Source: Phormidium tenue FACHB-886
GTDB taxonomy: Bacteria; Cyanobacteriota; Cyanobacteriia; Elainellales; Elainellaceae
Length of the DNA stretch: 64,000 nt
Direction of reading: 5' to 3'
Assembly (NCBI RefSeq): GCF_014764505.1
Contig: NZ_JACXWX010000020.1
Coordinates: 1-64,000 of the forward strand
Both the position numbers and the translations under genes were made by a program. A model generated the notes under the pieces. That model was not told the DNA's origin and did no database searches. It worked only from the letters and a program-made list of their open reading frames with translations. Every line of letters starts with the position of its first letter. Within the stretch, counting starts at the first letter, position 1. This document shows, piece after piece, positions 1-64,000 of the stretch.

Positions 1-3000
1 TAGGCAAAATCCATGCGGCTCATGTCATCCACAAAGACATTAATCCTGGCAACATTGTCTATAATCCAAGGACTAGCGTTGTCAAAATCATCGATTTTGG
101 CATTGCCACTCGCTTCAGTCGCACCAATCCCACATTCAAAAGTCTCCATCTTCTAGAAGGAACCCCTGCATACCTGTCGCCAGAGCAAACCGGGCGAATG
201 AACCGGATGCTCGACTATCGCACCGACTTTTATTCACTGGGTGCAACCTTCTACGAACTGTTGACGGGACAATTGCCGTTTCCCACTAAAGATCTCCTAG
301 AGCTAGTCCACTGCCACATTGCCAGACCGCCGATTCCTCCGCATGAATTAAACGCAACGATTCCCCAACCTGTCTCAGATCTGATTTTGAAACTGATGGC
401 AAAGAATGCGGAGGATCGCTATCAAAGTGCTTGGGGCATCAAAGCAGATTTAGAACGCTGTGCCCAGCAACTGGCAGAAGTGGGTTTAATTGAACCTATG
501 CCATTGGGTCTGCAAGATGTTTCCGAGCAGTTCCGTATTCCTCAAAAACTGTATGGGCGAGAAGCGAAGATCTCAGCATTATTGGCGGCATTCGACAGGG
601 TGGCAGGGAATGAGGGAGTAGGGGAATGGGGAAGTGGGGGAGCAGAAGAAGACATTACCCTACCACCGCATCGTGAAATGATGCTGGTCTCTGGTTACGC
701 TGGCATCGGCAAAACAGCATTGGTACAGGAACTCCATAAACCGATCACCGCAAAGCACGGCTATTTTATCTGGGGTAAATTTGACCAATTTCGGCGCAAC
801 ATTCCCTACAGCGCCATTGTGAATGCCCTGCAAAAGTTAGTGCAGCAACTCTTGAGCGAACCGGATGAGCAGTTGCAACAGTGGCGATCGCGTCTACTCA
901 ATGCTTTGGGAAGCAACGGGCAAATCATCATTGATGTCATCCCCGAAGTTGAGTTCATTATTGGCAAGCAGCCGCCTGTGCCCAAAGTTGGAGCAGCTGA
1001 GGCACAGAATCGCTTCAATCTCACGTTTCAAAGGTTTGTGCGGGCGTTTTGTGCAAAAGAGCATCCCCTGGTCATTTTCTTAGACGATCTACAGTGGATC
1101 GATTCTGCGACGTTGAAGTTAATCGAACTCATCTTACTGGATGAGCAAATTCAGTATCTGCTTTTGATCGGAGCTTACCGAGATAACGAACTGACTCCAG
1201 CGCATCCGTTGGTCTTAACGCTAGAGAGCCTGCGAAAAGGGGGAGCAGTATTTCAGGAAATCATCCTGACTCCTTTAACGCTGGAACCGTTGAGTCAACT
1301 GATAGCTGAGACATTACATCACAATCCTGATATCGTTCGTTCCCTAGCTCAAGCTGTGTCACGTAAAACCGAGGGCAACCCTTTCTTTGTGGGTGAGTTT
1401 TTGAAGCTGCTGCATAGCGAAAACCTGTTAACCTTTGATGCCCAACAGTTGAGTTGGCAGTGGAACCTAGCAGAGATTGAAGCTCAAGATATCACCGATA
1501 ATGTGGTGGAGCTGCTGCTGCGTCAGTTGCAGAAATTGCCGGAAGCAACACAGCAAACTCTCTGCATCGCGGCTTGTGTTGGGTCTGAGTTTGATTTAGA
1601 AACGTTGGCGTTTAGCGCAGAGCGCAACTCCGAAGGAACCGTTTGCGAAAAATCACCGAAAGCAATTTTCCAGGATTTATTAGCAGCAATACAAGCGGGA
1701 TTAATTCAACCTCTGTCTGACTTGGACGAAGACTTGTTGGTTCAAGAGTATAAGTTTCTGCACGATCGCGTTCAGCAAGCGGCTTATGCTTTGATTGATG
1801 AATCGCAGAAACAGGTTGTTCATCTGCAAATCGGTCGCAATTTGCTCGAAAAAACTTCACCAGAGCAACGATCCGATCGGCTGTTTGAAATCATCGATCA
1901 TCTCAATCAAGGACTTAAGCTAGTCACTGCTCGATCAGAACGAACTGAAATTGCCAGATTGAATTTAATGGCAGGTCAGAAAGCAAAGGCAGCGACGGCT
2001 CATGAAGCAGCTTTTAAGTATTTCACGACAGGGATTCAAATTCTCGATACAGAGAGTTGGCAGAGTGAGTATGACCTGACCTTAGCGTTGTACTCAGAAG
2101 CAGCAGAAGCGGCGTATCTGCAGGGTTGCTTTGATGAGATGGAACAGTTGGTAGAAGTGTTACTTGATCGTGCCAAAACAGTGGTTGACAAAGTGCAGGC
2201 TTACGATAGCAGAATCCAAGGATATTTGTCACAGGGCAACCTGAAAGAAGCACTCAAAATTGGCTTGGAAGTGTTGAAGCTTCTGGGAGTGATTTTACCA
2301 GAAAATCCAAGTGAGTTAGATGTTCGAGGCGGATTGGAGTCAACGGCGGCACTACTTGCTGAACGAGAAATTGAAGACTTGATTAATTTACCAGAGATGA
2401 CTGCACCAGAACCGCTAGCAGCAATGTCAATCCTAGCGAGTATAGGGCCTGCTGCATTCATAGTATCACCAGCACTGGTGATACTGATTAATTGCAAAAT
2501 GGTGAATTTATCAATCACCTACGGTAATGCTATCTGGTCACCGATGTATTATGCTGCCTACGGATTTGTTCTGTGTGGAGTTGTTCAAGACATTGAACTC
2601 GGCTATAAATTTGGTCAATTGGCTCTTACCTTGGCAGAACGATTGAATACCAAAAAAGGCAAGGTTAAAGCATTACACGTATTTAGTTACCATGTTATGC
2701 ACTGGAAAGTACATCTTAAGGAGACGATACCACTGCTGGTTAAGGCTTATCAGGAAGGAGTGGAAACCGGAGACTTTGAAACCGCTGGTTATGCTGCATA
2801 TACCGTGTGCCACCACTCGTTTTTCGTCGGTGAGGAACTCACCCAACTGGAACAGAAAACGGCAACCTATAGCAAAGCGGTTGATCGAATCAGACGGGAA
2901 AGCCCCTCGACTTGGCTTGCAATCGTGTGGCAGACCATTCTTAATTTGTTAGATCGGTCTGCGAATCCCAGTCGCTTAGTTGGTCGGGTGTTTAATGAAG

Positions 3001-5993
3001 AGGAGGCGTTATCACACGCTATTGCAGTTAAAGATGGAACTGCAATTCAAATGCTCTATTTGCACAAAGTCATACTGTTTTATCTATTTGAAGAACACCA
3101 TCAAGCTGTACAGACTGCTGTTTTGGCAAGGAAACATTTTGAAGAAGTGACAGCAATAAAGTTTTTACCTGTATTCTGTTTCTACCATTCTCTAGCGCTT
3201 TTGAGCCTATTGCTCGATGCTTCAAACTCTGAAAAAGTAGCTTGGCTAAACTGTGTTAGCTCCAACCAAGAAAAGGTGAAGAAATGGGCAGAACACGCCC
3301 CAATGAATTATCTACATGAATTTTATCTAGTCGAGGCAGAGAAAGCGCGAGTCTTAGGGCAGTTTCTTGAGGCTGAAGAGTTTTATGAACGGGCGATTCA
3401 AGGAGCCAGAGAAAATGAATATATCCAGGAAGAGGCGTTAGCATACGAATTGGCTGCAAAACATTATCTAGCGCGAGGTCTGGAAAAGATTGCTCAGCTC
3501 TACATGAAAGAAGCACACTACTGCTATGAAAGATGGGGCGCAACTGCTAAAGTCAAAGATTTAGAAAAACGCTATCCACAGCTACTCAATTCCAACCTGA
3601 TTCGGCAATCAAACTCAATCTTGACCGCTAAAACGATCCTTCATCCGACTGCGGCAATCGATTTGGCTGCGGTAATGAAAGCAGCTCAAGCTCTTTCAGA
3701 AATAATCCATCTCGATCAATTGATCGCCACATTGATGCAGGTGGTAATCGAAAGTGCAGGAGCCGAAACAGGCGTTCTAGTGCTCCTAGAAGACGATCAA
3801 CTCACTGTGGTGGCTCAGTGCAGTGGAAGTAGACAGTGCAACCTGGAAAAGATCGCTGTTACTGACTGTGCAACGATTCCTGTCCCCGTCATTTACTCAG
3901 TAGAACGTACTCAAGAAACTCTAGTGTTTGATGATGCAGTCAGTGAACCATCTTTTTTGACTGATCCTTATATTCAACACCAACAGACGCGATCGCTCCT
4001 GTGTATGCCAATTCTCAAGCAAAATCAGCTTGTCGGCATCCTTTATTTGGAGAACAATCTCAGTACCGGAGTGTTTACCCGCGATCGCTTACAAGTCCTC
4101 AAACTGTTGATGGCTCAGGCAGCAATTTCACTGGAGAATGCTCGGTTATATGAACAGTTAGCAGACTATACCGAAACATTGGAAAGGAAGGTAGAAGAGC
4201 GAACTCAATCCCTACAGCAGGAAATCGCTGAACGTCTACAGACCGAAGCCGCATTGAGACAAAGTGAAGCGAATTATCGCAACCTGCTACAAACCGCGAA
4301 TTCCGTTATCATTCGCTATGATTCGCAAGGACGAATTCGATACATCAACGATTATGGGGTGAAACTCCTGGGCTATGAAGAACATGAGATTTTAGGGCGA
4401 ACCCTATTTGAAACCATTGTTCCAGACATCGAAACCTCTGGACGCGATGTCAAACCCCTTGTCCATGATTTACTTCGCAATCCTCAATCGTACCCGCAAG
4501 GCGAGGGGGAAAACCTGTGTCGAGACGGACGGCGAGTTTGGATGTCCTGGTCGAATCAAGCCATCTTCAACGAACAGGGAGAGGTCATTGAAATCTTATC
4601 GGTGGGCAATGACATCACCCAGCGTAAACAAGCAGAAGAGGCTTTACAATGCAGTGAAGCTAAATTCCGAGCTATCTTTGCAAACTCCCAGGTTGGCATC
4701 TACCGCACCCGCATCGGTGATGGGTTAATTCTCGATGCCAATCAATGCTTTGCCAATCTATATAGCTTTGACTCACCAGAGGAGATCATTGGGATTGAAC
4801 ACACCGCAGGCTACTATGTCAATCCCAGCGATCGCCAACAATTCCTTGAGTTGCTGAAGCAGGATGGGGAAGTGCGAAGCTTTGAAGCACAGCTGCGAAA
4901 ACGAGATGGGACATTGTTTTGGGGACTTTTTTCTTCTTATCTGAATGCAGCTGATGACTACATTGAAGGGGTGATTGCGGATATTAGCGATCGCAAACAG
5001 GCAGAAGCCGCGCTGCAAGCCTCTGAAGCAGAACTGCGAGCGCTCTTCTCAGCCATTCCCGATCCGCTGTGTGTTTACAATGCTGAAGGGCAAGTGATCA
5101 ACGCAATCCCAGGAAATCCATCCTATGGAGAGGAGTATATAAAGGAATATATTGGTAAAACACTGCATCAACTCTATGCCAAGGAACAAGCTGATGAATT
5201 CCTGAATTATATTCAGCAGGTGGTGAAAACCCAACAAGTACTCACCGTTGAATACACTGAATGCCAGTGGATAGCTGGACGAGAAGTCTGGTTTTCGGCT
5301 CGCATTGCCCCGATTCGGCACGAACAGGTGATTTGGTTGGCGCGAGACATTACGCTGCAAAAGCAAGCAGAAGCAGCCTCAATTTTAGAGGAGCGCAACC
5401 GCATGGCACGCGAAATTCACGACACACTCGCTCAGTCGTTTACAGGCATTTTGGCTCAGGTCGGAGCCGCAAAACAGGTGCTAACGGATGATGTAGAAGC
5501 AGCTCAGGCACATCTAGACCTGATCAAAGAATTGGCGCGAACTGGACTGGCTGAAGCACGGCGATCGGTCGTCGCGCTGCGTCCTCAGCTTTTGGAAGAA
5601 GGCAATTTACAGAGCGCTCTCCATCGTCTTGTCGCTCAGACTAGAGCTGCCGCAATGGATACCACTTTGCACTATGAGATTGAGGGTGCAGTATATTCTC
5701 TACCGACTGAAGTCGAGAATAATCTACTGCGGATGGGGCAGGAAGCATTAACCAATGCGATTAAACATGCCAATGCCGACGAAATTCGAGTGGAGCTAGT
5801 CTACGATCGCGATCAGGTTTGCTTGCGTGTGAGAGACAATGGGCAGGGCTTTGGAGTGGGGAGTATTCCATTCCCTGAGGGTTTTGGCTTACTCGGCATG
5901 AGCGAACGGGCAGAGCGCATCGGCGCACAACTGACGATTGGAAGTCAACCTGGGCAGGGAACAGAGATTACTGTCACCGTCAATCGGAAGTAG
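1..5993 (+). CDS. Hybrid Ser/Thr kinase - AAA ATPase - GAF - PAS - histidine kinase (5' partial)
   Basis: The reading frame is open from base 3, so the first in-frame ATG at 198 is internal: upstream codons give the kinase catalytic loop HKDINPGN, the IDFG motif and GTPAYLSPEQ. Order from there, counting residues from that ATG: end of the protein kinase domain; AAA ATPase with Walker A GYAGIGKT (about 165) and Walker B VIFLDDLQWID (about 293); a long helical TPR-like middle; GAF (about 1165-1320); coiled linker; three PAS domains (about 1355-1725); HisKA_3 with phospho-acceptor His in REIHDTLAQ (about 1741); HATPase with the N box (NAIKHA) and G box (DNGQGFG). The architecture is a common large signalling protein of filamentous cyanobacteria. 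The NarL/DegS-type kinase end predicts a LuxR-type partner, and one lies 7 bp downstream, though it is broken. The stimulus is unknown. Confidence 0.95.
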   Translation, partial: GKIHAAHVIHKDINPGNIVYNPRTSVVKIIDFGIATRFSRTNPTFKSLHLLEGTPAYLSPEQTGRMNRMLDYRTDFYSLGATFYELLTGQLPFPTKDLLELVHCHIARPPIPPHELNATIPQPVSDLILKLMAKNAEDRYQSAWGIKADLERCAQQLAEVGLIEPMPLGLQDVSEQFRIPQKLYGREAKISALLAAFDRVAGNEGVGEWGSGGAEEDITLPPHREMMLVSGYAGIGKTALVQELHKPITAKHGYFIWGKFDQFRRNIPYSAIVNALQKLVQQLLSEPDEQLQQWRSRLLNALGSNGQIIIDVIPEVEFIIGKQPPVPKVGAAEAQNRFNLTFQRFVRAFCAKEHPLVIFLDDLQWIDSATLKLIELILLDEQIQYLLLIGAYRDNELTPAHPLVLTLESLRKGGAVFQEIILTPLTLEPLSQLIAETLHHNPDIVRSLAQAVSRKTEGNPFFVGEFLKLLHSENLLTFDAQQLSWQWNLAEIEAQDITDNVVELLLRQLQKLPEATQQTLCIAACVGSEFDLETLAFSAERNSEGTVCEKSPKAIFQDLLAAIQAGLIQPLSDLDEDLLVQEYKFLHDRVQQAAYALIDESQKQVVHLQIGRNLLEKTSPEQRSDRLFEIIDHLNQGLKLVTARSERTEIARLNLMAGQKAKAATAHEAAFKYFTTGIQILDTESWQSEYDLTLALYSEAAEAAYLQGCFDEMEQLVEVLLDRAKTVVDKVQAYDSRIQGYLSQGNLKEALKIGLEVLKLLGVILPENPSELDVRGGLESTAALLAEREIEDLINLPEMTAPEPLAAMSILASIGPAAFIVSPALVILINCKMVNLSITYGNAIWSPMYYAAYGFVLCGVVQDIELGYKFGQLALTLAERLNTKKGKVKALHVFSYHVMHWKVHLKETIPLLVKAYQEGVETGDFETAGYAAYTVCHHSFFVGEELTQLEQKTATYSKAVDRIRRESPSTWLAIVWQTILNLLDRSANPSRLVGRVFNEEEALSHAIAVKDGTAIQMLYLHKVILFYLFEEHHQAVQTAVLARKHFEEVTAIKFLPVFCFYHSLALLSLLLDASNSEKVAWLNCVSSNQEKVKKWAEHAPMNYLHEFYLVEAEKARVLGQFLEAEEFYERAIQGARENEYIQEEALAYELAAKHYLARGLEKIAQLYMKEAHYCYERWGATAKVKDLEKRYPQLLNSNLIRQSNSILTAKTILHPTAAIDLAAVMKAAQALSEIIHLDQLIATLMQVVIESAGAETGVLVLLEDDQLTVVAQCSGSRQCNLEKIAVTDCATIPVPVIYSVERTQETLVFDDAVSEPSFLTDPYIQHQQTRSLLCMPILKQNQLVGILYLENNLSTGVFTRDRLQVLKLLMAQAAISLENARLYEQLADYTETLERKVEERTQSLQQEIAERLQTEAALRQSEANYRNLLQTANSVIIRYDSQGRIRYINDYGVKLLGYEEHEILGRTLFETIVPDIETSGRDVKPLVHDLLRNPQSYPQGEGENLCRDGRRVWMSWSNQAIFNEQGEVIEILSVGNDITQRKQAEEALQCSEAKFRAIFANSQVGIYRTRIGDGLILDANQCFANLYSFDSPEEIIGIEHTAGYYVNPSDRQQFLELLKQDGEVRSFEAQLRKRDGTLFWGLFSSYLNAADDYIEGVIADISDRKQAEAALQASEAELRALFSAIPDPLCVYNAEGQVINAIPGNPSYGEEYIKEYIGKTLHQLYAKEQADEFLNYIQQVVKTQQVLTVEYTECQWIAGREVWFSARIAPIRHEQVIWLARDITLQKQAEAASILEERNRMAREIHDTLAQSFTGILAQVGAAKQVLTDDVEAAQAHLDLIKELARTGLAEARRSVVALRPQLLEEGNLQSALHRLVAQTRAAAMDTTLHYEIEGAVYSLPTEVENNLLRMGQEALTNAIKHANADEIRVELVYDRDQVCLRVRDNGQGFGVGSIPFPEGFGLLGMSERAERIGAQLTIGSQPGQGTEITVTVNRK

Positions 5994-6000
5994 CATCACG

Positions 6001-6627
6001 ATGAGCCAAGCCACAACCATTCGAGTTCTAATTGCAGACGATCATGCCATTTTTCGGCAAGGATTAGCCACGATTATTAACCGTGATCCAGAGATGCAGG
6101 TGATTGCCCAAGCTGAAAATGGGGAACAGGCGATCGCGCTATTCGGAGAACACCAACCGGATGTCACGCTCATGGATCTGCGAATGCCGGAAGTGGAAGG
6201 AGTTGCCGCTATCGGTGCAATTTGTGCGACGGCTAAATCGGCTCGGATTATTGCACTGGCTACGTATGATAGCGACGAAGATATCTATCGGGGATTGCAG
6301 GCAGGCGCAAAAGATATCTATTGAAAGAAACGAACCTGACGAGCTTCTAAATGCCATTCGTACCGTTCATCGGGGGCAGAAGTACATTCCGCCTGATGTG
6401 GGAGCAAAGTTAGTACAGCGGCTCAGCAATCCAGAACTGAGTGAACGAGAACTGGCGGTGCTCCGTTCACTGGCTCAGGGGATGAGTAATGCCGATATTG
6501 CGACTGCTTTGAGCATCGGTGAAGGCACTGTTAAATCTCATGTCAACCGGATTTTGAAAAGTTAGATGTTAGCGATCGCACTCAAGCGGTGATTGTTGCT
6601 GTTAAACGCGGCATTGTGAATTTGTAG
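6001..6627 (+). pseudogene. NarL/LuxR-type response regulator, frameshifted
   Basis: Starts at the ATG at 6001, 7 bp after the sensor kinase stop, so it was the cognate regulator. The receiver domain reads well (RVLIADDHAIFRQGL, phospho-acceptor in VTLMDLRMPE) until about 6312, where AGAKDIY runs into TGA at 6322. A second frame carries on with DELLNAIRTVHRGQKYIPP and the LuxR helix-turn-helix (LSERELAVLRSLAQGMSN, TVKSHVNRIL), then stops at 6563. A third frame gives KLDVSDRTQAVIVAVKRG and ends in TAG at 6625. Compared with the family sequence AGAKGYLLKE(T)xPDELL, three single-base losses (near 6313, 6336 and 6555) explain the shifts. It is either a true pseudogene or the product of consensus indel errors. 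Confidence 0.85.
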
Positions 6628-6649
6628 GATGTACTTTCAATCGAATTCG

Positions 6650-6776
6650 GATTCTAACTTAAGTTAGAGCCAGCCTTATACTTTGCGATGGCACGGTTAC
6701 TCTATCAATTTGTACTGTAAAAGCGTTAACTCACTATAGACGACGGCTTGAAAGCAATCTCCTATATTGAACTTAT
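6650..6776. repeat. 127-bp dispersed repeat, copy A, with 12-bp palindrome
   Basis: Matches 10344-10470 over its full 127 bp without gaps; by hand count 108 of 127 positions agree. It contains the perfect palindrome TAACTTAAGTTA at 6655-6666 and the conserved core CAATTTGTACTGTAAAA. It ends 93 bp before the start codon of the isochorismatase remnant at 6870, a similar distance to that of copy B from the DsbA-like gene. A shared promoter/operator leader is the simplest reading; a dead mobile element is the alternative. Confidence 0.75.
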
Positions 6777-6869
6777 TCCGAAAGAAGCTGAGTACTAGAA
6801 CTGGACACGCCCCAGATAGCTAGGAAAAAACGACATTGATTGAATTTGAATCAAAAAGGATACAAACCC

Positions 6870-6995
6870 ATGAGCAACACCATCGACACAATGATCGATC
6901 CCAACGATGCCGTACTGCTACTGATTGATCATTAGAGCGGACTCTTCCAACTTGTGCGTGACATTGAACTCCCAGTCCTCCGCGCCAATACCACC
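6870..6995 (+). pseudogene. Isochorismatase-family cysteine hydrolase, N-terminal remnant
   Basis: From the ATG at 6870 (AAGGA 9 bp upstream) the frame reads MSNTIDTMIDPNDAVLLLID, then His and a TAG at 6933, and continues in frame with SGLFQLVRDIELPVLRANTT. That is the N-terminus of the isochorismatase-like hydrolase family, where the TAG position is normally Gln (CAG to TAG). Only about 42 codons survive; the catalytic Lys and Cys regions are gone, and the sequence runs straight into the leader of the GMC oxidoreductase gene. The remnant marks a deletion next to the transferred block. Confidence 0.65.
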
Positions 6996-7044
6996 CCAGT
7001 GTGCGGCATGTGCCGTGCGGAGAAGACCTTACAGGAGTAATGAA

Positions 7045-8610
7045 ATGAAAGGCAATCAAACAATCAACGCAACACAACAGAGCCGCCGAGACTTTGCTGG
7101 GCGCGCTGGCCGAGCAGAGTTTGACGTCATCATCGTCGGTGGTGGATCCGCCGGCGCAGTGCTGGCCAATCGCCTGAGTGCTGATCCATCTCGCCGTGTC
7201 TTGCTGATCGAAGCGGGCAAGGCCTATCCCCCAAACGCCTATCCCGACCCAGTCCGCCGCCAGGACCTAATGGGTGGCGATCCGCAGCACGACTGGGGCT
7301 TTTACAGCGAGCCTGGCGTGCTGGGCAGAAGGCTTCAGCTCAACCGCGGCAAGGTGCTGGGTGGCTCGTCTGCCATCAACGGTGCAGTGGCGATGCGGGT
7401 GCCGAAATACGACCACGATCGCTGGGCCAAGGCGCATGACCTCGACGCCTTGAACTGGCAAAGCTCGCAGGCCTTCTATCGTTCGCTGGAGCGTACCTCC
7501 GGCACTGGCGGCGACGGCCGCGACGGCTGCGTCCCCATCCACCAGCTCGGCAATGAAGAAGTGTCTGACCAGCATCGCGACTTCATCGCGTCGGCACTGG
7601 CTGCGGGCTACCAGCGCACATCGGGTTTTACGACGGGGCAGCCGCTGGGCGTTGGTCCCTATGTGATGAATACCCGCATGGGTGTGAGGCTTAACACAGG
7701 AATGACTTTGTTGGGCGATGCGGTGCGCGCCCGACCTAATCTGACCATCCGCGACGAGACGCTGGTCGATGCCGTGTTAGTGGAGCATTGCCAGGCCCAA
7801 GGCGTCCGACTGGCTGACGGGGCGATCATCCTAGCCGGTGAAATCATCCTTTCAGCGGGCACCTATGTCAGCCCGGCGATCCTGATGCGTTCCGGCATTG
7901 GCCCCTCTGAGGTGCTGCGAGGTCTTGACATCCCGGTCGTGTCCGAGCTGCCGGTCGGTCGCCGTCTACAGGATCACCCGATGGTTCCGACCGTCTGGTC
8001 GATTCGCAAGGAAGCAGTAGGCCTTCCGTATCCACCCATCGGCGCAATGCTGTGGACGGCATCCAACCACGCGACGAACGGCGAGGCAGATCTGAACATC
8101 AGCACCGCGACCCTGCCCGACGGTGGGCAGACTTCCGACGGCGCGATGTTCCTGCTGTTCGCTGCGCTCGTGAGACCGCGTTCCGTGGGTTCCCTCACCA
8201 TCGCCAGCCGCGATCCCTATGCTGCGCCCATCATCGATCTCGGCTTCCTGACGGACAGCGGTGACCGCGAGCGATTGGTCGATGGTGTCGAAGTCATCCG
8301 GAACATTGCGCGTCAGCAGCCTTTTGCCGATATGGTGGGTGCAGAACTGGCACCGGGCGCGGCAAAGAGCGACCGCGCTTCGATCAACGCCGCGCTCGCG
8401 GCCTCTGTGCAGAGCTATCAGCATCCGACCTCCACTGTACCTATGGGCGGACCGCGCGATGCCGGGGCCGTGGTGGATATTGACGGACACGTTCGTGGCG
8501 TCAAGAGCCTGCGAGTCGTCGATGCCTCGATCTGGCCTGACGTGCCCTCCGTCGCAACGGCTTTCCCGACCATGATGCTGGCCGAAAGCATCGCTGCCCG
8601 GATGGACTAA
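7045..8610 (+). CDS. GMC-family FAD-dependent oxidoreductase
   Basis: Predicted flavoprotein alcohol dehydrogenase/oxidase of the glucose-methanol-choline family, 521 residues, the usual length. The ATG at 7045 is chosen because AGGAG lies 7 bp upstream and a Rossmann FAD motif VGGGSAG follows at residues 31-37, with the second flavin signature GKVLGGSSAINGAV further on. The C-terminal active-site part has HPTSTVPMGG, keeping the catalytic His, and ends DASIWPDVPSVATAFPTMM. In most family members the second catalytic residue is Asn or His in an NTNAPT-like stretch; here it reads VATAFPT. The gene is visibly richer in G and C than its neighbours and lacks their cyanobacterial character, so transfer from a high-GC bacterium is likely. 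The substrate is unknown. Confidence 0.93.
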   Translation: MKGNQTINATQQSRRDFAGRAGRAEFDVIIVGGGSAGAVLANRLSADPSRRVLLIEAGKAYPPNAYPDPVRRQDLMGGDPQHDWGFYSEPGVLGRRLQLNRGKVLGGSSAINGAVAMRVPKYDHDRWAKAHDLDALNWQSSQAFYRSLERTSGTGGDGRDGCVPIHQLGNEEVSDQHRDFIASALAAGYQRTSGFTTGQPLGVGPYVMNTRMGVRLNTGMTLLGDAVRARPNLTIRDETLVDAVLVEHCQAQGVRLADGAIILAGEIILSAGTYVSPAILMRSGIGPSEVLRGLDIPVVSELPVGRRLQDHPMVPTVWSIRKEAVGLPYPPIGAMLWTASNHATNGEADLNISTATLPDGGQTSDGAMFLLFAALVRPRSVGSLTIASRDPYAAPIIDLGFLTDSGDRERLVDGVEVIRNIARQQPFADMVGAELAPGAAKSDRASINAALAASVQSYQHPTSTVPMGGPRDAGAVVDIDGHVRGVKSLRVVDASIWPDVPSVATAFPTMMLAESIAARMD

Positions 8611-8716
8611 GAGAAGTACGCAATCAGTGAAAGCAACCCCGCCCGAAAGAGCGATAGCTCTGAGATTTGCCGCAGGGGTAAGTCAACATCATCAACCCCA
8701 ACTTGGACACAATCAC

Positions 8717-9202
8717 ATGAAACAAGATCATCTCACAAGCGACGTCACGCTCGCCACCGCTGCACCCGCACACACGCAAGAGGCTGGCAAGGGTCTGACC
8801 GCAGCGCAATTGCTGAAGCGCAGTCTGGACACTTTCCTAGCCAAAGATATTAAGGGCTGGGCTGAACTCTGCGACGAAAACGTCGTCGTCGAATTCCCCT
8901 TCGCGCCCGACGTGGCGTCCAGAAAGCTGGTGGGCCGAGCGGCTATCTACGAGTATTTGAAGAACTATCCCAGCGTCATTGACGTGCAGCGGACTCCCAC
9001 GTTGAAGATCATCGCTACCGACGACCCCAGCATGGCCATTGCCGAATGGAGCGTCTCAGGCCGGGTGATCAGCAACGGCAATCCCTATGAAATGAGCTAC
9101 GCCACGTTTGTGACTGTCAAGAATGGGTTGATCGTCAATTACCGCGAGTACTGGGACCCGATGGTGTTCATGGCAGCCATGAGCGGCGCAAAGTTCTGGT
9201 GA
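8717..9202 (+). CDS. NTF2-like / SnoaL-type protein
   Basis: A 161-residue protein of the SnoaL/ketosteroid-isomerase-like fold: LLKRSLDTFLAKDIKGWAEL, then the cone-forming strands with VVEFPFAPD, GRAAIYEYLKNYP, AEWSVSGRV and NGLIVNYREYWDP. Members act as small isomerases, cyclases or dehydratases, or only bind ligands; the reaction cannot be told from sequence. The frame is open from 8627 with a GTG there, but the ATG at 8717 gives the length expected of the family. It follows the GMC gene by about 100 bp, has the same GC-rich composition, and its last codons overlap the truncated pirin gene. Confidence 0.85.
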   Translation: MKQDHLTSDVTLATAAPAHTQEAGKGLTAAQLLKRSLDTFLAKDIKGWAELCDENVVVEFPFAPDVASRKLVGRAAIYEYLKNYPSVIDVQRTPTLKIIATDDPSMAIAEWSVSGRVISNGNPYEMSYATFVTVKNGLIVNYREYWDPMVFMAAMSGAKFW

Positions 9203-9640
9203 CCTTGGCGAGTTGCTAAAACCGTTCGTGTTCCTTGACCTAGCCAGTTTTGATGCCACTGTGGGGAACCAAGGGTTCCCCATACACCCGCACTCCGGCA
9301 TCGCGACGCTGACGTTCATGACTCAGGGTAACTTTCGCTATGTGGACACGACTGGTCAGCAAGGCGTTTTGGCGGCTGGCGGTGTTGAATGGATGAAGGC
9401 AGGAAACGGCGTGTAGCAATCGGCACCCCCGTTGGCGACACGCAGGTTAAAGGCTTCCAGATCTGGATCTCCTTGCCCGCTGCGGAAGAAAACACGCCTG
9501 CGCAAAGCATCTACCTGGCTCCGTCCGACGTGCCGCAGGAAGGGCCTGCGCGGGCGCTATGGCGAGGCGAAAAGCCCTATCAACGCACTGGCGCAGATGA
9601 CATACCTCTCCGTCTCCATGCGTCGTAGCCAATGCTTGAA
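9198..9640 (+). pseudogene. Pirin-family protein, truncated and frameshifted
   Basis: In the frame of 9201 the sequence reads GDLGELLKPFVFLDLASFD, then HPHSGIATLTFMTQG and GVEWMKAGNGV before TAG at 9414. These are conserved pirin cupin blocks. A second frame resumes with GTPVGDTQVKGFQIWISLPA and IYLAPSDVPQEGPAR, and a third with GRYGEAKSPINALAQMTYLSVSM. So there are two frameshifts, about 25 N-terminal residues are missing and the C-terminal cupin is cut. The 5' junction lies inside the last codons of the NTF2-like gene, which shows that a deletion joined the two genes. Pirins are quercetinase-like or redox-regulatory cupins; this copy cannot be functional. Confidence 0.75.
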
Positions 9641-9691
9641 TTTCTGTTGACTTTCCATCGCAATATATTCAAAGGAATTTACGTTGATTGG

Positions 9692-9826
9692 CTACGGATT
9701 GTTGCGATCGCGCAGCGTGTGAATAGCACGTATCGCCTTTTCCAACCAATCTAAATAAGTCTGTTCCCGTTGCTTCACTAAGTCCAAAATCAGTCGATGC
9801 AATTCTTGTTCACGCGATGCAGTCGG
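9692..9826 (-). pseudogene. C-terminal gene fragment, family unknown
   Basis: On the minus strand a frame free of stops leads to TAG at 9692-9694 and encodes a helical, charged tail with the segments LHRLILDLVKQREQTYLDWL and ALRAIHTLRDRN-like residues (IRAIHTLRDRNNP at the end). It lies back to back with the gene at 9817. Its composition and the GCGATCGC within it look native. I do not recognise a family. The call rests only on coding-like sequence, so it may be chance. Confidence 0.3.
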
Positions 9827-10218
9827 ATTACTCAAAGATAGAGCCTCGATTGACCGATATCCGCATCAAGTTATTGCATTTGCATAAACTGTTGTTGGAT
9901 ACAGAGCGTATTCGTTACGAACAAGTGCGCGGACGGGTTTCTAAAGGTGAATTGCTGCAACTGGTAATCAATCACGATCAATTTGCCTGGTTGCATTACC
10001 TCTCAGAATTGATTGTACAAATTGATGAGTTAATCCACTCTGATGAGCCTGTCACCTCCGAGGTGATAACTGATCTCATTGCTGATGTTCAGATTCTACT
10101 CACACCTGATGAAGCTGGAAATGACTTTGCTATGAAGTATGATGCGGCGTTTCAACGCAACCCCGATGTGGTGTTAGCTCATGCTGATGTGGTCACACTG
10201 ATAGCGACTGAAGTTTAA
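9817..10218 (+). CDS. Conserved hypothetical protein, all-helical
   Basis: A 133-residue acidic, mostly helical protein: RLTDIRIKLLHLHKLLLDTE, then RIRYEQVRGRVSKGELLQLV, FAWLHYLSELIVQIDELIH and a C-terminal tail. The block RYE..RGRV....ELLQLV...FAWL..LS.LIV.IDEL is shared, as I recall, with small uncharacterised proteins of proteobacteria and cyanobacteria. No catalytic motif, signal peptide or membrane segment is visible. It is followed at once by a strong terminator-like hairpin, so it is probably monocistronic. Confidence 0.75.
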   Translation: MQSDYSKIEPRLTDIRIKLLHLHKLLLDTERIRYEQVRGRVSKGELLQLVINHDQFAWLHYLSELIVQIDELIHSDEPVTSEVITDLIADVQILLTPDEAGNDFAMKYDAAFQRNPDVVLAHADVVTLIATEV

Positions 10219-10229
10219 CGATAAATTGA

Positions 10230-10267
10230 GCAGTTCGTCCAGATTAAATTTAATCTGGACGAACTGC
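10230..10267 (+). terminator. Perfect 19-bp palindromic terminator
   Basis: The two 19-nt arms (10230-10248 and 10249-10267) are exact reverse complements with AAATTT at the centre, followed by TTTTA. It sits 11 bp after the stop at 10218 and fits a factor-independent terminator for that gene, although the stem is only moderately GC-rich. Confidence 0.75.
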
Positions 10268-10343
10268 TTTTATGCATTGTGTTTACCGAGTCGTAAGCAT
10301 TCGCGACGTGTTCAAGTATACTCTCAAACAAATCAGTGTGTCC

Positions 10344-10470
10344 GATTCTAACTTAAGTTATAACCAGCCTTCTACTCTGCGATCGCATAGCAACTCTATC
10401 AATTTGTACTGTAAAACTTTTAACTCGCTATAGACGACGACTCGAAGGCGATCTTCTATATTGAATTTAT
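10344..10470. repeat. 127-bp dispersed repeat, copy B, with 12-bp palindrome
   Basis: Second copy of the sequence at 6650-6776, same orientation, about 85% identical by hand count. The palindrome TAACTTAAGTTA is at 10349-10360. The copy ends 73 bp before the start codon at 10544. Conservation of the palindrome and of the core CAATTTGTACTGTAAAA, against scattered changes elsewhere, is what an operator plus promoter would look like. The rest of the 10219-10543 gap holds only the terminator. Confidence 0.75.
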
Positions 10471-10543
10471 GCAAATAGAGATGCAGTCAAGTGAATCGAG
10501 CAAGTGAATTGCAAGGTTTCCTGTCTGCTACGGATGTAGAAAG

Positions 10544-11101
10544 ATGAGCAACGATCGTAGCCAGGGTTCCTTACTTATCCCACCTTCAACCCAAGATTCG
10601 ATGCAAGGTGTGCTGAGTGCCAAGGTCGTGCTGGTGATGTATGGAGATTATCAAGGCTCCAGAAGTGCGGACGTTTACAAGTTGATTAAAGCGATCAAAC
10701 GAGAGCTTAGTGCTGCTTTTGGAGAAGATTATTTATGCTTCATCTTCCGTCATTTTCCACAAACACAGATTCATCCCCATGCTCAACGGGCAGCCCAAGC
10801 AGCCGTTGCTGCCGCCGCCCAAGGACAGTTTTGGTTAATGAGTGATACTTTATTTGACCATCAACAAAGGTTGGAGGACGGTTATCTTGTCGAGTACGCC
10901 AATGATCTAGGGCTTGACATTCCTCAATTTCTCAAAGAGTTGTCTAAACAAGTGCATGTCGATTGCATCAATGAAGATATTGAAGGCGGAATACAGAGTG
11001 GAGTGACGACTACTCCAGCCCTGTTTGTCAATGAAAGTCGGTATATCGGGCGATGGAACACGACGGAGTTGATGACTGCCATAATTGCTGCAAGTCATTA
11101 A
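10544..11101 (+). CDS. DsbA-like thioredoxin-fold protein lacking the CxxC motif
   Basis: A 185-residue protein with the DsbA/Thioredoxin_4 pattern: strand VVLVMYGDYQ, helix with ADVYKLIKAI, FIFRHFPQTQIHPHAQRAA, helical insert QFWLMSDTLFDHQQRL, and the cis-Pro loop TTTPALFVN followed by GRWNTTELM. In the family the strand is followed by CPxC (GDYQCPYC); here it is GDYQGSRSADVY, residues 34-45, with no cysteine at either position. It therefore cannot act as a thiol oxidoreductase by the standard mechanism. No signal peptide is visible, so it should be cytosolic. It is downstream of repeat copy B and upstream of the SDR gene. Confidence 0.85.
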   Translation: MSNDRSQGSLLIPPSTQDSMQGVLSAKVVLVMYGDYQGSRSADVYKLIKAIKRELSAAFGEDYLCFIFRHFPQTQIHPHAQRAAQAAVAAAAQGQFWLMSDTLFDHQQRLEDGYLVEYANDLGLDIPQFLKELSKQVHVDCINEDIEGGIQSGVTTTPALFVNESRYIGRWNTTELMTAIIAASH

Positions 11102-11303
11102 GTTCCCCGATCTTTGCTCTCAATTCATATCTGACTTGTCTATAAGTGCTGTAGGTTATCAAATTTTAATGGCTAGGATTTTGCTTGTTTCCTGAACAAA
11201 ATTGCCACTTTTTGAACCATGACAACAGTTACCATGCCAACAACTGAATTCTTTCGTATTGATTTAGTCAATTACAAATCGGTATTTCATTGAGGATAGT
11301 TCT

Positions 11304-11444
11304 ATGACGCATTCACTAGTACAAGGCAAGAATAATTCTGCGCATGAAGGTACACCTCAGACTGATTCTCTTCGAGACTCCTCAGTTAATCATGCCCTGA
11401 TTGCGATCGCACAACAAGTCACTGAACTGATGAAATTGAAATAG
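11304..11444 (+). CDS. Small 46-residue protein upstream of SDR
   Basis: Begins at ATG 11304, with GAGGA about 8 bp upstream, and ends at TAG 11442-11444, 10 bp before the SDR start. It encodes MTHSLVQGKNN at the start and ALIAIAQQVTELMKLK at the end: a polar, probably disordered front and one short amphipathic helix. The ribosome-binding site and tight spacing favour a real gene or leader peptide co-transcribed with the SDR. No family is recognised. Confidence 0.5.
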   Translation: MTHSLVQGKNNSAHEGTPQTDSLRDSSVNHALIAIAQQVTELMKLK

Positions 11445-11454
11445 GAAAAACAGA

Positions 11455-12210
11455 ATGATACTGCAAGATAAAGTGGCGTTAGTCACCGGAGGCACATCGG
11501 GAATTGGTCGTGCAACGGCGATCGCTTATGCCCAACAACAAGCAAAGGTGGTGGTGGTGGGTCGTCGAATGGATGAAGGTGAAGAAACTGTTCGATTGAT
11601 CAAGGAAGCTGGCAGAGAGGCGATTTTTGTGCAAGCAGATGTCACGAAAGAAGCCGATGTGAAAGCAATGGTTGATAAAGCGGTTGGCGTTTTTGGTCGG
11701 TTAGATATTGCCTTTAATAATGCCGGAACTGTCGGCGAAAATCCTTCACTGATTGAGCAAACAGAAGCGGAATACGATCGCATGATGAACGTCAATGTCA
11801 AAGGCGTTTGGTTGTCGATGAAGTATGAAATCGCTCAGATGTTGAAACAGGGAAGTGGTGCAATCGTCAATACGGCATCTGCGAATGGAGTAGTTGCACT
11901 TCCTAGCGTACCCCTCTACACCGCGAGTAAACATGCGGTAGTAGGCTTAACAAAAGCTGCTGCGCTCCAATATGCCAAAGCAGGTATTCGCATCAATGTC
12001 GTTGCACCAGCAGCAATCGAAACAGATATGTTTGAAGCAGCTACAGGTGGGCAGGATGAGGTCAAAGCTTACATAACAGGACTCCACCCGATCGGACGAA
12101 TTGGAACACCGCTTGAAGTTGCAAATGCAGTTCTGTTTTTATCATCTGACACGGCATCGTTCGTAACAGGTGAAACATTGATGGTAGATGGTGGGTTTGT
12201 AGCACAGTAG
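11455..12210 (+). CDS. Short-chain dehydrogenase/reductase (classical SDR)
   Basis: A 251-residue classical SDR, the standard length. The NAD(P)-binding motif TGGTSGIG is at residues 11-18, the adenine-ring motif NNAG follows, then the catalytic Ser in NTASANG and the YTASK pair (Tyr and Lys), and the C-terminal FLSSDTASFVTGETLMVDGG typical of the glucose 1-dehydrogenase/FabG-like group. The residues after the second beta strand, GRRMDEGEE, with Arg-Arg, hint at NADPH preference (inference). AGGAAAAAC precedes the ATG. Substrate unknown. Its sequence looks native in composition, unlike the GC-rich NTF2-like gene that follows. Confidence 0.93.
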   Translation: MILQDKVALVTGGTSGIGRATAIAYAQQQAKVVVVGRRMDEGEETVRLIKEAGREAIFVQADVTKEADVKAMVDKAVGVFGRLDIAFNNAGTVGENPSLIEQTEAEYDRMMNVNVKGVWLSMKYEIAQMLKQGSGAIVNTASANGVVALPSVPLYTASKHAVVGLTKAAALQYAKAGIRINVVAPAAIETDMFEAATGGQDEVKAYITGLHPIGRIGTPLEVANAVLFLSSDTASFVTGETLMVDGGFVAQ

Positions 12211-12319
12211 TCGAAAGGCAGTGCGAAATGTTTGATACAGCACTTCAAACGACTCACTAAAGCAACACTGAAATAGGTTCGCTAACTCCATCAGAAACTC
12301 CATAGGAATCTGCAAGAAG

Positions 12320-12346
12320 TTGAGTGTTGGAACTGACTACACTCAA
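12320..12346. promoter_or_regulatory. Inverted repeat, possible operator
   Basis: TTGAGTGT at 12320-12327 and its exact complement ACACTCAA at 12339-12346 are separated by 11 nt. This lies about 95 bp before the NTF2-like gene at 12440, in a 229-bp gap with no other signal. Size and spacing suit a dimeric regulator site. No regulator gene is adjacent. Confidence 0.3.
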
Positions 12347-12439
12347 GTGAACTAAGACAAAGAGGACTTAGGAGTTGATGATGATGTCCAAAGTGTTTTC
12401 TACCTCACCACCACAAAACTAAAGAAAGGAATCGTTACC

Positions 12440-12910
12440 ATGAGTACCCAACCGACCGAAGTGATCAAAGAGTTTCTGGCGAATACGGCAATCGAAAAGG
12501 TTGAGGCGGCTGCCCGACGGCTCGTCGCGGAGGACGCAACATACATTTCCCTGAATTTTGACAACCCTGAACTGAAGCAAATCTTGCCTTGGACGGGAAC
12601 CTCCAAAGGTCCCCAAGCGTTCATCGATACGTTCTCCCGGGTTGAGAAATGGTGGACGATCGAGGACTTCGCCGTTACCGCCCTCTTCGGTGAAGGCGAG
12701 AACGTTGCTGTGTTCGGCAGGTTCACGTACCGCTCGGTCTCGCTGAGCAAGGCGGTGACCTCACCGTTCTCGATCCACGCAAAGGTGCGCAACGGAAAGA
12801 TCGTGTACTTTCAGTTCATGGAGGATACTTTCGCGACCGCTCGCACTTTCAGCCAGAAGGGGACTTGGACCATCAAAATCGCTCCGAACCGGCCGGAGTT
12901 CGAGGTGTAA
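12440..12910 (+). CDS. NTF2-like / SnoaL-type protein, possible cassette gene
   Basis: A 156-residue protein of the SnoaL-like fold: VIKEFLANTAIEKVEAAARR, DATYISLNFDNPEL, GTSKGPQAFIDTFSRV, VFGRFTYRSVSLSKAV, and HAKVRNGKIVYFQFMEDTFA. GAAAGGAATCG precedes the ATG. The gene is clearly more GC-rich than the SDR before it. Its stop codon (12908-12910) is 14 bp before the R'' box of the first attC-like site, which is the spacing seen in integron gene cassettes. Such folds are common in cassette arrays. No reaction can be assigned. Confidence 0.85.
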   Translation: MSTQPTEVIKEFLANTAIEKVEAAARRLVAEDATYISLNFDNPELKQILPWTGTSKGPQAFIDTFSRVEKWWTIEDFAVTALFGEGENVAVFGRFTYRSVSLSKAVTSPFSIHAKVRNGKIVYFQFMEDTFATARTFSQKGTWTIKIAPNRPEFEV

Positions 12911-12924
12911 TAGCAGCCTACGAC

Positions 12925-13011
12925 GCCTAACCATGCGTTGCACCGGAACGCTACAATTTGGTCGGTTGAGTTTTCAAGGTTATCTGCGTCTGGTGAGCTT
13001 GGTCGTTAGAC
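12925..13011 (+). other. Candidate integron attC site 1
   Basis: Read directly: R'' GCCTAAC (12925-12931), 9-nt spacer, L'' CACCGGAACG (12941-12950), a variable centre, L' CGTCTGGTG (12987-12995), 9-nt spacer, R' GTTAGAC (13005-13011). L' pairs with L'' leaving one extra A in L'', and R'' pairs with R' with one mismatch. Unequal L arms with an extrahelical base and unpaired spacers between R and L boxes define attC. The site is 87 bp long and follows a gene stop by 14 bp. The site at 14058 has the same length and boxes. Inference: recombination site of a gene cassette. Confidence 0.7.
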
Positions 13012-13068
13012 TCCCTTATCTCATCAAATTAGAGTATTTGACGGATTCAATATAAATTGCTTCACTTT

Positions 13069-14067
13069 ATGTCCCCCAATTCTCGTCGTTCTGTAAGTCT
13101 GTTTCCCTGTCTAATCGCTCTACCTTTATCACTGCTATCTATGGGTTACACGACACAAGCCTCAACACCTGTCGAGGTTCACATTACAACGTTAACAGGC
13201 ACGCTCCATGGCACACAGATTATTCCAGCGTCTAATCTGCCAGAGCCAGCGGTGCTGATCATTGCGGGTTCTGGTCCGACCGATCGCAATGGAAACAATC
13301 CTCTAGCTGGGCAGAATAATAGCCTCAAACAACTAGCTGAAGGATTAGCGGGTCATGGCATTGCCTCGATCCGATATGACAAGCGCGGGATTGGAGAAAG
13401 CGCAGCCGCAGGACCTGAAGAAGCTGATTTGCGTTTCGATACCTATGTTGAAGATGCTGCACTTTGGATTCAGCAATTGCAGACAGATTCTCGTTTCTCA
13501 AGCATCACCGTAATTGGTCACAGCGAGGGCTCTTTGATTGGAATGCTGGCAATCCAAAAAACCGGAGCAGATGCTTTTGTATCAATCGCCGGAATTGCCC
13601 AAACTGCATCACAAGTTTTACAAGATCAACTGCGACCTAGATTGCCAGATGGATTATGGCAACAGAATGAGCAGATTCTTGCTGCTCTAGAGCAAGGGAA
13701 GAGAGTGACCTCTGTTCCACCAGAACTCAACGCGCTCTACAGATCGAGCATCCAACCCTACCTCATTTCCTGGTTTCGCTATACCCCTGCCCAAGAGATT
13801 AGGCGTCTCACTGTCCCTGTTCTAATTGTTCAAGGAACAACTGATATCCAAGTGTCTGTAAGGGAGGCGCAAGACCTGAAGAGGGCTAAGCCGGATGCGG
13901 AGCTTAGAATCATTGAGGGGATGAATCACGTCTTAAAAGCTGTTTCATTAGACCCTGAACAGCAAAATGCTTCCTATTCTGACCCAACGCTACCAGTTGT
14001 GCCTGAACTCGTTGAAGGGATAAGTCAATTTATTCATACCAGTGAGATGCGCCGTGAGTCTAACTAG
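13069..14067 (+). CDS. Secreted alpha/beta hydrolase (cassette gene)
   Basis: About 332 residues. The N-terminus (SLFPCLIALPLSLLSMGYTTQAS) is a signal peptide, so export is expected. The hydrolase core has the oxyanion strand VLIIAGSGPTDRNGNN, IASIRYDKRGIGES, the nucleophile elbow GHSEGS, an Asp after LIVQGTTDIQVS and the catalytic His in IIEGMNHVLK. This matches the uncharacterised serine-hydrolase group near the dienelactone hydrolases (COG1073-like). A TTG at 13057 is an alternative start. The gene fills the interval between two attC-like sites, and its TAG stop directly follows the R'' box of the second, so it looks like a mobile cassette of about 1.13 kb (13006-14138). Confidence 0.88.
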   Translation: MSPNSRRSVSLFPCLIALPLSLLSMGYTTQASTPVEVHITTLTGTLHGTQIIPASNLPEPAVLIIAGSGPTDRNGNNPLAGQNNSLKQLAEGLAGHGIASIRYDKRGIGESAAAGPEEADLRFDTYVEDAALWIQQLQTDSRFSSITVIGHSEGSLIGMLAIQKTGADAFVSIAGIAQTASQVLQDQLRPRLPDGLWQQNEQILAALEQGKRVTSVPPELNALYRSSIQPYLISWFRYTPAQEIRRLTVPVLIVQGTTDIQVSVREAQDLKRAKPDAELRIIEGMNHVLKAVSLDPEQQNASYSDPTLPVVPELVEGISQFIHTSEMRRESN

Positions 14068-14144
14068 TCACTGCACCGGAACGTGCCAAATTGATTGATT
14101 GAGTGGCAAAGGTTATTTGCGTCTGGTGAGCTTGGTCATTAGGC
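14058..14144 (+). other. Candidate integron attC site 2
   Basis: R'' GTCTAAC (14058-14064, overlapping the hydrolase stop), 9-nt spacer, L'' CACCGGAACG (14074-14083), centre, L' CGTCTGGTG (14120-14128), spacer, R' ATTAGGC (14138-14144). The length is again 87 bp. R'' matches the TTAGAC that opens this cassette at 13006 rather than the adjoining R' (TTAGGC). That is what cassette insertion predicts, because R'' and the 5' TTRRRC come from the same excised circle. R' has A in place of the usual G. Confidence 0.7.
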
Positions 14145-14268
14145 AGCGAGGGTGAAAAATAGACTTAATCGGAATTAAAAAAGCAATCAATTCTTAAACT
14201 GATTCCAAATCTTCTTGCAGATTGTTTGTCCATTGAGATATCGAGCACTTTATTACTGATAAGGTCCA

Positions 14269-14619
14269 ATGAAAAGAGAGTTAGCAATAAATTTTTTGTT
14301 CTCGCTTGTGGGCGGCGCAATGGTCTGGGCCTTGTCACCATCTTTATCCGGGCAGGTCGAACCGTGGGATGCGACAGGTTTTTATTATTCCGCAGCACTT
14401 CTTATTGTTGGCCTTACCGTTGGCCTTGCTCGGCCTAAACATGTTTGGTCGCACTATGCCGGTATTATTCTTGGTCAACTCACGTATATACTTTGTTTTC
14501 TGCCCGGCGGTCCGTTAATTCCTGTTGGAGTCGCTATTTTAGCGGCTTACTCCACAATCGCTTTAGCAGGAGCAGCAAGTGGGGCCTGGTTTCGTCGCGT
14601 CAGCCGGGGTGCGCGGTAA
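14269..14619 (+). CDS. Small integral membrane protein, possible third cassette gene
   Basis: A 116-residue protein with four predicted membrane segments (INFLFSLVGGAMVWALSPS, AALLIVGLTVGLA, YAGIILGQLTYILCFLPGG, VAILAAYSTIALAGAASGA) and a basic tail RRVSRGAR. No family is recognised. It begins 125 bp after the second attC-like site. The cassette would start TTAGGC at 14139, and a matching R''-like GCCTAAG occurs at 14628-14634, 9 bp after the stop. The L'' box expected next is not there; the IS110 element's non-coding end follows. Confidence 0.7.
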   Translation: MKRELAINFLFSLVGGAMVWALSPSLSGQVEPWDATGFYYSAALLIVGLTVGLARPKHVWSHYAGIILGQLTYILCFLPGGPLIPVGVAILAAYSTIALAGAASGAWFRRVSRGAR

Positions 14620-14627
14620 TTTTGCTG

Positions 14628-14634
14628 CCTAAGA
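14628..14634 (+). other. R''-like box of a possible third, truncated attC
   Basis: GCCTAAG, one base different from the R'' expected (GCCTAAC) for a cassette opening with TTAGGC. It lies 9 bp after the membrane-protein stop, as in the two complete sites. No L'', L' or R' boxes follow before the IS110 region. Seven bases are weak evidence on their own; only position and match to the cassette start make it worth noting. Confidence 0.3.
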
Positions 14635-14818
14635 TATTCCCTGAGCTTCACTGAGTCAAGTAAAAATGTAGAAACGCCCTTCCACCGTTACTGCTAGACT
14701 GATTACAAACACGGCGATCTACTGATTTTCATTCTGATTGCTTCAGCATTTCCAGAATTGAAAACCTAAATGGTATTTTGCTTTGTTATCGCAATCTACA
14801 AGATGACAAATATTGCGT

Positions 14819-16075
14819 TCATGCTTGTGAAGCGATTTTTTGTATGAGCGGCGAACCCTTCTGATGCAACGCAAGCAGATATTTGACTTCATCATACGGA
14901 ACTCGGTCTTGCCAGCAGCGAAACAGAATGCGAATCCACTTGAACGCCAACGCCCGAATCGCAGCTTGATGCGTCTTTCCAGCTTGTTTTTGGGCTTGAT
15001 AAAATGCCTTTGCCCAGACCGACGCTTTGCGAGATTCATTCGCCCACTCAATGAAGGTTTGTCTCAGAAATCTCGGTGCTCCCCAGCGCCAATGCACCCA
15101 GCACTTTTTCCCACTACGTTCTGTCACTGGCGCAATGCCCGCATACTGCAATAAGTCTTGGGCGCTCTGGTAACGAGTGCGGTCTTCCCCAAATGCCAGC
15201 AGTAATCGCGGCGCAAGGTTGCTTCCGGCATGAGGCAGAGCTGCAAAAATCGCGGCATCGGGTAGTTGATTGAACAAGCGATCGATTTCGCTTTCAAACT
15301 GACGTACCGATGTGAGCAAGCTACGAAGTTGACTGACCAATGCCTGTACCATCAATTGCGAAGATTCGACAATGGCAGGATCTTGCGTGAGCGGAATGCC
15401 GTTGCGTAAACACTCAATCCGACGAGCATTGCAGTCTTTGTAGCGAGAATGATGCTCACAGAAGAACTGCTGCAATTGTTCGTCACTGACTTGCTGCACC
15501 CTGCTCAAACTGGACCATTGGGTGAGAAAGTCACAGAACACTAGGGTATCACGATGCTCGAAACAATCAATCGCTTGCGGAAAGTAGCCTTTGAGAACAT
15601 CGACCAGTCGGTTGGTGGTGCGCCCGATGTCTTCAATTAGAGTGCGTCGCCATTCTACTAAGGCTTGCAGCTTTCTGAGATTCGGACTCGCAGGTTGCCA
15701 AGCCGTCAGTTTGTCATGGTGTTTCTGAAGCAATTCGACCTGGAGTTGTGCGTCAGTTGGGTCGTCTTTGGCACGACTCGGCGTAAAGGCTTGACGATAC
15801 TTGGAGACGGTTTGAGGATTGACCGGATAGAGAACGAGAAACTCATACTTGCATAGTGCATAGATTAATGGACCGCGTTTCTGTTCTAAGCAGATTGCGA
15901 TGGGCTGCCCACCATAGCGCATCCGCAGTTGCATTGCCCAAGCTTCAATCGCTTCTGGTCGAGCACCAATCACGCAATGTTCATGAGTCTGCGTCGCACA
16001 ATCATACAAACACACATCATGTTTTTGGTCTGCCCAATCCAAACCGATCAAAGCCGCGTAAGGAATTTCCGTCAT
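14819..16075 (-). CDS. IS110-family DEDD transposase
   Basis: About 418 residues, intact. The N-terminal RuvC-like DEDD domain shows the first acidic residue in LIGLDWADQKHD, the Glu in CLEQKRGP and the Asp pair in AKDDPTDAQL. The C-terminal Transposase_20 domain reads FAALPHAGSNLAPRLLLAFG, YAGIAPVTERSGK and RWGAPRFLRQTFIEW with the conserved Ser-containing loop. The ATG at 16075 is chosen over the one at 16108 because a GGAGG lies 10 bp upstream and family members begin close to this GLDWA motif. Recombines DNA through a guide-RNA-directed reaction in characterised members. Confidence 0.93.
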   Translation of the reverse strand: MTEIPYAALIGLDWADQKHDVCLYDCATQTHEHCVIGARPEAIEAWAMQLRMRYGGQPIAICLEQKRGPLIYALCKYEFLVLYPVNPQTVSKYRQAFTPSRAKDDPTDAQLQVELLQKHHDKLTAWQPASPNLRKLQALVEWRRTLIEDIGRTTNRLVDVLKGYFPQAIDCFEHRDTLVFCDFLTQWSSLSRVQQVSDEQLQQFFCEHHSRYKDCNARRIECLRNGIPLTQDPAIVESSQLMVQALVSQLRSLLTSVRQFESEIDRLFNQLPDAAIFAALPHAGSNLAPRLLLAFGEDRTRYQSAQDLLQYAGIAPVTERSGKKCWVHWRWGAPRFLRQTFIEWANESRKASVWAKAFYQAQKQAGKTHQAAIRALAFKWIRILFRCWQDRVPYDEVKYLLALHQKGSPLIQKIASQA

Positions 16076-16201
16076 CTGAGTCCACCTCCAAAACGAATGT
16101 GTCATCATGAGCTTGATTTCAATCCCAGTCGTCAGGCGAAAGCATTATGGCAGACATGAAAATCTGTCCCTGAGGATTCGTTCATTGAGGACTAGGGTGT
16201 G

Positions 16202-16266
16202 AGGTCAGTGCGGCAATATGTTAGGAGTCATCTAACTGTCGCCCGTTGCATAGTCGTCACTGACCT
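16202..16266 (-). ncRNA. Candidate structured (bridge-type) RNA of the IS110 element
   Basis: On the transposase-upstream side, AGGTCAGTG (16202-16210) and CACTGACCT (16258-16266) form a 9-bp outer stem. Inside, GGC (16212-16214) pairs with GCC (16241-16243) and GTTAG (16220-16224) with CTAAC (16232-16236), separated by unpaired internal loops. IS110 elements carry bridge RNAs with internal guide loops in this position. Whether this hairpin lies inside the element is not certain, because its end is not defined. Confidence 0.3.
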
Positions 16267-16321
16267 TTCCTATCTTCAGGGCAATTCCCATGACTCCGCT
16301 ACTGCCCTTGTCTACCCATAA

Positions 16322-16510
<189 letters not shown>

Positions 16511-17457
16511 TAGCCCTACGTAATAGCGACAGGACAGTATAATAAAAGGAAAGAAGAGAGTTGAGAACTGCTCATGTCCGCCCCCTACAGCTACGACCTC
16601 CGCACCAAAGCCATCGAGGCAGTCAAACGCGGTGAACGCAAAATTGCGGTGTGCCGACTGTTCAACATCAGTCGCAATACCTTAGACCTGTGGCTCAAAC
16701 GAGAGGAACAAACAGGAGACTACCAAGCCATCACAGGCTTCCAGAAGGAAATCGGCATAAAATCACCGATTGGAACCGCTTTGAGGAATTTGTCCAAAAG
16801 CATGGCGGCAAGACCCAAGGGGAAATGGCAAAGTTGTGGGGGGACAATGTGACTCAACAAAACATCAGCGATGCACTGATGAAGCTGGGTGTGAGTCGTA
16901 AAAAAAGACCTACGGCTATGTAGAACGGGATGAACTTAAGCGAGAGGAGTTTGAGGAACGATTGCAGGGCAAGATGCCCCATCAGGTGGTCTATGTCGAT
17001 GAAGCAGGCATCGATAACCGGGAGGATTACCCTTATGGCTACTGCGAGGTGGGACAACGCTTCTATGCCCTCAAGTCGGGCAAGCGCAGCGAACGAGTCA
17101 GTTGGATTGCCGCCTTGAAGGAAGGTTGTTTGTTTGCCCCGATGACGTTTGCAGGTTCTTGCAACCGAGACTTGTTTGAGTTGTGGTTGGAAGAATGCTT
17201 AGTGCCGCAATTGCAACCGGGGGATGTGATTGTGATTGACAATGCCAGTTTTCATCAGGGTCAAGCTATCGAGGAGATTGTGGCGCAAGCGAGATGTGAG
17301 ATTTGGTACTTGCCGCCTTATTCCCCAGATTTGAACAAGATTGAACGCTGGTGGAGTGTGCTCAAGAACTGGATGCGACAACGGTGGGATGAGTTTGAGA
17401 ACTTCCGTGATTGTGTCGATGCCGCCTTCACTGTCCTAGCGTATATACGTAGTGCTA
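16511..17457 (+). mobile_element. IS630-family insertion sequence, decayed
   Basis: A 947-bp element. The ends are imperfect inverted repeats: the first 28 bp begin TAGCCCTACGTA and the other end, read inward, begins TAGCACTACGTA, both closing with AGGACAGT (about 21 of 28 match by hand). TA dinucleotides at 16509-16510 and 17458-17459 are the target duplication typical of the IS630/Tc1 superfamily. The single gene inside is frameshifted. Confidence 0.8.
16574..17433 (+). pseudogene. IS630-family transposase, frameshifted twice
   Basis: Frame 1 gives the helix-turn-helix front, YSYDLRTKAIEAVKRGERK and VCRLFNISRNTLDLWLKREE. Near 16752 one G is missing and a second frame continues with NRHKITDWNRFEEFVQKHGG and AKLWGDNVTQQNISDALMKL. 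At the A-run near 16901 a third frame begins with TYGYVERDELKREEF and the DDE catalytic core: VVYVDEAGIDN (first Asp), VIVIDNASFHQ (second Asp), LPPYSPDLNKIERWW (Glu). The second shift falls on seven A residues and could be programmed -1 frameshifting. The first has no such explanation, so the copy is probably dead. Confidence 0.82.
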
Positions 17458-17468
17458 TAGCTCTGGTT

Positions 17469-19670
17469 TCAACGCTCGCACTGTCGCTGTTGAATCGGCA
17501 TTTGTGCCAGCAGGACAACTTCTCCTCGATCGTTCACTTGCCATCCTTGTGCTTCTTCGATCGGAGCATTGGAAGCAGCCGTTTCGCTCCAAGACTGCGG
17601 AGGGTGGAGGTCTTCCAAAATATCGCTGCTGCCTAACACATCGGTGGGCAAAGGTGCGATGCCGCCCCGCCCGGTTCGGTAGAATTCACCCTGGCTAGTT
17701 TGAGCTGCCGTGGTAGGAGAACAGCCGATCGCAATTAAGGTTGATGCATCTGTAACGTCTGCTGGCAATTCGGCTAAGCCTCGGCTGGGATCGACATCCG
17801 GGGCGTTGAGGAGGATGGTGCCTGCGGTGCCAAATTCAGAACTGGCAGTGATGTCACTCAAGGAAGTTGATTGGGAACGAGCCTGAATGCCCAAAATGCC
17901 CTGTGCAGTAATCTCAACTCTGCCACCTTTTCCTGTAAAGGCATCGGCGCTAATGTCGCTGTTCTCGTTGGGACTGGCTACGATGAAGGTGCCATCAACG
18001 GTTATATTGCCACCATCTCCCCCTGTCTGGTTTGTTCCAGCGGTTGTGGAAATAGAGCTACGTTGCTGCAACAGCAGGAGATCTTGAACTTGCAGCGTGA
18101 TGTTGCCACCCTGATTTTCTGTAGTTGTAGCGTCGATTCCCGATTGATTCCTTAGCGTAATGGATTGTGCTCGCACTACGATGTTGCCTGCATTTCCTGA
18201 CGGTCTATCATTTGCAGGTGCACCGATCGCACTCTCATCCTGAACGAGCAGCCTGCCTGTGTTGATCGTTACATTGCCTCCGTTTCCAGGTCCTCCAGTA
18301 GTTGCGAGGATAGCTCCTTGCCTGCTCAACTCTACAGACTCAGACGCATTAATCGTCAGATTAGCACCATCTCCGGATACCGAGAAAACCTGTCCGTCTT
18401 GAGAGGCATCTGCCGCTTCTGCGGATAAAATTCCTCCATCCTGGACGATTAGCCTCCTCGTGTTGATAGTAAGATTTGCTCCCTGCCCTGCACTGCCCGT
18501 CAAACTCACCAGTCCGCTAGAGAAACCAGCGCTATTTCGACCTGCTACCTCAACCAATTCGGCGGCATTCACGGTCAATTGACCTGCGGAACCGTTACCG
18601 AAAGTCGCAGAGAAGATTGTCCCTCCATCTCGAAGACTCAGCCTGCGAGTCTCGATCAGGAGATCGCCAGCTTTTCCATCTCCAAAAGTCACAGTCGATA
18701 AATTTCCATAGGCGACGCCACCAATCGCGTCCAAAGACTCAGAAGCGTTCACCGTTAAACGTCCTCCAGGTTCCGCTCCCAGAGTAGAGGTCGCGACTTG
18801 AGAACCGCCATTCATGAAAACCCGCCTACCCCAAATCTGGATCAAGCCCCCCCCTTCGCCGCTTGCATTGACTGTAGCCCCATCGGTGAGAGAAATATCT
18901 GCTCGATCGATCGCCGTAGGGAAACTCAAGCGCAAATTGTTGTCCTCTAGAGTTAGCCCTACTGTGCCTGTGCCTGCAACTGCTGCCAACTCCACCCGCC
19001 CTCCAGCGGCATTCACACCGCCCCCTACAAAGTTTATATCGCCGCCTAACAGGAGCAAACTTCGCCCGTCTGGCACTTGTAGCCCTTGTCTGTTCGCCAT
19101 TGGCAGCTCTTGTCCCGTTTCCAATGGAGTAGTTGAACGATTGACAATTGCTGCATGAGCAACGTGGTTAAACAAGAAAGCAGACGGTTGAACGGTGAGC
19201 AAGACAGGTGCTTCGGGATTGGTGGCACTGAAAAAACCTTGATTGCCGAACGCGATCGCATCAGCGGTCGATGCCAAGAACGAACCGCCCACATCCAATC
19301 GAGCATCCGGACCAAAAACCACACCGTTGGGATTGAGCAGAAATAGATTGGCAGTGCCATTGGTTCGCAGCAGCCCATCAATATTGGAAACAGAGTCCCC
19401 TGTGACTCGCGTGAGAATGTTCTCAACGTTAGCCGCATTGTTGAAGAATGCTTCTCCCTGCGTTGGAACAGAGAATTTCCGAAAGCTGTGAAACAAATTA
19501 TTCCCTTGCGTGGTGCCTCTATCGATCGTGCAAATGGTGCAGCCCGCTTCTACAACCGAAGCGTTAGGAAGCGTCTCATCCGGAACGATTTCGGCTTGAG
19601 CCACACCGATGCTCAATCCACTAAGGGTGATGCTGCTGATCATCCAGACGGAGAATAAAGGAAGTTTCAT
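17469..19670 (-). CDS. TpsA-like hemagglutinin-domain exoprotein (copy 1)
   Basis: About 733 residues. The ATG at 19670 is preferred because it starts directly on a signal peptide (MKLPLFSVWMISSITLSG...AQA); the frame extends 23 codons further. The TPS secretion domain follows, with GNNLFHSFRKFSVP, NIDGLLRTNGTANLFLLNPN, GVVFGPDARLDVGGSFLAST. The rest is beta-helical repeats rich in Gly-Asn and INT/INA. The C-terminal 90 residues (ADVTDAS..IAIGCSPTT, EFYRTGRGGIAPLP, LGSSDILEDL) are nearly identical to copy 2 at 40852. These proteins are exported through an outer-membrane TpsB porin; none is in the window. Its 3' end abuts the IS630 insertion but appears complete, since both copies end in QCER or HCER. 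Confidence 0.9.
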   Translation of the reverse strand: MKLPLFSVWMISSITLSGLSIGVAQAEIVPDETLPNASVVEAGCTICTIDRGTTQGNNLFHSFRKFSVPTQGEAFFNNAANVENILTRVTGDSVSNIDGLLRTNGTANLFLLNPNGVVFGPDARLDVGGSFLASTADAIAFGNQGFFSATNPEAPVLLTVQPSAFLFNHVAHAAIVNRSTTPLETGQELPMANRQGLQVPDGRSLLLLGGDINFVGGGVNAAGGRVELAAVAGTGTVGLTLEDNNLRLSFPTAIDRADISLTDGATVNASGEGGGLIQIWGRRVFMNGGSQVATSTLGAEPGGRLTVNASESLDAIGGVAYGNLSTVTFGDGKAGDLLIETRRLSLRDGGTIFSATFGNGSAGQLTVNAAELVEVAGRNSAGFSSGLVSLTGSAGQGANLTINTRRLIVQDGGILSAEAADASQDGQVFSVSGDGANLTINASESVELSRQGAILATTGGPGNGGNVTINTGRLLVQDESAIGAPANDRPSGNAGNIVVRAQSITLRNQSGIDATTTENQGGNITLQVQDLLLLQQRSSISTTAGTNQTGGDGGNITVDGTFIVASPNENSDISADAFTGKGGRVEITAQGILGIQARSQSTSLSDITASSEFGTAGTILLNAPDVDPSRGLAELPADVTDASTLIAIGCSPTTAAQTSQGEFYRTGRGGIAPLPTDVLGSSDILEDLHPPQSWSETAASNAPIEEAQGWQVNDRGEVVLLAQMPIQQRQCER

Positions 19671-19975
19671 ACGGGATGCGGGTTCGCTCCCTGAAGATTG
19701 TAGTTGTCCTGGCAGGTTTGTCAATAGTCCAGATAACACCCAGCAATAGGTGGAAGCAGAAACTGGAGGAAGCGATCGCTGATTTGATAGGAGCAGACGG
19801 GCTTTTCAAGGTATTTAGAAAAGCAAGAATAAAATTCTGCGGCATGTTGCTTTCTTTACAGAACGTTACCTGATGCGATTCTAAAATAGTGATTGCAATA
19901 GCGATTGCAGTCACTAAATATTAATTGCTGAGTTAACACTACTGCAGCGATAAAAGACCGTACATGAAAACCAGA

Positions 19976-20020
19976 AGAGTGCATGTTACGCCGCGCTTCG
20001 CGCGGCGTAACATGCACTCT
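19976..20020. terminator. Perfect 21-bp hairpin, 3-nt loop
   Basis: Arms 19976-19996 and 20000-20020 are exact complements, with loop TTC and a GC-rich tip (CGCCGCGC/GCGCGGCG), followed by CTTT. It lies between two minus-strand genes: upstream of the TpsA copy 1 start and downstream of the gene at 20260. It could terminate the latter, although the MITE-like element lies between them. It has no long U-tract, so a palindromic repeat element is an alternative. Confidence 0.5.
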
Positions 20021-20060
20021 CTTTAACTATCGACTAACGTCCGCATCAGCGTTGGCGATA

Positions 20061-20168
20061 CCAATTTAAGTTGCAAAGGTTGCAGATGGGGGTGCAGGGG
20101 GCGGTACTCCTTGGCTGGAGGTGCAGCCCCCATATGCTCTTATCTGCCGTGAATTCTGCTTAAACTGG
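20061..20168. mobile_element. MITE-like element with inverted ends and TA flanks
   Basis: CCAATTTAAG at 20061-20070 and CTTAAACTGG at 20159-20168 are inverted repeats with one mismatch, both flanked by TA. Further in, GCAGAT/ATCTGC and ATGGGGG/CCCCCAT also pair, so the 108 bp can fold end to end. There is no coding frame. TA flanks point to a non-autonomous IS630/Tc1-type element, although its ends do not resemble those of the IS630 copy at 16511. Inference from structure only. Confidence 0.45.
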
Positions 20169-20259
20169 TATGAGTAGGCATTGCCACAAGTACAATTGCT
20201 TCTTGAGCATTAGTTTGCCATCCCACATGAGCGAGATGTTTACACTACACTGACAACAT

Positions 20260-20784
20260 TCACAGTTTAGAGCACTGAAAAATATTGCCTTGGCGTGGGT
20301 CATTGACCCATTTACAAACCATTGGCTGTTCAGAGTTCATCGTAGCTGGATTGATGGAGAGGTGAACTTCAAACTTCTCACCTGCTCGCTGGGCAAATTG
20401 ACTTAAACGGGGAAAGAGCGTAGACAATTTTGGTGCAAGATCTGTACCAAACTGTTGTGTCTTCTCAGGGTCTAGTCCTAATCCACCATCATACTGAGGT
20501 ACTTCACTGAGCGCCGTGAATCGAGAGCAGGGATACTGCAGGAAACCGTTGCGAATGTAGGTCTTTGAAAAAATAAGAGCGTTCTCCGGCTGGACTAGGT
20601 CAACTAAATGAATTCTCAAGGTTTCTAGCACTTCGTATTGTTGAAGTAACTGCTCTATGTCAGGTAAAACTTCAGAGAGTAAAGACTCAAGTTTGTCGCT
20701 CATCCGGTTTGCCGTATTAGTGCCAGCGTGAATGTTTCCTTCAACAATTACAGAGCTGCTATTTAGCGTGATGTCACTAGCCAT
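20260..20784 (-). CDS. Hypothetical protein
   Basis: A 174-residue soluble protein with no recognised family. Visible parts: a polar N-terminus (SDITLNSSSVIVEGNIHAGT), a helical stretch KLESLLSEVLPDIEQLLQQY, LVDLVQPENALIFSKTYIRN, and a C-terminal part FEVHLSINPATM and MVCKWVNDPRQGN. AAGGAGAAA precedes the ATG on the minus strand, a good ribosome-binding site. No neighbour shares its orientation closely, so it is likely transcribed alone. Confidence 0.65.
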   Translation of the reverse strand: MASDITLNSSSVIVEGNIHAGTNTANRMSDKLESLLSEVLPDIEQLLQQYEVLETLRIHLVDLVQPENALIFSKTYIRNGFLQYPCSRFTALSEVPQYDGGLGLDPEKTQQFGTDLAPKLSTLFPRLSQFAQRAGEKFEVHLSINPATMNSEQPMVCKWVNDPRQGNIFQCSKL

Positions 20785-21607
20785 GATTTTTCTCCTTGTT
20801 TGTGTTGTAGAAATTGAGCTTTAGGGGCGATCGCTTTTCTGTATATAAATTAGACTTTATCGGTAATAAGAGAGGTAAAATGCAGCCAAAGCTCCATGCA
20901 GCAAGCATTTCAGTCCATTTACGTCGATCGCTGAAAGCTTTGTACAGCAAGCATTCCGCCATTTCCGATTAAGTCTATTCATTGAAAGGCGATCGCTAGT
21001 TAAGCATTTCATCAGTCAGGCTGTTTTTGAGCGATTGAGAACAATTGCTCTCATCCCTTTGAAAAAATCAGCCTTTTTCTATGCGTTTCTGGGATTTGGA
21101 AAAAGCAAAGTATTACTTTGCAGCGTAACTAATGTTGAACTATTTCATTACATTTTTGGGGCAAACTAAGTCAAGGCAACCCTCCATCTTAGATATAATT
21201 GAATACTCAATAAGGAACGCCATTTGATAGGCTGGTTTGCTAAGACATCAGATATCTCTATCAATCTTGGTTTCCTCATTTGAGATATCAACACTGTAAC
21301 GACCGATCGTGAACACATCGTCCACGGCAGCATGAATCGATCGTGAATTGGAATTTTTTCTGACGTTGCCAATGCATTAGTACTGTATAAGGCAGCATTC
21401 ATATTGCATCGCCTGACAGTCGCATGAAAACCTGATCCAGTAGTAATGCATTAGTAATGCAATGGACTCGATTTTGAAACCACGTCAAGAAACTCATTGC
21501 AATTGCAGTAATGAAAACCGTGTAACGTTTTTCTCTCAACGAAGTGACTTAATTTTCTGATTGAGTAGGCAGATTAGGGGAGGCACGATAAGCTATTGCA
21601 AAAGCAA
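20785..21607. other. Non-coding stretch with short direct repeats
   Basis: About 820 bp between two divergent genes, with no coding frame I trust. It holds a 24-bp direct repeat (20888-20911 and 20934-20957, 19 of 24 matching, sharing CAGCAAGCATT), an exact 12-bp direct repeat AATGCATTAGTA (21371-21382 and 21445-21456) containing the palindrome AATGCATT, and a 9-bp repeat GATCGTGAA near 21306 and 21340. The 12-bp pair, 74 bp apart and about 150 bp before the STAND gene, could be operator sites. Confidence 0.35.
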
Positions 21608-24600
21608 ATGCATCTACCCAAGCGAACTATGGATACTGAGGAAGCAATAGCTACTTTAAATACAATTCTGGCTCAGAAATCTCTGACTGATTTACAGGTA
21701 TCTGTGTTTCGTCAATGCTGGGAAGGACGATCCTACAGCGAGATCGCAGCACAGCTCGAATATGACATAGATTACATCAAAAATATTGGTGCTAAGTTAT
21801 GGAAGTTACTTTCTAATGAACTTGGAGAAACGATTACTAAAAGCAACATTCAGATCGCTTTACGCAGAAGCCGAAATCAGTTGCAGAACTTGAAACGTGG
21901 AGATCAGGAGCGTTATCAGTCGGAACAGCAGAGCGAAGTAGCCCAGACGCGGATGAATGGTACATTTGTTCAGACAAACGCCTGTAGTTCCGCTGTACGG
22001 CAGGATTGGGGCGATGCCGTGGATGGAGCCGTCTTCTATGGTCGTCTTGAGGAAGTAAATCAACTAGAACAGTGGGTTCTAGCTGACCATTGCCGCCTGC
22101 TTGTGGTATTAGGAATGGGCGGCATGGGTAAAACGGTTTTGACCGCAAAGTTGGCAAGAACGCTTGTAGAAACTGAAGCATTTCAATGCATGATTTGGCG
22201 ATCGCTGCATAATGCTCCACCTGTAGATGCCATAGTGGCAGATTTAATTCACTTTCTATCCAATGGGCAGGAAACCGAAAGAGATCTCCCCCAGCCCTTG
22301 GAGAAGCGCATCGCTCGGCTCATGCATTATCTACGCACAGGGCGCTGTTTACTTATTCTCGATAATGCGGAAACTATCCTGCGGAGCGGAGACTGGGCAG
22401 GCTATTACCGCACGGGTTACGAAGGATATGGAGAGCTATTCAACCGGATTGGAGAGGGAACCCATCAGAGCTGTCTGATCGTGACCAGTCGAGAAAATCC
22501 TAAACATCTGGAGGTACTGCAAAGTGATACCCTACCCGTCCGCCAGTTGAGATTGAGAGGACTCGATCAGATCGCCGGACATCAGCTTCTGCACTCCAAA
22601 GGCACATTCTTTGGTGCAGAAGCGGACTGGAATACTCTAATTCAACGCTATGCTGGAAATCCGCTGGCGCTCAAGATTGTTGCCACTACGATACAAGAGC
22701 TGTTTGAGGGAGATATTGCAGCCTTCTTAGAGCAAGGGCTAACGATTTTTGAAGATATTCGGGCGCTGCTAGAGCAGCAGCTTAGCCGTTTATCGCCTAT
22801 AGAGAAAGCGGTGATGTACTGGTTGGCAATTGTCCGTGAGCCAGTTTCCCTTTCAGAATTGCAGCAGTACATCATGATGCCAGTCCCACGAGGTGAATTG
22901 TTGGAGGCAATTCAATCCTTGAGACGGCGATCGCTTATCGAAAAGGCGGAGCCTACGCTCGTTGAAAAGACGCCCTTCTCGTTACGGCGATCAGTAGCCT
23001 GTTACACTCAACAGCCCGTGGTCATGGAGTATGCGATCGAGCAATTGATTGACCATATCTGCCAAGAAGTTTTATCCCAGCAGCCCGCCCTCCTGATTCA
23101 GTATGCATTGCTGCAAGCTTCCACTAAAGATCACATTCGAGAAAGCCAAATTCGCATCATCATCGAGCCGCTCCTGCAGCAATTAATCGCAGCACTCCAA
23201 ACAACCCATGCGGTAGAACAACAGCTCACCCAAATCCTGCATAAGCTACAGACCGGCTGGAAGGAACACACATCAGGCTATGCGCCCGGTAATCTGCTCA
23301 ACCTATTCCGACAGCTCAAGACCAATCTGACAGGCTATGATTTCTCTCGCCTGCCTATCTGGCAAGCCTACCTACAAGATGTCACGCTGCAGCAGGTGAA
23401 TTTTGCCTTTGCCGATCTGAGTCATTCTGTTTTTGCTCAAACCTTAGGGAGTATTTTGTCTGTTGCCTTTAGCCCAGACGGACAGCGGTTAGCTACTAGC
23501 GACGCCGATGGTGAAATTCAACTATGGAACGTAGCAGACGGACAGCCCCTCTTCACCTGCCGTGAACATCATCACTGGGTGTGGTCGATCGCCTTCAGTC
23601 CCGACAGTCAAACCTTGATCAGCGGCAGCGAAGACAGGACAATCAAACTGTGGCAAGTGAACACAGGACACTGTTTTCGGGAGCTGCAGGGGCATACTCA
23701 CTGGGTGTGGGCAATCGGATTCAGTCCAGATGGGCAGCTCATTGCGAGTGCTAGTGAAGATCAAACTGTAAAGCTCTGGAATCCAAACACGGGCGAATGT
23801 TTGCAAACGTTATATGGTCATACGGGTGGTGTTTGCTGCCTTGCCTTCAGTTCAACTCATTCGCTCTTAGCCAGCGGCAGTGTCGATCAAACGATTCGCT
23901 TATGGAACGTGGAGACAGAAGCCTGTGTGCAGATTCTCAAAGGGCATACCGACCGTGTGCGATCGGTAGCATTTCATCCAAACGGAAAACTGCTAGCCAC
24001 TGCAGGAGATGATCAAACGATTCGACTGTGGGACACTGGCACTGGGGAGTGCCTCAACGTTCTGGCTCATTCCAGCCGGGTCTGGTCGATTGCCTTTAGC
24101 CCAGATGGACGGTGGTTAGCAACAGGGAGTGATGATCAGACGATTCGGCTTTGGGACATCCGAAGCGGAACAGGCTTCAAAGGATTGTCTGGACATACCA
24201 GTCGAGTATGGTCTGTGGCATTTAGCCCGGATGGATTGCTCCTCGCTAGCGGCAGTGATGACCAAACGCTTCGATTATGGGACAGCACAGGACAATCCCT
24301 AAGAACCCTGCAGGGACACAATCATTGGATTTGGTCGATCGCCTATAGTCCAGATGGTAAACGGCTTGCCAGCGGCAGCGAAGATCGAGCCGTCAGGCTG
24401 TGGGATAGCAGTACCAGCGAGTGCAGTGGGGTGCTGCAAGGACACACCGGTCGCGTCTGGTCTGTCGCCTTTAGCCCCAATGGGCATCTGCTTGCCAGCG
24501 GCAGTGATGACCATACCATCCGAATTTGGGATGTGCAGACGCAAGCCTGTGTGAGAATCTTATCCGGGCATACTCGTCAGGTTCGGATGGTAGACTTTAG

Positions 24601-25300
24601 TACGGATGGCAAGCTCTTAGCCAGCGGCAGTGGAGATCAAACCGCAAAGCTGTGGGAAATTGGAACTGGACGCTGCATCAGAACTTTGCGAGGGCACACG
24701 AGCTGGATTCTGGCGATCGGTTTCAGTCCTGATAGCAGCTGGTTGGCAACGGGAAGCAACGATCGTACCCTGCGCTGCTGGGACGTGAATACGGGCAAGT
24801 GTATTCAGGTATTCGAAGGACATCAAGGGGAGATTTGCTCAATCAGTGTGAGTCCAGATGGGCAGTATCTCGCTAGCGGCAGCGATGACCAGACCATTCG
24901 GATTTGGGATGTGCACGGCGATTGTGTTCACATGATGAATTGCAGTGGACGCATTCTCGCGCTTGCCTTTAGCCCAGATGGGCAGTATCTCGCCAGCGGC
25001 AGTAGTGATCAAACGATTCAGGTCTGGGATGTCAAAGCCAATCAATGCCTCAAGACATGGCAGGGGCATACCCAAGGGGTCTCATCAGTTGTCTTCCACC
25101 CTCACGATGGTACTTTGGCAACGGCAAGCGAGGATGAAACCATCAAGCTATGGCAGTTCCAGAGTGGGCAATGTCTAAACACTCTGCAGATTACTCGTCT
25201 GTATGAAGCATTGAACATTACCGGGGCAACTGGGCTAACCACTGCCCAACGAGCGGCACTAAGAGCAATGGGAGCGATCGAGGACTTCGATCTTCATTGA
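21608..25300 (+). CDS. NB-ARC / WD40 STAND protein with N-terminal HTH
   Basis: About 1230 residues. The N-terminus (LTDLQVSVFRQCWEGRSYSE, IAAQLEYDIDYIKNIGAKLW) is the sigma-like helix-turn-helix seen at the front of vMAP-type cyanobacterial STAND proteins. An NB-ARC ATPase follows: Walker A LGMGGMGKT near residue 170, Walker B RCLLILDNAE, and a winged-helix region. After a helical linker come 14 WD40 repeats, counted by their closing xLW/xIW motifs, enough for two seven-bladed propellers. The C-terminal tail is YEALNITGATGLTTAQ. Start: ATG 21608 or 21629; a TTG at 21596 has GGGGAGG upstream. STAND proteins are ligand-sensing switches in signalling or defence. No effector domain is seen here. 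Confidence 0.92.
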   Translation: MHLPKRTMDTEEAIATLNTILAQKSLTDLQVSVFRQCWEGRSYSEIAAQLEYDIDYIKNIGAKLWKLLSNELGETITKSNIQIALRRSRNQLQNLKRGDQERYQSEQQSEVAQTRMNGTFVQTNACSSAVRQDWGDAVDGAVFYGRLEEVNQLEQWVLADHCRLLVVLGMGGMGKTVLTAKLARTLVETEAFQCMIWRSLHNAPPVDAIVADLIHFLSNGQETERDLPQPLEKRIARLMHYLRTGRCLLILDNAETILRSGDWAGYYRTGYEGYGELFNRIGEGTHQSCLIVTSRENPKHLEVLQSDTLPVRQLRLRGLDQIAGHQLLHSKGTFFGAEADWNTLIQRYAGNPLALKIVATTIQELFEGDIAAFLEQGLTIFEDIRALLEQQLSRLSPIEKAVMYWLAIVREPVSLSELQQYIMMPVPRGELLEAIQSLRRRSLIEKAEPTLVEKTPFSLRRSVACYTQQPVVMEYAIEQLIDHICQEVLSQQPALLIQYALLQASTKDHIRESQIRIIIEPLLQQLIAALQTTHAVEQQLTQILHKLQTGWKEHTSGYAPGNLLNLFRQLKTNLTGYDFSRLPIWQAYLQDVTLQQVNFAFADLSHSVFAQTLGSILSVAFSPDGQRLATSDADGEIQLWNVADGQPLFTCREHHHWVWSIAFSPDSQTLISGSEDRTIKLWQVNTGHCFRELQGHTHWVWAIGFSPDGQLIASASEDQTVKLWNPNTGECLQTLYGHTGGVCCLAFSSTHSLLASGSVDQTIRLWNVETEACVQILKGHTDRVRSVAFHPNGKLLATAGDDQTIRLWDTGTGECLNVLAHSSRVWSIAFSPDGRWLATGSDDQTIRLWDIRSGTGFKGLSGHTSRVWSVAFSPDGLLLASGSDDQTLRLWDSTGQSLRTLQGHNHWIWSIAYSPDGKRLASGSEDRAVRLWDSSTSECSGVLQGHTGRVWSVAFSPNGHLLASGSDDHTIRIWDVQTQACVRILSGHTRQVRMVDFSTDGKLLASGSGDQTAKLWEIGTGRCIRTLRGHTSWILAIGFSPDSSWLATGSNDRTLRCWDVNTGKCIQVFEGHQGEICSISVSPDGQYLASGSDDQTIRIWDVHGDCVHMMNCSGRILALAFSPDGQYLASGSSDQTIQVWDVKANQCLKTWQGHTQGVSSVVFHPHDGTLATASEDETIKLWQFQSGQCLNTLQITRLYEALNITGATGLTTAQRAALRAMGAIEDFDLH

Positions 25301-25302
25301 GC

Positions 25303-26511
25303 CTAACGCGCGAATCTGGTTCCAGAAATAAGAATGCCTGCGATCGCAATTAAACAGCTAATCAGGCTGAGCCAAACAATCTGCGCGGAGGAGAAGGATT
25401 CAGATTGGCTGAGAAAAGCGGTAACAAGGCTGGTCGCACTCGCAGCTCCACCAAAAAAAGTTCCGATCGCCAATCCTGCATAGTCAGCAGGAACCGAAAG
25501 GAACGAGAAAGGAAACCCACCATTTAATATCGTGCTGAAGGCTATTCCGATTGCTACGCCCATCGCCAACGCTAACCCTACACTCTGAATGAGCGGCGTT
25601 AAGCTTACCAGAACGGCTACAGTGACTAACCCCAGCAGCATGACACGGCGATAGCCCCATTGCACTGCTAACTTTCCGACAGGAAGCGCTGCTAAAGCAG
25701 AGGTAACGAGCATCAGTCCTGCGAAAAGAGGGGGATTGATACTAGGAAGCTGTCCCTTCAGCACGGCGGGAAGAACTTCGATCGCCAGCCGGACAACCAG
25801 CGTGGTCGCCATGCCAACCACAAAAATGCTACCTAAGTGCAACGCCGAGAGAGAGCCCGGTTGAATTGCTGCTGCCGCACGGGTCTTGGGTGTGAACGAG
25901 CGTAAGCTTGTCGCTGTGACGACTAGCAAGATAGCGCTGAGAATAAATGGGATGGGAATCCCCAAATTGAGAATAAAGGAGCGGGCTAGCGGATTGAGCG
26001 ATGCAGCCAACCCAGTGGCTAAGGTTAAACTACCTGCGGCAAAAACAAGGTAGCTGGTAGAAGAGAATCGCCGCAGCAATGCTAGGGCAGGAGTGCGAAA
26101 CGTCGTCATGCCGATCGCCCAAACCAACAGCAATCCGGGCAGCCACAGCGGTTCACGAACTCTTGAGCTGAACGCTACAGATAGCACCAAAATCACAAGC
26201 GAGCCTGAAGCCGCCAGAACACCAATCGAAATTAGTGGAAACCGATCGCCTCGATGTTGCTGCAGTCGATCGGACCAATAGCCCATACAGGGCTCTAGCA
26301 CGATGGCTAACAAGGCTTCAATGAGCAGTAATTGAGTGGCTGATTGCGGAGAAAATCCAAACTGCGTCATCAATGAGGGCAAATGAATCCGATAACTGAC
26401 CCAGCTAAAGGTAAATATGCCGTATAACGCAGCTAGCGCAGTAATGGGCAACCACAGAATGGGTTTTTCGAGTTGAAGCAGATGTGCCTGATCGGTTGGT
26501 CTTGTCATCAT
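25303..26511 (-). CDS. MFS transporter
   Basis: About 402 residues with 12 predicted membrane segments, including ITALAALYGIFTFSWVSYRI, LISIGVLAASGSLVILVLSV, SILLVVTA-type helices and LISCLIAIAGILISG at the end. The loop after segment 2 holds GYWSDRLQQHRGDRFPLI, a form of the MFS A-motif. Start at the double ATG 26511/26508 follows a weak AGAGAG; the frame extends 40 codons upstream but that part is not membrane-like. It sits 76 bp after the truncated BTAD regulator on the same strand, and ends 2 bp from the stop of the convergent STAND gene. Substrate unknown. Confidence 0.88.
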   Translation of the reverse strand: MMTRPTDQAHLLQLEKPILWLPITALAALYGIFTFSWVSYRIHLPSLMTQFGFSPQSATQLLLIEALLAIVLEPCMGYWSDRLQQHRGDRFPLISIGVLAASGSLVILVLSVAFSSRVREPLWLPGLLLVWAIGMTTFRTPALALLRRFSSTSYLVFAAGSLTLATGLAASLNPLARSFILNLGIPIPFILSAILLVVTATSLRSFTPKTRAAAAIQPGSLSALHLGSIFVVGMATTLVVRLAIEVLPAVLKGQLPSINPPLFAGLMLVTSALAALPVGKLAVQWGYRRVMLLGLVTVAVLVSLTPLIQSVGLALAMGVAIGIAFSTILNGGFPFSFLSVPADYAGLAIGTFFGGAASATSLVTAFLSQSESFSSAQIVWLSLISCLIAIAGILISGTRFAR

Positions 26512-26587
26512 GAACTCTCTGATAGGAATGGCAATTGATTTAGCAAGCAATCTTAGGGTATGGCTGCAGCTCAGGAGTTTAATGTGA

Positions 26588-27556
26588 TCAGCTGTATGTC
26601 GGTCTTTTGAAGCAACTCGTCCGGAGGGCATTCTGCTTACGACTCACTAGTGAAGTGGCTGAAGCAGGAAGCGAATTGCTTTTAACACATGTTAACTCTC
26701 GCGCCGGGGAGTTCAAGACAACAGGTTTGGAGGATAGCCTCAGCGCATTAGCATTTGCCTGCATTGAGTTAGGAAAGGATCCTGAACGAATTGCTTCGCC
26801 TAGTGCAATTGTTGCGGGTTCAGGTTCAGTAGCTAACTGTTGTTCTAGCACCTTACAGCAGCGGTCGTACTGTCGCAAAGCCGCTGTGCGCTGTCCTTGC
26901 CGTACTAGAAGCTGCATCAACCGCTGATGGGCTATTTCATTCCAGGGTTCAAGCTGAAGCTGTTTTTCCGTATACTGTTTTACCTTCTGCTCATCCTGCT
27001 GATGTTCGTAATAAGCAATTAGAGTTATACAAGCATCTACAACCAGTTGATGGAAGCGTTCACGGTTGAGCATTAACCAGGATTCAAAGGACTCGCTGCA
27101 CGGAAGCTGCATCCGATCGAGAAAGGGACCCCGATACAGCCCAACGGCTTGTTCTAAATCAGAGATGTGTTCTGGTCGAACTGCATCGGACTGCTTAGAA
27201 GGCTGAGGATGACGCTCAAGCAGCTGAGTGAGCCTTGCAATATCAAGCGTATGATGAGTGTTATCAAAACTGAGTTGAATCGTGTTGCGTGTCGTGAGGA
27301 ACAAGGGTGAGTGAATCCCATCTCCAAGTAGGTGGCGCAGGACAGACAAGGCTTTGCGAAGGTTGCTGCGAGCCTTTGATTCGCATTGGTCTGCCCAAAA
27401 CATCGCAGCTAGAGTATCCCGGTGATGAGGATAGTTCGATTCGGTTGCTAAATAAGCAAACAATGCCTTCACTTTCTCGTAGGGAAATGTGACGATCGGC
27501 TGTTCACTCACTATGACTTGCATACGTCCCAGAAATTCCAATCTCAGGTGAGTCAT
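26588..27556 (-). CDS. BTAD/SARP-type transcriptional regulator, probably C-terminally truncated
   Basis: 322 residues. The N-terminal winged helix (LRLEFLGRMQVIVSEQPIVT, KVKALFAYLATE, HRDTLAAMFWAD, ARSNLRKALSVLRHLLGD) and the bacterial transcriptional activator TPR domain (LEQAVGLYRGPFLDRM, YYEHQQDEQKVKQYTEKQL, QGQRTAALRQYDRCCKVLEQ) are complete. The end, SLPASATSLVSRKQNALR, is the point where full-length relatives enter an AAA/NB-ARC domain (LPxxxTxxVGRExEL) and run several hundred residues more. So the ATPase and TPR parts have been lost, probably by frameshift and deletion. The remaining DNA-binding half might still control the MFS gene downstream. Confidence 0.82.
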   Translation of the reverse strand: MTHLRLEFLGRMQVIVSEQPIVTFPYEKVKALFAYLATESNYPHHRDTLAAMFWADQCESKARSNLRKALSVLRHLLGDGIHSPLFLTTRNTIQLSFDNTHHTLDIARLTQLLERHPQPSKQSDAVRPEHISDLEQAVGLYRGPFLDRMQLPCSESFESWLMLNRERFHQLVVDACITLIAYYEHQQDEQKVKQYTEKQLQLEPWNEIAHQRLMQLLVRQGQRTAALRQYDRCCKVLEQQLATEPEPATIALGEAIRSGSFPNSMQANANALRLSSKPVVLNSPARELTCVKSNSLPASATSLVSRKQNALRTSCFKRPTYS

Positions 27557-28345
27557 GACGTTCTATCTCCTAGAAGCTGTTGGAGCAAATATTCAGTGAA
27601 GTTGGGTCGATTCAGCAGTTCAGATTCAAAGTAACCTAATGGGTTAACACTGCCAGTTGAAAAAAGTCATTAAAAGTCACATGGATAGGCGCAGAAACCT
27701 ATAAAGTACCCCCGTGGGTACTCTAGCGATTTTCAAGAGGATGTAATTTTTTGGTGTCAATCCACAACTTGCTCTCTAAGCTCTATTTCTTGTCAGATAA
27801 GAGTTGTAAGCGCTGAATGGACAAAACTTGCCATATGCACTTAAAATTCTAAAATTCACTGTTTACAAGAATTGTAGGCAGGCAGCAGGTCACGGATTGA
27901 CCCAAGAGAAATACAAATCCATTTTCAACGCCAAGCTTCATGACAAACTGCAAACGAGCAAACGAGTATCACGCTTGCCAGTCTGATATTAACGGCTTGA
28001 CAAATTAGATTATGTTTTGCTAAGACCCTGGTTGAACACGAATTGAATGAACGTGTATATTGGCCAGGCAGTATCAGGTATGGGTGAAGTGGACCGAGTG
28101 CGGTAAATAACTGGAGAGCAAAGGGTATGTGAGTCGTCCGATGCTAACATTAGTTTGAATTCAAAATGTACAAACCTGAGGAAATCGGTAAGAACAGAAC
28201 AAAATTCTGCAAAGATCTGAATATTGTATTATTTGGTTGCAGTTTTAATCTAATCTAGACAGAAGTATTACAAGCAAAAAATATGAAAACGCAGAAAGCT
28301 TTAGCAGCCTCTTTGCATCTCTTAGTTTAGACAGAAATTGATATA
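27557..28345. other. Non-coding stretch upstream of BTAD regulator
   Basis: About 790 bp with no coding frame I can support on either strand. The only structured element is the inverted repeat at 27705-27722, listed separately. The half nearer 28345 is AT-rich and follows the 3' end of the DUF928 gene. Confidence 0.4.
27705..27722. promoter_or_regulatory. GTACCC-type inverted repeat, possible metal-sensor operator
   Basis: AGTACCC (27705-27711) and GGGTACT (27716-27722) are exact complements around CCGT. The GC centre flanked by TA resembles the operators of CsoR/RcnR-type metal sensors. It lies about 150 bp before the BTAD regulator, and no metal gene is adjacent, so the function is a guess. 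Confidence 0.3.
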
Positions 28346-29116
28346 CTATTGATCCGCAGAAGTTGACTCTAAAGAAATCACTGAACCAAGTATTGGCTCT
28401 TGCGCTAAGTCCTCAGCCTCAATGGTTTGTAGAAGCGATCGCCACTTCTCGCGGAGTGCTGCATCCTGTGGCGATGTCTGTAGCTGAACTGCAACTTGTG
28501 CTAGAGCGTCATACCAAACATCAGGTGTTGCAGCGCTAATTTGACTTTCTCGCTCCGGCGTTAGCGCAACTCTCTGCACCATACCATTCACCGTTAGATC
28601 AGGCTGTACGTCTGTGCCGTCCCGACAATAAAGCTGAAAATACCAGCGATAATAGTTCCCCTCCTGCAGCGCGTATTCTGGCTGAGATGGCAGGGTAATG
28701 CTGATAATCCCAGGTTTTTGAGGAAGTGTAAAGCGAACTTGGTAAAGTCGCTGTTGTTCTCGCGGCCAAGTTAGAAGCGAAAATTCACCAAACTGAATTT
28801 GCTCGGCTCCAAACGGAACATAAAACAAAAAGGTGGGGGAATTAGTAGTTGTTAAAACTGGATTTTCAATTGGAATGAGCGCTCGCACCGAATTGTTGAG
28901 CGAATTACAGGACGAAGCATCTTGGGAGCCGAGTCCTCCACCAGGGCGAGTGTCATTTGGCGGCGGCTGAGACGGTGGCTGAGGAGGACTCTCGGCGATC
29001 GTAAAGTCAGGCATTTGTGCGATCGAGATTTGGGTTGAAGCAAGTTCAGCTAAAATAGTGCTTCCCAATGTGACTATCAACAGCAGCCAAGGTGTTGTCC
29101 GATTAAAATGATTCAT
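28346..29116 (-). CDS. DUF928 domain protein, exported
   Basis: 256 residues. Signal peptide or N-terminal anchor (TPWLLLIVTLGSTILAELAS), a proline-rich linker, then the DUF928 pattern: Gly-rich GGGLGSQDASSCNSL, ALIPIENPVLTTTNSPTFLF, YVP.GAEQIQFGEFSL, VRFTLPQKPGIISITLPSQP, and NYYRWYFQLYCRDG with VNGMVQRV. DUF928 proteins are cyanobacterial and uncharacterised. It is the last gene of a minus-strand operon, 28 bp after the CHAT-CHASE2 gene. The two Cys in conserved places (SSCN and YCRD) may form a disulfide. Confidence 0.85.
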   Translation of the reverse strand: MNHFNRTTPWLLLIVTLGSTILAELASTQISIAQMPDFTIAESPPQPPSQPPPNDTRPGGGLGSQDASSCNSLNNSVRALIPIENPVLTTTNSPTFLFYVPFGAEQIQFGEFSLLTWPREQQRLYQVRFTLPQKPGIISITLPSQPEYALQEGNYYRWYFQLYCRDGTDVQPDLTVNGMVQRVALTPERESQISAATPDVWYDALAQVAVQLQTSPQDAALREKWRSLLQTIEAEDLAQEPILGSVISLESTSADQ

Positions 29117-29144
29117 AATTGTCTAACTCCATCTGCAACAGAGA

Positions 29145-31580
29145 CTACTTATTACATTCACCTGCGCTTATTTGCCAATAGATAACAACTCCGATCGCGG
29201 TCAGAAATATGGCAAATAGAGTTGGAATCAACGGTAGCCAGCCACCTTGAGTGAAACCGACCAAACACAGTTGATAAACTCCAACCAGCAAAACCGCAAC
29301 TGCAATGCCCAACTGTAGCGGATGCGATCGCATCCTTTGAACTAATGCACCAGCGACCAGCGACCCAGCCAAAATCCAGACTGCATCACCCCACTGAAAA
29401 TTGCGCCATTGCGGCAGCCCCCAAATCAGCGATCGCTTGTCTAACACCGCACTCAAGAGCTGGCTCACCATATGGGCATGAACCCAAACGCCTGCCATCT
29501 CCCCATAGGGCGTATTAAAAGTGTCTCTGGCAACCGGAGCCGTGTAGCCGATCAAAACGATGCGATCGCGCACCATGTCAGCCGTGACCTGTCCGCTCAA
29601 CACCTGCTGAAGCGAAACCTTTTGTCCGGGAGGTGCAGCACGATAATTCAGCATAATGTGATTTGTGCCATCGAGTGACTGATAGCCGCCAAAGCGAGTC
29701 GGTAGCGGATGAAAGACAACTGAGCCAAACTGCCACTGCTGCTGAGCGTTTGGCTGTAAGGGCGCAATTTTGGCATCGCTTAAGAATCGATAGGCTAGCT
29801 GAAAGCTGAAACTGTAGGGCGTTGCACAAGCTGAGCGAAACGGAGCCAGGTTGGGGTCATAAGTCAGCAGATGACGACGAACGCTTTGTCCGCCAGATAC
29901 CGGGGGCTCGGTTTGAATATCGCTACGAGATGAAGGCTGCAATTGACCCAACCGATCGGTAATGAAGTTGCTAAATCCCATCTGCTCAACCTGCTGAGTT
30001 ACCGAAAATTCTGGCGGAGCAGCATAGTTTTGATCGGCTTGATTAAACGCACAAACCGTCAGTAGTTTAGGATTCCGCTGGAATTGTGTAATTAAGTCTT
30101 GTCGTCCTTCGCCTCGCGGCTGAAAGCGATGCATATCGAAGCCAATCGCCACAGGCTCTAAAGGTTGGAGGGCAGCGATCGTTTTCACCAAGGTTGCGTC
30201 TGTGAGCGGATACCCGCCCTGCTGGTTCACATCTGCTTGCGTCACTTCAACCACTAAGATCCGGGGATCAAGCACCTCCGCTGGACGCGAACGCATCTGG
30301 TGATCATAAGCAGCTAGCTCGACTGTCTGTAGCACTCCTGTCGATCGAAGCAGCAGTAGGGTAAAAGTGACTGCAAGGCAAATCCAAACCATGGCTGACT
30401 GTCGCCAGCAGTGCCGCTGACTGGGAAAAGACAACGGCTGGGGAACTGCCGAGGGCTGCTGACTGGGAAAAGACAACGACGGGGGGGCTGCGGGGGGCTG
30501 TCCGCGGAGGGTGAGCCAGTTGGGGGGCGTGACGATCGGATTTTGAAAGATGATGGGCAGCCAGCTAGCACAGGGAAATTGGTGTTCTAAACCCTGCAAG
30601 CGTTCTCTCGCCTGCCGTTCTGCCAGATACAGCGGCTCACCGGCAGCAAACGCTTCCAGAAAATACTGCAGGAAAACAGCTGCCACCTCATCGCTGACAG
30701 GCTCTCGCATGACGATCATTTGGGGAATGCGGAGCTGATGCAGTTCTTGCGCCAATCCTAATCCATCGCAAGAATTGAAAATGGCTAGCTGCAAACCGTG
30801 ATCGATCGCTTTGCGTAACCCATACTTCAGTTCTGCAAGGGTGAGGCTATCGGTTTGGTTAATGTAAATGCGTCCCGTTTCGCCCTCGGTTCTGCTATGG
30901 CCCGCAAAGAACAGAATATCCCATGGTTCTTTCCAAAGACGATCGTTCAACTGCTGGCGATCTGGCTCAACTAAAAACTCAACTGCGGCATCCGGGAGCT
31001 GTTCCAAAATCTGGCGATCGCGCTCCAGTTCGATGCCCTGGCTATTGCCTAGAATTGCGAGGACTTTAACCGTCTGCTTGCCGGGAATTGTCCTGCAGTT
31101 GTGAATCGCTTCGTATTCAGGCGCACTCAATGCCACTTCTGCTTTAGGATAGCGTTCAAAAAAATCCCATTCGTGCCAAGGCAGCTTTTGCAGGCTCAGA
31201 TCGTCTGTGCGAATTAAAAACCGAATGGTGTCGTTGCGGCTAAATTCTTCGCGCAGGCGGCGATCGATGGATTGAAAGGATTCTGCGTTCAGCCAGCTTT
31301 GGAAGCGCTCGCGCAGCACTACCGCCGATTCTTGACATTCTGCAATGCGACGGTTGAGCGAGCCTTTATGAATGATTTTTTGTCCCTTAATCCGCAGCGG
31401 CGTTCCCAAAGAGCGGTAAGCGTGTTGCCAATGGTGCTGAATCTGCGCTGCAACGTCCGGAGAAGGCGGCAAATAGCCTTTTACCTTTAAGGTTTGCAGC
31501 TCCGCTCGAATCTCCAGCGTGGCGCGAAAGCCCGCTGTTCTCAAATCTCCTTCTAGTTCCAAAACAACAAGTTTATCCAC
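29145..31580 (-). CDS. CHAT-CHASE2 membrane protein
   Basis: 811 residues. The N-terminal caspase-like CHAT domain keeps both catalytic residues: His in ILFFAGHSRTEG and Cys in AIFNSCDGLGLA. A proline/serine linker and one membrane helix (MVWICLAVTFTLLLL) lead to a CHASE2 sensor domain (DHQMRSRPAEVLDPRILVVE, IGFDMHRF, VLIGYTAPVARDTFNTPYG), then three C-terminal membrane helices. CHASE2 should face the periplasm and CHAT the cytosol. This is a sensor with a protease-like output in place of a kinase. It sits between DUF1822 (47 bp upstream) and DUF928. Confidence 0.92.
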   Translation of the reverse strand: MDKLVVLELEGDLRTAGFRATLEIRAELQTLKVKGYLPPSPDVAAQIQHHWQHAYRSLGTPLRIKGQKIIHKGSLNRRIAECQESAVVLRERFQSWLNAESFQSIDRRLREEFSRNDTIRFLIRTDDLSLQKLPWHEWDFFERYPKAEVALSAPEYEAIHNCRTIPGKQTVKVLAILGNSQGIELERDRQILEQLPDAAVEFLVEPDRQQLNDRLWKEPWDILFFAGHSRTEGETGRIYINQTDSLTLAELKYGLRKAIDHGLQLAIFNSCDGLGLAQELHQLRIPQMIVMREPVSDEVAAVFLQYFLEAFAAGEPLYLAERQARERLQGLEHQFPCASWLPIIFQNPIVTPPNWLTLRGQPPAAPPSLSFPSQQPSAVPQPLSFPSQRHCWRQSAMVWICLAVTFTLLLLRSTGVLQTVELAAYDHQMRSRPAEVLDPRILVVEVTQADVNQQGGYPLTDATLVKTIAALQPLEPVAIGFDMHRFQPRGEGRQDLITQFQRNPKLLTVCAFNQADQNYAAPPEFSVTQQVEQMGFSNFITDRLGQLQPSSRSDIQTEPPVSGGQSVRRHLLTYDPNLAPFRSACATPYSFSFQLAYRFLSDAKIAPLQPNAQQQWQFGSVVFHPLPTRFGGYQSLDGTNHIMLNYRAAPPGQKVSLQQVLSGQVTADMVRDRIVLIGYTAPVARDTFNTPYGEMAGVWVHAHMVSQLLSAVLDKRSLIWGLPQWRNFQWGDAVWILAGSLVAGALVQRMRSHPLQLGIAVAVLLVGVYQLCLVGFTQGGWLPLIPTLFAIFLTAIGVVIYWQISAGECNK

Positions 31581-31627
31581 TGACGATCGATCTTCTCGCT
31601 CACGGCGGTGTAGCAGCTAATTTCTAA

Positions 31628-32620
31628 CTAAATCTCAAACATTTCAATGATGTGATGCTCCTGTAGGCTAATTTTGATACTGAATCGTTCTCCAGCCTCA
31701 CCTGTAAACTGAAACTCTAATCCTTCACTGTTGCTGCTTTCTGCTTGTAGAACTGTTTTTCCAGCTTCGTCAATTACTGAAAGATATAGCGATCGCGGCA
31801 AGTACACCTCCTTACCGGTAGGATATAGCTCCATCTTAATTTGGTATTCAGCAGCGGTCTTTGGCAAAATCTCCATCAAGAACAGGACTTGCACTTCGGG
31901 CGCGTCTCCCAGTGCTAAGAACTTGCCGTACTTAGCGCCTGCTATAGAGCAATCAAAGGGCTGGAACGTGGTAGGGGTACGAAAGCTCAAAGCGAGCTGC
32001 CCTTGTGGCTCCATCAGCGCTTCCAAAGTCTGCCAGCCTGATTCAGCTATGTTTTGCAGCCACCGGCTCAACACCGCAGGCCGAGCAGAAACAGGCTGAG
32101 CGGCAGCCAAGCAACTTAGATACTCTGGCAGGCGATCAATGGGCTGCAGTCTATCCAGCGGCAAGCTTTCTGTTTCTACATTCGATACAAATCCGAGCAG
32201 GGCCGCTTCGGTCAGGTCAGCGTTGAGCTGAACAACGATGTAGCCAATTCGTTCACGCCACACCTGAGGAGGGACAAAACAAACGTCGGTATCCGGAAGC
32301 ACAGCACGGCACTCTAAATGTCCTAAATCATTCACCCACAAATCTGCCGTATCGACTAATACCTGTAGGGCGAGATCCCAACTATGGCTTTGCTCTAGGC
32401 TGGTTTGTATTCCCAAACAGGTGAGGTAAAACTTCACAGCTTGGACACTCAACGTGTTTAAATAAATCTGCCTAGCTTTTTGAAGATCAAGATGCTGCTG
32501 ATAAAATCTTTCTGCAACCTGATGATTGGCTGTAGTGAGTGGAACGGTAAACGGAAGCGTGTTAGTTTGAGGGTTGAGCATAACAAAGTGGCTCGAACTG
32601 ATTTCACTGAGTTGGGTCAT
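31628..32620 (-). CDS. DUF1822 family protein
   Basis: 330 residues, matching the DUF1822 family of cyanobacteria: FTVPLTTANHQVAERFYQQH, the segment KARQIYLNTLSVQAVKFYL, LGIQTSLEQSHSWD, LWVNDLGHLECRAVLP, and WRERIGYIVVQLNADLTEAA, followed by LLGFV. The family function is unknown. Its ATG overlaps the stop of the sigma-like gene by one base (TAATG), so the two are translationally coupled. The C-terminal region reads as beta-sandwich (EVQVLFLMEILPKT, YLSVIDEAGKTVLQAES). Confidence 0.87.
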   Translation of the reverse strand: MTQLSEISSSHFVMLNPQTNTLPFTVPLTTANHQVAERFYQQHLDLQKARQIYLNTLSVQAVKFYLTCLGIQTSLEQSHSWDLALQVLVDTADLWVNDLGHLECRAVLPDTDVCFVPPQVWRERIGYIVVQLNADLTEAALLGFVSNVETESLPLDRLQPIDRLPEYLSCLAAAQPVSARPAVLSRWLQNIAESGWQTLEALMEPQGQLALSFRTPTTFQPFDCSIAGAKYGKFLALGDAPEVQVLFLMEILPKTAAEYQIKMELYPTGKEVYLPRSLYLSVIDEAGKTVLQAESSNSEGLEFQFTGEAGERFSIKISLQEHHIIEMFEI

Positions 32621-33267
32621 TAAGATAGGTATTCTCTAAACTTAGAAGCAAATTTAGTCAGGCAACGCAGATAAAAAGAACTTAGCGTCACAACTTTCAC
32701 ATCGAGCTCTCCTGAAATTTCTTTCCAGGAATACCCTTCTAGAAAACGTAAAGCAATGTATTGGAAATTTGCTGCTGGCTTTTGTTCAATATGAGTGTTT
32801 TGAAATAGACCATCGTAATCCTCCTGAATGTAGTGGATAATTTCTTCTGAAAGAGAAGCGCTAGCGTGCGATCGTAGTTCGATAGGATTTTGCTTCTCCA
32901 ACACTTCTAAGGTCATTCGCCTGACGGGTGAGCGAGCGACTCCTTTTGGTGCAACAGGCATGAGATCCCGACTTGCCTCAATGAAAAACCGTCGCTTCAT
33001 TAGAAAGTTTGCCCATTGCAGCACCTCCAACTCTGGATTGTATTGGTCAATTTTTTCACATAGATATAGAAACAATCGTTGCTGAGCTTCCGCATAAATT
33101 TCCTCATAGGCTCCAGAAAACTGCCCTGAATGAGGACGAACTAGCTTTCTGGATTGGTAAATTATGCTCACAAGCCGAGCGAGCGATCGCTGCCGTTGCG
33201 AACTGTTGAGAGGATGCTGCTGAGCTTCCACTGCGAGTTGCTTGAGTTGTTCGTCTAAGTCCATCAT
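32620..33267 (-). CDS. Sigma-70-like protein
   Basis: About 215 residues. It has a sigma-70 region 2-like helical part (SLARLVSIIYQSRKLVRP, YEEIYAEAQQRLFLYLCEKI, ELEVLQWANFLMKRRFF) and a region 4-like helix-turn-helix (FQYIALRFLEGYSWKEISGE, then LDVKVVTLSSFYLRCL). It resembles the divergent sigma-like proteins that cyanobacteria encode next to DUF1822 and CHASE2 genes. Two adjacent ATGs at 33267 and 33264 are where homologues begin; the frame is open to 33348. It is first in the operon and may regulate it (inference). Region 2 is degenerate relative to true sigma factors, so core binding is uncertain. Confidence 0.8.
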   Translation of the reverse strand: MMDLDEQLKQLAVEAQQHPLNSSQRQRSLARLVSIIYQSRKLVRPHSGQFSGAYEEIYAEAQQRLFLYLCEKIDQYNPELEVLQWANFLMKRRFFIEASRDLMPVAPKGVARSPVRRMTLEVLEKQNPIELRSHASASLSEEIIHYIQEDYDGLFQNTHIEQKPAANFQYIALRFLEGYSWKEISGELDVKVVTLSSFYLRCLTKFASKFREYLS

Positions 33268-33373
33268 GAGGTCAAACGAGGCCAAGAACTCTACTAGCAA
33301 TTCTCTAAAAGCTATTCGCCGATTAGAGCCTTGTATTCTGCGAATCATTAAAAACGTTACAAAAATACATTTT

Positions 33374-33610
33374 TCACTTGCTATAGTCTGAAAAAGAGGT
33401 TAACTCCGATCGCTTTCCGCTTTGGTAATGGTTGAACTCTAGTCGCTCAGGTAAGCTGACTAGTCCTCGTTTGAGCGCCACCATCACGGCTTGAGTGCCA
33501 TCATTACCATTCAGTTTGCTAAGAATATTATTAACGTGAGATTTAACCGTTTCTTCTGTAATTTGCAGCGTTGCCCCAATCTGCAAATTACTAGGCTTGT
33601 TGAGAAATAC
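33374..33610 (-). pseudogene. LuxR-type response regulator, C-terminal remnant
   Basis: Only the second half of the LuxR helix-turn-helix remains: SNLQIGATLQITEETVKSHV, NNILSKLNGNDGTQAVMVAL, then KRGLVSL. No receiver domain is upstream; the sequence breaks at the preceding Lys-Pro and is replaced by an IS relic. An intact two-component gene once stood here. Confidence 0.7.
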
Positions 33611-33663
33611 TACTCCAAGCGGCAAATAGTTAACAAAGGAGAGTAGGCAATTCAGCAGAAGCC

Positions 33664-33845
33664 ATGAAAAAGATGCTCGCCACCTTCCTGCCGAAGCGCA
33701 AGAAGCCCTGCGCTATCGAGTCGTCAAGGCGGTAGAAAATGGTATGAGCCAATTCAGAAGCAGCTCGCGTCTTCCAAGTTTCGCGCACCGCCGTGCACCA
33801 CTGTTGTACGACGCTTTTTCCATGAAAAACATGTTGCTTACGCAA
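33664..33845 (+). pseudogene. Transposase N-terminal relic (IS630-like)
   Basis: Allowing one lost A at 33667 and one extra T near 33753, the frame reads HLPAEAQEALRYRVVKAVEN, then GMSQ and EAARVFQVSRTAVHH, the helix-turn-helix front of a common cyanobacterial IS630-type transposase. The DDE core is missing. It interrupts the response-regulator remnant next to it. Confidence 0.6.
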
Positions 33846-33861
33846 CCCAGTAAAGTGTTCA

Positions 33862-34026
33862 CTATTTCCTGCTGTAGTTAGTGGCAGGTAGAAAACCAGG
33901 TAGGAGCATCAAGGTCGAACTTGGAAAGACCCGATAACGGATCGGATAGCGATCGCTCAAGTCTTGCTCTACTAAAATTTCGCCCAACTCACCTGACGTT
34001 AATAGAAACTCATTGCGATGATGCCT
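33862..34026 (-). pseudogene. Short gene fragment, family unknown
   Basis: A stop-free minus-strand frame ending at TAG 33862-33864 encodes NEFLLTSGELGEILVEQDLS, DRYPIRYRVFPSSTLMLLPG and FLPATN. It contains a GCGATCGC and reads like protein, but there is no start codon with a ribosome-binding site and a stop lies just upstream. The rest of the 33846-34228 gap shows nothing else. Confidence 0.3.
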
Positions 34027-34228
34027 TCACTCGTAGCGCAACTAGAAATGTCCTACGCCCATGATGGTTTAGATTGGGCTGAAATGTAACGAAATAATTC
34101 GATGCTGGTAGTGCTGCAGAATCTTATCCTGTATTCTCCGAAGTTCTTTAGGAGGGTAAACACGCTAACAATTCTGTCCCATGTGAGAACACTTAGTCAG
34201 CATATTGAAAACCCAAGGAGAAAGAATC

Positions 34229-34717
34229 ATGGCATATAGTTCGAGAATGCATTCTGACAATTCTCTAGTAGGTACAAATAACGATGACATACTGCGTGTA
34301 TTAGATAGGAATGGACGCCTATTCGGTTTGGCAGGTAATGACAGATTGTTTGGCAATGTTGGTAACGATGTTTTAGTCGGAGGAACAGGGGATGATAGTC
34401 TCTTTGGGAATGATGGCAACGACATCCTAGTTGGCACTAATTTCTCGGCTGGTAGTGCTAACCAAATAGATAAACTTGCTGGTGGCTTGGGAGCTGACAC
34501 ATTTGTGCTGGAAGATGCCTCGACTGCTATTATTCAGGACTTTCTGAGCTCTGAGCGCGATAAGATTCGGCTTAAAGGCAAGGTGGCAGATTACAGTTTG
34601 AAGGTTTCAGAATCCTTTACTTTGATTACCTTGAAGAATGTAGATGGCTCGACTAATGTGATTGGGCAGGTTAACGGAACTAATTTGTCATTTGCTCAAG
34701 ATTTTGTATTTGGTTAA
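34229..34717 (+). CDS. RTX-type calcium-binding protein
   Basis: 162 residues. Four glycine-rich nonapeptide repeats (GLAGNDRLF, GNVGNDVLV, GGTGDDSLF, GNDGNDILV) form a calcium-binding parallel beta roll. They are followed by the usual C-terminal part: LAGGLGADTFVLED, IIQDFLSSERDKIRL and strands to VIGQVNGTNLSFAQDFVFG. No N-terminal signal peptide is present, in keeping with type I secretion of such proteins through a C-terminal signal. AAGGAG lies 8 bp before ATG 34229. It is followed 25 bp later by the LysE gene. Confidence 0.88.
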   Translation: MAYSSRMHSDNSLVGTNNDDILRVLDRNGRLFGLAGNDRLFGNVGNDVLVGGTGDDSLFGNDGNDILVGTNFSAGSANQIDKLAGGLGADTFVLEDASTAIIQDFLSSERDKIRLKGKVADYSLKVSESFTLITLKNVDGSTNVIGQVNGTNLSFAQDFVFG

Positions 34718-34742
34718 AGCAAAGAGAGCTTAACAAATTACT

Positions 34743-35393
34743 ATGAGTCAATCACCTATTGGACTGTTAGGGCAAGGAATTTTCATTGGTTTAGCGATTG
34801 CTGTTCCCGTTGGTCCTATCAGTATTTTATGTATTCAGCGATCGCTCAAAGCAGGATTTGCTTCAGGATTAGTCAGTGGTTTAGGAGCCTCTACTGGTGA
34901 TACAATCTACGCGTGCATCGGTGTGTTTGGTTTGAACCTGATTGCAACCAGTTTTGTAAACCAAAAAATATGGTTTGGCTTAATTGGTGGTATATTTCTG
35001 TGCTACTTGGGAATTAAAACCTTCCTGGAGAAACCTGCGGTTTGCATGGATGAAAACAGTTCTTTGGCACAAGCTTCAATTAGAAAAGAAAACCTTCTAG
35101 GAGATTACATCACAACTCTGGCGCTGGATCTAATTAATCCAATCACCATACTAATCTTCACGACAGTATTTGCTGAGTCATATACCAAAACTGTTTATTC
35201 GAGTTCTATGGCTGGCGGATTCTTCATTATAGGTGTATTTATCAGTACGGCACTTTGGAGAATTTGTCTGACTGGAATTGCCAAATGTTTGAGCGGCGGG
35301 TTAAATTCTCGGCAGCTTCAAAGGATTAATCAGGTTGCTGGTACCACTATATCCACATTTGGCTGTGCTTCTATTTACTCAGCCTTAAATTAG
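34743..35393 (+). CDS. LysE/RhtB-family exporter
   Basis: 216 residues, six predicted membrane helices. The family signature GQGIFIGLAIAVPVGPISIL is at the N-terminus, with CIQRSLKAGFASGLVSGLGA and STGDTIYA next, then GIKTFLEKP and the second half ALDLINPITILIFTTVF. LysE-type proteins export basic or neutral amino acids. A decayed second copy follows, and an ornithine-decarboxylase-like gene lies less than 1 kb away, which suggests that the exported compound may be a basic amino acid or amine (inference). Confidence 0.9.
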   Translation: MSQSPIGLLGQGIFIGLAIAVPVGPISILCIQRSLKAGFASGLVSGLGASTGDTIYACIGVFGLNLIATSFVNQKIWFGLIGGIFLCYLGIKTFLEKPAVCMDENSSLAQASIRKENLLGDYITTLALDLINPITILIFTTVFAESYTKTVYSSSMAGGFFIIGVFISTALWRICLTGIAKCLSGGLNSRQLQRINQVAGTTISTFGCASIYSALN

Positions 35394-35396
35394 CGG

Positions 35397-35765
35397 ATGC
35401 TTCAAGATGTGATGAGCCTAAGTTACTGCAAAGGACGCTTGATTGGTCTAACGCTGGCTGCACCGCCTACTGAATTCAGCATCTTGTGTGTTCGGCGCAC
35501 TTTAACAGAAGGCTGGCTGTGCGCATTGTCTCTGAGCTGGGGATTGCTACAGCAGATGCCTGTTATAGCTTAATTGCTGGTCTTGGGATAGATTCGATCG
35601 AGCATCTCCTAAACCATTACCACTACTGGTTACGCGGCTCTGCAGGTTTATTTTACACTTGTTGAACTACACAAGCCAACGTTGGCGGGCACGCTGCTAC
35701 AAAACTTGAAAACTATTGGATTCATCCACTGTCTACTGTCTACTTGGACGAGAAGTCAAGCAAAT
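35397..35765 (+). pseudogene. Second LysE-family gene, decayed
   Basis: One frame gives KGRLIGLTLAAPPTEFSILC, then VRRTLTEGWLCALSL, aligning with the exporter signature (the GPIGILC part is altered). A second frame continues with IATADACYSLIAGLGIDSIE, HLLNHYHYWLRGSAGLF and stops at TGA. One frameshift and a missing C-terminal half make it non-functional. It is a tandem paralogue of the gene at 34743. Confidence 0.7.
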
Positions 35766-35813
35766 GTCAGCACCTACATTCACACAAAATTATGTTTCAG
35801 TAGGCAGTAAAAA

Positions 35814-36026
35814 ATGAAGCAGTATCAGTACTTGATCTACCATTTGCGCTGGCAGGTTTCAGCGATCGTGATGATGCCTGTTCTGTACTGGCTCGATCGC
35901 CTCAACCTAGCACTATGGGCGTCACTGATGTTCTCGCAATGCTTCGGTGCATTTATCTTTTGGTATATCGATTTGTTTATCTTCACAGCCGATCGCTCTG
36001 GCTCTAAACAGAAGCGAGCGAAGTAA
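35814..36026 (+). CDS. Small membrane protein, hypothetical
   Basis: 70 residues with two membrane segments (VSAIVMMPVLYWLDRLN and LWASLMFSQCFGAFIFWYID) and a basic end (RSGSKQKRAK). No family is recognised by name. It stands 41 bp before the decarboxylase gene on the same strand and may be co-transcribed with it. Confidence 0.65.
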   Translation: MKQYQYLIYHLRWQVSAIVMMPVLYWLDRLNLALWASLMFSQCFGAFIFWYIDLFIFTADRSGSKQKRAK

Positions 36027-36067
36027 CCGAATCTTTGTTTAATTACTTGCTAAATAGTTATTCAAAC

Positions 36068-37213
36068 ATGCAACCTCATACGCTCACGGATAGAATACAG
36101 GAGTTTCTGACAGCGCGATCGCCTGCAACTCCGTTTCTAGTTATAGATCTCAATGTCATTGCTCAACGGTATCACAGGCTCCGCCAGCTTTTTCCCGACG
36201 CTCAAATTTATTATGCAGTCAAAGCAAACCCTGAGCCAGAAGTTTTGAAATTGCTGGTTGAATGCGGCGCAAATTTTGATGCTGCGAGCATCTATGAAAT
36301 TCAACAGTGCCTCATGGCAGGTGCAACTCCTGAGCAGATTTCTTTCGGTAATCCAATCAAAAAAGCACGTGATATTGCTGCTGCTTATGCGCTTGGTGTT
36401 CGCCTGTTTAGCTTTGACAGCATTGGAGAGTTGGAAAAACTCGCGGCTCATGCGCCAGGGTCACGAGTGTCTTGCCGCATTCTAGTAGAAACGAGCGGTG
36501 CACAGTGGTCGCTTTCGCATAAGTTCGGCTGTAAATTTGGGATGGCTTATGATCTGTTGTTGCTTAGCCGCAGTTTAGGACTCAATCCTTATAGCGTCTC
36601 TTTTCATGTTGGATCTCAACAGATCGATCCAACTCAATGGAACAAACCCATTCAACAAGCCGCTTTACTATTTTTTGGGCTAGCAGCGCAGGGCATTTAC
36701 TTAAGCACAATAAATTTGGGAGGTGGATTTCCTGCTCATTACAGAGAGACTCCTTTCAACACAGAATTTTATGTAGAAAACATAGTTTCGGCAATGCGCC
36801 AACATTTCGGGACTCATATGCCTCAAATGATGATTGAACCTGGACGATCGCTGGTTGCAGATGCCGGAGTTATTCAGAGCGAAGTTGTTTTAATTGCCAG
36901 GAAGTCTTACCGCGACCAACGTCGCTGGGTATTTCTTGACATTGGCAAATTTGGTGGACTGATTGAAACATTAGATGAATGCATCCAGTATCGTCTTCGT
37001 ACACCTCACGATGGCAGTGCAACCGAACCTGTTGTGCTAGCAGGACCAACCTGTGATAGTGCCGATATTCTCTATGATTACACAGGCTACGAACTGCCGA
37101 TCGATCTACAGATCGGTGACAAGATCGAGATTCTCAGCGCTGGAGCCTATACCCACACCTACGCTTCTATTGGGTTTAACGGATTTCCGCCGCTGCAGGT
37201 CTACTGCATTTAA
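36068..37213 (+). CDS. PLP-dependent ornithine/lysine-type decarboxylase (fold III)
   Basis: 381 residues of the alanine-racemase-fold (group IV) decarboxylases. The PLP lysine is Lys52 in IYYAVKANPEP. Also present are SFHVGSQ, the glycine loop INLGGGFPAHY, the phosphate-binding EPGRSLVADAG and the subunit-bridging Cys in GPTCDSADILY, followed by AGAYTHTYASIGFNGF. The length and GPTCDSAD pattern fit ornithine decarboxylase, making putrescine, better than diaminopimelate decarboxylase. ATG 36068 is preferred over the TTG at 36035. An SMR exporter follows 22 bp later, so synthesis and export of a polyamine are plausibly coupled. Confidence 0.88.
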   Translation: MQPHTLTDRIQEFLTARSPATPFLVIDLNVIAQRYHRLRQLFPDAQIYYAVKANPEPEVLKLLVECGANFDAASIYEIQQCLMAGATPEQISFGNPIKKARDIAAAYALGVRLFSFDSIGELEKLAAHAPGSRVSCRILVETSGAQWSLSHKFGCKFGMAYDLLLLSRSLGLNPYSVSFHVGSQQIDPTQWNKPIQQAALLFFGLAAQGIYLSTINLGGGFPAHYRETPFNTEFYVENIVSAMRQHFGTHMPQMMIEPGRSLVADAGVIQSEVVLIARKSYRDQRRWVFLDIGKFGGLIETLDECIQYRLRTPHDGSATEPVVLAGPTCDSADILYDYTGYELPIDLQIGDKIEILSAGAYTHTYASIGFNGFPPLQVYCI

Positions 37214-37235
37214 AGGCGTTTACTGGGAAACCGTC

Positions 37236-37559
37236 ATGTACCTACTTTTATCGGTCACAGCAGCATTTTGCTACACGATTGGTGGTGTGTTTATGCAAAA
37301 CTCGGAGGGTTTAACAAAACTGCTGCCCAGTTTGCTGATTTATGTTTGCTTCATTGCAGGTGCAACGCTGCACACGATCGCGACTCGCGTTTCTGCCAGC
37401 ATGGGTATCACCTATGTTCTAATTCTCGGTCTAGAAACGCTGCTAGCAGTTTTGTTTAGTGTACTTCTACTAAAAGAAGAAGGCTACTCAATTTTAAAGC
37501 TGATTGGCATTTTTCTTGTGGTTGTCGGGATTGCGCTTTTACGTCTGAGAACGGTTTAA
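37236..37559 (+). CDS. SMR-family (EmrE-like) exporter
   Basis: 107 residues with four membrane helices: MYLLLSVTAAFCYTIGGVFM, LPSLLIYVCFIAGATLHTIA, ITYVLILGLETLLAVLFSV, LKLIGIFLVVVGIALLRLR. Length and helix spacing fit the small multidrug resistance family. The membrane-embedded Glu14 of EmrE is not visible in helix 1, where TAAFCYTIGG is found, so the classical proton-coupled drug mechanism is doubtful. Spermidine-exporting SMR relatives (MdtI/J type) make a polyamine role possible. ATG 37236 is chosen; the open frame extends into the decarboxylase gene. Confidence 0.8.
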   Translation: MYLLLSVTAAFCYTIGGVFMQNSEGLTKLLPSLLIYVCFIAGATLHTIATRVSASMGITYVLILGLETLLAVLFSVLLLKEEGYSILKLIGIFLVVVGIALLRLRTV

Positions 37560-37653
37560 GCAACGACTCGTTCTGGAAAACAGTTAATCTCTTGAGTGTC
37601 ACTTAGAAGTTCTTCAAATTATCTACTCTAATAGGCAATCGGATTAATTTGCA

Positions 37654-38139
37654 ATGACTTTAGCTCAATCCTACTACCTTGCTCAAGTTGACATTCCTAC
37701 GCTGCGCGCTTCCCTCAATCACCCCTCAATGGCAGATTTTGTGGCTCAGATTCATCGTGTCAATGCAATTGCTGATGCTGATTCTGGATTTGTTTGGCGG
37801 TTGCGTAACGAAGGAGCAGATGGTGCTACCAGCATCCGTGCCTTTGATGACGATCGAATTTTGATCACGCTAATCGTGTGGCGCCCGCTTGAATCCTTAG
37901 CTAATTATGTCTATGGGGGTGCTCATGCTGCCATTATGCGCGACCAACGCTAGTGGTTTGAGCGATCGCCCTAGTCGATATTGGCGCTCTGGTAGGTTTT
38001 GGCAGGACATGTTCCCACCGTTGCTGAAGCAAAACAGCGGCTAGAGCATCTGCGCTGTCATGGCGCAACGTTCTATGCTTTCTCGTTCAGTAAGCCTTTT
38101 CCTAATCCCGGTCAAGTTGCGATCGCATTAAAACGTTAA
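37654..38139 (+). pseudogene. DUF3291 protein with three in-frame TAG codons
   Basis: A single frame of about 160 codons reads as DUF3291 throughout: AQSYYLAQVDIPTLRASLN, VNAIADADSGFVWRLRNEGA, ITLIVWRPLESLANYVYGGA, then TAG (37951), WFERSP, TAG (37972), SILALW, TAG (37993), VLAGHVPTVAEAKQRLEHLR, FYAFSFSKPFPNPGQ and TAA at 38137. Relatives have Gln/Glu, a polar residue and Trp at the three TAG positions (as in ALWWVPAGH). No frameshift or other stop is present. The first 99 residues could be made as a truncated product. Confidence 0.8.
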
Positions 38140-38175
38140 CGTGTGCGATCGCTTACCTCCTAATCTTCTGAAGTA

Positions 38176-38445
38176 ATGGCAAGCAAGTTGAGAACCCAAA
38201 GAAAGCTAATTCTAGCTGAGTGCTTCAGGTGGTCTAGTAGCATCTTTGCCATTGCAGGAGGTATTCTACTAGCCGCCAAAGTAACTTTAAGCGGCTATGG
38301 GTTTATTTTTCTTGCCCTCAGCTCGAGTCAAATGCTTTTCGCTAGCGCCTTAAGCAATGACCGAAGCATGATTGTTTATTCGGCTTCTATCTTTTTATGT
38401 GTTGATTGTTTTGGAATCTACAGATGGATATTCGACCAAACCTGA
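38176..38445 (+). CDS. Small membrane protein, hypothetical
   Basis: 89 residues: a basic N-terminus ([10 protein letters not shown]), then membrane segments [38 protein letters not shown] and [20 protein letters not shown]. No family is recognised. Its end overlaps the start of the next gene by 22 bp in another frame, so the two are probably co-translated. Confidence 0.65.
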
Positions 38446-39014
38446 CTTCTCAAGTTGAGCAAGTGCCGATTGACTTTATAGAACCGGATTACTATGTTGA
38501 CTCGAATTGCTGTACCCTTCGGGATGCCGCGCGACAATTAGCGATTGACAGTCAAGCTGATACGCCGTTGATTATATGGCTACTGGAAAATCCTAGCAGT
38601 TCGATCGCTTTACCCGGCAAAATTGACCTTTATGGACATGATTGTCTTCATATTATTCTCAATCGGGGGCGCTCTCTTGCTGATGAAGCCTTTGTGCTTG
38701 GTTTCACAATGGGCAATGATACTCAAACCAACTGGCTGCATCAACTTCTGTTTAAGTTCTTTTCATCAACGGTGTATCCCAAAAAATACCGCTTTTCCTG
38801 GAAAGACTTTCGATTCTTTGATGCAGGATTTGTGTACGGTCGATCGATACAGGTTAGAAATCTGAATCGAATGGATCTTAGAGTTTATCAAAATCACACT
38901 ATTTCTCAAGTAAGGAAACAGCTTGGAATATCAAAAGCGAACGAAGTGCGACTGCTTCAGCCTCTTGGTATTCTCAACTGGGAAACCGCATTTAGTGCCA
39001 AGATAACTTCATAA
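38424..39014 (+). CDS. Protein with Coq4-type HDxxH-x11-E motif
   Basis: 196 residues. It contains [20 protein letters not shown]: His72, Asp73, His76 and Glu88 in exactly the HDxxH-x11-E spacing that binds metal in Coq4 proteins of ubiquinone synthesis. Overall similarity to Coq4 is weak, and cyanobacteria make plastoquinone by another route. It could be a Coq4-like metal-dependent enzyme acting on an isoprenoid or lipid. The C-terminal part ([20 protein letters not shown]) is unassigned. ATG 38424 (MDIRP) is taken as the start. It lies between two small proteins and may form a unit with them. Confidence 0.6.
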
Positions 39015-39060
39015 AAAAATACCATAATCGTTTTTGGCAAATATTTTTCGGAGATTTGGT

Positions 39061-39249
39061 ATGTATGTTGAACGCATGGGCTGCTTGGGCTACAGGCTTT
39101 ATCGTTTGGGTTGGCGAAGCGCACTGTATGGCGATCGCGCTTTATTTTGGCATATTCTTTTGAGTGCTTTTCTTCATTACCGTCGAGGATTTATCAGTGG
39201 CGCTCAGTGGGCTAAGGAATATTACCCTCAAGAAAAACTGCATCCATGA
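39061..39249 (+). CDS. Small hypothetical protein
   Basis: 62 residues: MYVERMGCLGYRLYRLGWRS, ALYGDRALFWHILLSAFLHY, RRGFISGAQWAKEYYPQE. GGAG lies 7 bp before ATG 39061, which decides the start over the TTG at 39034. Rich in Arg, Tyr and Trp, with one amphipathic or membrane-associated helix. No family is recognised. It is 46 bp after the Coq4-like gene and 33 bp before the permease. Confidence 0.6.
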   Translation: MYVERMGCLGYRLYRLGWRSALYGDRALFWHILLSAFLHYRRGFISGAQWAKEYYPQEKLHP

Positions 39250-39282
39250 TAATAACTTATCTTTTTTGTTGATAATATCTCC

Positions 39283-40695
39283 ATGAATAAGCTAAAAAAA
39301 TTGTTTTCCAACTCTATGCCAACCTTATGGACAGATCGAATCAGCCACTTTTTTCGATTTGAAGCCTTGGGAACTAACTATCGGACAGAATTGCTTGCCA
39401 GCTTCACTACCTTCATGACGACGGCTCCGATTCTTGTCGTCAATGCTCATATTCTGGGGAATGCCGTTTTTCTGCAGCAGGCAGGAGATTTATTTGAGCA
39501 AATCTTGGTAGCGCTCGTGCTTTGTTCTGCGGTTACCAGCATTTTGGTCGGGCTCCTGACAAACTATCCCTTTGCATTGGGATCTGGCACCGGAACCACA
39601 GCTCTATTTGCTTTCTCGATCGTGCTGGGTATGGGCATGAACTGGCGCTTGGCGTTCACCGCTGCTCTGGTAGAAGGCGTTCTTTTTACCGCATTAGCAA
39701 TTAGCCCCTTTCGTCGCCAGCTGAATGATGCCATTCCTAATTCGCTGAAACAGGCGATGGTGGTCGGCTTGGGGTTATTTCTTTCTTACATTGCGCTGTC
39801 GGGAAAAGTGGCTCCTCCCCAGCTAGGTGCTGGCATTATCGTTGCCAGCACTACCACAACTACTGCCTTGGGCGCTTTGCACCAGCCTGCAACCCTCATT
39901 GCCATTTTTGGTATTTTGTTGATCACCCTGCTGACCGTTCGACGAATCAAAGGCGCGTTGTTATTAGGGATTTTTGGCACCGCAACTCTTGGTTGGCTTT
40001 GTGGAGTTGCACCTTTACCTCACACTATTCTTAGCTTGCCGCAGTTTCCGCAAGATTTGATTGGGCAGGCGCTCGCTGGGGTGCAGTATCTTACTTGGGC
40101 GCAATTGGGAAACTTTGTGGCAGTTGTTTTTATTCTGCTGTTTGTTTCTTTGTCAGACACGATCAGTTCTCTAAATGTGTTGGGACATCAAATAGACCAG
40201 ATAAAACTCGATGGTGAATTGCATCACTCTAAACAAGCCTTGCTATCTAATTCACTCGGCACGGTGTTTGGTGCAGTGGTGGGTAGTGCGCCCGTGATTC
40301 CTTATCTGGAATCTGCTTCGGGCATTTTTGAAGGGGGACGGAGTGGATTTGTGGCGATCGGGGTGGCAATTTTATTTCTACTCTCAGCTCTATTTGCTCC
40401 CCTGTTTGCTGCTATTCCTGCTTTTGCCACTGCTCCAGTACTGATTATGATTGGGGTATTGATGATGAGCTGTGTTCGTTTCATTGATTGGAACGATTTA
40501 GCAGAAGCAATCCCAGCGTTTCTGGTCATCTTGATTATGCCGCTTACTTTCTCGGTCGCAGATGGCATGGCAGCGGGTCTTATTACTCATGCTGTTGTAA
40601 AAGTGGCTCAACGGAATCAGCAGGGGATGCGATCGAGCCTAATTCTGGCAGCTATTTCTGTGGCTTACTTTACATTAATCACAATGCAGGCTTAA
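39283..40695 (+). CDS. NCS2-family purine permease (AzgA-like)
   Basis: 470 residues with 12-14 membrane segments. The N-terminal FRFEALGTNYRTELLASFTT and FMTTAPILVVNAHIL is the AzgA-type (guanine/hypoxanthine) signature, followed by NYPFALGSGTGTTALFAFSI, the SLKQAMVVGLGLFLSYIAL region and LSDTISSLNVLGHQ and GSAPVIPYLESASGIFEGGR with the conserved substrate-site residues. The helix after GGRSG and the C-terminal MPLTFSVADGMAAGLI also match. Expected to import purine bases with protons across the inner membrane. Confidence 0.92.
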   Translation: MNKLKKLFSNSMPTLWTDRISHFFRFEALGTNYRTELLASFTTFMTTAPILVVNAHILGNAVFLQQAGDLFEQILVALVLCSAVTSILVGLLTNYPFALGSGTGTTALFAFSIVLGMGMNWRLAFTAALVEGVLFTALAISPFRRQLNDAIPNSLKQAMVVGLGLFLSYIALSGKVAPPQLGAGIIVASTTTTTALGALHQPATLIAIFGILLITLLTVRRIKGALLLGIFGTATLGWLCGVAPLPHTILSLPQFPQDLIGQALAGVQYLTWAQLGNFVAVVFILLFVSLSDTISSLNVLGHQIDQIKLDGELHHSKQALLSNSLGTVFGAVVGSAPVIPYLESASGIFEGGRSGFVAIGVAILFLLSALFAPLFAAIPAFATAPVLIMIGVLMMSCVRFIDWNDLAEAIPAFLVILIMPLTFSVADGMAAGLITHAVVKVAQRNQQGMRSSLILAAISVAYFTLITMQA

Positions 40696-40851
40696 TTATT
40701 TCGTTTGTACGAGCCTCAGCAAACGCTAACCTTGCAGATTCAAGCAATGTACATTACTGCAAAGTTTCTTGAAAGTTACTTTTTGAGTCGCAAGCTTGAC
40801 AGCTCAATTGGAACTCTTGACAATCTCTAGTGATCGAGTGCCTTTCCTCGT

Positions 40852-43800
40852 ATGAAACTATTTCCACCCGTTTGGATAGTCGCAAGTTTGGTTCTCAGTT
40901 TCTTTGTTGCGGATGAAGTCAAGGCGCAGATCGCCCCTGATGACACTCTACCTGAAAACTCCAGGGTTGAAGCCGGATGCACGAACTGCACGATCGAGGG
41001 AGGCACAACACGGGGCAGTAATTTGTTTCACAGCTTTCGCGAATTCTCGGTTCCCACAGGTGGTTCAGCATCGTTCAACAACGCGCCTCAGATTGAGAAT
41101 ATCCTGACGCGAGTCACGGGTAGCTCGATCTCTAACATCGATGGACTGCTGCGGGCAAATGGCACTGCCAATCTTTTCCTAATCAATCCAAATGGAGTCG
41201 TGTTTGGCGCAAATGCTCGCTTGGATGTGGGCGGTTCGTTTCTAACCTCGACTGCAGATGCGATCGGCTTTCCCAACGGCGATGTGTTCAGTGCCTCTAA
41301 TCCTACGCCTCCTAATGAACTGCTGACCATCAATCCCAACGCTCTGCTGTTCAATCAGCTTAATTCCCAGCCTATTGTCAATCGATCGATCGCTGATACA
41401 ACAGGATTGACCGCTGCACCCGGTCAAAGCCTAGCGTTAGTCGGTGGAGATGTTCGACTCGAAGGTGGACGGATTCAGGCTCCGGGCAGTCGGGTTGAAT
41501 TGGGTGGACTCAGCGCACCAGGAGCGATCGGGTTGAGTGTCGATCGCAACAATTTCAGCCTGAGTTTTCCCGATACCGTTGCCCGTGCTGATGTGTTAAT
41601 GAACAACAGCGCTCAGGTCAATGTTCTATCAGCTGATGGTGGCGATATCTTCATTAATGCACGAGATTTCACACTGTCAGGAACCAATTCTCGCCTGTTT
41701 GCAGGTATTAATACTGGATTAGGTTTTCCGGGTGCTGAAGCTGGAGATATTGAAATCAATGCGTCGGGAACGATTCGTCTGAATGCAGGCAATATTGCAA
41801 ATCGGGTGCGAGCAGGAGCGATCGGCAATGGTGGAGATATCATCATTCGAGCAGGCACACTCATTGGAACAAATGGGGCTGAAATCGGCGCTCCTGTTTT
41901 TGGTCGGGGAAATGGGGGTAATGTCAGCATCACTGTACGGGATAGCATTTCATTCGACGGAGGAAGTGAGCAAGTAGGAGGAGTCGTCAGCAGTGTTGTG
42001 GAGGGAGCTGTAGGCAATGCTGGCAGAATTGATATCACCGCAAGCAATGTTTCAATGATCAATGGCTCTGGGGTGAGCAACGGGATAGCCGGACAGGGTA
42101 ATGCAGGAGACATTACGCTCAATTCGAGCGGTACGATTTCCTTTGAAGGAGGAGGAGTATTCAGTGGTGTAGAGCGTGGAAGTGTAGGAAATGGGAGCGA
42201 TATCACTATTACAACAGGAACGCTCTCGCTAAGGAATGGGGCTGTAGTAACTAGCGGCATTGACGGTCAGGGAGAAGCAGGAAATATTATCATTAATGCT
42301 CGCGATACAATTTTTGTTTCTGGAGTCAGTCAGGCTCGATTTCCTATTCCTGGTAGCATAAGCAGCAATATCGGTTTTGGTGGCGCAGGCGCAGGCGGCA
42401 ATATTACGATTACAACTGGCTCGTTTGTTGCAACTGATGGCGGTGGTTTATCTACCTCCACTGCTGGACAGGGAAACGCAGGAAATATTGTTCTCCGCGC
42501 TCGCGATCGAGTTGTGTTTGATGGCGTTAGCAGCAATGGATTTTCTAGCCAAGCAAACTCCAGCGTACCGTTTGAACAAGCCGTTGGAAATGGAGGCGAC
42601 ATTCTGATCCAGGCTCGATCGCTCACTGTTACCAATGGTGCTTTTATAGTTGCTTCTACTACAGGGCAGGGTAGAGCCGGAAATATCGTGATTGATGCAG
42701 ATGAGATTCAAGTTTCTGGAGGAGTGTTTGGTGTTGCAGTCAAGGATCAGTTACTTGCATCCAACACTGAAATATCGACAGTTACTGAGGGTGCGGCTAC
42801 AGGTCGAGGAGGAGATATTCGCATCACCACAAGCCGCTTGCGCGTTTCAGATGGTTCTGTGCTAACTGCTCAAACGTCTAACAATCAACCCGGTGGTAAC
42901 ATCCAGGTTGATGCCAGTACCGTTGAGCTGAACAGCGGTGGAGAGATTGTAACAAGTGCTTATGGGAGCGGAAATGCAGGAAACATCAGGGTCAGCGCTA
43001 GCGATCGAATCATCCTCAGAGGTTTTGATCCTGACTTCGACGAAACATTAGAGCAATTCGGTGAAGAGCAAATTGAGGCAACGACCGCTTTCAGTGGCTT
43101 ATTTGCCCAGACCGAGGCAGCCGGGCAAGCAGGAAACATTCAGGTACAAACGCCCGAGTTGATCGTTCGCAATCAAGCGCAAGTGTCAGCTTCAACAATT
43201 GGACAGGGGCGCGGCGGCAGCTTATTTATCACCGCTCCAAATCGCCTGTTGCTTGATAACGGTCAGCTTTCCGTTGCTACTAGGGGTAATGCCAGCGCCG
43301 GAGATTTGGCGATCGACACCAATAATCTCACCCTCAACGGTGGTCAAATCCTCGCTAGCAGTACTGGGACTGGTACAGCTGGAGATTTGAACATTACGGC
43401 TGATAACGCCCTGCTAGACGATCGCGCCAGAATCACCGCAGAAACGCGATCGAGTCGAGGTGGTGATATTCGGTTCAACGTTCAAGATTCGCTGCAGCTC
43501 CAAAACAATAGCCAGATCTCCGCTTCAACTCGCACAGGCAGAGGTGGCTCACTTACAATTAATGCTGACTCTGTGCAACTGAACGATAACAGTACATTAG
43601 CAGTGGCAGCCCAACAAACCGGAAGCGCTGGAGATCTAAACATTGCGGCTGAAGATCTGACCGTTAACAATTCGCGCGTAACAGTGAGCAACCCACAGGG
43701 GCAGGCAGGAATACTTGCAGTCCGAGCCGGTCAAATTCAGCTACTCAATGATGCACAACTAATTGCCGAGGCAGGCGGAAACGACCCTACAACACCCATT

Positions 43801-44439
43801 GCTCAAGCTGAAATTGACCTGCAAGAAGTCGATCGCCTACTCCTACGCAACAACAGCCTTATCTCTGCTCGCGCAGGCGGCAACGCGAACGGCGGCAACA
43901 TTAACATCAATGCGGAAGGCGGCTTTGTCATTGCAGACCCGAACGAAAACAGCGATATTCTTGCCAGCGCCAGTCGGGGCAACGGGGGAGACATTAACGT
44001 CACAGCACAGCAAATTCTCGGATTTCAAGAGAGCAATGCATCTTCCGCCTTAAGCGAAATCAATGCCAGTTCCCAATTTGGCAGTGCAGGTACAATTCTC
44101 CTCAACACACCAGATGTCGATCCCAGCCAAGGCTTAGCCGAACTGCCTGCTGATGTCACCGATGCCTCTGACCAAATCGCGATCGGCTGTTCCCCCACCA
44201 CAACCGCTCAAGCCAACCAGGGCGAATTCTACCGAACAGGACGCGGCGGCATTGCGCCTTTACCCACCGATGTGTTGGGCAGCAGCGACATTCTAGAGGA
44301 TCTACAACCGCCTGTAGCCTGGGCATCATCCAGCGAGCCGAGCGCTCAAATTGTGGAAGCAGCAGGATGGCAACGCAACGATCGCAGCGAAGTTGTCCTG
44401 CTGGCAGAGATACCCACTCAACAACACTGCGAACGTTAA
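40852..44439 (+). CDS. TpsA-like hemagglutinin-domain exoprotein (copy 2)
   Basis: 1195 residues. Signal peptide (FPPVWIVASLVLSFFVADEV), then the TPS domain: GSNLFHSFREFSVPTGGSAS, NIDGLLRANGTANLFLINPN, GVVFGANARLDVGGSFLTST. The body is a long beta helix of Gly-Asn-Ile/Asp-Ile-rich repeats, which includes nearly repeated units such as GQGNAGNI and GNGGDI. The final 90 residues (DVTDASDQIAIGCSPTT, EFYRTGRGGIAPLPTDVLG) nearly duplicate those of copy 1 at 17469. Export through an unlinked TpsB partner is expected. The CHAT-TPR gene begins 20 bp after its stop, so they form an operon. Confidence 0.92.
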   Translation: MKLFPPVWIVASLVLSFFVADEVKAQIAPDDTLPENSRVEAGCTNCTIEGGTTRGSNLFHSFREFSVPTGGSASFNNAPQIENILTRVTGSSISNIDGLLRANGTANLFLINPNGVVFGANARLDVGGSFLTSTADAIGFPNGDVFSASNPTPPNELLTINPNALLFNQLNSQPIVNRSIADTTGLTAAPGQSLALVGGDVRLEGGRIQAPGSRVELGGLSAPGAIGLSVDRNNFSLSFPDTVARADVLMNNSAQVNVLSADGGDIFINARDFTLSGTNSRLFAGINTGLGFPGAEAGDIEINASGTIRLNAGNIANRVRAGAIGNGGDIIIRAGTLIGTNGAEIGAPVFGRGNGGNVSITVRDSISFDGGSEQVGGVVSSVVEGAVGNAGRIDITASNVSMINGSGVSNGIAGQGNAGDITLNSSGTISFEGGGVFSGVERGSVGNGSDITITTGTLSLRNGAVVTSGIDGQGEAGNIIINARDTIFVSGVSQARFPIPGSISSNIGFGGAGAGGNITITTGSFVATDGGGLSTSTAGQGNAGNIVLRARDRVVFDGVSSNGFSSQANSSVPFEQAVGNGGDILIQARSLTVTNGAFIVASTTGQGRAGNIVIDADEIQVSGGVFGVAVKDQLLASNTEISTVTEGAATGRGGDIRITTSRLRVSDGSVLTAQTSNNQPGGNIQVDASTVELNSGGEIVTSAYGSGNAGNIRVSASDRIILRGFDPDFDETLEQFGEEQIEATTAFSGLFAQTEAAGQAGNIQVQTPELIVRNQAQVSASTIGQGRGGSLFITAPNRLLLDNGQLSVATRGNASAGDLAIDTNNLTLNGGQILASSTGTGTAGDLNITADNALLDDRARITAETRSSRGGDIRFNVQDSLQLQNNSQISASTRTGRGGSLTINADSVQLNDNSTLAVAAQQTGSAGDLNIAAEDLTVNNSRVTVSNPQGQAGILAVRAGQIQLLNDAQLIAEAGGNDPTTPIAQAEIDLQEVDRLLLRNNSLISARAGGNANGGNININAEGGFVIADPNENSDILASASRGNGGDINVTAQQILGFQESNASSALSEINASSQFGSAGTILLNTPDVDPSQGLAELPADVTDASDQIAIGCSPTTTAQANQGEFYRTGRGGIAPLPTDVLGSSDILEDLQPPVAWASSSEPSAQIVEAAGWQRNDRSEVVLLAEIPTQQHCER

Positions 44440-44459
44440 GCGTTAGGGAGAGCAAGTTT

Positions 44460-47063
44460 ATGTGGCGATCGCTCCTAATTTTCCTACTCAGCCTAGCCCT
44501 GACGATTGTTGCTCCGCCGATCGTCAAACTTGCGCCCGCAGCAGCAACAGCTGTGTTAATGGCTCAAACCTCGGCTCAGTCTTTGCTGCAGCAGGGAATC
44601 ACCCGCTATGAAAGCGGACAGTTTGCTGAAGCCGCGCAGCTTTGGCAGCAGGCAAATCAAGGTTTTGCGCAGGCAGGAGAGAGGCTGGGGCAGGCACTCG
44701 CCCTCAGTCATTTGTCGCTCGCCTATCAGCAATTAGGACAGCTAGCGCTAGCAGAGCAAAGCATCCAGGACAGTTTGCAGCTCTTGCAGTCTGAGGAAAA
44801 TCCTACTTCTGAGCAAGTTGAAATTTATGCGAAAGCTTTAAACACCCAAGGCAAGCTGTACTGGCTGCAAAATCAGCTAGAGGCAGCGGTGTCTGCTTGG
44901 CAAAACGCGGTTACGGCGTATGCGCAGGTGGGAAACCACGAAGGCATAGCGATCGCCCAAATTAACCAAGCCAGAGCACTTCAGGCACTCGGCTTTAGTC
45001 GACAAGCCGAAGCGATATTGCAACAAGTTTCCCAACAGATTCAACAACAGCCTGCTGAACTGAAAGCCGCCCTCTTGCGCAACTTAGGCGGTATTCTCCG
45101 TCAGGTTGGCGATCTCGATGCCTCCCTTGCTTACCTCCAGGAAGGCTTAACGCTCACTCGCAATCCCACGCAGACCAGCTTAATGCTTCTGGAGTTGGGC
45201 AATACTGAGCAGGCAGTGGGCGATCGGCTCTTCGCAATTGGCAAACCTGCCGAAGCGCAAATCCAAGCCGCTTTGCAATACTACCAGCAAGCCATTGCTC
45301 TCGATGGTTCTCTATCAGCCCAACTCAATCGCTTCAACCTCTTGATTGAGATTGGGCAGTCTGACACTGCCTCTGCTCAACTCTCTAATCTACAGCAAGC
45401 GATTCAGCAGCTTCCTCCGGGTCGAACGGCGATCTACGCGGCGATTCACTTTACAGAAAGCTGGATGCAGTTGGCAAACATTACTGAACCGACAGATACT
45501 TTGGCGATCGCTCAGCTCCTCTCCACTGCCGTTCAGCAGGCGCAAATGTTGCACGATGGACGGGCAGAATCTTATGCGCTGGGGCAGCTTGGCAGTCTCT
45601 ATGAGCAATCAGGTCAATGGACAGCCGCCCAAACCTTAACAGAGCAAGCGTTGCTGAAGATGGAGATGATTCAGGCTCCCGAAATTCGCTACCGCTGGGA
45701 ATGGCAGCTCGGACGGATCGCGCAGTTTCAGAACAAACGTCAGGAGGCGATCGCTGCTTATCAAGCTGCAATTGCCACCCTGCAGTCGATTCGCAGCGAT
45801 CTATTGAGCGTCAATCCCGATGTTCAGTTTTCGTTTCGCGATAACGTAGAGCCCGTGTATCGGCAATTCATTGAGCTACTGCTAACCTCAGAATCCAAAC
45901 AATCGCTTAGTCAATTGCAGCTGCAGCAAGCCGTTCAATCGGTTGATGCCCTGCAATTAGCAGAATTAGAAAACTATCTAGGCTGCACCCTAGCAAATGT
46001 TGGGCAGATTAACGAGATCCAAGATGCAAAGGCAGCAATCCTCTATCCCATCTTGCTGCAGAAGACGCTGCAACCGGACAATGCCGAACGCATTGCTGTT
46101 GTTGCTCAGTTCCCTGAACAGTCGAATAAATTGGTTTACTATGAAACCTCAATTCCTGAGGGAGTGGCTGAACGCACCATTCAAGCATTACGAGCAGATT
46201 TAGAGATTTCAAGTCGAACACCGGAGGTTTTAGAAGGGGCTAAAACCCTGTACGACTGGATAATTAAACCCCTAGAGTCAGAATTGGAGCAGTCGTCAGC
46301 CAATACTCTTGTATTTGTGCTGGATGGCGCTTTACGAAACGTACCCATGTCGATTCTTTACGACGGAGAACGGCACCTCATTGAGAAGGGATATGCAGTG
46401 GCGATCGCTCCTCGCCTGCAGGTGTTTACACCAAATGCTTCCCTGGATACTCTTAGAGTGAGTATTGGGGGAATTGGTATTCCACAAACGATTAACGGCA
46501 CTCAGTTTCCACCCATCGTGAAGCTGCAAGAGGAACTCGATCGAATTGCGCAATCAGTTGAGATTGGTACTCCTCTGATTAACGAAGCCTTCACAACAGA
46601 AAATATTCGCCAACAGCTCCAAAGCAGTGACTTTTCTGCCATTCACTGGAAAACACACGGAACGTTTAGCTCTGATCCCACGGAGACTTACGTTGTGGCA
46701 TACCAAGAACGCATTGCCACTCACACCCTAAACGATTTGCTTCAGGTTGGCACTCGCAACGGCACTCGTCCGCTAGAGTTGTTGGTGTTAAGCGCCTGTG
46801 AAACGGCTCGTGGCGATAATCGCGCCGTTCTAGGGCTAGCAGGACTCGCAGCTAGAACCGGAACGCGCAGTGTTCTATCAACGCTTTGGGTTGCACAGGA
46901 TATCCCGAACACTGAGTTTATGGCACGTTTCTATGCAGCGCTGTCTCAACCTGGAATGACAAAGGCAGAAGCAGTTCGTCAGGCACAAATTGACCTACTC
47001 CAAACCAACGGGCAGCCACCCCACATTTGGGCAAATTATGTATTGATTGGCAGTTGGCGCTAG
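44460..47063 (+). CDS. CHAT-domain protein with TPR repeats, exported
   Basis: 867 residues. Signal peptide or anchor (LLIFLLSLALTIVAPPIVKL), then about ten TPR-like units (QQGITRYESGQFAEAAQLW, ALALSHLSLAYQQLGQLALA and similar) and a C-terminal caspase-like CHAT domain with His in IHWKTHGTFSSD and Cys in LVLSACETARGD, followed by LGLAGLAARTGTRSVLSTLW and GMTKAEAVRQAQIDLL. Both catalytic residues are intact, so it may be a protease. GGGAG precedes ATG 44460 by 9 bp. Co-transcription with the TpsA gene suggests it processes or controls that exoprotein (inference). Confidence 0.92.
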   Translation: MWRSLLIFLLSLALTIVAPPIVKLAPAAATAVLMAQTSAQSLLQQGITRYESGQFAEAAQLWQQANQGFAQAGERLGQALALSHLSLAYQQLGQLALAEQSIQDSLQLLQSEENPTSEQVEIYAKALNTQGKLYWLQNQLEAAVSAWQNAVTAYAQVGNHEGIAIAQINQARALQALGFSRQAEAILQQVSQQIQQQPAELKAALLRNLGGILRQVGDLDASLAYLQEGLTLTRNPTQTSLMLLELGNTEQAVGDRLFAIGKPAEAQIQAALQYYQQAIALDGSLSAQLNRFNLLIEIGQSDTASAQLSNLQQAIQQLPPGRTAIYAAIHFTESWMQLANITEPTDTLAIAQLLSTAVQQAQMLHDGRAESYALGQLGSLYEQSGQWTAAQTLTEQALLKMEMIQAPEIRYRWEWQLGRIAQFQNKRQEAIAAYQAAIATLQSIRSDLLSVNPDVQFSFRDNVEPVYRQFIELLLTSESKQSLSQLQLQQAVQSVDALQLAELENYLGCTLANVGQINEIQDAKAAILYPILLQKTLQPDNAERIAVVAQFPEQSNKLVYYETSIPEGVAERTIQALRADLEISSRTPEVLEGAKTLYDWIIKPLESELEQSSANTLVFVLDGALRNVPMSILYDGERHLIEKGYAVAIAPRLQVFTPNASLDTLRVSIGGIGIPQTINGTQFPPIVKLQEELDRIAQSVEIGTPLINEAFTTENIRQQLQSSDFSAIHWKTHGTFSSDPTETYVVAYQERIATHTLNDLLQVGTRNGTRPLELLVLSACETARGDNRAVLGLAGLAARTGTRSVLSTLWVAQDIPNTEFMARFYAALSQPGMTKAEAVRQAQIDLLQTNGQPPHIWANYVLIGSWR

Positions 47064-47286
47064 TTTGCTCAAACAATTCATCAGCAGTAATCCCCCTCCA
47101 CTGGAACTTAAACGGGTTATGTCGCATTCCATTACAAAGGCGATTGCAACTGCACGCTTCTTTCGTGAGTCTAGAATACTAACCCGGTTCGCCCACACGT
47201 TCGCAAGGATAACTTCAATACCAACCGCAAAAATCAGTCGATTAAGTGACCGTCCTCAGTCATCCCAGATGGATTCTAAAGCGATT

Positions 47287-49575
47287 TTATGGAGAAACAG
47301 CAGGAGACGAAGCGGGTGAAGGAGTAGATGTAGGGATTGGTGTAGGGATTGGTGTAGGGGTTGGCGAGGGTGCCAACTTGATGACAGTGATGGAAGTTTC
47401 TATAGGCTGCCGCTCTGTTTCATCCGCTGCCTTAACAGAAATGGTGAAGGATTGACCAGGGAGGGGGGAAGGGAGGGACAAAAAGCCTTCTCCGGGTTTC
47501 GTGTTGTTTTGCACACTCACCTGAACGTTTTCACCTGTTGCCTGCCATTCGACTAACAAAGGTTTATTGTCCTCAGGCTTCAGAAAAAGCGTTGGAGGAG
47601 GGTTTGGATCTCCATTCAAAAATACCTGCAATGTCAGGGATCGCGGTTCCAGCGTTACAGTGCCCGTGGGCTGTGACTCAACGGCAGGTCGGGGGGATGC
47701 ACCTTGAGGTTGAAGAACAGACGCTTGCAGCTTGAAAGTGTAGTTGCTAGCACGATTTAGAGAGATTGGGACGGGAGCACAGGTTAAAACGCCTGTTTCG
47801 CTAAGTTTGCAGATCGCCTGCAAATCTGGCATTCCTGCTTCTGGTTGAATATCGTTTTTAGAGCGAATTCCCTGACCTGTCTTAGAGCGCAGTAGCGGAA
47901 TATTAATGTTCGATTGATTCTGGGTATCAGTAGCAATTAAGGTTAGCCCGTTTAGCTGATCGCTATTATCAATCGTCCAGCTAAATTGGATTGGTTCGCT
48001 TCGCTGATAGCTGGTTTTAGTGGAATTAAAGGCGGTGATGTTTGGAGGCGCTTTAGGGGCGATCACAACTTCTGCTTTACTAGACAGCGATTGTCCGTTT
48101 TGGAGAACCGTGTTCAAAACAAATTCGTATTTCTGGGCGCTTAATGCTCCTACCGACTCTTTGCAGCGGATCTGCTCGTTCTGGGCAGAATCAGAAAGAC
48201 ACTGGCTGGGGGCAACTGAGATTTCAGCCGGCTGAATGGGAGGCGTCGCTGTGATGACCATGCTCTGAACGTTCTTGGGATGACGCACTACCCATTCCAG
48301 CTGCACTGGCTCTCCTTCTTCGTGTCCGCCATCAATGGCTTTAAAGCCTGCAACTTCGGGTGGGGGATCGGGTTTGAGCAGCCAGCGCACCAGCAGTACT
48401 CCACCCGCCAGCAATCCCAGCCCCAGCAGCACGAGCAGCAGTAACTGCCACCAGGGACGCGCTTTCCAGGTGAGAGTTCCTTGAGGTGGGCGATCCAGAA
48501 TCTGATAGCCATCGGCATCGTGCAGGGCAACCTGGAAATTTATGGTTTGCCCCATGCCCCAAAAGGGGCGCTGCTTTGGCTGATTGGGGGTGACCAGCAG
48601 CAGCACCTGGGCGGTTTGGTTGGGCAGCAGGCGCACATTGGGTGGATCAAAGCGATAGGTACAAATTTCGTCTTCATCGCGGCTGTTGGCACTGAAGCGT
48701 AGCTGGCGAACCACGTTGCCTGTATTCTTTAGATTGAGGCGATACTGACCGGCAGTGTGGCTGATTCGACCAATGAGAGTTACCAGTTCAACATCGAGGG
48801 TTTCTACCCGCTGTATCTCAAAATAAACGCAGTCTAAGCGCCGCAGGTCGGGCAAGTTGACCGAATGTAGATAGATGCTAGGAATATAAACACCTGCCAG
48901 TGCCTCAGCAGGAGGAAAAATGTCGAGCTGAATGATGCCCTGCGTGCGAGGGTTGAGATCTAAGGAATGGGAATCTATGACTAACCCAAACTCCCCTAAA
49001 TTCGATTTGGGATACCGAATCTCAAACCACTCTTCTTCCAGGTCGGGACAGCTAAGACGGTAGTTGTCAACATTGTTTGAGCGATTGTCTACCCGCACCT
49101 GAAACTGCAGCACTGTGCCAGGATGCAGCGGTGCAGGTTTTTGGGGGTTAGTTGCAGGGCTAATAAAGAACGTTGGATCGTTTGCCCGAATCGTGGTTTG
49201 CTCCTTAAACAGCACCCGCAACTGCAGCGGATATTGAAGCGGCGGCTCTTCGGGATAGCCTTCGGGGGCATCCAGCACCAGGATGTAGTCATAGGTGGCA
49301 GCGGCGGCAGTAGCAGGGAGAGTAAAGTTAAACACCAGCTCTTCTTTTTGCTGAGGGTCGAGGGCTAGCCGCTGCCGGGTCACACGACACCACTGCAATA
49401 CTGCAGAGTCGGAGTCTTCGTTGATAAACACGTCGATAATTGCACCGCGATCGCCCGCGTTCTGAACCACCACTCCCAGCGATACCCCCTCACCGGGCGT
49501 TCCCGACAGCAGATCGGGTGGATTCAAAATGGCTCTCAGGCTAGAACTTGGGGTGAGACTGGGAAAGTTTTGCAT
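47287..49575 (-). CDS. CIS-cluster membrane protein with Ig-like domains
   Basis: About 762 residues. The N-terminal half has repeated Ig/FixG-like beta sandwiches (VQNAGDRGAIIDVFINEDSD, RVDNRSNNVDNYRLSCP, LKNTGNVVRQLRFSANS), then one strong membrane helix (WWQLLLLVLLGLGLLAGGVL), then more Ig-like modules and a Pro/Thr-rich tail of TPTPIP repeats. ATG 49575 is 1 bp after the stop of the WD40 gene, so translation is coupled. It is the last gene of the injection-system operon. The single helix between extracytoplasmic-type modules suggests a tether for the apparatus at a membrane (inference). Confidence 0.8.
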   Translation of the reverse strand: MQNFPSLTPSSSLRAILNPPDLLSGTPGEGVSLGVVVQNAGDRGAIIDVFINEDSDSAVLQWCRVTRQRLALDPQQKEELVFNFTLPATAAAATYDYILVLDAPEGYPEEPPLQYPLQLRVLFKEQTTIRANDPTFFISPATNPQKPAPLHPGTVLQFQVRVDNRSNNVDNYRLSCPDLEEEWFEIRYPKSNLGEFGLVIDSHSLDLNPRTQGIIQLDIFPPAEALAGVYIPSIYLHSVNLPDLRRLDCVYFEIQRVETLDVELVTLIGRISHTAGQYRLNLKNTGNVVRQLRFSANSRDEDEICTYRFDPPNVRLLPNQTAQVLLLVTPNQPKQRPFWGMGQTINFQVALHDADGYQILDRPPQGTLTWKARPWWQLLLLVLLGLGLLAGGVLLVRWLLKPDPPPEVAGFKAIDGGHEEGEPVQLEWVVRHPKNVQSMVITATPPIQPAEISVAPSQCLSDSAQNEQIRCKESVGALSAQKYEFVLNTVLQNGQSLSSKAEVVIAPKAPPNITAFNSTKTSYQRSEPIQFSWTIDNSDQLNGLTLIATDTQNQSNINIPLLRSKTGQGIRSKNDIQPEAGMPDLQAICKLSETGVLTCAPVPISLNRASNYTFKLQASVLQPQGASPRPAVESQPTGTVTLEPRSLTLQVFLNGDPNPPPTLFLKPEDNKPLLVEWQATGENVQVSVQNNTKPGEGFLSLPSPLPGQSFTISVKAADETERQPIETSITVIKLAPSPTPTPIPTPIPTSTPSPASSPAVSP

Positions 49576-49576
49576 C

Positions 49577-51772
49577 TTATGGCACTCCTGGTGCTTCCTG
49601 CGGTATGACGCGATGCAACCTGACCTGGCGATCGTAGCCACCTGTCACAATCAACAAATCGCGTTCCCGATTCTTCAGATCGATCGTTGGAATTTCTCTG
49701 GGCGCGGCAGAACTTTGATAGATCAGGCGCCGTTCTCCAGAAAACTGGCGTTGCTCGTTGAGCTGCCAGAGTAGGACCCGGCCATCGTCTCCTGCACTTG
49801 CCAGCCATCGTCCGTCCTGGCTAACCCGCACGCTGCGCACAAACGTGGGTTGACCGGGCTCCCCTGCCTGCTGAAACTGCACCGGGCAGCGCAAACTTGT
49901 GGCTTCGGGCTGGCACTGGTCGAGCTGCCACAGCGCCAGATTTCCATTGGAATCTGAGGTGGCAAGGGTCGTGCTGTTGGGAAGGAAAACGATCGACCAG
50001 ATGAAGTCGGCAAACGGCGGTGCTTTATCCCCTAACAGCGGCAGAATCGGCTGGGGCTGAGGCGATGCGTTCCCCAATTGCCAAAGGAACAGCGAATTGT
50101 TCGCTCCGGCGCTAAGTAGCGTCCGATTATCGGGGCTGAGTGCCAGCGCCCGCACCTGCTGGTTTTGAGGAACTTTAAAAGAGGCAGGTTGCTCTGGAAA
50201 ATTTTGACCATCGCTGGGGCGCTGCCAGAGGCGGATCGTGCCAGAGCCATGCCCGCTAAACAATGTTCGCGCATCATCAGTAAATGCCAGCGCAAACACG
50301 CGATCGGTTTTTGTGTCAGCAGGGTCTTTGATGGTTTGAACTAGGCGGCGCGTGGCCAGCTCCAAAATTTGCACAGAGCCATTATCAGTTCCAGCGGCAA
50401 TCCGGTTATTCTCTTTGGGCAAAAACTCCAGCACGTTCACGGATCGCTCTGCAAATGCCAGCGTCCCCTGCTTTTGCAGCGGCTGTTTGTTGCAGGTTTC
50501 ACGGACGGCGCCAGAAAACTCGCCTTCAGCACGGAGGCGATCGCCCTCCACGCGCCACCAGCGCACCGTACAGTCTTGGGAGCCGCTCACTATTGATAAA
50601 CCATCTCCACTGAACCGCACCGCGTTCACCAGATCGGTGTGAGCCAGCGGCTGAGGACGCAGCAGCAGGGCCAACAGTGTCAGCATCAATGCCAGCAGCA
50701 CTAGCGATAGCCACAGCGGAATAATGGGCAACACCTTCAGCTCAACCGCCTGCTGTGCGGGTTCAACTTCTACCGCAGTGGCAGCCAGCAGTTGCGGCGT
50801 CAGGATCAATCGCAGTCGCCTGCCCCACCCCAACCAGGGGCGCTCAACTTGCACCTGCACTGGGAGTTTTACCGTTTCTCTTAAGCCCAGGTTTGCGGGC
50901 AGAGGAAGCTCGCAATGACAGCTAGGGGATGACTTCTGCACCGCCAAACCGACCTTCTGTTCCACATTGCTAAGATTTTCGATCGCCGCATACACCTTGG
51001 CCCTCTTTGTTTTCCAGTCAGGCAGCAGGGCTCCTGCAGCCGGAATCGACTGCTGGATCGGCTCGGCAGCAAACCGGATGAAACCAATGGGCAGCACCTC
51101 CAAAATTCCCTCTGCCCCAACGGGCGAGCTGCCCTTTGAAATTGCCTCTACTCTGAAGCTATGGGCGCGGCTGGGGGCATGGGTGAGCGCTGGGGGCTGG
51201 CACTGAAAAGCCAGAACCTGTTCGGCACTAGGGCTGAGGGCAATGCGGCGCTCTGCACCTTCAGGCAGCCAGGCAGGCAGAATCCCCGCAAGCTTCAGCA
51301 GCACCTCCAGGGGCTGATAGGTGAGATTCCGCACCCGCACCAGAATATCGATAGAGTTGCGCGGGTAGGTTTGCAGGTGAGGCAGCACCAGACTCAGGCT
51401 GACAGGCGCTTCGATCGCTCCTGCCAGGAGGATGAGCCGCAACACTCGTCGCTCCTCTGCAGGGAGCTGGGGTGAGGTGACGCGAACGGTGAGGGTGGTC
51501 GTGCCGGAAAAATTGGACAGGGGACTATTGAATACAAACACCTGAAATCGGGTGGTATCGCCAGGCGGTTTGGCAACCGAGACTTCTGGCTCCAGGCGAT
51601 ACCATTGGGAAGCAGCGTTGGGGTCGGCACCGGGCACCAGCAGCTCGACCTGAAACTGCGCCTGCTGATCACTGTCGTTGCGGACAAAAACCTCAAGGGA
51701 TGCAGGCGCTTCGCCAGGCTGCACCGTTAGGCTTTGGGTCGAGAGGGTAACCGTGATGGGACGCTGGTTCAT
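49577..51772 (-). CDS. CIS-cluster membrane protein with Ig-like and WD40 parts
   Basis: 731 residues. The N-terminal Ig-like modules (SLTVQPGEAPASLEVFVRND, VTLVV-type strands, RNSIDILVRVRNLTYQPLEV) resemble those of the gene downstream. A membrane helix follows (IIPLWLSLVLLALMLTLLAL), and then one seven-bladed WD40 propeller (AVRFSGDGLSIVSGSQDCTV, LAFTDDARTLFSGHGSGTI, LALSPDNRTLLSAGANNSL, RVSQDGRWLASAGDDGRVLL). The two genes share an Ig-TM plan with different outer halves. It starts 9 bp after the DUF4159-like gene. A scaffold or anchor of the injection system is likely. Confidence 0.8.
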   Translation of the reverse strand: MNQRPITVTLSTQSLTVQPGEAPASLEVFVRNDSDQQAQFQVELLVPGADPNAASQWYRLEPEVSVAKPPGDTTRFQVFVFNSPLSNFSGTTTLTVRVTSPQLPAEERRVLRLILLAGAIEAPVSLSLVLPHLQTYPRNSIDILVRVRNLTYQPLEVLLKLAGILPAWLPEGAERRIALSPSAEQVLAFQCQPPALTHAPSRAHSFRVEAISKGSSPVGAEGILEVLPIGFIRFAAEPIQQSIPAAGALLPDWKTKRAKVYAAIENLSNVEQKVGLAVQKSSPSCHCELPLPANLGLRETVKLPVQVQVERPWLGWGRRLRLILTPQLLAATAVEVEPAQQAVELKVLPIIPLWLSLVLLALMLTLLALLLRPQPLAHTDLVNAVRFSGDGLSIVSGSQDCTVRWWRVEGDRLRAEGEFSGAVRETCNKQPLQKQGTLAFAERSVNVLEFLPKENNRIAAGTDNGSVQILELATRRLVQTIKDPADTKTDRVFALAFTDDARTLFSGHGSGTIRLWQRPSDGQNFPEQPASFKVPQNQQVRALALSPDNRTLLSAGANNSLFLWQLGNASPQPQPILPLLGDKAPPFADFIWSIVFLPNSTTLATSDSNGNLALWQLDQCQPEATSLRCPVQFQQAGEPGQPTFVRSVRVSQDGRWLASAGDDGRVLLWQLNEQRQFSGERRLIYQSSAAPREIPTIDLKNRERDLLIVTGGYDRQVRLHRVIPQEAPGVP

Positions 51773-51781
51773 AACGCAAAA

Positions 51782-52984
51782 TCACCACTGACCAGAAGCG
51801 TCTTCCTGCTGCAAACCTGTGAGCTGATGCCGCCTCCAGGCGTAGTACAGCATATTAACCCCCAGCTCTTGAGCAGTACGTATCACCACCCGAGACAGGC
51901 TCAGCGCTTCGTCGATGCCCCAAGAACTTGCTAAATCTCCCACGACCAGGATGATTCCACCGCAGAGAGAAATCTGGATCGGCTGCTGATGGGAGATAGG
52001 CAGTGCCGCAAACAGGAAGGGGCGAGTTCGCACGGGATGATTGCGCCGAAAGCCGAGGGGCTGAAGGGGAGTGCCGAGCAGCTCGGCAAACTGTTGCACC
52101 GATTGAATTAGCTCGGTTGCGCTACTGGGCGCATCGACCAGCAGCACCCCGCCTTGGCGGAGATACTCGCGCAGTGCTGTGTCTTCAGGAGCCGTTAGCT
52201 CTAGCTTTTCGTTGCCTGTTAGATAGAGCAGGTCGTAGTCGTTAAGACGATCGCTTCCCTCACCCAGCATCACCTGTCCCAGATCGTCTGCCCCCTTCAA
52301 TGCCGGGTAGAGCGCGTCAACGGATTGCAGCAGCGCCATGATATTGAAAAAATTCCGATCGCTATCCGGATCGTTGCGGTTCACCTGAGCCATTCGCACT
52401 AGTGCTTGCGGACGGGTCTGCGCTGCGACCCGGTAGCGCAGATCAATCTGGTTGTAGCCAGGAAAAAACACATCCTCAGCCGTGGTAATTTCTACTGCGC
52501 CTGGCTGCAGCAAAATGCGGCACAGCTCCACTTCCCAGGCAGCAGGGGGGCGGGTTACCTCCTCTAGACGGTAGGTTTCCTGCACCGTTTCTACCTGCTG
52601 CTCTCGCTGTAGCTCGTCGGGGTCGCGGTAGCTGGCAATGAGATAAATGGTGGCAGGCTCATTTGCCACCTCTGTATCGATGTGGTAGCTGAAAGGCTGT
52701 GGCAGCACAATTACATTGCCATAAAGGTCAATGGCAATGCCTGGTTGCACCTGCACCCATCGCTGATCCCGGTCCCGCGCCTTTACCTGGGCAGGGGCTG
52801 CCACCGCCCGCACCCCCAAACCACAGACAATGCCTGGCTGGTTAATAGACTGGTAGTGGGTGTTTTGCCGCTGTCGGTGGTAGTTGTGGGCGCGTTTCCA
52901 GCGCTCAGCATTAATCATCAAACCGTTGTAGGGGTTCAGTCGTTCCAGCGGCTGAATGGGCGGGGGAGGAAAAGGATGAGTCAT
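51782..52984 (-). CDS. CIS-cluster DUF4159-like protein
   Basis: About 400 residues. The N-terminal half (RLNPYNGLMINAERWKRAHN, YHRQRQNTHYQSINQPGIVC, and GLGVRAV) with QVQPGIAIDLYGNVIVLPQP resembles conserved proteins encoded beside phage-like tails and injection systems. The C-terminal half (NFFNIMALLQSVDALYPALK, LLYLTGNEKLELTAPEDTAL, REYLRQGGVLLVDAPSS, GVNMLYYAWRRHQ) matches the DUF4159 fold. ATG 52984 is preferred; the frame is open for 24 codons before it. Role in the complex unknown. Confidence 0.75.
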   Translation of the reverse strand: MTHPFPPPPIQPLERLNPYNGLMINAERWKRAHNYHRQRQNTHYQSINQPGIVCGLGVRAVAAPAQVKARDRDQRWVQVQPGIAIDLYGNVIVLPQPFSYHIDTEVANEPATIYLIASYRDPDELQREQQVETVQETYRLEEVTRPPAAWEVELCRILLQPGAVEITTAEDVFFPGYNQIDLRYRVAAQTRPQALVRMAQVNRNDPDSDRNFFNIMALLQSVDALYPALKGADDLGQVMLGEGSDRLNDYDLLYLTGNEKLELTAPEDTALREYLRQGGVLLVDAPSSATELIQSVQQFAELLGTPLQPLGFRRNHPVRTRPFLFAALPISHQQPIQISLCGGIILVVGDLASSWGIDEALSLSRVVIRTAQELGVNMLYYAWRRHQLTGLQQEDASGQW

Positions 52985-53098
52985 GGCAGGAGATGGGTTG
53001 AATGGAGTTGTGTGAGTGGCAGATAAGCGATCGGCAAAGGTTGAGCGTAGCGGCAAAACTTGCTCATATAGATTTGCCGCGATCGCCGTAAGATGGCG

Positions 53099-54142
53099 TT
53101 AATGGGATTCGATTAACAGGTCGTAGGTACAAAAGGCAGGCTTTTCCTGGTCAATAATTTTGCGGATCAGGGTTTCGTCGAGGTAGCGTCGGTGTTCTGG
53201 ACGATCGCCCCGCAGCCGCACCAGAAAGTGATAGGATTGCCCGCCGCCTAAAACTGCGCTTTCGCCGAGGACAGAACTCTCCAGGACAAAAGCGGCTCCG
53301 AAGGGTTCGGTGATGCTGATGTGTTTGTTGGCTTCTTGGGGAATGTCGTCATCCAGGGGCAAGCCAGTGTACCAGTGCAGATACAGCCGTAGTCCGGTGC
53401 GAGTACCGCGCCAGCGATAAAGCTCCACCGCCTGTTTAATTAATCGTCGCTGCTGACGAATATCCCAGTTCGGATCATTCTGCCAGCCCACCCAGGTTGC
53501 TAAAAACGGCAGCAGGGCAACCGGGGCCGTGAGCGGGTCGAGGTGCGCCCACATCATCTCAAAGCTCTGCACCACCGGCTCAAACGACTGCTCGAAAATT
53601 TTCAAAAAGCGTCCAATAAAGTCTACCTCTCGATAAAGCGAGGGCAAGAAGTCGCGATAGAGGCTGCGGGGGCGCACATACAGGTCAAACTGGAGCGTGT
53701 GAATTTCCTGCCGTTCTGTGCCGGGATCGATCTGCACCGTCAGCAGCCCGCTGTATTGCAGCTTTAGCATCTGCTGAGGCTGGAGGACAGTCTGGTCTTC
53801 AAACCAATCGTTAGGCACCTGAAAGTAAAGCACCGCATCGCTCTGGCTGTCGGGTGGCAATTCGTGCCCCTCAGTGCCCAACTGACACCACGCCTCTGGA
53901 AAATCGCCTGTTAGCTGCAGGTTGAGCTGAAGCAATCGACTGCTGCGGTTTTTCACCTGCACAACGACTTCGCTCGGCTCTCCTGGATAGGCCGTCACTG
54001 TTCGCTCCGCCGCTCCCTCCGGCACTCTGGTAATGCCCTGCACCAGCGTCGCCGTTGCCTCATCCCTAGTCGGACTATCCGCGACCTGCATCGGCGTGAC
54101 GCTAATCTGCACGGCTGACGGACTGCGTGACTGCACCATCAT
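53099..54142 (-). CDS. Phage tail protein I-like baseplate component
   Basis: About 347 residues. An N-terminal beta sandwich (GEPSEVVVQVKNRSSRLLQL, and NLQLTGDFPEAWC) precedes the tail protein I domain: RDFLPSLYREVDFIGRFLKI, FEQSFEPVVQSFEMMWAHLD, LLPFLATWVGWQNDPNWDIR, KQAVELYRWRGTRTGLRLYL. The ATG at 54142 overlaps the baseplate J stop (ATGA), which decides the start. Equivalent to P2 gpI; it should link baseplate wedges to fibres. Confidence 0.88.
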   Translation of the reverse strand: MMVQSRSPSAVQISVTPMQVADSPTRDEATATLVQGITRVPEGAAERTVTAYPGEPSEVVVQVKNRSSRLLQLNLQLTGDFPEAWCQLGTEGHELPPDSQSDAVLYFQVPNDWFEDQTVLQPQQMLKLQYSGLLTVQIDPGTERQEIHTLQFDLYVRPRSLYRDFLPSLYREVDFIGRFLKIFEQSFEPVVQSFEMMWAHLDPLTAPVALLPFLATWVGWQNDPNWDIRQQRRLIKQAVELYRWRGTRTGLRLYLHWYTGLPLDDDIPQEANKHISITEPFGAAFVLESSVLGESAVLGGGQSYHFLVRLRGDRPEHRRYLDETLIRKIIDQEKPAFCTYDLLIESH

Positions 54143-56349
54143 GCACCTCCCGGTCGGCGAATCACATCCACCACATGACCCGAGCGCAGCTCCGCATCTG
54201 CCCAAGAGCAAACCAGCCCCAACGGACCCGGATCAATAAACTCAGGAGCCACCTGGCGTTCCCAGCGATCGCCCTGCTGCCGCAGCGCAAACAGCACTAC
54301 CGGACCGATGTAGAGAATGCCAGGAGTTTGCTGCAGCAGAGCAATGATGTCTGAGGGATAGACGGGTCTACCAAAGGCCCAGCCGCCGCCGTCAAACCCA
54401 CCGCCCATTAGCGGATTCAAAAAGCGATAGAGGGCAACCCGCAGCTGAGCAGCGATCGCCCGTTGCGCCTGGGGATTGTCGTAGGTGTCTTGCAGAGCTA
54501 CCTGCACCTGCACCGAAACGCCCACGTATTGCGGCTCTGCCAGCTCTAGCTGGATTCCCAGCAGACGACGCTTGTCCAGGTATTCTGTAATCTGCTGCCG
54601 CAGGGCAGGATTAAGGCCCAGCTGTGCCGGGGAGATGCCGCGCTCCTGCTGAATTGCATCGGGGTTAGCCTGGGGGACGATTAGCAGTTTCACCAGCCCT
54701 GGCGCACCGCTACGGGGAGGTGTTAAACAGCGCACCCGAGAAACAGCTCCTGCCTGCTGGGCCAAAGTTTCAAAGTCTTCTGCGGTAACGGCGCGATCAC
54801 GGGTTCGTAAGAATTTAGGTGCCCGCAGTACCGCCTGCTCTAGCGATTCGGCATCAGCTCCGTTAAACGCCGGGTAATGATTTATAACCCGCTCCACGTA
54901 AGGCACTGCCGATCGCAAAAACCGTAGCGTTCCCTGCTGCACATTGCCCCGCCGTCCGCCGCCCGTGCGGTAGCGTACTATCTGAATCGTTGCTCCGACT
55001 GGAGGAATGGCTCCGTACTGGTGCTCCAACCCTTCTGGCGATTCGATCTCAGGTGCCATCATCCCCGTCCGCTCCTGTCCTATCCCTTCCTGAAACTGTG
55101 CCCGCACCTGGGTGCGATAGCGCAGACTGTTGGGTTCCCGAATCAGGGGACCAAATTGTACCGTCCCTGTGAGCGAGTCGATTGTATAGTGCTTGGAGTT
55201 GGCGGTGGATTCAGAGAAATCCTTAACCTCTTGCCAACGCTGCGCCACCCCGTTCGGCGGCTCCACCAAAATGTATTCCTGCGGCTGCCGTTCTAGCACT
55301 GGCACACCTTGCAGCAAAAACTTCTGTCCTGGATTGCCATCGCTCACGCCCAATCGCTCACTGAAGATGACATCACACTGGCTAGTAGACACGGTGCCCC
55401 CAATGCAACGCACCCCAATCCCGACGATCCTTGGAGAACTGTGATACCCCGCCTGTCGTCCCTGGGGAGCCGTAACCACACAGCGCACCCAGCGACCGCT
55501 GTATCCAATAAAGTTGGCAACCGGAAAGGATTGGGGCAGGTGCAGAATCACATCCGCGCCTTGAGTGGGGTTATTACCCTGCTGGTCTAGCTCATGGAAG
55601 CTGAAGCCTTTAGTAGCGTCGTCTTTTTCCTGCAGCAGCACCGATCGCCATGCCGTTCCATCCCAGGCTTCCCACTTGCGCGGCGGCTGGTTGGGGTCAA
55701 TGCCGGTGGGAGTACCCGCTGCCCCTCGAAAATTAACCGCCATGACGTTACCTTCCAGCGGTGTCTCTGCGTCTAACACTAGATAAAAGCAGTTGTGGGG
55801 CTGGGGCTGTTCGTCAAACAGATTTTGTTCCTGTCCGGACCACTCGCTGCCCTGAACAACCCATTCCCTGCTCACGGGTTCGCTCAGGTGCTGCGGGGCA
55901 GTTTCGTTGGCGGCATGGTCTGTGAGAAAATGCCGCAGCCGGGGAACGCCAATCTGCAGCGGCATATCCGTCGTGAAAACGATCGCCTCTTGGTCATTCT
56001 GGCTAGTGGTTACTTCTATCCCAGCAGGCAGCGTGTAGGTTTCGGGCAAATCTGCAGACAGGTAAAAGGTGAGATCGGTTTGGGCGGGTCGGGGAGGCTG
56101 CAGTCGGATGCCCAGTAGCTCCAAAAAGGCAATGTAGTTCTTGCGGGGCACCTGATTGAACCGCAGTAGCATCTGATCGGTCAACCAGGCAAACAGCTCG
56201 ATCAGGGTAATGCCAGGATCGCTCAGGTTGTGATCCGTCCATTCTGGGCAATAGCGAGGAATTCGCAGCGTGCATTCACTCACTAGATCGTCGAAAGTTC
56301 GATCATCTAGGTTTGGGCTGGGTAGTTTGGTTAAAAAATCAAATTCCAC
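54139..56349 (-). CDS. Baseplate J-like wedge protein
   Basis: 736 residues, as expected for the large baseplate J-type proteins of injection systems. Opening: LPSPNLDDRTFDDLVSECTL, CPEWTDHNLSDPGITLIELF, AWLTDQMLLRFNQVPRKNYI. Central gpJ core: FLRTRDRAVTAEDFETLAQQ and AGAVSRVRCLTPP. C-terminal: ITEYLDKRRLLGIQLELAEP, QYVGVSVQVQVAL and GRPVYPSDIIALLQQTPGIL. It forms the wedge ring with gp25. It starts 3 bp after gp25 and overlaps the next gene by 4 bp. Confidence 0.92.
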   Translation of the reverse strand: MEFDFLTKLPSPNLDDRTFDDLVSECTLRIPRYCPEWTDHNLSDPGITLIELFAWLTDQMLLRFNQVPRKNYIAFLELLGIRLQPPRPAQTDLTFYLSADLPETYTLPAGIEVTTSQNDQEAIVFTTDMPLQIGVPRLRHFLTDHAANETAPQHLSEPVSREWVVQGSEWSGQEQNLFDEQPQPHNCFYLVLDAETPLEGNVMAVNFRGAAGTPTGIDPNQPPRKWEAWDGTAWRSVLLQEKDDATKGFSFHELDQQGNNPTQGADVILHLPQSFPVANFIGYSGRWVRCVVTAPQGRQAGYHSSPRIVGIGVRCIGGTVSTSQCDVIFSERLGVSDGNPGQKFLLQGVPVLERQPQEYILVEPPNGVAQRWQEVKDFSESTANSKHYTIDSLTGTVQFGPLIREPNSLRYRTQVRAQFQEGIGQERTGMMAPEIESPEGLEHQYGAIPPVGATIQIVRYRTGGGRRGNVQQGTLRFLRSAVPYVERVINHYPAFNGADAESLEQAVLRAPKFLRTRDRAVTAEDFETLAQQAGAVSRVRCLTPPRSGAPGLVKLLIVPQANPDAIQQERGISPAQLGLNPALRQQITEYLDKRRLLGIQLELAEPQYVGVSVQVQVALQDTYDNPQAQRAIAAQLRVALYRFLNPLMGGGFDGGGWAFGRPVYPSDIIALLQQTPGILYIGPVVLFALRQQGDRWERQVAPEFIDPGPLGLVCSWADAELRSGHVVDVIRRPGGA

Positions 56350-56352
56350 GGT

Positions 56353-56775
56353 TTATTCCTCGGCGCTTGCCAGATAGAAGGGATATACCAGGCTGTAGAG
56401 GTCTGGCTCTGTTTTCAAGCGGTAGTTGATGATGATGAAGACGGTGCCTTTGATCGGGTCTGGGTCGGTGCTGACTTCCTCCAGCACAATGCGCGGTTCC
56501 CAAGCTTCCAGTGCCTCTTCCACATGCATTCGAATCAGAAACAGGGTCGTGGTGTTTAATGGCGCAAAGGCCAGTTCTGACAAGCGACAGCCAAAGTTGG
56601 GGCGATAAACTCGCTCTCCCAGGCGCGTTCGCAAGATGATACCAATGGACTGCCGCACCTTCTCCGCTTCCCTGCTGAGCTGAATTCCTCCCTGGACGCT
56701 AGGACGCAGAGGAAATGCCCATCCCTGACCGAGATAGGAACGCTCCTGGCGATCGAATTCATCTGCTGCGTACAT
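56353..56775 (-). CDS. GPW/gp25 family baseplate protein
   Basis: 140 residues. Typical gp25 pattern: GQGWAFPLRPSVQGGIQLSR, EKVRQSIGIILRTRLGERVY, RPNFGCRLSELAFAPLNTTT, then LFLIRMHVEEALEAWEPRIV and VFIIINYRL. The LGERxYRPxFGC motif is the family signature. It sits in the order PAAR - gp25 - baseplate J seen in other injection-system operons. Confidence 0.93.
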   Translation of the reverse strand: MYAADEFDRQERSYLGQGWAFPLRPSVQGGIQLSREAEKVRQSIGIILRTRLGERVYRPNFGCRLSELAFAPLNTTTLFLIRMHVEEALEAWEPRIVLEEVSTDPDPIKGTVFIIINYRLKTEPDLYSLVYPFYLASAEE

Positions 56776-56820
56776 AACCGTTCTCTACTTCACTCCATTA
56801 ATCTGCAAGTCCCTATTCGC

Positions 56821-57309
56821 CTATCCACCAATAAGTACAGTGGGTTCACCGGCAATGATGGTGTTGATGCTAGTGGTTTCTTGAATTGTGTCGCCCACCC
56901 GACAAGCTGCCAGTGCGTTAATTAACACAGTCTGACTGCCGTTGATGACTACGCCTGCCCCATCCGGAACGACCAGCTTGACCATTGGACAGATGTGAAT
57001 ATCGGCGGGGGCAAAACTGGTAATCATCGAGGCGGCAGACGCGGCTGCATCCGCAACTGTGCGGTTAAAATCGACAACTGCTGCCCCTGCGGCCGGAGTC
57101 CCTGCTGTCGCCGTTACGCGAGCGCTGGCTTCCGCAATGTTTTGTGCCCCTTCGGCGATCGTTTGTGCCAGTTGAGCTGCCTGGGCTGCCGTAATACCGC
57201 GCCATGCAGGTCGTTTGCCAATCAAAACGTTGGGGCTACCGGGGCTGCCTGCCAGAGGGCTACCGTGAGCGGTCATATCCCCTAATCGTGCTGCGGGTCT
57301 TCCAGGCAT
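56821..57309 (-). CDS. PAAR-type spike tip protein
   Basis: 162 residues. PAAR-repeat pieces: PGRPAARLGDMTAHGSPLAG at the front, then after a long Ala-rich helical insert (ITAAQAAQLAQTIAEGAQNI, about 60 residues) ICPMVKLVVPDGAGVVINGS, VLINALAACRVGDTIQE, and TIIAGEPTVLIGG. Metal-binding His and Cys are present (TAHG, HICP, AACRVG). It caps the VgrG-like spike. The Ala-rich insert is larger than in a minimal PAAR protein. Confidence 0.9.
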   Translation of the reverse strand: MPGRPAARLGDMTAHGSPLAGSPGSPNVLIGKRPAWRGITAAQAAQLAQTIAEGAQNIAEASARVTATAGTPAAGAAVVDFNRTVADAAASAASMITSFAPADIHICPMVKLVVPDGAGVVINGSQTVLINALAACRVGDTIQETTSINTIIAGEPTVLIGG

Positions 57310-57343
57310 AGATTATCTCCTGTTCATAGAATCATTCTGTAAA

Positions 57344-59083
57344 TTAATTGAGATGAATCATTGCGCCTTGCACTGTGATGATGCCGTTTGCTTTGATGTC
57401 GATGTTGCCTTGTGCCTCGATCGATAAATTCAGCGTTGATTTAATCGTGACCGATTTTCCTCGATCGTCCATTTTTATCTTGTGTCCGCCACTCGTTTCG
57501 ATTTCAATGTGGCGATCGCTATCATTCACTTTGATTTTATGTCCACCTGACGTTTGAATATATACACCATCCTTACTACCACCCTTGTCTTCTTCCACGA
57601 ACTGAATCTTGTGTCCAGTGCGCGTTTGAATCGTTCGCAATCTCACCTTGCCACCTTGGATAGTGTCACCAACGGATTCCGGCGGCTTATCTTTGCCGTT
57701 CCAGACTCCCCCGATGATATAGGGACGATGGATATCCCCATGTTCAAACCCTACTAACACTTCATCATCCACTTCGGGGAGACAGAAGAAGCCGCGATCG
57801 CTCCCTGCCCCCAAATGCACAACTCTCGCCCAATAGCTTTCGTGCTCTTCGGTTAGCGTCGGCAGCCGCACCTTTACCCGTCCCCAGTTTTTGGGATCTT
57901 TGTTGTTGGTGACGATGCCAACCATTAGCGTTTGACCGGGCTGTAGATGCCTTGTGGGCGTTAGCATCGCCAGCATGGAACCGTCGCGCAACCCCCGGAC
58001 TGTAAAATCGGTGCTGTAGATTTTTTCGTAGTACACGTGGCGGGTTTCTGTGATGTAGTATTTTCCGTCATATTTTTCCATCCCTGCCAGTTTTACAATC
58101 CGTCCCGGACGAATTTCTGGATTACCGTTGCCCTCTGCTTTCGCATCGGCACATATAAACTCACCCCCTAGCTCATCGCATAACCCCTGCGCCATCTGCT
58201 TCGCTTCATCCGCACTAAACACCGGCTGGTCGACCACTGTCATTTTGGGACTTGGGATGCGGAATTTAGTCGCCGTAGTGCTGCCTTTGGAGTAACCCGT
58301 TTCGGTTGGTACTCGTTCAGAGCTGGCAGTTTCAACGATCGATCGCTTGTTTTCGTAGTCCCAGCCCCGTACTTCAACGGCACTCACCTGCTGAGCGCTA
58401 GATATACGCACATTGAAATGACTAATATCGCGCAGCCAGTGCAGCTCCGGTTCTTTAGATGAACGATTGCCTGCTTTATCAAAGTGCAGTATTCCATCCT
58501 GCACAAACAGCTCAAACCCCTGTCGTGCCGCCAGCTCCCGCAAAAACTCCATGTTGGTTTGATTCTCCTGAAACACATAGTCACGGGCGCTGCCTGTGCT
58601 GCGGCACTTTGCCTTTAATCCCGCTTCTTGGGCAATTTTTTCGACAATATTGCTGACAGACATATTCTGAAAAGAGCGATTGAACCGTCCCCGATGTAAC
58701 CTGTGGGAAAGGTCGTAGCCCCTCAGAGTAATGTGAGATTCAGATCTGTTGGTGAAGTTAATGTCGATCGCCGTGATCTCGCCCTCGACTAGCATCCCTT
58801 GCTTCAGGTCATTAAAATGCTCATCGGCAGTGAGGCTATTACCAAACCCAATCTCTATCTTCTTGCCAATCTCGAGATACTGCTGATGCCGCCAAGGGCG
58901 ATTCTCTATGTCCGTGGTAGGGAGATAGTTGTTGTGCAATACTACTGTGAATAGGGTAGGAAGATGTAAACTCTCCTCCACTACAATTCTTAAGACATCC
59001 TTCATTAATTCTGGTGGCGCATTCTCTCCTCCTATTTTGAGAACTGGCTGAGAGACGTACTTGGGTGTTGTAGTAAATGGCAT
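57344..59083 (-). CDS. VgrG-like spike protein
   Basis: 579 residues. The gpD/gp27-like front (LKIGGENAPPELMKDVLRIV, LFTVVLHNN, ITLRGYDLSHRLHRGRFNRS, NMEFLRELAARQGFELFVQD) leads to a gp5-like OB fold (MVGIVTNNKDPKNWGRVKVR, LPTLTEEHESYWARVVHLGA, FCLPEVDDEVLVGFEHGDIH, YIIGGVWNGKDKPPE) and a C-terminal beta helix of repeated SGGHKIKV/DDRGKSV units. The last part is a short needle with no extra effector domain. It follows the tube adaptor by 56 bp. Confidence 0.94.
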   Translation of the reverse strand: MPFTTTPKYVSQPVLKIGGENAPPELMKDVLRIVVEESLHLPTLFTVVLHNNYLPTTDIENRPWRHQQYLEIGKKIEIGFGNSLTADEHFNDLKQGMLVEGEITAIDINFTNRSESHITLRGYDLSHRLHRGRFNRSFQNMSVSNIVEKIAQEAGLKAKCRSTGSARDYVFQENQTNMEFLRELAARQGFELFVQDGILHFDKAGNRSSKEPELHWLRDISHFNVRISSAQQVSAVEVRGWDYENKRSIVETASSERVPTETGYSKGSTTATKFRIPSPKMTVVDQPVFSADEAKQMAQGLCDELGGEFICADAKAEGNGNPEIRPGRIVKLAGMEKYDGKYYITETRHVYYEKIYSTDFTVRGLRDGSMLAMLTPTRHLQPGQTLMVGIVTNNKDPKNWGRVKVRLPTLTEEHESYWARVVHLGAGSDRGFFCLPEVDDEVLVGFEHGDIHRPYIIGGVWNGKDKPPESVGDTIQGGKVRLRTIQTRTGHKIQFVEEDKGGSKDGVYIQTSGGHKIKVNDSDRHIEIETSGGHKIKMDDRGKSVTIKSTLNLSIEAQGNIDIKANGIITVQGAMIHLN

Positions 59084-59139
59084 AAGAAACTTGAATGTGA
59101 ATAGGAGAAATACTGAATAGCTGGTAAAAACCTGGGCGT

Positions 59140-59715
59140 TTAAAAGTCCGACTCCTCAGAAGCCGGACGGTAGGGCTTTGGCTGCCCCTGGTTGCCCTGT
59201 CCTCGTCTCGCTCGATTATCTATCTTTCGGTTCTTATCTTTAGATTGGGATTTCTTATCGCCTGGTAAATTCTCTTTCTCAACTTCTTGAAGCGCAATAT
59301 CCACCAAGGCCCGAACAGGGGTGCCATCTGGCAAAAACATGTCTAATTTGTAGCTGAGACTAGTCATTACACAAAGGAATGACTTTTTGCCTCCCCACTT
59401 CAGATAGTAGACGGGCGGACGTTTATTTTGACCATTAGGTGATTCAACTCCCTTCTTCAGTTTTTTAATGTAATCCATAACAGATGCGCGGGTTTCGTAG
59501 GTGTCAAACACTACCTGGCTAATCGTGAGTTTGTAGGGTTCAACTCCTGAAAAGTTAACCTTTGGCAATGAGCTATTTTCGCCCCGGTTTCCCTGTTCCG
59601 TTTGCCACTTTACCGTGCGAGCAAGAGATAACATAGTAGGGTTGAACATGAATGTAACCTCTTGTGCACCGCTGTCAATCGGAAATAATGTTGCTTTCTC
59701 CAGCTGTGTAGACAT
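59140..59715 (-). CDS. Tube-to-spike adaptor (Afp7/LysM-like CIS protein)
   Basis: 191 residues: KATLFPIDSGAQEVTFMFNP, TMLSLARTVKWQTEQGNRGE, NFSGVEPYKLTISQVVFDTY, VYYLKWGGKKSFLCVMTSLS, YKLDMFLPDGTPVRALVDIA. This is the pattern of the tube-capping adaptor of extracellular injection systems. The C-terminal LysM repeat found in longer relatives is absent; a Lys/Arg/Gln-rich tail (KKSQSKDKNRKIDNRARRGQ) takes its place. It connects the inner tube to the spike. Confidence 0.85.
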   Translation of the reverse strand: MSTQLEKATLFPIDSGAQEVTFMFNPTMLSLARTVKWQTEQGNRGENSSLPKVNFSGVEPYKLTISQVVFDTYETRASVMDYIKKLKKGVESPNGQNKRPPVYYLKWGGKKSFLCVMTSLSYKLDMFLPDGTPVRALVDIALQEVEKENLPGDKKSQSKDKNRKIDNRARRGQGNQGQPKPYRPASEESDF

Positions 59716-59767
59716 TGTTTCTTGAATTGAATCAAAAAGAATTCAGTTATTTATGCAAAAGCCTTTG

Positions 59768-62700
59768 TTACCAAGGAAGCCGACCGTTATATACTCCCTG
59801 TCGTTCCCGTTCAATCTCTAATCGCAGCCGCAGTCGAGCATAAATCTCTTGCGCTAGATTCTCTATTTCTCCTTCTTTTTTCTGCTCCGCATCTTCTCCA
59901 TTCTCTTTTTCATTTGACGCTGTTATTGTTTCTGTTGGTATCTCTGTTGCCGTTGCAGGTGCGGAAACTTCACCGCCTTTCTCAAATTCCTGTACTATGT
60001 CCTGTCGATGGACGATCGTCGGCATCTCCAGCGAAGCAGTATTGGCAGGCGGCATCCATTCATCTCCAGCGGCACCGAATGTCGACTGAAATCCGAGTAA
60101 ATCTTCCACGCTATTCCACTGTTTCGGTAGCGGCATAGAAGGCGATTGTGAGGAAGACCTTGGTGGAGCCGCAGGGCTGGGAGAACGGTGGATGATGGAC
60201 GGCAGGGAGTAGGCAATCGCATCCTCGGATTCTGTTTCCTCTGCTGCGTTCAGCTGAATTGGCAAAAGTCTAGAAGCACCGGGAGAATGTTCGCTGAAAA
60301 CTGTGCCGCTTATTTGAGAAACTGCAGGCTGAATGGGTTGCCCTTTACGCTTTCGCTGAATGCCTTTAGGTTTACGGGAAACAGCTGGGGCAGCAGGTAG
60401 GGGAGCGATTACCCCTGCGGAGAACTGTCCAGCACTCGTAGCTCCTTCTCCTGAATCGATCGCCTCTTCTGCAGGCGGAATGGGAGCATCATCTAAACTA
60501 CCGCCCTGATTGAGGTGTTGCAGCAAAGGCAGGTGCTTCTGAGCATCCTGCACATTAATCACAAATTCACCAGGAGTCAACATCGCAGGCACGGTATCGG
60601 AAGAGGCGATTGGTTGACCTGTGGGAGTTTGTCTCAGTATCACCTGCCCACCCACTGAGTATCCTTGTGGAGACGCTCTGTTTCCCCCGGGCATTTCAGG
60701 AAACGCTGAATCGCCGGGTACGGTCGGTAAGACAGACGACTGCTCTGGAAAAACCGTGTCCAAATCCCCTGAAACTTGTTCAGGCTTTGCCCCTCCTTTA
60801 AGATTCATAGCGGAGTCCCCGCTGAGAGGTTTTTCTGTCTTTGGTGGTGAGTGATTAGCCTCCGTTAATTCTGTTAATTCTGCTGGATCGGTTATCGAGA
60901 GTTGATTGACTTTTAGGTTAGGTGCGGCTTTGCTAGGGAGTTTTGCTGTCTGTGTTGATGAATAATCAATTCCCGTTAATTCTGCTGGATCGATTGTCGA
61001 AGATTCATCAACTTGCGGATTAGGTAGGGCTGCTTTGCTGAGGGATTTTGCTATCTGGGCTGCTGAGTCATTTGTCTCCGTTAATTCTGCTGGATCGGTT
61101 ATCGAGAGTTGATTGACTTTTAGGTTAGGTGCGGCTTCGCTAGGGAGTTTTGCTGTCTGTGTTGATGAAGAATCAGCCTCTGTTAATTCTGCTGAGTGAT
61201 CGATCGTCAGAAACTGATTGACTTGCAGATTAGGGGCATTGACTCCATTCAGCAATTTTTCTGTTTCCACTGATGGAAAATCAATCTCCGCTAGCTCCGC
61301 TGAATGATCGGTTGGCTCAAGCTGATCGACTTTTGGACTAAGCGGCTTGTCGATTTCGCTAGCTGGAGAAGCAGTGTCCAGCTTCTGCAGTGATTCTAAC
61401 GGCTCAGCAATAGTTTGCTGCTGTTTAGCCTTAAATGCCGGTGAAGTGATATCTGCTTGTTCTGTAGGCAGTCGATCTACCAAATTTGGTGAATCATGCG
61501 AGGTTGTTAAATCATGCGATTTTTCAGTTGGATGTATTGAATTAGTTTCACCGATTTCTACAGCAGGTAATTTCTCATAATCGCCTGAACTCACTGAAGA
61601 ATATGATTTCCCAGATGGCTGTATTGATTCAGTTTCATCGATTCGTACAGCAGCCTGTTGCTCTTCATGATCGATTGAAGTTGCTAAAGAATACGGCTCT
61701 TGGTTTAAATGCGCCGATGCAGTTTCATCAGCTTCCAGAGCAAGATGAATTTGCTGAGAAGGTGCTTGAGAAATCTGAGAGAGATATCTGGGTGATAGTG
61801 AAATAGATTTCTCAATCGATCGATCAATATGTGAATCAGGTAAACTGTTAAGCGATAGCTCTGGTACAAATTCGGGTTCTTGCGGAGCCTGAAACGAAGA
61901 CTCAGGTGGTAGCTGAATGGATTCATCGAACCATTGATTAATAAGTAAATCAGGTGAGCCTTCAAACGATGGCTCTGCTGCAAATTCAGGGTCTTGAGGA
62001 ATTTGAGAAGATTCAGGCGATGGCTGAACAGATTCAGCAGACGATCGACCAGTAAGTAAATCAGATGAGTCTTCAAACGGTTGCTCTGGTGCAAATTTAC
62101 TGACTTGATCTGCAGTATTTCTAAATTTTTTCGAGGATTTAGTGGATTCCTTCTGACGAGAAGCAACTGTTCCACGTCGGGAATTTTTTGGAGTTAGAAT
62201 CGGATCGATCTTGGTGATAGGTTGTGGTGGAACTTCCAGCTCTTCTGACTTAATCCATGGCTTTACTGTGCTGTTGAGTTCGGGAAATGCCCCACTGAGT
62301 TTAGGTGCAATCGTTTCGCCGGAAGGCTTCAAGGTTTGAGCAATCACCTCCTCAGCGGTTTTTTCGCCTTCGGTGGTCTCTCTGTCTTCGGTAGCTTCTC
62401 CATCTTCTGGTTGCTGAATTAGGTGAACCACTTCAACTGGCTCTGAATCATTCTTTGAAGTATCTACAGCATATTCAGTAGAATCGATCCGAGAATCAGA
62501 ACGTGCAGTTTGAATCTCACCAGACTCATTAAAATAGTCGGGTGTGATATAGGAAGCAGAATTAATTTGAGAATCAAAAGGTGCAGTTTGTGATGCAGCT
62601 TGAATCTCATCAAAATTCTTGTACACAGTATCTGCAACCTCCATAATTTGAGGAGCAAAATTTTCTGCTGCGCTCTGGTCTAATGGTGGGACAAGTGCCT

Positions 62701-63460
62701 CCACCTCGGCTAACTTCCCTGACTTCTTCAAGCGATTTGCAGCTTTTGCTGGAGCTGACTTTTTCTGCCGTTTAGCTGCTTCTGCTGGAGATTTTTGAAC
62801 AGGCTTTCCTTTTGAAGACTTTTTAGAAGGAGTGCTTTTAGCGGATTGGGTAGAAGTTCCTGTGGATGAGGGAACGGATGGGGAGATCCGATCGCTTTCA
62901 ACGAATTTTTCTGCATTCTGAAATACAGAATCATCAGCTAAAAGCGTAGTCTCATTAGATACAAACGCTCTGTTCTTAGATAGGTTTGCAGCGGGCTGCA
63001 TCACATTAGACGAATGAACAATAGGTGCTGCAATCTTTGCCTGCGGCAATGGCTCAGTTGACGGTTCAGCGATCGAAGGAAGGACGTGAGAAGGTAGACC
63101 AAAATCTGATGAGCCGCTCTTTGGGGTCATCGCAGTCGAGAATCCTGAATCTGTCGATTCGATTTCCCCATCTGCGACAGTTTTTGCAGGCGAGATATTT
63201 AGATCTGAGTCAAAGGAAATGGGAGGGAATTGAACGGTACGATTTGGCAGGAGCGATCGCCTAACGGTTGGCAAAAGATGCTGTGGCTGCAGCAGAACTA
63301 GTGGAAAGATTGCTCTATGACGGGCGACGATCGGCTGAAAGGAGCGGAAATATCTGAGCGGCGAGAGCTGTAAATGCCGTTGCAGGTGGAGCATTCCGGA
63401 GCCACTGCTAAATCTTAGCAGCGGTTGGTAAATCCCGATCGTTGGTCGAAGCACTTGCAT
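59768..63460 (-). CDS. Repeat-rich, disordered CIS-cluster protein with tail-type motif
   Basis: 1230 residues. A basic, Leu/Arg-rich start (GMLHLQRHLQLSPLRYFRSF), then about 800 residues of low-complexity Ser/Glu/Pro/Ala sequence with several repeat families: Lys-rich SAKSTPSKKSSKGK, a 45-residue unit around SPDLLINQWFDESIQLPPES, and a 69-residue unit around LKVNQLSITDPAELTE. Near residue 955 comes DTVPAMLTPGEFVINVQDAQ, a motif I know from phage tail tape-measure and related structural proteins. It ends with IYARLRLRLEIERERQG. Position between tube and adaptor suits a tape measure or inner-tube cargo/chaperone. I cannot decide between them. Confidence 0.7.
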   Translation of the reverse strand: MQVLRPTIGIYQPLLRFSSGSGMLHLQRHLQLSPLRYFRSFQPIVARHRAIFPLVLLQPQHLLPTVRRSLLPNRTVQFPPISFDSDLNISPAKTVADGEIESTDSGFSTAMTPKSGSSDFGLPSHVLPSIAEPSTEPLPQAKIAAPIVHSSNVMQPAANLSKNRAFVSNETTLLADDSVFQNAEKFVESDRISPSVPSSTGTSTQSAKSTPSKKSSKGKPVQKSPAEAAKRQKKSAPAKAANRLKKSGKLAEVEALVPPLDQSAAENFAPQIMEVADTVYKNFDEIQAASQTAPFDSQINSASYITPDYFNESGEIQTARSDSRIDSTEYAVDTSKNDSEPVEVVHLIQQPEDGEATEDRETTEGEKTAEEVIAQTLKPSGETIAPKLSGAFPELNSTVKPWIKSEELEVPPQPITKIDPILTPKNSRRGTVASRQKESTKSSKKFRNTADQVSKFAPEQPFEDSSDLLTGRSSAESVQPSPESSQIPQDPEFAAEPSFEGSPDLLINQWFDESIQLPPESSFQAPQEPEFVPELSLNSLPDSHIDRSIEKSISLSPRYLSQISQAPSQQIHLALEADETASAHLNQEPYSLATSIDHEEQQAAVRIDETESIQPSGKSYSSVSSGDYEKLPAVEIGETNSIHPTEKSHDLTTSHDSPNLVDRLPTEQADITSPAFKAKQQQTIAEPLESLQKLDTASPASEIDKPLSPKVDQLEPTDHSAELAEIDFPSVETEKLLNGVNAPNLQVNQFLTIDHSAELTEADSSSTQTAKLPSEAAPNLKVNQLSITDPAELTETNDSAAQIAKSLSKAALPNPQVDESSTIDPAELTGIDYSSTQTAKLPSKAAPNLKVNQLSITDPAELTELTEANHSPPKTEKPLSGDSAMNLKGGAKPEQVSGDLDTVFPEQSSVLPTVPGDSAFPEMPGGNRASPQGYSVGGQVILRQTPTGQPIASSDTVPAMLTPGEFVINVQDAQKHLPLLQHLNQGGSLDDAPIPPAEEAIDSGEGATSAGQFSAGVIAPLPAAPAVSRKPKGIQRKRKGQPIQPAVSQISGTVFSEHSPGASRLLPIQLNAAEETESEDAIAYSLPSIIHRSPSPAAPPRSSSQSPSMPLPKQWNSVEDLLGFQSTFGAAGDEWMPPANTASLEMPTIVHRQDIVQEFEKGGEVSAPATATEIPTETITASNEKENGEDAEQKKEGEIENLAQEIYARLRLRLEIERERQGVYNGRLPW
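60874..61169. repeat. Near-identical 89-bp units inside the repeat-rich gene
   Basis: Bases 60874-60962 and 61081-61169 are the same apart from one base, 207 bp (69 codons) apart and in frame. A degenerate copy starts at about 60977. Such identity within otherwise diverged repeats shows recent duplication or gene conversion, so the protein length probably varies between strains. Confidence 0.8.
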
Positions 63461-63563
63461 TCGTTAACCCATCCATTCACGCTTAAAATGTATTTCCACA
63501 AACTTGTAACTTCACAAAGCTTTTGTTGTAGTCTCATCAGGTCACCTACAATTCTCCAAATGC

Positions 63564-64000
63564 TTACGAACTGGCAAAATATCCTTTCGCATCACGCTGC
63601 GCTTTGCCCTGTCCACCGCCTGACTGTTTACTAACGGTTAATCCTTCGTATGCCAGCGATAATTCTTCGATCGCAACAGCATTTCCGCTCGCCTGTAGCG
63701 CCGGAACTTTCCAGGTAACAGGAACCGCGCCAATCAGCGTCCAGCTTTGCATCACCTCACCTGCCTGGTTAAACACCAGAATATTGATGTTGCGACGGCT
63801 TTTACCCTCCGCAAACACCTGACTCGCCCATTTCCAAAATCCCATATCATCGGTGATACCCCGCTTCAGAGTGACATCGGCAAATTCGGCGTGCCCCAGT
63901 CGCACTCGCTGCTGCTCATTCACACCGCCCTCAAAATACACTTCCTTTTTGATCTGAACGCTGAGACCAGAGCATTCTGTAAAAGCAGCGGCAATACTGT
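63564..64000 (-). CDS. Inner tube (gp19-like) protein, 5' end outside window
   Basis: The frame is open to the window edge: FTECSGLSVQIKKEVYFEGG, RVRLGHAEFADVTLKRGITD, DMGFWKWASQVFAEGKSRRN, NILVFNQAGEVMQSWTLIGA, VPVTWKVPALQASGNAVAIE. This is the phage-tail-like tube protein family (TIGR02241 type) found in contractile injection systems. A GTG at 63941 is not the true start, because family sequence continues upstream of it. The C-terminal tail is rich in Gly and Lys (KQSGGGQGKAQRDAKGYFAS). About the first 20-30 residues are missing. Confidence 0.9.
   Translation of the reverse strand, partial: SIAAAFTECSGLSVQIKKEVYFEGGVNEQQRVRLGHAEFADVTLKRGITDDMGFWKWASQVFAEGKSRRNINILVFNQAGEVMQSWTLIGAVPVTWKVPALQASGNAVAIEELSLAYEGLTVSKQSGGGQGKAQRDAKGYFASS

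Follow-up and report, generated by a model that had tools for sequence, protein, structure and literature searches.

A probable remnant of an integron cassette array, without a detected integrase, in the cyanobacterium Phormidium tenue FACHB-886

We analyzed a 64,000-nucleotide stretch of the Phormidium tenue FACHB-886 genome (the window) and identified a locus that is, with high probability, what remains of an integron cassette array devoid of an integrase and with degenerating recombination sites. The array consists, in order, of a SnoaL/NTF2-like cassette, attC1, an alpha/beta hydrolase cassette, attC2, a membrane-protein cassette and a truncated attC3 (Table 1). The first-pass annotation, made from the sequence alone, had proposed that attC sites flank a gene cassette in this region. 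We reached the same identification because the hydrolase cassette is precisely present or absent in related genomes, and because attC sites of the same type lie beside integron integrase genes (intI).

Table 1. Coordinates of genes, cassettes and recombination sites in the window
Feature	Position	Strand	Details
SDR-family oxidoreductase gene	11455..12210	+	Pfam PF13561; upstream neighbour of the array
SnoaL/NTF2-like gene, cassette 1	12440..12910	+	Pfam PF12680 at threshold; gene stop 14 nt ahead of site 1 R''
attC site 1	12925..13011	+	R'' 12925-12931; L'' from 12937; extrahelical 12940 (G) and 12948 (A); L' to 12998; R' GTTAGAC 13005-13011
Mobile hydrolase cassette	13006..14138	+	starts at T of G^TTAGAC, ends at site 2 R' core base
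Alpha/beta hydrolase gene	13057..14067	+	Pfam PF12146/PF00561; signal-peptide-like N-terminus; stop inside site 2
attC site 2	14058..14144	+	R'' 14058-14064; extrahelical 14073 and 14081; R' ATTAGGC 14138-14144
Small putative membrane protein gene, cassette 3	14269..14619	+	matches no Pfam family
Third attC remnant (GCCTAA of R'')	14627..14632	+	full-length in relatives: L062:4682-4778, 23 bits
IS110-family element interrupting third attC	14633..16322	-	NF033542
5' remnant of next alpha/beta hydrolase gene	16374..16510	+	cut at 16510, start of IS630 region

The SDR gene upstream of the array is collinear with it in six related loci. In four of them (L070, L075, L081 and L086), attC1 is joined directly to the membrane-protein cassette at GTTAGG and the hydrolase cassette is absent without a scar, the missing segment corresponding to window bases 13010-14142. 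Two other loci, L088 and L090, show the three-cassette order of the window, and in two further loci (L087 and L111) the hydrolase cassette is solitary with exact ends. The stretch of L087 homologous to the window corresponds exactly to 13005-14144. The unit is therefore gained and lost precisely at G^TT, which is the behavior that defines a gene cassette. In the remaining two of the six collinear loci (L062:4223 and L068:6530), the SnoaL gene is gone and attC1 is kept, with different breakpoints; this is a gene loss that did not proceed via attC x attC recombination. We looked for the left end of cassette 1 in the window and found none, TTAGGC being absent. A cassette border at 11435, the upstream start of the SDR gene, was rejected as the core site is absent there.

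One of these two solitary copies is in the closed genome G241, where homology spans 13006-14136 (93%) and the cassette directly follows the stop codon of a pentapeptide-repeat-like gene. The joined flanks of this insertion match uninterrupted in the congeners G085, G403 and G404, which keep the empty non-attC target. Insertion of single cassettes at non-attC (attG) sites was reported by Loot et al. 2024, according to the citing statements in PMC12901181 and PMC12444791. As far as sequence comparison can tell, the G241 insertion agrees with this published mode. It differs in an 8-bp change around the stop, which makes the exact target base ambiguous, and the window locus itself differs from attG insertions in being an array rather than a single insertion.

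Both 87-bp sites that the first-pass annotation had placed at 12925 and 14058 are present, with a spacing of 1133 and 78% identity over an 83-nt core. They share the canonical parse R'' (7) - 5 nt - L'' - loop - L' - 6 nt - R' (7), with GYCTAAC as R'' consensus, GTTgCACC or ACTgCACC as L'', GGTGAGC as L' and two single extrahelical bases per site, at positions 16 and 24. The annotation was right about the sites and mistaken about their L boxes, to which it had assigned 9-nt spacers and one extrahelical base, because it equated the box with just the inner half of its stem. The sequences CACCGGAACG and CGTCTGGTG that it called L boxes continue the L stem inwards. The R''/R' pairs are GCCTAAC/GTTAGAC in site 1 and GTCTAAC/ATTAGGC in site 2, so that only site 1 strictly follows the attC rule of complementary RYYYAAC and GTTRRRY; in site 2 the core G is replaced by A at 14138. 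As had been claimed, R'' of site 2 fits the 5' end of its own cassette better than the adjoining R' (7/7 and 5/7, respectively). In the array of genome G185, the corresponding means are 6.0/7 and 5.25/7. The reported proximity of gene stops to R'' also held, with one stop 14 nt ahead of R'' at site 1 and TAG 14065-14067 within site 2.

In a geometry scan the two sites scored 14.5 and 13.0, and none of 100 simulated windows with the same dinucleotide make-up contained that layout at a score of 13 or more. The same scan recovers known attC sites of class 1 cassettes, including aadA1, aadA2, cmlA, sat2 and dfrB1. Like the sites of class 1 cassettes such as aadA and cmlA, those of the window have 5/6-nt spacers, an extrahelical base after the third L'' base and the R'/R'' consensus (the cmlA attC reads GCTGCAGC...GCTGAGC with 5/6 spacers). 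They differ in their length of 87 bp and their long, mostly unpaired terminal loop, whereas class 1 sites are near-perfect palindromes of 57-72 bp. When we aligned 20 cyanobacterial copies, leaving the window out, the RNAalifold consensus consisted of the L stem with both extrahelical bases. An Rfam search of window positions 8000-20000 returned zero matches, and the sites are therefore not explained by any RNA family.

From these 20 copies in relatives, again without the window, we derived a covariance model (R1), which matched site 1 with 102 bits and site 2 with 91 bits. A covariance match, of the kind that the annotation had suggested as a check, was obtained with this model from relatives' sites. 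Since R1 was built from look-alikes, its score alone shows homology and not attC identity. Independent proof of that identity comes from R1 arrays adjoining intact intI genes, with nine sites in Myxacorys californica (G185) and three each in G174 and G253, all on the opposite strand to intI. The nine M. californica sites have a single orientation and diverge from intI; on another contig (L081), this genome carries the SDR-SnoaL-attC-membrane-protein segment of the window. One R1 site lies beside intI in G080 as well. A first geometry scan of the intI-flanking regions gave few matches, and R1 found more.

When one genome per species was scanned with a sequence pattern, 37 loci emerged. Many are cyanobacterial and belong to the 87-bp subtype, within which the loop sequence is conserved; the rest are shorter and come from many phyla. 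The shorter sites include attC of 60-72 bp with the motif GGTGAGCTTGGTCGTTAG (the non-cyanobacterial loci among L058-L092), found in Omnitrophota, Planctomycetota, Zixibacteria, Cloacimonetes, Acidithiobacillus and others, which represent one subtype spread over many phyla.

The annotation had inferred an attC cluster without integrase, and our profile search points the same way: in the 255-contig assembly of the window's genome, where intI may lie on missing DNA, no TIGR02249 match exceeded the cut-off (the best reached 65 bits compared to a cut-off of 265, in pieces and with region 180-238 skipped). At the window locus attI was not seen, so that the array is not flanked by the intI and attI of a complete integron. 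A cluster of attC sites lacking an integron integrase is a CALIN as defined by IntegronFinder (PMC9024848), and the locus has the required two or more attC and no intI nearby. Like a CALIN, it has two complete attC within 4 kb, in one orientation and with one gene per cassette. Unlike a CALIN, its third attC is cut by IS110, its sites are predicted not to fold, and the remaining attC of the genome are mostly single and scattered, with few close pairs. The closed genome G027 has at least four R1-type sites and zero intI matches. In a closed cyanobacterial chromosome, frameshifted and truncated intI remnants adjoin an attC group (G286:C1:2145952-2146363, beside L113), and these remnants are a snapshot of CALIN formation.

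In a sample of 386 genomes of the phylum, intI exceeded the cut-off in 22 and R1-type attC occurred in 55; both were found together in 13 of the 22 intI genomes (odds ratio 11, uncorrected for phylogeny). R1-type attC occur in every one of the 36 genomes sampled from the window's family, a set that includes Leptolyngbyaceae cyanobacterium SM1_4_3, and 18 of the 36 have intI over the cut-off. Some of these 18 genes contain internal stops or end at contig ends.

The annotation had also expected a bottom-strand hairpin, and this was not confirmed, as neither window copy is predicted to fold as attC. All seven core L-stem pairs form in 18 of the 20 relatives' copies, with a probability of about 0.92, compared to none of seven in the two window copies, where the L-stem probability is 0.29 and 0.11. 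With DNA energies, the attC fold is the minimum-energy fold in 18/20 relatives' copies and in neither window copy. The predicted hairpin is lost through a C-to-T change in L' (12991 and 14124) that is common to both window copies and absent from the 20 relatives' sites, for which the search pattern permitted the change. Gene conversion between the two copies may possibly account for it. Sites beside intI fold as attC significantly more often than those of the window's genome (16/17 and 16/30, respectively, p = 0.004). From these fold predictions the window copies appear decayed, and their predicted inability to form the attC hairpin makes their present activity doubtful.

These data suggest how the locus may have formed. 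An integron integrase, either resident at that time or supplied by other DNA, would have acted on the folded bottom strands, cutting and rejoining R' at G^TT, so that the hydrolase cassette came to lie between its neighbours. Loss of the integrase would have followed, with the sites decaying ever since. The C-to-T change, the loss of the core G and the IS110 element in attC3 would all fit relaxed selection after such a loss.

Alternatively, the array may not be dead, and its cassettes may still be mobilized in trans, with the integrase coming from a plasmid, from another cell or from unassembled DNA. Cassettes are highly similar (mostly above 87%) between distant cyanobacterial groups in which their arrangements differ, half of the family has intI, sites of the window's type also occur on cyanobacterial plasmids, and 16 of the 30 sites of the genome itself still fold, all of which favors mobilization in trans. 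We consider it rather unlikely for this locus, given that the window copies have no predicted hairpin, that the core G is missing from site 2 and that no intI was found in the genome by TIGR02249. It is far less probable that the two copies reflect a duplication, whether by homologous recombination or by transposition of the hydrolase gene together with an adjacent repeat. Such events would agree with the C-to-T change common to both copies and unseen in relatives, as gene conversion would yield, and with the IS elements adjoining the array; they are opposed by the relatives, where each site goes with its own cassette when the other is absent, by the identity of just 78% between the copies, by cassette borders without IS ends and by the single cassettes with exact ends, which contradict a duplication.

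The remnant array that we favor is not an isolated occurrence in this genome. R1 returned 29 matches, 23 of them at E < 0.01, on many contigs and with a few close pairs. The genome-wide copies that the annotation had recommended looking for amount to about 28 further dispersed attC-like sites. The 30 matches from the window and the fetched regions covary, with two-sided changes in 18 of 20 pairs, and the 80 cells with such changes exceed the 29.5 seen in shuffles, in an alignment that was fitted to the model and is biased towards it. In 14 of 27 sites, R'' falls within -20 to +60 relative to a sense-ORF stop, compared to 1 of 27 in antisense and a random expectation of 1.75 (Fisher p about 1e-4). 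Closed genomes show a similar adjacency (14 of 26 in sense, 5 in antisense, 1.9 at random), so fragmentation is not its cause. The annotation had named a generic intergenic repeat away from gene stops among the findings that would overturn its reading, and the enrichment next to stops, in sense only, runs against such a repeat. An interspersed repeat (a miniature element or a transcription terminator) resembling attC by chance would explain the dispersal over many contigs and the conserved loop, and is still barely credible in view of the precise gain and loss of gene-plus-site units at G^TT, the arrays adjoining intI in one orientation, the stop adjacency only in sense, and the extrahelical bases and R'/R'' consensus common to class 1 cassettes.

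Reports of cyanobacterial integrons go back to Boucher et al. (cited in PMC2426708), and a covariance model of Cyanobacteria attC was built in PMC8352920. The window locus has the attC type of sedentary chromosomal integrons of cyanobacteria, whose arrays lie beside divergent intI in G185, G174 and G253; unlike these, it belongs to a genome without detected intI and shows no attI. Cyanobacterial integrons are therefore already published and CALINs are a named class, to which the locus adds a well-documented member. In the open-access literature we found no prior account of family-wide dispersed attC without intI, nor of a natural non-attC insertion with its empty target.

We tentatively propose, as one possibility, that the family shares a genome-wide pool of dispersed, mostly single cassettes, with spread across families, non-attC insertion and integrases that are transient or act in trans. 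If this were true, each genome would be a cassette repository rather than the holder of one array. The integron biology of photosynthetic bacteria is extended by one attC type present in every sampled genome of a family of which half has intI, and by natural before and after junctions of one cassette, together with a non-attC insertion whose empty target is kept in congeners. This provides direct material to test the path from integrase loss to attC decay, and to ask whether insertion of single cassettes outside arrays occurs in nature.

Attachment sites also occur on mobile DNA. Five cyanobacterial plasmids (NZ_CP046156.1, AP018275.1, NZ_CP117772.1, NZ_CP083584.1 and NZ_CP046709.1; L095-L099) have attC-like matches and are possible vehicles for cassettes; a search of plasmids for the hydrolase cassette gave zero matches.

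IS1111-attC elements target attC. We inferred the borders of the IS110 element (about 14633-16322) from the points at which homology with relatives and with another copy stops. A simple insertion into attC3 was rejected, as the far side of the element lacks the right half of attC3. IS110-like copies are also found on the attC-bearing contigs C65 and C76. Upstream of the array, positions 10229-10268 of the window form a perfect 20-bp inverted repeat with zero spacer.
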